The notes beneath the pieces are model-generated. The model saw only the letters and a list, made by a program, of their open reading frames with translations, did not search any database and was not told where the DNA came from. The position numbers and the translations under genes are program-made. Positions 1 to 18,052 of a stretch of DNA of 18,052 nt are shown here, piece by piece (position 1 is the first letter of the stretch; every line of letters starts with the position of its first letter). Source of the DNA: an uncultured Pseudomonadota bacterium (GTDB lineage: Bacteria; Pseudomonadota; Gammaproteobacteria; Burkholderiales; Burkholderiaceae_C); NCBI GenBank assembly GCA_900320815.1, contig ONTY01000048.1:1-18052 (forward strand). Reading direction: 5' to 3'.

Positions 1-654
1 TGCAACCGTCACAACCTGCGCAATACGGTTCGTTGCACCAAACAACTCGTCCATGATGAAACGCAAGTTATCCAATTCATTATCATCGATACTGATGAAA
101 ATAATTCCTTCATCTTTAAGCAACTCCCTCGCAAGCCGTAATCTTGGATAAAGCATTGAACACCAATCCGAATGAAACCGACCGCTCGTGTCAGGGTTGG
201 ATTGAGCGCCCAATCCAGCCTGACGCCTGTAGTTTTCAATGCTATCGCCAAAGCTGTCCTTGTAGACAAAATCATTGCCGGTGTTGTAGGGCGGGTCAAT
301 ATAGATGAGTTTGACTTTGCCGTGGTAGGCGCGCTGCAGGAGCTTGAGCACTTCAAGGTTGTCGCCTTCAATATAGAGGTTTTGCGTGGTGTCCCAGTCC
401 ACGCTTTCTTCGGGCGCGGGGCGCAGTGTGGCGCGGCTTGGCGTCTGGCTCTGGCGGATGGCGTCGCGCTTGCCCGGCCAGGTGAAGCCGTAGCGTTCCG
501 TGCCCTCGTCTACTTCATCGCCAAGCAGCAGGCGCAGCTTGTCAAAGTCAATGCCGCCTTCGCCGAAGGCTTCGGGAAAGAGCGCCTTGAGTTGCGCGAT
601 GCGCTCGGCGACCAAATCAGCGCTTTCAAGGTTCAGTTTTTCAATTTCAGTCAT
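1..654 (-). CDS. Site-specific adenine DNA methyltransferase, Mod type (partial, runs off left edge)
   Basis: An open frame of 218 codons runs without a stop to the window edge, so only the N-terminal part is present. It begins MTEIEKLNLESADLVAERI and contains LYIEGDNLEVLKLL followed by YIDPPYNTGNDFVYKDSFG near residues 118-136. DPPY is catalytic motif IV of N6-adenine/N4-cytosine methylases. Its N-terminal position, with no preceding FxGxG, fits the beta class used by type III Mod subunits; the target-recognition domain and FxGxG should follow beyond the edge. The ATG overlaps the stop of the upstream nuclease gene as ATGA (651-654), and CAGGAG lies seven bases before it, so translation is probably coupled. 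Codon choice changes abruptly about 25 residues after DPPY: GC-rich codons give way to AT-rich ones from about 225 leftward. A Res or other partner beyond the edge is expected but unseen. Confidence 0.9.
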   Translation of the reverse strand, partial: MTEIEKLNLESADLVAERIAQLKALFPEAFGEGGIDFDKLRLLLGDEVDEGTERYGFTWPGKRDAIRQSQTPSRATLRPAPEESVDWDTTQNLYIEGDNLEVLKLLQRAYHGKVKLIYIDPPYNTGNDFVYKDSFGDSIENYRRQAGLGAQSNPDTSGRFHSDWCSMLYPRLRLARELLKDEGIIFISIDDNELDNLRFIMDELFGATNRIAQVVTVA

Positions 655-1940
655 TTTCTGCTCCTGTTTTCTTCAAGGCTGCCTGTGAACTCGCGCTCTG
701 CCAGCTCAATGCGCTGCCTGATTTGCTCCGCCGAGGGAAGGTGTTTGTGTATAATGTCCTGAATCTGCACGTTGGCATAGTTTGCCACGCCGATGGGGGT
801 GTTGATACCCTTGAAAGCCCACTGCACTTCGGTCTGGTTTCGGCTTTTGCAAATCAGCAAGCCGAGTGTTGGGTTATCGTCCGGGGTTTTGAGCAGTTCG
901 TCCACGGCGTTGACGTAGAAGTTCAGCTTTCCAGCAAACTCAGGTTCAAAATCTTTTGCCTTCAGTTCCAGCACCACGTAGCAGCGCAGGCGGATGTGAT
1001 AAAAAAGCATGTCCACCCTGCGGGTTTTGCCTGCGACGATGATTTCCACCTGCCGCCCGACAAAGGCAAAGCCCATGCCCAGTTCGAGCAGAAAGCGGGT
1101 GATATTGTGCTCGAGGGCGTTTTCAAGCTCATGCTCGCCGTATTCAGGGGGCAGCGTAATGAAACCAAGGTCGTAGGTGTCTTTTGTGATGGCCTGGGCA
1201 AGGCGGCTCTGATTCTCCGGCAGCCAGTCACCAAAGTTTGTGACAGCTCGCCCCGCCGTGCGGAACAGCCCCGCTTCAATGGCATTCTGGAGCGCGCTTC
1301 TGCTCCAGTTTTCTTCAATTGTCCTGCGTATATAGAACAACGCCTCGTCAACCGTATCGCACTTTCGGACGATTGCGATGTGGTGCCCCCACGGAACAAA
1401 GCCAAAGACTACAGGGAACGCCATTCCTCCACCGGCCTGGCGGAGCATTGCGGATGAGCCTTCCCCCAATTCTGCGACAGGCTGTCGCAGAAACTTTTCC
1501 CCGACAGCCGGACGAATGACTGCAGCAACCTGTCGCAGTTTTGTGCCGGCGGTTGCAAGCAGGGCTTCCAGTTCTGCACCCGCCTGGTGCAGTTTTTCGG
1601 CGCAAGAGGCTGAGGCGTAGAACTGGTACCACTGCCTCATGTCCCAGAGGTTGCGTGCACTGAAGCCCTTGGCATCAGGAAACTCGCTCTGCAGGTCAAG
1701 GCTGACTTGCTCGACGATGCCCGTGCCCCAGCGTTCCTCTGCCTTGCGTGCCACGAGGTCCCGCCCCAGCGCCCAGTTGAATGCAAGCTGCTCGGCGTTG
1801 ACTTTCACCGCCGCCTTCACCTGGGCGCTGCGCCAGCGGCGTTTGACATCAAGCAGCCACTCGGCGTAATCGGCGTCAAGGCGCACGTCGTGCGACTTCA
1901 CCACCCTTGGCAACGATGGCGGTTTTGGGGTGTCATCCAT
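651..1940 (-). CDS. yhcG: YhcG/DUF1016-family PDDEXK nuclease
   Basis: This 429-residue protein has the YhcG layout. An N-terminal helical domain (about residues 15-110, with LLDVKRRWRSAQVKAAVKVN and FSARNLWDMRQWYQFY) is followed by a repetitive linker (about 115-170). The conserved block FVPWGHHIAIVRK ... TIEENWSRS ... GRAVTNFGDWLP comes next, then the PDDEXK nuclease domain (RRVDMLFYHI ... VVLELKAKDFEPE, giving D and E-x-K) and TPIGVANY near the end. The family is usually found beside restriction or other defence genes as a predicted endonuclease. AAGGAG lies seven bases before the ATG. The gene sits between the helicase remnant and mod and overlaps mod by four bases, so it belongs to the same operon. 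Oddly, the linker is built from four repeated L-[RH]-Q segments encoded by palindromic DNA. Family assignment is firm; activity on DNA is inferred from the retained D/ExK residues. Confidence 0.93.
   Translation of the reverse strand: MDDTPKPPSLPRVVKSHDVRLDADYAEWLLDVKRRWRSAQVKAAVKVNAEQLAFNWALGRDLVARKAEERWGTGIVEQVSLDLQSEFPDAKGFSARNLWDMRQWYQFYASASCAEKLHQAGAELEALLATAGTKLRQVAAVIRPAVGEKFLRQPVAELGEGSSAMLRQAGGGMAFPVVFGFVPWGHHIAIVRKCDTVDEALFYIRRTIEENWSRSALQNAIEAGLFRTAGRAVTNFGDWLPENQSRLAQAITKDTYDLGFITLPPEYGEHELENALEHNITRFLLELGMGFAFVGRQVEIIVAGKTRRVDMLFYHIRLRCYVVLELKAKDFEPEFAGKLNFYVNAVDELLKTPDDNPTLGLLICKSRNQTEVQWAFKGINTPIGVANYANVQIQDIIHKHLPSAEQIRQRIELAEREFTGSLEENRSRK
1427..1592 (-). repeat. Four in-frame 19-bp palindromic units inside yhcG
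   Basis: Four 19-bp units with a 7-5-7 inverted-repeat plan lie at 1574-1592, 1520-1538, 1472-1490 and 1427-1445. The best is CTGCGACAGGCTGTCGCAG (1472-1490), whose arms are perfect and extend to 11 bp at 1470-1492. The others match in 7/7, 5/7 and 6/7 arm positions. Start-to-start distances are 45, 48 and 54 bp, all multiples of three. They encode LHQAGAE, LRQVAAV, LRQPVAE and LRQAGGG in the linker between the N-terminal and nuclease domains. Confidence 0.8.
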
Positions 1941-2008
1941 GACATAGCTCCTTTATGGCTGCAGCAAGCTGGTATGACATAGCTCCTTTATGGCTGCAGC
2001 AAGCTGGT
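1939..2008 (-). repeat. Perfect 35-bp tandem duplication over the yhcG ribosome-binding site
   Basis: The 35 bases at 1939-1973 recur exactly at 1974-2008. Each copy carries, on the minus strand, GCAGCCATAAAGGAGCTATG, so the Shine-Dalgarno sequence is doubled. With one copy removed, the upstream frame would read IKELCHG and stop at the TGA overlapping the yhcG start (ATGGATGA). With two copies it instead ends IKELCHTSLLQP. The perfect identity suggests a recent slippage or unequal-crossover event. Confidence 0.97.
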
Positions 2009-2366
2009 CGCGCTCGCGCTCTTTGGCGTTGATGTCCATGCGCAGCCGCGCGGTTTCGGCAAGGCTGGCGTCACGGTCGCGATAGCGTACGCCAAGGGCG
2101 CTGATGTCTGCCTGCAGGCTTTTGAGTTGCGCCAGCAGCTGCGTGAGGGCGGGTGTGCTGACGTCCGGGCAGCGCGGATATTCGCCCACGGCAGCGATGG
2201 CGGCGGCTTTGGCGGTGCGTTCGCACAGTGCGGTGGCGTAGGCGAGCAGGTCGGTTTGCGGCAGGGCGGTGTAGCGGATGTCGGCAAGGTAGCTGGCGTA
2301 GGCGGCCAGCTCTGGGTCAAAGTGCAGCAATGATTCGGCGCGCTCCAAGACGACGGCGCCTTTTTC
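1953..2366 (-). pseudogene. Orphaned C-terminal fragment downstream of the helicase, possibly DUF4391-like
   Basis: About 135 codons are open in a frame one base off from the helicase, from KGAVVLERAESLLHFDPELAA to a TAA at 1953. The only start-like codon upstream is a TTG inside the helicase gene, with no ribosome-binding site, so it is unlikely to be an independent gene. The tail (LLAQLKSLQADISAL ... ARLRMDINAKERERDQLAAA) looks like a coiled coil. It faintly resembles the C-terminal end of DUF4391 proteins, which often sit between an SNF2 helicase and a Mod methylase. That likeness is from memory and weak. Removing one A from the AAAAA run at the junction (2361-2365) would join it in frame to the helicase as a protein of about 937 residues. 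The last 11 residues before the stop are altered by the 35-bp duplication. Confidence 0.5.
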
Positions 2367-4767
2367 GGTCGGGCCAGAAGTTGACAAGCTGCACGCAGGC
2401 GTTGCTGCTGCCAAGGCGGTCAACGCGCCCGAAGCGCTGAATGATGCGCACGGGGTTCCAGTGGATGTCGTAGTTCACCAGGCAGTCGCAGTCCTGCAGG
2501 TTCTGCCCTTCGCTGATGCAGTCGGTGGCGAACACGACATCTATTTCTCCCTTGGCGCGTTCGCTCTCGCGCAGTTCCTTGGACTTGGGCGAAAAGCGGG
2601 CAAGCACGGCGCCAAAGGTGGCGCGCGCCAGTTTGATGGTGGCGGTGGCGCCTTTGGTGCCGCCGGTGACGAGCGCCGATTCCATGCCGTATTGCGCTTT
2701 CAGGCTGCCGCTGAGTTGCCCATAGAGGTAGCGGGCGGTGTCGGCAAAGGCAGAAAACACGAGCAGCTTGCGGTTGCCGGGGTTGAAGGGCGCAGCGACT
2801 TTGCCGTCAATAAAGCGGCGCAGCTCGGCAAGTTTTTCGTCGCGCTCTGGCGTGACCTGGCGGGCATAGCGGAGCAGTTCTTCCAGCGTGCGGATGTCGC
2901 CTTCCAGGTCAGGGCGCAACCGCAGTGCGTCCACATCGCGCAGGTCGACGCGCACTTTGCCGCCCGCTTCAAACTCGGCGGCATCGTCGTCATCGTCAAA
3001 GCCACTTGCCAGCTCGCCTGTTTCATAGGCGGCTTCTGCGCGCGCGCCGTCAAGCTGGGCAAGCAGTGCCTGCGCGCCGCCGAGCACACGCTCGAGCGTG
3101 ATGCGGAAGCTGCTGATGGAGCTTTCCAGGCGCTTCAACAGGTTCACGCGCAGCAGGTTGGCAACGGCGTGGGTGCGGTTGACCTGGCTCTCAAAGTCGT
3201 TGCCCCATGTGTCAAGGTAGCGCTCCACGTATTTCTGGCGCTTGCCGGGCAAGACGTAGGAGAGCAGTTGATACTGGGCAAAAGAGAGCGAGGCGATGCT
3301 GTCATTCATTTCGCCCACACTGGGCAGCTTGCCGAGTGTGTCCAGGCGCGGCTTGAGGCTGATGGGTGGCAGGCGCGTGGGGAAGGTGGCTGCCTCGTCG
3401 CGGTAGTACTTGGCAATGTGTTTGCGGCTGCGAGCAATGGTGAGGCACACGGCGGTGATGGAGCCGATGTTGTCGGTTTCGGCAAGGTAGGCATCGTCGC
3501 CTTCGGTGATGATTTCTATCTGGTTGCGCAGGTCGAGCAGGCGGTTGTTGACCGGTGTGGCCGAGAGCATGAGCACCTTGGTGCGCACGCCTGCACGTAT
3601 GACGTCGTTCATCAGCCGCTCATAGCGGCTGTGCTGCGTGCGGTCAGTGGGTTTGTTGCGGAAGTTGTGGCTCTCGTCAATGACGATGAGGTCGTAGTTG
3701 CCCCAGCGCAGTGTCTCGAGATTGATGTCGCCGGATAAACCGCCGTAACGCGACAGGTCGGTGTGGTTGAGTACGTCGTAGTTCAGGCGGTCGTCATCCA
3801 ATGGATTGCGTTCGTCATTGGAGGTGTAGAGCGTCCAGTTTTCGCGCAAGCGCTTGGGACAGAGCACCAGAATGCGGTCATTGCGCTCCTGGTAATACTT
3901 GATGATGGCAAGCGCCTCAAAGGTTTTGCCCAAACCCACGCTGTCGGCAATGATGCAGCCCTTGTATTTCTCAAGTTTGCGGATGGCGCCCACAACGGCA
4001 TCCTGCTGAAAGCCGTAGAGCTTTTTCCACACTGTTGACTCGGTAAAGTTCAGGCCGGGCTTGATCGGGTCGCTTTCCTGCTCCACAAAATCATGGAATA
4101 TGTGGTAGAGGGTCAGGAAATAAATAAACTCCGGAGCATTTTCTCGGTAAAGCGTTTCCACCTGCTCCGCCACGCGCGCCGTGACATCAACTGCCAGAGA
4201 GGGATTGCCCCAAACTTGCTCAAACGCGGCTTTCAGGCTGCTCGCTTCGTTTTCCCCCGAAAAAACGCTATAGCCACTGATAACCCCCGCACGATGTTCA
4301 TAGCCCAGCCCTTCAAGGGTGAATGGCACGCTGGAGCCTTGAAAGCCGCTCATGCCCCCGCCATGCTCTACGTGATAGAGCGCGCCGAACTGCACCACTC
4401 CGCTCTGCCGCACCGATTTGAATACTGCTTTCTCGCGCATCCACTGGGCGCATTCGCGCGCAAGGGGACGCTGCTTGAGGCTGTTGCGTAGCGTCAGCTC
4501 AAGCCCTACGCCGCCCACGCCACGCTCGCGGCGCTTTTGTGAGAGCATGAACTCGCGCGGCTCTTTCCCGTCCTGCAGCTGCTGCACAAACGCCGGTTCG
4601 TCAAACAGGAACCGCAGTGCGCCAATGCGCTCAAGCGCGTGCCGGAGTTCCCCGTAAGCAAACACAGTAAAACAAGACGAAATGACGGACAGCACACTGC
4701 CGTCCGCTATCGCGGCAGCAAGCGCATCGCCCAAACGCTCGCTGCCCGTGTTGCTCAAAAACTTCAT
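2317..4767 (-). CDS. SNF2-family helicase with N-terminal phospholipase-D-like region, C-terminally truncated
   Basis: The protein has 816 residues. Its N-terminus (about 1-230) resembles the PLD-like region of this helicase family (ALYHVEHGGG ... GFQGSSVPFTLEGLGY), although the HxK catalytic pair is not evident. The SNF2 core follows: Walker A ADSVGLGKT, the DESH box in LIVIDESHNFRN, motif III LMLSATPVNN, then the second RecA lobe with LLVFSAFADTARYLYGQL, ATDCISEGQNLQDCDCLVNYD and motif VI QRFGRVDRLGS. Relatives continue for a few hundred residues after the VNFWPD that follows motif VI. Here the frame shifts into an arginine-rich tail (RKRRRRLGARRIIAAL) and stops. All motor motifs are therefore present but the C-terminal domain is lost. 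It is the promoter-proximal gene of the defence operon; the ATG at 4767 has only a weak upstream purine stretch. Family is certain; whether it still works is doubtful. Confidence 0.9.
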   Translation of the reverse strand: MKFLSNTGSERLGDALAAAIADGSVLSVISSCFTVFAYGELRHALERIGALRFLFDEPAFVQQLQDGKEPREFMLSQKRRERGVGGVGLELTLRNSLKQRPLARECAQWMREKAVFKSVRQSGVVQFGALYHVEHGGGMSGFQGSSVPFTLEGLGYEHRAGVISGYSVFSGENEASSLKAAFEQVWGNPSLAVDVTARVAEQVETLYRENAPEFIYFLTLYHIFHDFVEQESDPIKPGLNFTESTVWKKLYGFQQDAVVGAIRKLEKYKGCIIADSVGLGKTFEALAIIKYYQERNDRILVLCPKRLRENWTLYTSNDERNPLDDDRLNYDVLNHTDLSRYGGLSGDINLETLRWGNYDLIVIDESHNFRNKPTDRTQHSRYERLMNDVIRAGVRTKVLMLSATPVNNRLLDLRNQIEIITEGDDAYLAETDNIGSITAVCLTIARSRKHIAKYYRDEAATFPTRLPPISLKPRLDTLGKLPSVGEMNDSIASLSFAQYQLLSYVLPGKRQKYVERYLDTWGNDFESQVNRTHAVANLLRVNLLKRLESSISSFRITLERVLGGAQALLAQLDGARAEAAYETGELASGFDDDDDAAEFEAGGKVRVDLRDVDALRLRPDLEGDIRTLEELLRYARQVTPERDEKLAELRRFIDGKVAAPFNPGNRKLLVFSAFADTARYLYGQLSGSLKAQYGMESALVTGGTKGATATIKLARATFGAVLARFSPKSKELRESERAKGEIDVVFATDCISEGQNLQDCDCLVNYDIHWNPVRIIQRFGRVDRLGSSNACVQLVNFWPDRKRRRRLGARRIIAAL

Positions 4768-4884
4768 GCCGCCTGCACCCCAAGTTTTCCTTGCACCTTG
4801 CTTGCCCAGACTGCGCCGCAGAGCGCAAATGCGACTCTATTGTGAATGAAACAAAAACACTCGGTATGTCTACGTCACCCGCTT

Positions 4885-4914
4885 ATTATGCTGGCAAGCA
4901 CAAATATATGTGAA
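4885..4914 (-). promoter_or_regulatory. Candidate sigma-70 promoter for the helicase-nuclease-methylase operon
   Basis: On the minus strand TTCACA (4909-4914) and CATAAT (4885-4890) are separated by 18 bases; each matches its consensus in five of six positions. It lies in an AT-rich patch about 120 bases upstream of the helicase ATG. No transcription data back this. Confidence 0.45.
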
Positions 4915-4956
4915 TGGTATGCAAACCTGCACCTTGGCACATTCATATACACTGAA

Positions 4957-4985
4957 TTGCAATACGTGGTCGCCGGCTTCATAAG
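4957..4985 (+). promoter_or_regulatory. Weak candidate promoter for recG
   Basis: TTGCAA (4957-4962) and CATAAG (4980-4985) are spaced by 17 bases and lie 50 bases before the recG ATG. Each hexamer matches consensus in only four of six positions, and the -10 falls inside the imperfect palindrome at 4973-4989. Confidence 0.25.
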
Positions 4986-4989
4986 ACGG
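4973..4989. repeat. Dispersed palindromic element, copy 1 (imperfect)
   Basis: CCGGCTT-CAT-AAGACGG is an inverted repeat with one arm mismatch, followed by TAATG and, ten bases further on, by GTATAC. It shares its core with the elements at 7215-7237 and 10311-10347. It lies just upstream of recG. Confidence 0.55.
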
Positions 4990-5035
4990 TAATGAACGTA
5001 TACCCTTGCCACCCACATTCCCGCACAATCCGCCC

Positions 5036-7183
5036 ATGCCCGCCCCCCGCACGCCCCGCAAGAAGAAGGCCGCCGCTGCCAGCGGCGCGGCTGCCGACGG
5101 CGCGAAAGAAGCCCGGCTTTCCGCGCCGCAGCGCGCGTTGCGGCGGCTGGGGCTGGTGCGCGACATTGATTTGGCGCTGCACTTGCCGCTGCGTTATGAG
5201 GACGAGACGCGCGTCACGCCGCTGGCCGAGGCGCTGCGGGCGCATTTGGGCGAGGAGGTGCAGATTGAGGGCACCGTCACGCAGCAGGAGGTCAAAACGC
5301 TGGGCGGCTGGCGGCGCAATCTGCTGGTGACGCTGGCGGATGGCGACCGCGCCTGCCTGCTGCGCTTTTTCAACTTTTACCCCTCGCAGCAAAAGCAGAT
5401 GGCGCCCGGCGCGCGCATCCGGGCGCGCGGCGTGCTGCGCGCCGGGCTGCCGCCCGTGATGGCGCACCCCGTGGTGCATTCGGCGGATGGCGCGCTGCCC
5501 GAGACGCTCACGCCCGTCTACCCCAGCACGGCGCAGTTGCCGCAGGCGTATTTGCGCCGCGCCGTGCTGGGCGGGCTGGCGCGCGCGGATTTGTCCGACA
5601 CCATCCCCGCCGAGTTGCTGCTGGAGATAGAGGGCGAGCCGCTCTGGAGCCTGCACGACGCGCTGCACTTCCTGCACCAGCCCCCACCCGGCGCGCCGCT
5701 GCAGGCGCTGCAGGAGCGCGCGCACCCTGCGTGGCGCAGGCTGAAGGCCGAAGAGCTGCTCGCGCAGCAGCTCTCGCAGGCCAAGGCGCGGCGCGAGCGC
5801 GCCCTGCTGCGCGCACCGCAGCTTGTCGCGCGTGAGGATGGGCTGGTGCAGCAATTCCTCGCCGCCCTGCCCTTCGCGCTCACGGCGGCGCAGCAGCGCG
5901 TGGCGCGCGAAATTGCCGCCGACCTGGCGCGCCCCCGCCCCATGAACCGCCTGCTGCAAGGCGATGTGGGCAGCGGCAAAACCGCCGTCGCCACCCTTGC
6001 CGCCTGCTGCGCCATCGACGCCGGCTGGCAATGCGCGCTCATGGCGCCCACGGAAATCCTCGCCAGCCAGCACTTTGCACGTCTGGGCGAGTGGCTGGCG
6101 CCGCTGCTGGCCGCGCGTGGCCAGAGCGTCGCCTGGCTCACCGGCAGCCAAAAGCGCAGCCAGCGCCGCGTGGCACTGGAAGCGATTGCCAGCGGGCAGG
6201 CGGCGCTGGTCATTGGCACGCACGCCGTCATCGAGCAGCAGGTGCAATTTGCGCGTCTTGCCCTCGCCATCATTGACGAGCAGCACCGCTTTGGCGTCGC
6301 GCAGCGGCTGGCGCTGCGGCAAAAAAGCAGCGAGGGCGGAGAAAACTTTGAGCCGCACCTGCTGATGATGAGCGCCACCCCCATCCCGCGCACGCTGGCG
6401 ATGAGCCACTTTGCCGACCTGGACGTCTCCACGATTGACGCGCTGCCCCCCGGCCGCACCCCCGTCGTCACGCGCCTCGTCAGCCAGCAGCGGCGCAGTG
6501 AAGTCATCGCCCGCCTTGCCCGCCCCATCGCCGCCGGGCGGCAGGTCTACTGGGTCTGTCCCCTGATTGAAGAAAGCGAGGCGCTTGATCTGCGCGACGC
6601 CACGCAAGCGCACGCCACCATCAGCGCGGCGCTGCCCCACTGCACCGTGGGCCTGCTGCACTCGCGCATGAGCGCGGCGGAAAAGCAGGACGTGATGGCG
6701 CAATTCGTCGCCGGCACCATGCCCGTGCTCGTCAGCACCACCGTCATAGAAGTGGGCGTCGATGTGCCCGCCGCCAGCATCATGGTCATCGAGCACGCCG
6801 AGCGTTTTGGCCTCAGTCAGTTGCACCAGTTGCGCGGGCGCGTAGGGCGCGGCGCGGGCGAGGCGTATTGCCTGCTGCTCTACGGCGCCCCCGACGGCAC
6901 CCCCCTCGGCGACACCGCCCGCGCACGCCTGCAAACCATGCAAGACACCAACGACGGCTTTGAAATCGCGCGCCGCGACCTCGCGCTGCGCGGCCCCGGC
7001 GAATTCCTCGGCGCACGGCAATCCGGCGCCGCCCTGCTGCGCTTTGCCGACCCCAGCGCAGACGCCCCCCTGCTCCACTGGGCGCACCGCGCCGCCCCCC
7101 GCATGCTCGAACATTGGCCCGACATGGCCGCGCGCCATATCGAGCGCTGGATAGGCGCAAAGGCGGACTATCTGAAAGCATAA
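5036..7183 (+). CDS. recG: ATP-dependent DNA helicase RecG
   Basis: RecG is the monomeric helicase that regresses stalled replication forks and processes Holliday junctions. The N-terminal wedge/OB region is visible (LGLVRDIDLALHLPLRYEDE; LLRFFNFYPSQQKQM; TPVYPSTAQLPQAYLRRAV). It is followed by Walker A LLQGDVGSGKTAVA, the DEQH box in AIIDEQHRFGV, MSATPIPRTLAMSHFADLD, TVIEVGVDVPAASIMVIEHAERFGLSQLHQLRGRVGRG, and the C-terminal GPGEFLGARQSG block. The ATG at 5036 gives about 715 residues, close to the family norm. A TTG at 5006 would add ten residues, but neither start has a clear Shine-Dalgarno. The gene appears intact. It is divergent from the defence operon, and the two share a 268-bp AT-rich spacer containing the putative promoters. 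Confidence 0.96.
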   Translation: MPAPRTPRKKKAAAASGAAADGAKEARLSAPQRALRRLGLVRDIDLALHLPLRYEDETRVTPLAEALRAHLGEEVQIEGTVTQQEVKTLGGWRRNLLVTLADGDRACLLRFFNFYPSQQKQMAPGARIRARGVLRAGLPPVMAHPVVHSADGALPETLTPVYPSTAQLPQAYLRRAVLGGLARADLSDTIPAELLLEIEGEPLWSLHDALHFLHQPPPGAPLQALQERAHPAWRRLKAEELLAQQLSQAKARRERALLRAPQLVAREDGLVQQFLAALPFALTAAQQRVAREIAADLARPRPMNRLLQGDVGSGKTAVATLAACCAIDAGWQCALMAPTEILASQHFARLGEWLAPLLAARGQSVAWLTGSQKRSQRRVALEAIASGQAALVIGTHAVIEQQVQFARLALAIIDEQHRFGVAQRLALRQKSSEGGENFEPHLLMMSATPIPRTLAMSHFADLDVSTIDALPPGRTPVVTRLVSQQRRSEVIARLARPIAAGRQVYWVCPLIEESEALDLRDATQAHATISAALPHCTVGLLHSRMSAAEKQDVMAQFVAGTMPVLVSTTVIEVGVDVPAASIMVIEHAERFGLSQLHQLRGRVGRGAGEAYCLLLYGAPDGTPLGDTARARLQTMQDTNDGFEIARRDLALRGPGEFLGARQSGAALLRFADPSADAPLLHWAHRAAPRMLEHWPDMAARHIERWIGAKADYLKA
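7167..7180 (+). repeat. Left copy of 14-bp direct repeat (recG 3' end)
   Basis: ACTATCTGAAAGCA forms the last codons of recG and recurs exactly at 10165-10178, beyond the ankyrin genes. Both copies are preceded by GCGGAC, directly on the left and after a three-base insertion on the right. The two copies bracket the ankyrin block like the ends of an inserted segment. Confidence 0.5.
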
Positions 7184-7214
7184 GAACACAAATACCACAC
7201 CCTATAACATCGCA

Positions 7215-7237
7215 TTGCCGGCTTCATAAGCCGGCAA
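7215..7237. repeat. Dispersed palindromic element, copy 2; possible recG terminator
   Basis: TTGCCGGCTT-CAT-AAGCCGGCAA is a perfect 10-bp inverted repeat with a three-base loop, 31 bases after the recG stop. No U-rich tract follows, so termination would be weak. Its core matches the elements at 4973 and 10311. Confidence 0.65.
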
Positions 7238-7295
7238 GCAAAGCATACCAACGAACATTTGGCGCTACCCACGCCATCTGCGAAGCTGGGCGCGC

Positions 7296-7340
7296 ACACA
7301 AAAAACATCCCCTCTCCCTCGCGGCAGCAGAGGGAGAGGG
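7296..7340. repeat. GC-rich hairpin repeat, left copy
   Basis: A CCCTCTCCCTC arm (7310-7320) pairs perfectly with GAGGGAGAGGG (7330-7340) across a nine-base loop. The 28 bases at 7296-7323 closely match 10227-10252 on the far side of the ankyrin genes, in the same orientation. Hairpins of this CCCTCTCCC type are common dispersed intergenic repeats in proteobacteria. Confidence 0.7.
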
Positions 7341-7354
7341 CAGGGTGAGGGTGC

Positions 7355-7391
7355 GCCGCATTGCGCCGGCAATGCGGCTTTGTTTTCTTGT
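7355..7391 (+). terminator. Rho-independent terminator downstream of recG
   Basis: GCCGCATTGC (7355-7364) and GCAATGCGGC (7369-7378) form a perfect 10-bp GC-rich stem with a four-base loop. It is followed by TTTGTTTTCTTG. It should end plus-strand transcription coming from recG and insulate the ankyrin genes. Confidence 0.8.
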
Positions 7392-7515
7392 TTCCTGCAT
7401 GGGTATCAATCCATCACCCGCTAACATCCACCGGCGACCAGTCACTATTACAGCGGGTATTCATCCATCCGCCCATGCTGCACAATGCCGGCGCACACAT
7501 GATGAGGAACCAGCC

Positions 7516-7593
7516 ATGCGCGACATTGACCACCAACTGCTTGACGCCGCCCAACTGGGCGACTTGGAACAGGCGCAAGGCGCGCAGGCATAG
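7516..7593 (+). pseudogene. 25-codon ankyrin N-terminal remnant or leader peptide
   Basis: The frame MRDIDHQLLDAAQLGDLEQA ends at a TAG after 25 codons. It resembles the first ankyrin helix pair of the second gene here (MNDLEKQLLKAATQGDAAAV), and GAGGA stands eight bases before its ATG. It therefore looks like the original N-terminus of the first ankyrin gene, separated by a frameshift or small deletion. A translated leader that couples to the next start cannot be excluded. The rest of 7184-7515 holds only the repeats and terminator listed separately. Confidence 0.55.
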
Positions 7594-7601
7594 GCACAGG
7601 C

Positions 7602-8600
7602 ATGCCAAAGCATTTCGGCCCACTGGCACGGGCGGCTTTTCAAGGCAATGTGGACGCCATCCGGCAGCGTCTCGCGCAAAGGCCATATTCCCAAGATAGC
7701 CTGCAAGACGCTTTGCTCTACGCTGCCACTGGCGGCTATTTGGAGATTGTTGAACTGCTGCTGGGTGCTGGCGCCGCCATCAACACTGGCGGCGCAGGGT
7801 GGGATAAACGATATACAGCGCTGATGGCAGCGGCGCGCCACGGATATTTTAATATTGTTCGCCTACTTGTAGCGCGCGGAGCCGCCATTAATTATCTTGA
7901 TGGCTATCGCCTGAATGCACTGGCGTACGCTGCCTGGAGCGGGCACGGGGGCATCGTCAAGTTTTTGCTGGCGCACGGCGCCGATGCCAACGTTATTGGC
8001 AAAGGTACAACGGCACTGGCGTGCGCCGCCGAAAGTGGCCACGTAGAAATTGCACGTATGTTGCTGGCAGCGGGCGCGGACATTCATGCTCGCAAAGGCG
8101 GCGCCACCGCCCTGCTGTGTGCAGCAAAAGAAGGGCGGCTGGCGATGGTGCGTTTTCTCGCCAGCCAGGGAGCAAACCTCAAAGAAACTACTGCCGATGG
8201 GGAAACAGCCCTGCTGCTGGCCGCAAATGGCGGGTATGTGGAAATCTGCCGTTTTCTGCTGCGGGAAGGACTGAATGTCAATGCCGCTGACAAGAATGGT
8301 TTGACACCGCTAATGCTTGCCTGCAATGGGTATGCAACAAAAACCATACGCCTTTTGCTTGACGCAGGTGCAGACACCAACGCCATCAGTCGCCACGGAG
8401 ATACACCACTCACATACGCGGCATATCATGAGGGGTATGACATACTGCGCCTGTTACTGTCCCACGGCGCCCACCGTGGACTGAATAGAGCGATTTCCAT
8501 TGCAAAAGACTTGGACAACGCGCCAGTGCTGGCAATGTTGCAAGCCGCCGCGATGGAAAATCAGAAAACAGGGAATGTGCATGGAACTTCCCGCATTTGA
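7602..8600 (+). CDS. Ankyrin-repeat protein 1
   Basis: The 332-residue product consists almost entirely of about eight ankyrin repeats of roughly 33 residues. Typical units are TALMAAARHGYFNIVRLLVA, TALACAAESGHVEIARMLLA and TPLMLACNGYATKTIRLLLD, each followed by a GAxxN hairpin. No signal peptide, membrane segment or enzymatic domain is visible, so it is probably a cytoplasmic protein-binding scaffold with unknown partner. The ATG at 7602 has no good ribosome-binding site, and the 25-codon remnant just upstream is in another frame, so the gene may have lost its natural start. It is followed after 45 bases by a paralogous ankyrin gene in the same orientation, probably one transcript. Confidence 0.85.
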   Translation: MPKHFGPLARAAFQGNVDAIRQRLAQRPYSQDSLQDALLYAATGGYLEIVELLLGAGAAINTGGAGWDKRYTALMAAARHGYFNIVRLLVARGAAINYLDGYRLNALAYAAWSGHGGIVKFLLAHGADANVIGKGTTALACAAESGHVEIARMLLAAGADIHARKGGATALLCAAKEGRLAMVRFLASQGANLKETTADGETALLLAANGGYVEICRFLLREGLNVNAADKNGLTPLMLACNGYATKTIRLLLDAGADTNAISRHGDTPLTYAAYHEGYDILRLLLSHGAHRGLNRAISIAKDLDNAPVLAMLQAAAMENQKTGNVHGTSRI

Positions 8601-8645
8601 TGCCGCGCGGCGCACACACTGCCATGCCAGAAAAGGACATCCGCC

Positions 8646-10106
8646 ATGAATGACCTGGAAAAACAACTGCTCAAAGCGGCCACCCAAGGCGATGCCGCCG
8701 CCGTGCGCGCACTGCTGGCGCAAGGCGTCAATCCAAACGCCGGGGAATATGCCAGCGCCGAACATGACAAAAATGCTGGATACAACTTTTGCACCCCCCT
8801 GATGAGCGCCACCTGGGAAGGGCATATCGATGTGGTGCGCCTGTTGCTGGAGGCCGGCGCCGACCCCAACCTTGCCGACGAATCAGGCTGGACGGCGCTC
8901 ATGGGCGCCGCTGACGGCGGCCACACCGCCATCATTCGCCTGCTCCTTGCGCGCGGCGCCAATATCGACGCCGTGGAACAGGACTTTGGCACCGCGCTCA
9001 CACTCGCTGCCGAAGCTGACTGCCAAAATGCCGCCAACGCCCTTATTGAAGCCGGCGCCAATATCCACATTCCCGGCTCCCACGGTCACACCCCCCTTAT
9101 GTTTGCCACGCACGGATGCATCAGCACCATGCGCCTGCTGCTGGACAGGGGCGCCGATATTGAAGCTGCCAATAACCACGGCTCTACGGCGCTCGCATGT
9201 GCCGCTGTGGAAGGAAAAATGCAGGCCGCCCGCCTCCTGCTTGAAAAAGGCGCCAATCCCAACGCCGCTGAAAATGACGGCGGCACCCCACTCACCAACG
9301 CCGCCGGTTATGGACATGCCGATATGGTGCGCCTGTTGCTGGAGGCCGGCGCCAATATCAACGCTGCCGATGAAAATGGCTACACCGCTCTCATGCAGAT
9401 TGCCCGCTGCGAATGCGAAGAAGAGCACAAGCAGGACGATGAAAACCGGCTGCGCGCCATGCAAGTTCTGCTGGAAAAAGGTGCTGATATTGAAGCACGC
9501 GAATGGCGCGGCTACACCGCACTCATGTTTGCCGCAGAAAGCGGCAATATTGGCGCGCTGCGCCTGCTGCTGGATGCAGGCGCCAGCGTCAATGCCGCAG
9601 ACGACAATGGAAAAACGGCGCTGATGCACGCCGCAGACGGATATGGTGAAAATACCGCCGCCGCCATTCCCCTGCTGCTGCGCGCTGGCGCCAATATCCG
9701 CGCTGCCGATACCTCCGGACGCACAGCCCTCACCCACGCCGCCGGCAGTGAAAGCGCCGACGCCATCGCCCTCCTGCTAGAGCACGAAGAAAATATCGCC
9801 ACCGCCTGCGACGCCCAGGGACGCAGCCCACTCAAAATCGCCCTGCGCCACGACCGCAGCAATATCCTCAAAGTTTTTCTTGATAAAGGGCTGGACGCCA
9901 ATACGCGAGACGCCAGCGGCACCCCGCTGCTTGCCATCGCCGCCCGTGAAGGCGCCGTAGACTGCCTGCGCCTGCTGCTGGCGCATGGCGCGCAACTGGA
10001 CGCCACCGATGCCCACGGCCGGGCCGCCCTGGAGCACGCCGAGGAATATGGGCGCGATGCCACCGCCGACATTCTGCGCCGCGCCACCGCCACCAACGGC
10101 TCATAG
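8646..10106 (+). CDS. Ankyrin-repeat protein 2
   Basis: The 486-residue product has about thirteen ankyrin repeats from residue 5 almost to the end, for example TPLMSATWEGHIDVVRLLLE, TALMGAADGGHTAIIRLLLA and TALMFAAESGNIGALRLLLD. One repeat (about residue 245-285) carries an acidic, charged insertion (CECEEEHKQDDENR). No secretion signal or catalytic domain is present. The start is supported by AAAAGGA upstream of the ATG. The leader of this gene (GGCGCACACA ... GGA ... CCGCCATG, 8608-8648) resembles that of the 25-codon remnant at 7490-7518, suggesting the two genes arose by tandem duplication. A 29-bp stretch is identical between repeats at 8833-8861 and 9325-9353. Function is unknown; a binding scaffold is the only safe inference. 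Confidence 0.9.
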   Translation: MNDLEKQLLKAATQGDAAAVRALLAQGVNPNAGEYASAEHDKNAGYNFCTPLMSATWEGHIDVVRLLLEAGADPNLADESGWTALMGAADGGHTAIIRLLLARGANIDAVEQDFGTALTLAAEADCQNAANALIEAGANIHIPGSHGHTPLMFATHGCISTMRLLLDRGADIEAANNHGSTALACAAVEGKMQAARLLLEKGANPNAAENDGGTPLTNAAGYGHADMVRLLLEAGANINAADENGYTALMQIARCECEEEHKQDDENRLRAMQVLLEKGADIEAREWRGYTALMFAAESGNIGALRLLLDAGASVNAADDNGKTALMHAADGYGENTAAAIPLLLRAGANIRAADTSGRTALTHAAGSESADAIALLLEHEENIATACDAQGRSPLKIALRHDRSNILKVFLDKGLDANTRDASGTPLLAIAAREGAVDCLRLLLAHGAQLDATDAHGRAALEHAEEYGRDATADILRRATATNGS

Positions 10107-10123
10107 CGGCCATGAAATCCTCG

Positions 10124-10145
10124 GTGCCTGGCTTTTGTCAGGCAC
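10124..10145 (+). terminator. Stem-loop after the ankyrin genes
   Basis: GTGCCTG-N8-CAGGCAC forms a perfect 7-bp stem 17 bases after the stop of the second ankyrin gene. It has no following U tract, so it is a weak terminator candidate or an RNA-stabilising hairpin. Confidence 0.4.
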
Positions 10146-10164
10146 TGGACAAACGCGCGGACGC

Positions 10165-10178
10165 ACTATCTGAAAGCA
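10165..10178 (+). repeat. Right copy of 14-bp direct repeat (recG 3'-end duplicate)
   Basis: ACTATCTGAAAGCA repeats the last codons of recG (7167-7180) in the same orientation, 59 bases after the ankyrin block, in noncoding sequence. Confidence 0.5.
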
Positions 10179-10226
10179 CACATGCAGCTTTGTTGGCGTT
10201 GGCTATGGATGGCAACCTGCGGCAAA

Positions 10227-10293
10227 ACACAAAAACTCCCCTCACCCTCGCGTGCCGCGAAGCGGCGCGCTGGAGTGTGTAGGGTGTGGGGAG
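10227..10293. repeat. GC-rich hairpin repeat, right copy
   Basis: CTCCCCTCACCCT (10236-10248) pairs with AGGGTGTGGGGAG (10281-10293) with one mismatch. A second hairpin is nested inside (GCGTGCCGC-GAA-GCGGCGCGC, 10250-10270). The 5' part (10227-10252) matches 7296-7323 on the other side of the ankyrin genes. Confidence 0.65.
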
Positions 10294-10310
10294 AGGATAA
10301 GAAATGGTAT

Positions 10311-10347
10311 TCATCCATTACCGGCTTATAAAGCCGGTAATGGATGA
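10311..10347. repeat. Dispersed palindromic element, copy 3; possible bidirectional terminator
   Basis: TCATCCATTACCGGCTT, a three-base loop, then AAGCCGGTAATGGATGA form a perfect 17-bp inverted repeat. It sits between the convergent ankyrin genes and rlpA, 18 bases after the rlpA stop. No strong U tract follows on either strand. It is the longest and best-preserved member of the CCGGCTT family in the window. Confidence 0.75.
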
Positions 10348-10365
10348 TAATTATAAGGGGTATAC

Positions 10366-11112
10366 CTATTTAAAGTCACCAGCGCGCAGTCCTGGCGCGC
10401 CGCGCCCGGCGTCCAGACCAAAGTCCACATTGCCGGGCGGCGCAGGCGGCGGCAGCTCCTCGCCGCCGCCAGAGAGTTTGTGCAGCACCACCGCTTCGTG
10501 CCCGCGCGCTTTCAGACCGATGGCCGTGGCCGCTGCGCTGCTCAGGTCAATGATGCGCCCCTTCACATAGGGGCCGCGGTCGTTGATGCGCACCACCACT
10601 TCGCGCCCGGTGCGCGGCACGCGCACGCGCACGCGCGTGCCAAAGGGCAGGGTTTTGTGTGCGGCGGTCATCGCCTCTTGGTTGAAGCGTTCGCCATTGG
10701 CCGTCAGGCGCCCGTGAAAGCCGGGGCCATACCACGAAGCCTCACCGCGTCCCACTTCGGCGCCGCTCTCCAGCCCCAGCGCCGGGCCGCGCGGCGCAGC
10801 CAGCCGCGCTTCGCCATACCCCACGGCCAGCAGGTTGGCCACGGGCAGCAGGGCTGCGCCGGGCTGCGCGCCGCTGAGCCAATCGCTGATGTCATCGTCC
10901 TCCTCCGCCGCCGCCGTAGCAGCAGCGTCTGTCATATCCCAAAACGTGCTGCGCGGCGCAGCCGCCTCAGGGGCAGAGGAAACGGGCGCAGCGGGATTTG
11001 CAGCAAAAGCGGGAGGGAGGGCAGCCTCAGCGGCAGAAGGCGCAGAAGACACGGGCGCCGCAGGCGCGGGCTGCGCGGCGGCTGCAAAGGCAAGCAGCGC
11101 CGCCAAAGACAA
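10366..11112 (-). CDS. rlpA: RlpA-family septal ring lytic transglycosylase
   Basis: The C-terminal half carries the RlpA double-psi beta-barrel: GEASWYGPGFHGRLTANGER, AMTAAHKTLPFGTRVRV, then VVRINDRGPYVKGRIIDLS. RlpA proteins cleave denuded peptidoglycan glycan strands at septa or act as rare lipoproteins. The N-terminal 110 residues are a low-complexity Ala/Pro-rich stretch after a hydrophobic run (SLAALLAFAAAAQPAPA) that looks like a signal peptide. No lipobox cysteine or SPOR domain is visible. The start is doubtful: the frame opens only with a TTG at 11112, without a ribosome-binding site. An ATG at 11128 lies in another frame (MNLPSF...) and would give a more natural signal peptide if one base were lost. 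The gene follows metF by about 30 bases, or 14 from that ATG, so it is probably co-transcribed. Confidence 0.85.
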   Translation of the reverse strand: MSLAALLAFAAAAQPAPAAPVSSAPSAAEAALPPAFAANPAAPVSSAPEAAAPRSTFWDMTDAAATAAAEEDDDISDWLSGAQPGAALLPVANLLAVGYGEARLAAPRGPALGLESGAEVGRGEASWYGPGFHGRLTANGERFNQEAMTAAHKTLPFGTRVRVRVPRTGREVVVRINDRGPYVKGRIIDLSSAAATAIGLKARGHEAVVLHKLSGGGEELPPPAPPGNVDFGLDAGRGAPGLRAGDFK

Positions 11113-11142
11113 AGGAGGGCAGATTCATGGCAGCGTGTTCTG

Positions 11143-11979
11143 TTACAAGCTCTGGCACAGCGCCAGTGTAGGCGCGCTGCGGTTGAGTGTGTAGATATGC
11201 AGCGCAGGCGCGCCGCCATCAATCAGGCGACGGCACAAACTGGTCATGAACTCGTGCCCGAGTGTGCGCACTGATTCAGCGTCGTCGCCATACGCCTCCA
11301 GCCGCAGCCGCAGCCAGCGCGGCACCTCGGCACCGCACGCGTCGGAAAAACGCAGCAGTTGCGGCGCATGGTTGATGGGCATGATGCCCGGCACGATTGG
11401 AATATCCACGCCGCGCCGCTGCAATTCGTCCACCAGACGAAAATAGGCATCGGCATTGAAAAAATACTGCGTAATCGCACTGTTGGCGCCCGCCGCCGCC
11501 TTGCTGGCAAAGGCGTCCAAATCGGCCCACGGCGTGCGCGCCTGCGGGTGCATTTCCGGGTAGGCCGCCACGTCAATATGAAAATAATTGCCCGTTTCCT
11601 CGCGGATAAAGCGTACCAGGTCGCGCGCATAATAAAAATCGCTGTCGCCATCAGACGGCCCGTAGCCGCTGGGCCAGTCGCCGCGCAGTGCCACAATGCG
11701 ACGCACACCTGCGGCCTGAAACTCTTTCAGGTGGCGGCGAATATCTCCCTTGGCTTGTCCGATGCACGACAGATGCGGCGCCGCAGGCACGCCCTCTTTC
11801 AAAATGGCACGCACCGTATTCAGTGTGCCCTGCTGCGTGGAGCCGCCGGCACCAAAGGTGACGGAACAAAACTCCGGCTGCAGGGCATAGAGCTTTTGCC
11901 GCTCGGCGGCCAGATTTTCAATGCCCGCCAGCGTGCGCGGCGGGAAAAACTCCAGACTTACTGGAACATTCAAAGCCAT
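11143..11979 (-). CDS. metF: 5,10-methylenetetrahydrofolate reductase
   Basis: MetF reduces methylene-THF to methyl-THF with FAD and NADH, supplying the methyl group for methionine synthesis. The 278-residue product shows the family's TIM-barrel motifs in order: VSLEFFPPRT with the active-site glutamate, CSVTFGAGGSTQ, HLSCIG, RRIVALRGD, FHIDVAAYPEMHP, ITQYFFNADAYFRL and IVPGIMPI. AAGG stands about eight bases before the ATG. It lies nine bases downstream of tlyA in an operon led by ahcY, which fits a joint role in the activated methyl cycle. Length and motifs indicate an intact enzyme. Confidence 0.96.
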   Translation of the reverse strand: MALNVPVSLEFFPPRTLAGIENLAAERQKLYALQPEFCSVTFGAGGSTQQGTLNTVRAILKEGVPAAPHLSCIGQAKGDIRRHLKEFQAAGVRRIVALRGDWPSGYGPSDGDSDFYYARDLVRFIREETGNYFHIDVAAYPEMHPQARTPWADLDAFASKAAAGANSAITQYFFNADAYFRLVDELQRRGVDIPIVPGIMPINHAPQLLRFSDACGAEVPRWLRLRLEAYGDDAESVRTLGHEFMTSLCRRLIDGGAPALHIYTLNRSAPTLALCQSL

Positions 11980-11988
11980 GTTCTTGCC

Positions 11989-12729
11989 TTATTTTTGTGC
12001 ATGAATGAAAAACTCGCGGTTGCCATCGCCTCCGCAAATGGGGCTGGGCAACCAGTGTACAATGCGCCAGCCCTGTGCGGTGCAGGCCGATTCAATTTTC
12101 TGCCGCACCTTGTCGTACAAAGCTGCGGCGCGCACTACGCCGCCCTTGCCAATTTCATGCGGCTGCAATTCAAACTGGGGTTTGACGAGCATCAGAATAT
12201 GCCCGCCGTCCGCCAGCAAGGAAACAAGCGCCGGCAAAATTAACGTGAGCGAGATAAACGACACATCGCCCACAATCACATCAAATGCCGCGCCACCAGG
12301 AATATCAGCGTTCAAATACCGCGCATTCACGCCTTCAATGCAGCGCACGCGCGCATCATTCGCCAAACTTGGGTGCAGTTGCCCGTGCCCCACGTCCACA
12401 CCCGTCACATGCGCCGCGCCGCGCTGCAGCAGGCAGTGCGTAAAGCCGCCTGTGGATTGCCCCACGTCCAGGCAGCGCCGCCCGCGCACGTCCAGCCCCG
12501 TGGCACGCAGCGCGCCTTCCAGCTTCAGGCCGCCGCGCGAGACGTAGCGCGTCTCGGCATCGCTGGCGAGTTGCAATTCGGCTTGCGAGGGAATATCGGC
12601 GCCATTTTTGTGCGCCGCCTGCCATTCGCCATTTTGCAGGCGCCAGCGCAGCCCGGCTTTTATCAGCCGCTGCGCCTGGCTGCGGCTGGCCGCCAGACCG
12701 CGCTGCACCAGAAGCTGGTCGGCGCGCAT
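11989..12729 (-). CDS. tlyA: TlyA-family RNA 2'-O-methyltransferase
   Basis: The 246-residue protein starts with an S4 RNA-binding domain (MRADQLLVQRGLAASRSQAQRLIKAG, residues 1-60). After RYVSRGGLKLEGAL comes an FtsJ-like Rossmann methylase with SAM motif CLDVGQSTGGFTHCLLQRGA, VDVGHGQLHP, VGDVSFISLT and MLVKPQFEL. TlyA enzymes methylate cytidine 2'-hydroxyls in 16S/23S rRNA; in Burkholderiales a TlyA gene commonly stands between ahcY and metF. It begins 22 bases after ahcY and ends nine bases before metF, so it should be co-transcribed. As a SAM user it generates SAH, the ligand of the operon's riboswitch. The older hemolysin name is not supported by anything seen here. Confidence 0.93.
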   Translation of the reverse strand: MRADQLLVQRGLAASRSQAQRLIKAGLRWRLQNGEWQAAHKNGADIPSQAELQLASDAETRYVSRGGLKLEGALRATGLDVRGRRCLDVGQSTGGFTHCLLQRGAAHVTGVDVGHGQLHPSLANDARVRCIEGVNARYLNADIPGGAAFDVIVGDVSFISLTLILPALVSLLADGGHILMLVKPQFELQPHEIGKGGVVRAAALYDKVRQKIESACTAQGWRIVHWLPSPICGGDGNREFFIHAQK

Positions 12730-12751
12730 AGCGTTTTGTGCTCCGCTTTTC

Positions 12752-14167
12752 TCAATAGCGGTACGTTTCCGGCTTGTACGGCCCTTCTTTGTTCACGCCA
12801 ATATAGGCGGCCTGCACATCCGTCAATTGCGTCAGTGGCACGCCCAGTTTTGAAAGCTGCAGCCGCGCCACTTTCTCATCCAGCAGTTTGGGCAGCACAT
12901 ACACTTTCCCCGCTTCATACGCATCCGGGCGCGTGAACAGCTCAATTTGCGCCATCGTCTGATTGGCAAAGCTGCTGCTCATCACATAGCTGGGGTGCCC
13001 GGTGGCGCAGCCCAGATTCACCAGGCGACCACGCGCCAGAAGAATAATGCGCTTGCCATCCGCAAAAATCACGTGGTCCACTTGCGGCTTGATGGCTTCC
13101 CACTGGCATTTTTCTTCCAGCGACGCCACGTCAATCTCGCTGTCAAAATGGCCGATATTGCAGACAATGGCCTGGTCTTTCATCGCCGCCATGTGCGCGT
13201 AGGTAATCACGTCGCGGTTGCCGGTGCAGGTCACAAACATATCCGCCAGCGGCGCTGCCTGTTCCATTGTCACCACGCGGTAGCCTTCCATTGCCGCCTG
13301 CAGCGCGCAAATGGGGTCAATTTCCGTCACCCACACCTGCGCGGCCAGCGCGCGCAGCGCCTGCGCGCAGCCCTTGCCCACGTCGCCATAGCCGCACACC
13401 ACGGCGATTTTTCCGGCCACCATCACATCGGTGGCGCGTTTAATACCGTCCACCAGCGATTCACGGCAGCCATACAGATTGTCAAACTTGCTTTTGGTGA
13501 CGCTGTCATTGACATTGATGGCGCGGTAGCGCAGCGTGCCGTTGGCGGAGCGTTCATTGAGGCGGTGCACGCCCGTCGTTGTTTCTTCCGTGATACCGAT
13601 AATCTGCGCGCCGTGGCGCGTGTACCACTGCGCGTCTTTGTCCAGATGCGCGCGAATGGCAGCAAACAGCACTTTTTCTTCTTCGCACGTCGGGTTGGCA
13701 AGTACGGAAATGTCTTTTTCCGCGTCCTTCCCCAGGTGAATGAGCAGCGTGGCGTCGCCACCGTCGTCCAGAATCATGTTCGGCCCTTCGCTGCCGAACT
13801 CAAAAATGCGGTGCGTATATTCCCAGTAATCTGCCAGCGATTCGCCCTTGACGGCAAATACCGGCACGCCGTCCGCCGCAATGGCCGCTGCCGCGTGGTC
13901 TTGCGTGCTGTAAATGTTGCACGACGCCCAGCGCACCTCGGCACCCAGTGCCAGCAGCGTTTCAATGAGCACGGCGGTTTGAATCGTCATATGCAGGCTG
14001 CCAGCGATGCGCGCACCTTTGAGCGGTTTTTGCGCGGCAAACTCCTGGCGGATGGCCATGAGCGCGGGCATTTCCGTTTCGGCAATGGCGATTTCGCGCC
14101 GGCCAAAATCGGCCAGACCAATATCGGCGACAACTGCTTCGGGGGAAGGGGTGCGGGATGCAGACAT
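12752..14167 (-). CDS. ahcY: Adenosylhomocysteinase (SAH hydrolase)
   Basis: AhcY splits S-adenosylhomocysteine into adenosine and homocysteine, removing the product inhibitor of methylases. The 471-residue sequence contains the substrate region [44 protein letters not shown], the NAD-binding motif [46 protein letters not shown] and the C-terminal KPETYRY with the conserved lysine and tyrosine. GGAG lies nine bases before the ATG. The insertion typical of proteobacterial enzymes ([17 protein letters not shown]) is present, and nothing looks damaged. It is the first gene after a SAH riboswitch and heads the tlyA-metF-rlpA operon. Confidence 0.98.
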
Positions 14168-14240
14168 ACTCGTTTCTCCAAAAGAAGCTGCTGCGCGCCC
14201 GGCACAAAAAAAGCAACGCGCGCATCAGCAGCAGGGCAGA

Positions 14241-14323
14241 TGAGCGTCGTTGCAAAGACAAAGGAAATATGCCGCCAAGCCTCGCGCCTGCTTGATTTTG
14301 CTGGCGCTGCAACGCTCCTTGGG
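14241..14323 (-). ncRNA. SAH riboswitch (ahcY-leader type)
   Basis: The minus strand upstream of ahcY reads CCCAAGGAGCGTTGCAGC, then CAGGC and GAGGCTTGG, then TTTGCAACGACGCTCA. This is the arrangement of the SAH-responsive ahcY leader (RF01057 family). CCAAG pairs with CTTGG (P1), and GAGCGTTGC pairs with GCAACGACGCTC, which completes the pseudoknot-like fold. It ends about 73 bases before the ahcY ATG. A TTTTTTT run at 14206-14212 and complementary GCTGCT...AGCAGC arms lie between it and the ribosome-binding site and could form the expression platform. In this class, SAH binding is known to raise ahcY expression. Confidence 0.9.
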
Positions 14324-14335
14324 CGGCGGGCGCGC

Positions 14336-14341
14336 ATTCTA
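14336..14341 (-). promoter_or_regulatory. Candidate -10 box for the ahcY operon
   Basis: TAGAAT on the minus strand (five of six bases of the -10 consensus) ends 13 bases before the riboswitch, the right distance for transcription to begin just ahead of its P1 stem. No good -35 hexamer is visible at 16-18 bases; the position it should occupy falls inside the first codons of mutL. Confidence 0.4.
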
Positions 14342-14355
14342 GTGGTGCGCGCACA

Positions 14356-16218
14356 ATGCCCGCTGTGACTGCCTCTGCTCTTGCCCTCCCCCCCCTGCCC
14401 GCCGCCGCGCCGCGCCGCCCCATTCTTGAACTGCCCGATGCGCTCATCAGCCAGATTGCCGCTGGCGAAGTGGTGGAGCGCCCCGCCTCTGTGGTGCGCG
14501 AGCTGCTGGATAACGCGCTGGACGCCGGCGCGCGTCGTATTGAAGTGCGCCTGGCCGCTGGCGGCGTGCGACTGATTTCCGTTGCCGACGACGGCTGCGG
14601 CATTCCGCAGGACGATTTGCCGCGCGCCCTGCTGCGGCACGCCACCAGCAAAATTGCCTCGCTGGAGGAGTTGCAGGCGGTAGAGACGATGGGCTTTCGC
14701 GGCGAGGCGCTGGCCGCCATCGCCTCCGTGGCCGAGGTGGAGCTGACAGCCCGCGCCGCCGGCAGCGCGCACGCCTGGCGTCTGGCTCCGGCAGAAGGCG
14801 GCGCCCTGCAGCCCGCTGCGCGCGCGGCGGGCACCACGGTGCAGGTGCGCGAGCTTTTTTTCAAAGTGCCCGCACGCCGCCGCTTTCTGAAAAGCGCCGC
14901 CACCGAGCAGGCGCACTGCATGGAGGCGGTGCGCCGCCACGCCCTCGCGCGCCCCGCAGTCGCCTTCACCGTCTGGGCCGACGGGCGCGTCATCGCAAAC
15001 TGGCCTGCCGCCGAACTGCAGCAGCGCATTGCCGATGTGCTGGGGCAGCACTTCCTTGACGAATCGCTGCCGCTGGATGTGCACGCCGGCCCGCTGCACA
15101 TCACCGGGCGCGTCGGCCTGCCCAGCGCCGCGCGTGCACGGGGCGATCGGCAATTTGCCTGGGTCAACGGGCGCTTTGTGCGCTCGGCGGCCATCCAGCA
15201 CGCCATGCGCGCCGCGTATGCCGACGTGCTCCACGGCCAGCGTCAGCCCGCCTGGCTGCTGCGCCTGCGGCTGGACAGCGCCCTGGTGGACGCCAACGTG
15301 CACCCCGCCAAAACAGAAGTGCGCTTCCGCGACAGCGCCGCCGTCCATCAGGCGCTGCAGTCTGCGGCTGAACGCGCCCTCGCCGCTCCGCGCGCCGGGC
15401 AAGCGACGGGAGAAAACGCCACCCTCCCCGCTGCCCGGGCGCACACCGCCCTGCACTACCCGCGCCCGCAGCGCGGCGCCAGCCCGGCAGCCGCCGTGGC
15501 TGAACTGCGTGCCCTCTGGGGTTCAGAACACGCAGCACCAGAGCCGCCCGCTTCCTTCACCGCCGCCGCTGCCAGCGCCATCGCCAACGAAACGCCCGCC
15601 CAAGAGCGCGCCTTGCCTCAGGCGCACCAGCCCCATCAACCTCTGGGACGCGCCGTCGGGCAAATCCACGACGCCTTCATCCTGGCGGAAAACCAAGCTG
15701 GCCTCGTTATCGTGGACATGCACGCGGCGCACGAGCGCATCGTCTACGAGCGCCTGAAAGCGCAATACGAGCAGCGCCGCATCGCCAGCCAGACGCTGCT
15801 CATCCCGGCGGGCTTTGCCGCCAGCGATGCCGAGGCTGCCTGCGCCGAAGAGCACGCCGAAGCACTGGAGCGCCTTGGCCTGCACATCAGCCAAACCGCG
15901 CCTGGGCGCCTGGCCGTGCGCGCTGTGCCCGCGCTCTTGGGCGGCTGCGACGCCAGCGCGCTTGCCCGCGCTGTGCTTGCCGAACTCGCTGCCCACGGCG
16001 AAAGCCGCCACATCGAGCGCCAGCAAAACGAACTGCTCTCCACCCTGGCCTGCCACACCGCCGTGCGCGCCGGCAAACGCCTCACCCTGCCCGAAATGGA
16101 TGCCCTGCTGCGCCAGATGGAAGCGTGCGAGCGCGCCGACCAGTGCAACCACGGACGCCCCACCTGGCGGCAAGTCACGCTCAAAGAACTGGACGGGCTG
16201 TTCTGGCGCGGGCGCTGA
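14356..16218 (+). CDS. mutL: DNA mismatch repair protein MutL (endonuclease type)
   Basis: The 620-residue protein starts its GHKL ATPase domain at PILELPDALISQIAAGEVVE, with VVRELLDNALDAG (catalytic E and Mg-binding N), DDGCGIP, LRHATSKI and TMGFRGEALAAI. The transducer part contains FVNGRFVR-like AWVNGRFVRSAAIQHA and VDANVHPAKTEVRF. After a variable linker the C-terminal domain shows VDMHAAHERIVYE, ACHTAVRAG and CNHGRPTW. These correspond to the DxHA(X)2E(X)4E metal site and partner motifs of nicking MutL proteins, so repair is probably MutH-independent. Methionine replaces the usual glutamine in DQHA. The ATG has no Shine-Dalgarno sequence, and its upstream leader is short and occupied by the ahcY promoter region. 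Confidence 0.97.
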   Translation: MPAVTASALALPPLPAAAPRRPILELPDALISQIAAGEVVERPASVVRELLDNALDAGARRIEVRLAAGGVRLISVADDGCGIPQDDLPRALLRHATSKIASLEELQAVETMGFRGEALAAIASVAEVELTARAAGSAHAWRLAPAEGGALQPAARAAGTTVQVRELFFKVPARRRFLKSAATEQAHCMEAVRRHALARPAVAFTVWADGRVIANWPAAELQQRIADVLGQHFLDESLPLDVHAGPLHITGRVGLPSAARARGDRQFAWVNGRFVRSAAIQHAMRAAYADVLHGQRQPAWLLRLRLDSALVDANVHPAKTEVRFRDSAAVHQALQSAAERALAAPRAGQATGENATLPAARAHTALHYPRPQRGASPAAAVAELRALWGSEHAAPEPPASFTAAAASAIANETPAQERALPQAHQPHQPLGRAVGQIHDAFILAENQAGLVIVDMHAAHERIVYERLKAQYEQRRIASQTLLIPAGFAASDAEAACAEEHAEALERLGLHISQTAPGRLAVRAVPALLGGCDASALARAVLAELAAHGESRHIERQQNELLSTLACHTAVRAGKRLTLPEMDALLRQMEACERADQCNHGRPTWRQVTLKELDGLFWRGR

Positions 16219-16423
16219 CAAAGCCAGCTCCAAAGAAAAGAGTATGCTTTGTTTGCCTGCATATATCGCCGGCATCACAGCATTAGAATGATGAGTATAT
16301 GGAGGAAGCTCCGCATATTCGCCTGCACATGGCAGGCACACAAAACAATTCCCCCCCTGCCCACCACAACGCGGGCTGGGGTGGAAAGAAATAGCTTGCG
16401 CCGCGCCGTCAGCCTTATTCTGT
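16219..16423. other. Intergenic spacer between convergent mutL and PfkB genes
   Basis: No gene is supported here. It contains a stem-loop GCCTGC-ACATG-GCAGGC (16321-16337) without a U tract. A CCGGCATCACAGCATTAG segment (16269-16286) may be a decayed copy of the dispersed CCGGCTT palindrome, and ACACAAAACAATTCCCCCCC (16337-16356) loosely recalls the GC-rich hairpin repeats around the ankyrin genes. Confidence 0.5.
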
Positions 16424-17329
16424 CTATGGCGTGCAACAGCACTGGCGCGCGTCAGTCATGCACCAGCCTTGCGCGCCCAGGCTGGCTGCGGCCAGCGCCC
16501 CCAGACGGCTGCCAAGCTGCGCGCAGCGCACGGGCGAGTCACCGCGCGCCAAGCCGTAGAGCAGCGCGCCGCGCCAGGCGTCGCCGCAGCCGGTGGGGTC
16601 AACAACGTGCGCCGGCACGCCGGGCACGTGCGTGCAGCCGGCGCCCTGCCCTTGCCGCTCCCACACGTCGCAGCCGCGCGCGCCCAGCGTGACAAACAGC
16701 GTGCCGCAGTGCGCGGCAAGCCGCCTCACGTCCAGCGCCAGCCGCGCGGCGAGCAGCCGCGCCTCGTTTTCATTGACCGCCGTGCAGCACGCTTGCGCCG
16801 TCAGGCACGCCAATTCCTCGCGGTTGAACTCGCCCAGGCTCTGCCCCGGGTCAAACACAAAGGGGATGCGCGCGGCGACCAATTGCGCCGCGTGTGCAAG
16901 TGTGGCGGCGCGCACTTCGGGCGCGAGGATGGCAAGCGCAATGTCCGTGCGCTGCGGCACGGCGGGAAAGGGCTCAGCCGCAGCCGCGCCGGCATGAAAA
17001 ACGGTGATTTGCCGCCCGCCCTCGCCGCTGATGATGGTGGCGTGCGCGCAGCGCACGTGCGGCACGCGCTGCACACAGTCTGTGCTGATGCCCAGCCGCC
17101 GCAGCCGCGCCAGATAGCGCGCGCCATCACTGCCAACAGCGGCCAGCGGCAGCGGCTCGCCGCCGAGTTGGCGCAGCGCATAGGCAATGTTGCCGGCGCA
17201 CCCGCCCCATTCGCGCCGCATGGCGTGCGCCTGAAAAGCAAGGGGGTGCCGCTGCATCAGCCCGGTGAAGCTGGCGGTGGTCTCCAGCACAGTGTCGTAG
17301 GCCAGGGCACCGCAAATGAGGATGGACAT
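16424..17329 (-). CDS. PfkB-family carbohydrate/nucleoside kinase
   Basis: From the ATG at 17329 the product has about 301 residues and reads MSILICGALAYDTVLETTAS. It contains the PfkB signatures REWGGCAGNIAYALRQLGGE near the N-terminus and DPTGCGDAWRGALLYG near the C-terminus, where the aspartate is the catalytic base and GCGD forms the anion hole. ATP-site motifs FVTLGARGCDVW and AVNENEARLL are also present. The closest remembered relatives are betaproteobacterial 'carbohydrate kinase family' proteins that resemble adenosine kinase; the substrate cannot be read from sequence. A GTG at 17380 would add 17 residues but overlaps a hairpin and is less likely. The gene follows the DUF3426 gene on the same strand with a 90-base spacer carrying a terminator-like structure. 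Confidence 0.92.
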   Translation of the reverse strand: MSILICGALAYDTVLETTASFTGLMQRHPLAFQAHAMRREWGGCAGNIAYALRQLGGEPLPLAAVGSDGARYLARLRRLGISTDCVQRVPHVRCAHATIISGEGGRQITVFHAGAAAAEPFPAVPQRTDIALAILAPEVRAATLAHAAQLVAARIPFVFDPGQSLGEFNREELACLTAQACCTAVNENEARLLAARLALDVRRLAAHCGTLFVTLGARGCDVWERQGQGAGCTHVPGVPAHVVDPTGCGDAWRGALLYGLARGDSPVRCAQLGSRLGALAAASLGAQGWCMTDARQCCCTP

Positions 17330-17342
17330 GGGGCAAGCAGAG

Positions 17343-17438
17343 GGAAGCTTTTTTACTCTCAATAAAAGAGCACCGTGCACGCTTTTTATGCGAGTGCTCG
17401 CTCTTTTTCTTTGAAAAAATCAGGGATAAAAAGCTTCC
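17343..17438. terminator. Nested inverted repeats between the DUF3426 gene and the PfkB kinase
   Basis: An inner stem AAAAGAGC (17364-17371) pairs with GCTCTTTT (17400-17407), with GCAC/GTGC pairing inside and T runs on both sides. It is framed by a perfect 11-bp inverted repeat, GGAAGCTTTTT (17343-17353) and AAAAAGCTTCC (17428-17438); the latter lies in the last codons of the DUF3426 gene. This may terminate or attenuate transcription into the kinase gene, or stop plus-strand reads. Confidence 0.55.
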
Positions 17439-18052
17439 ACGGTGTAGTCAGTGACAGCGGCAGGTCTGGCAGAGCGCGCCAGCGCGAGGGTGCGTGCACC
17501 GCTGTGTTCGCTGTGTGCAGCAATGGCGTCTGGCGCGCCGAGTTCAGTGGCGCTGACGACGCGGCGCACGAGTGGCCGGCCTTGGGCGTCGGTGAGGGTG
17601 AGTTCCAGCGCCGGGGTCGCCACGGGCAGGCCAGCCCGGTTGCGCAGGCTGTAGTGGAACTGAAAGCTGTCAGCGGCGCTGCGGGTGAGGCCCGTGTAGT
17701 CAATGACGATGGCGTCAATGTGGCGATATGGCTGCACGCGCAGCCCCAGCGGGTGCGCCAGCGCGCGCAGCACGCCAGCCAGCGCCGGCTGGCGCGCGGC
17801 CAGCCAATGCCGCGCGCCCAGCGCAAGCTGCAGCGCCAAGGTCAGCGAAAGCAGCGCACACCCTGCCTGCTGCAGCGGACGGCGGCGGGCAAACCGCCCC
17901 ATGCGACGGGCGCGGCGACGGGCGCGACTGACGAATGAGGGCACGGGAATGGGACGACGCTCGTCCAGTTCACGCCCAATGTCGCTGAGCAAAAAGTCCA
18001 CCAGCTCGTGCAGCGGGGGCTGGACGGCGCCGTAGCCGCTGGCGATGGCTTC
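17420..18052 (-). CDS. DUF3426-family membrane-anchored protein (partial, N-terminus beyond right edge)
   Basis: The frame is open to the window edge (EAIASGYGAVQPPLHELVDF...), so the usual N-terminal zinc-ribbon and linker are not seen. The visible part has an arginine-rich basic stretch (SRARRRARRMGRFARRRP), one transmembrane segment (GCALLSLTLALQLALGARHW) and a periplasmic C-terminal domain. That domain has DAIVIDYTGLTRSAADSF, YSLRNRAGLPVATPALELTL and a final TVEAFYP, typical of DUF3426 proteins. In Burkholderiales these commonly follow prmA and precede a PfkB kinase, matching the order here. Function is unknown; envelope anchoring is inferred from the topology. A GTG at 18001 is an internal codon, not the likely start. 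Confidence 0.88.
   Translation of the reverse strand, partial: EAIASGYGAVQPPLHELVDFLLSDIGRELDERRPIPVPSFVSRARRRARRMGRFARRRPLQQAGCALLSLTLALQLALGARHWLAARQPALAGVLRALAHPLGLRVQPYRHIDAIVIDYTGLTRSAADSFQFHYSLRNRAGLPVATPALELTLTDAQGRPLVRRVVSATELGAPDAIAAHSEHSGARTLALARSARPAAVTDYTVEAFYP

Follow-up and report, generated by a model that had tools for sequence, protein, structure and literature searches.

Why should the gene for a nuclease carry palindromic DNA inside its own reading frame, always in the same codon phase? The question is posed by a yhcG gene in an 18,052-nucleotide stretch of bacterial DNA (the window, by which we mean the whole of the stretch analysed). An initial annotation of this DNA had drawn attention to four 19-bp palindromes in the gene, described as 7-bp arms separated by 5 bp (7-5-7), and had put forward four possible roles for them: a self-spreading element, a recombination hotspot, an RNA hairpin array or a binding site for the nuclease itself. 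The family to which the protein belongs (DUF1016_N/YhcG_C, COG4804) was described in 2005 as a helical N-terminal domain of unknown role joined to a predicted nuclease, and in its openly accessible passages that study assigns the N-terminal domain no function and mentions no palindrome in the gene (PMC1189080). Here, we bring together comparative evidence suggesting that the palindromes are DNA sites and that DUF1016_N most likely binds them.

The window yhcG gene and its palindromes

Both Pfam domains of the family are found above threshold in the window protein (Table 1), which places it in the YhcG family. Structure matching identifies a PD-(D/E)XK nuclease fold that is close to EndoMS and to restriction enzymes; fold searches with the DUF1016_N model gave no clear match among solved structures. 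The protein also matches the PADLOC profile PDC-S02 (E 2.7e-127), which would make it, judged by profile similarity, part of a candidate defence system. Upstream of yhcG lies a Snf2/ResIII-type helicase (window 1953-4767) in two overlapping minus-strand frames, 2317-4767 and 1953-2423, the shorter of which has no Pfam match; perhaps this reflects a frameshift of the gene or of the assembly. A tandem duplication (window 1940-2008, with 34-base copies from 1940 and 1975) spans the yhcG start and the end of the upstream frame.

Table 1 Features of the window yhcG gene and its product (residues numbered as in window YhcG)
Feature	Position	Strand	Details
yhcG/DUF1016 family gene	651..1940	minus	429-aa product
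DUF1016_N	aa 31-227		Pfam, 116.2 vs cut-off 32.8 bits
YhcG_C, PD-(D/E)XK nuclease domain	aa 250-389		Pfam, 181.2 vs cut-off 32.5 bits
Palindromic site	1427..1445	minus	encodes LRQAGGG; 7/9 pairs as 9-1-9, 6/7 arms
Palindromic site	1472..1490	minus	CTGCGACAG.C.CTGTCGCAG; 9/9 pairs as 9-1-9, perfect 7-5-7; best self-site
Palindromic site	1520..1538	minus	encodes LRQVAAV; decayed; 6/9 pairs as 9-1-9, 5/7 arms
Palindromic site	1574..1592	minus	encodes LHQAGAE; 8/9 pairs as 9-1-9, perfect 7-5-7
Helix 95-109 (GFSARNLWDM...)	1614..1658	minus	R96, W99 and D100 covary with half-site positions 3, 2 and 5
Helix 184-193 (WGHHIAIVRK)	1362..1391	minus	G185 and I188 covary with positions 7/8 and 6
Helix 214-222 (RSALQNAIE)	1275..1301	minus	R214 and S215 covary with positions 7 and 8

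The positions of the four sites, their steps of 45, 48 and 54 bp and their common codon phase in the minus-strand gene are as first described, but only those at 1472 and 1574 are perfect 7-5-7 palindromes. All four are better framed as two 9-bp arms around a single central base (9-1-9). The site at 1472-1490 has an AATT flank on one side. Nor do the repeats lie, as had been thought, in a linker between the two YhcG domains: they fall in an insert within DUF1016_N, the N-terminal one of the two. The symmetry seen in the window is by itself indecisive, since the window as a whole contains 12 perfect 7-5-7 19-mers against 1.1 expected for uniform bases, only two of them in yhcG, and the gene has three more 19-mers at 6/7 beyond the four sites. 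It is the comparison with homologues that decides.

Palindromes across the YhcG/DUF1016 family

We assembled 203 distinct DUF1016/YhcG ORFs of at least 250 aa, gathered by homology and not by the presence of palindromes. Of these, 170 contain one or more in-frame 9-1-9 palindromes that reach 8/9 pairs. In phase 0 there are 103 perfect 19-mers and 133 at 8/9, where uniform bases would give 0.3 and 8.0; the corresponding counts in the other two phases are 0 and 9, and 1 and 4. When synonymous codons were permuted within genes, the number of perfect sites fell from 103 to a mean of 0.68, with a maximum of 3 in 40 runs. The proposal that selection acts at the nucleic-acid level is strongly supported by this loss of symmetry in the shuffled genes. 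Palindromy is not universal in the homologues, however: 33 of the 203 ORFs lack an 8/9 site, eight of these having 7/7 outer arms at the usual place and several having nothing recognisable.

In DUF1016 genes that lack the repeats and have unrelated linker peptides, a palindrome occurs at a single place, its start seven codons ahead of the Leu or Ile that precedes a [PS]-W-x-H motif. Among the 191 ORFs that have the W motif, pairing at exactly this place is 7/9 or better in 87; the remainder include long-linker genes like that of the window, in which the sites are further upstream. In different genes the palindrome occupies the same place with unrelated sequence, the inner bases differing widely from gene to gene with symmetry maintained via paired changes. 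Good sites number one to five per gene, with several per gene in some clades.

The same pattern can be followed in the encoded repeats. Across 102 distinct linkers, taken from 120 homologues listed among 6657 matches, the residues of a heptad for the most part change together in the way expected of a palindrome, LHQ being paired with xGAE, LQQ with xVGE, xIGE or xVAE, and LRQ with xVAE, with exceptions such as seven cases of LQQxGAE. Synonymous sites in the DNA of 80 related loci show Leu usually encoded by CTG before Ala GCA and by CTC before Gly GGA, a codon choice through which both arms stay complementary. Candidate heptads in 72 genes are perfect palindromes in 58 of 134 cases and reach 6/7 in a further 43.

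The yhcG gene of E. coli K-12 (L369), which has no W-x-H motif, contains two in-frame 8/9 sites and a third at 7/9 with AATT flanks. A perfect dyad is also seen about 15 bp past its stop codon, with a core of the GCAGACA/CCAGACA type. Relatives of yhcG are present on plasmids and phages. In Wolbachia phage WO (L501) a yhcG-like gene is located between those for the terminase large subunit and the portal protein, with a palindrome at the usual place that is 7/9 or weaker (ACGCAGCAG.G.TTGCTGCAC).

Extent and nature of the dyad

Of the 63 reference sites adjoining the W-x-H codons, 60 entered an alignment of 27-mers, and in these sixty sequences the dyad extends to 27 bp, in the form AATT-[9]-N-[9]-AATT. 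Pairing runs four bases outward from the 19-bp core (0.73, 0.78, 0.67 and 0.79) and lies at 0.21-0.40 beyond that, and the flank pairing expected from the protein and codon usage is 0.41, 0.43, 0.27 and 0.42. Over the 60 distinct 27-mers, 89.5% of cells pair, as against 59.9% in shuffled and 34-38% in slid alignments, the figures for the inner pairs being inflated because the 19-mers had been pre-selected at 7/9 or better, which the outer four bases had not. Compensatory arm changes, which the initial annotation had proposed as a check, are mostly borne out: changes on both sides abound in the 27-mers and the covariation score is 0.727 compared with 0.205 after shuffling, although two of the five measures applied to the 60 27-mers (pairs with a change on both sides and further pair types) do not exceed the shuffles.

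Is this symmetry that of DNA or of RNA? Hairpins in yhcG mRNA that control translation or decay, or that bind protein, would account for sense-strand inverted repeats able to form stems of 7-8 bp, and some mismatches lean that way: at position 9 of the 63 W-adjacent sites G.T outnumbers A.C by 15 to 6, and the outermost pair of the 27-mers includes 11 G.U. At positions 1-8 of the same 63 sites, however, the balance is reversed (3 versus 11). Across 160 distinct sites, G.T/T.G and A.C/C.A mismatches are about equally frequent (13 versus 17 at positions 1-8; 17 versus 18 at position 9), whereas RNA helices tolerate G.U, and so the constraint appears to be on DNA rather than on an RNA hairpin. 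The pairs of a structured mRNA would be kept via G.U too, a preference that does not emerge over all distinct sites. Furthermore, the symmetry continues up to the base beside the centre, where RNA could hardly pair, and Rfam gave two matches only, both far under the gathering score. RNA hairpins were rejected as the main cause on the grounds of these mismatch and Rfam results, and with them the suggested RNA hairpin array is disfavoured. On balance, the palindrome would seem from such comparisons to be a DNA dyad and not an RNA helix.

Covariation of dyad bases with protein residues

If the dyad is a protein-binding site, its bases might be expected to change together with residues of the protein that reads them. 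Half-site positions were compared with 319 protein columns by mutual information in 176 genes (effective number 41), with palindrome-coded residues masked and a background correction applied; the residue numbers used are those of the window YhcG, 4 lower than the open-frame count. The top seven covarying columns sit on three helix starts (Table 1), in the order R96 with position 3, R214 with 7, D100 with 5, S215 with 8, G185 with 7, I188 with 6 and W99 with 2; a further column, which lies in the N-terminal tail, comes eighth with the same value (0.35) as the sixth and seventh. The highest values observed (0.74, 0.62, 0.56, 0.45 and 0.42) exceed the maximum of 0.37 reached in 30 free permutations, but permutation within clusters of more than 45% identity (30 runs) reaches 0.51 and therefore only the top three clear the stricter control. 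An AlphaFold model (mean pLDDT 71.2) predicts that helices 95-109, 184-193 and 214-222 begin at the covarying residues, and a model of a relative's N-terminal domain (pLDDT 80.4, pTM 0.78) has predicted helices at the same places.

The individual associations are marked. In tables that count distinct combinations of residue and half-site, Arg occurs with G3 in 47 of 50 cases and Trp with T2 in 32 of 33; Asn occurs with A5 in 23 of 23 and Arg with C5 in 18 of 19; Arg or Lys accompanies C7 in 56 of 59 and Arg accompanies C8 in 37 of 38; and W-G-H is found with AC at positions 6-7 in 26 of 30. Pairs of this kind (similar to Arg-G and Asn-A) resemble the classical residue-base preferences, those of double-helix readout, which is a further argument against an RNA-level element. 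A protein-only set, from which relatedness was not removed, gives a corresponding picture, with FSxRNL accompanied by Ala at heptad position 6 in a ratio of 99:2, FSxTNL by Gly in a ratio of 88:0, and Asp at the place of D100 by an Arg heptad in a ratio of 13:2. Within the PWxHH clade, Arg is found with CC in 24 of 27 cases and Lys in 3 of 3, Gly with AC in 21 of 27 and Met with GC or TC in 11 of 11. A tree-based test of the WxH coupling, which had only eight independent pairs to draw on, scored 4.7 in the same direction, 0.3 in the opposite direction and 3.0 with no difference (p 0.0625).

Bases can also be predicted from residues. Drawing only on proteins less than 55% identical, and taking the majority base as baseline, the predicted base is right at position 8 in 111/124 cases (majority base 36/132), at position 7 in 110/128 (87/132), at position 3 in 101/131 (69/132), at position 5 in 105/115 (104/132) and at position 6 in 64/95 (61/132); position 2 gains nothing from the residue code (84/123 versus 94/132). 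For the window protein the prediction is T2 G3 G5 A6 C7 A8, which agrees with both halves of site 1472-1490 at 6/6 positions, the fit at G5 being partly circular because the Asp-G5 rule comes from two table rows that probably include the window itself. The other sites agree less well: at 1574 the halves score 4/6 and 3/6, at 1427 4/6 and 2/6, and at 1520 6/6 on the left and 4/6 on the right.

That the dyad bases covary with the starts of three helices (GFSxxNL, WxH and WSxx) points to DUF1016_N most likely binding the site in its own gene, which would be the most economical reading of the covariation. Amongst the four roles first suggested, a binding site for the system's own nuclease would accordingly fit best, with half-site bases tracking all three predicted helices.

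Genomic distribution of the site

A search of the genome for the palindrome outside yhcG, as had been suggested, shows that CTGCGAC-N5-GTCGCAG occurs perfectly once in the window's own genome, inside the window yhcG (site 1472-1490). Of 36 loose matches in this genome, only two are full palindromes and both are in yhcG; the genome also has a second yhcG with different dyads and one truncated copy. In 14 genomes chosen for a yhcG site of the GTCCAAC type, 15 of 16 perfect copies are inside yhcG. The longer pattern AATT-N5-ACAG-N-CTGT-N5-AATT has eight matches in 321 genomes of the class, four in yhcG and one upstream of yhcG (G324), the others being two intergenic palindromes elsewhere and one match that is not palindromic. 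As a rough control, a pattern spaced at 25 instead of 27 bp gave two matches in the 321 genomes, neither of them palindromic. One of the two intergenic dyads (L537, 1501-1527) lies between convergent frames that by eye resemble ParE and BatD and the other (L540, 1501-1527) lies beside a frame resembling, again by eye, an OLD-type ATPase; these could be terminators or real sites.

This distribution bears directly on the idea of a self-spreading element. A mobile coding palindrome spreading inside genes, or protein repeats with chance symmetry, would explain why several copies occur in one gene with heptads alike in sequence. Against this stand the near confinement of full palindromes to yhcG in the genomes searched, the constancy of gene position combined with unrelated sequence between genes, and the loss of symmetry on codon shuffling. 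Genome-wide spread of the palindrome was rejected for the window's own genome and for the 14 others.

Within 1.30 Mb of yhcG loci, some of them overlapping, we found 120 distinct AATT-dyads at thresholds of 7/8 flank bases and 7/9 pairs, compared with 0.67 expected; the W-x-H place accounts for 67 of these, and among the remaining 53 many fall at other points of yhcG ORFs. Outside ORFs, AATT-dyads with at least 8/9 pairs number five (in four genes) in the 48.9 kb directly upstream and two in 706 kb of other flank. The upstream dyad matches the in-gene core in L495, an Arthrobacter plasmid, and in L473; those of L353 and L067 fail to match the site inside their own gene. Three AATT-dyads are seen upstream of L480, at about -69, -145 and -209 from the open frame, and only that at -69 (7/9 pairs) matches the in-gene core. 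Across 180 genes, upstream cognates show no clear excess, the best match reaching 11/14 or better in 6 as against 21 of 895 control pairings. A general upstream operator was rejected for this reason, though AATT-flanked dyads are enriched upstream.

In viral contigs, exact occurrences of CTGCACC-N5-GGTGCAG and CTCCAAC-N5-GTTGGAG were scanned in 240 stretches among the matches listed; only L172 and L204 had at least two related sites within 300 bp, and most of the viral matches thus appear to be single copies that arose by chance. A profile search of these viral contigs with the protein found no relative.

Broken copies and paralogues

Damaged copies of yhcG offer a different view of the site. 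Of 37 broken copies, 10 lose frame or homology between +30 and +72 nt of the site centre, with frameshifts near +52 in two; many of the 37 had been fetched as truncated-looking, and three (L435, L440 and L357) just reach the end of the sequence. The excess of breaks may be due in part to the choice of fragments, to how they were found and to alignment, and the ends of local HMM alignments may cluster for other reasons. As regards the suggested recombination hotspot, breaks just past the site, frequent in broken copies, are only suggestive. Copies in which the break falls 30-72 nt past the palindrome centre and the palindrome is kept are L398, L399, L400, L402, L395, L396, L489/L508, L404, L514 and L521. 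Of 19 short or broken copies checked, 16 keep at least 6/9 pairs at the site (L395 and L421 being the same place).

Paralogues listed in 19 genomes differ in half-site, which fits with separate self-control. Genome G185, where two yhcG copies (the second being L408) have a half-site in common, speaks against a need for paralogues to differ.

What might the site be for?

From the computations, most family genes keep a dyad in their own coding sequence and, in genes with W-x-H, this lies between the codons for the first and second helices. The best explanation, to which we attach moderate confidence, is that YhcG binds its own in-gene dyad and so represses itself. DUF1016_N would bind DNA sequence-specifically, and the 19-27 bp dyad would be occupied by two YhcG molecules with one half-site each, the GFSxxNLxxM helix reading the outer bases and the WxH and WSxx helices the inner ones. 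Less confidently, binding within the gene, and in a few genes also at a dyad immediately ahead of the start codon, might block transcription, and a potentially harmful nuclease might thereby repress its own gene. Self-repression fits both with the upstream copies and with the likely toxicity of the nuclease. With the operator placed beside the codons for recognition, specificity and target would not become separated in horizontal transfer, and the repeats of the window would be several such sites in a tolerant linker.

The main rival, unlikely but deserving of attention, is self-cleavage or homing: a PD-(D/E)XK dimer would bind the dyad and, under some trigger, cut its own gene or related alleles there, leading to gene conversion, exclusion of related elements or self-inactivation. 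The similarity of the nuclease fold to EndoMS and restriction enzymes would suit such an activity, as would the near confinement of the site to yhcG copies, the presence of relatives on plasmids and phages, and the breaks and frameshifts just past the site. A good site is nevertheless kept in most intact genes, such that free cutting would be suicidal, the clustering of breaks may reflect alignment ends and a sample of truncated-looking copies, and most of the short or broken copies checked retain their pairs. The yhcG genes may be self-addressed, with the cognate target inside the reading frame and the nuclease acting on copies of its own gene, such that alleles sharing the address would be cut, converted or excluded, a suggestion that we regard as tentative. 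Were it true, specificity and target would diversify together, as in incompatibility groups or a self-recognising selfish element.

It is improbable, in our judgement, that the self-site serves as a parking place or guard that keeps the nuclease inactive until it is released by an attack on host DNA or by loss of the gene, in the manner of an addiction or anti-phage system. The covariation that suggests binding applies equally here, several sites per gene in some clades could hold more protein, and PADLOC lists the family as a candidate for defence; yet the good sites in each gene would hold few molecules and no trigger or partner was found. An RNA-level element seems to us highly improbable in view of the mismatches, as does a mobile palindrome or chance symmetry among protein repeats in view of the distribution and the codon shuffles.

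The YhcG family gains a concrete hypothesis, that of sequence-specific dimeric DNA binding with a likely target that can be read from each gene, and its specificity thereby becomes testable in many species, including with E. coli K-12 yhcG. The in-gene site offers a testable handle on the control or aiming of poorly understood enzymes. If binding of the in-gene dyad is correct, genome sequence would by itself suffice for deciphering a protein-DNA recognition code, the gene and its protein's target being one molecule, and the family may be a source of very specific DNA-binding domains.

Comparison with known systems

In autoregulation of the PurR type, an operator is located within the coding region of the regulator's own gene, and a single regulator has many other targets. 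By analogy, YhcG would likewise be a DNA-binding protein controlled in part via a site in its own reading frame; the difference is that YhcG is a nuclease family spanning phyla, in which each gene has dyads of its own and these covary with the encoded protein. The palindromic elements of Rickettsia, according to the openly accessible passages of the source, are selfish sequences of about 100-150 nt in intergenic DNA, RNA genes and coding genes (PMC4316617). The likeness lies in palindromic DNA tolerated in frame within genes. The YhcG sites are unlike them in being 19-27 bp, gene-specific and nearly confined to yhcG in the genomes searched, and similar copies in many genes of one genome, as in Rickettsia, were not seen in the window's own genome or in the 14 others.

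No printed precedent came to light, in the open PMC subset searched, for a cognate dyad inside a gene that covaries with its protein across a family: none of the titles, starts of abstracts or passages covered there deals with palindromes in yhcG or DUF1016 genes. I-TevI and related T4 intron endonucleases are described, in the passages openly available, as transcriptional autorepressors (PMC2988022). The resemblance would lie in a site-specific nuclease that represses its own gene by binding an operator there that is similar to its target, the YhcG side of the comparison being a prediction. As set out in the same passages, I-TevI is a GIY-YIG intron enzyme with a separate homing site and an operator that lies upstream, over the promoter (PMC2988022), whereas YhcG has a PD-(D/E)XK fold and a dyad inside the coding sequence, usually at one place; dyads upstream of the gene, where I-TevI has its operator, occur in only a few genes of the YhcG family. 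A homing endonuclease cuts alleles that lack the element and is copied into them; the YhcG site sits inside the element's own gene. The nearest mechanism is the I-TevI autorepressor, and the nearest sequence phenomenon the coding palindrome of Rickettsia.
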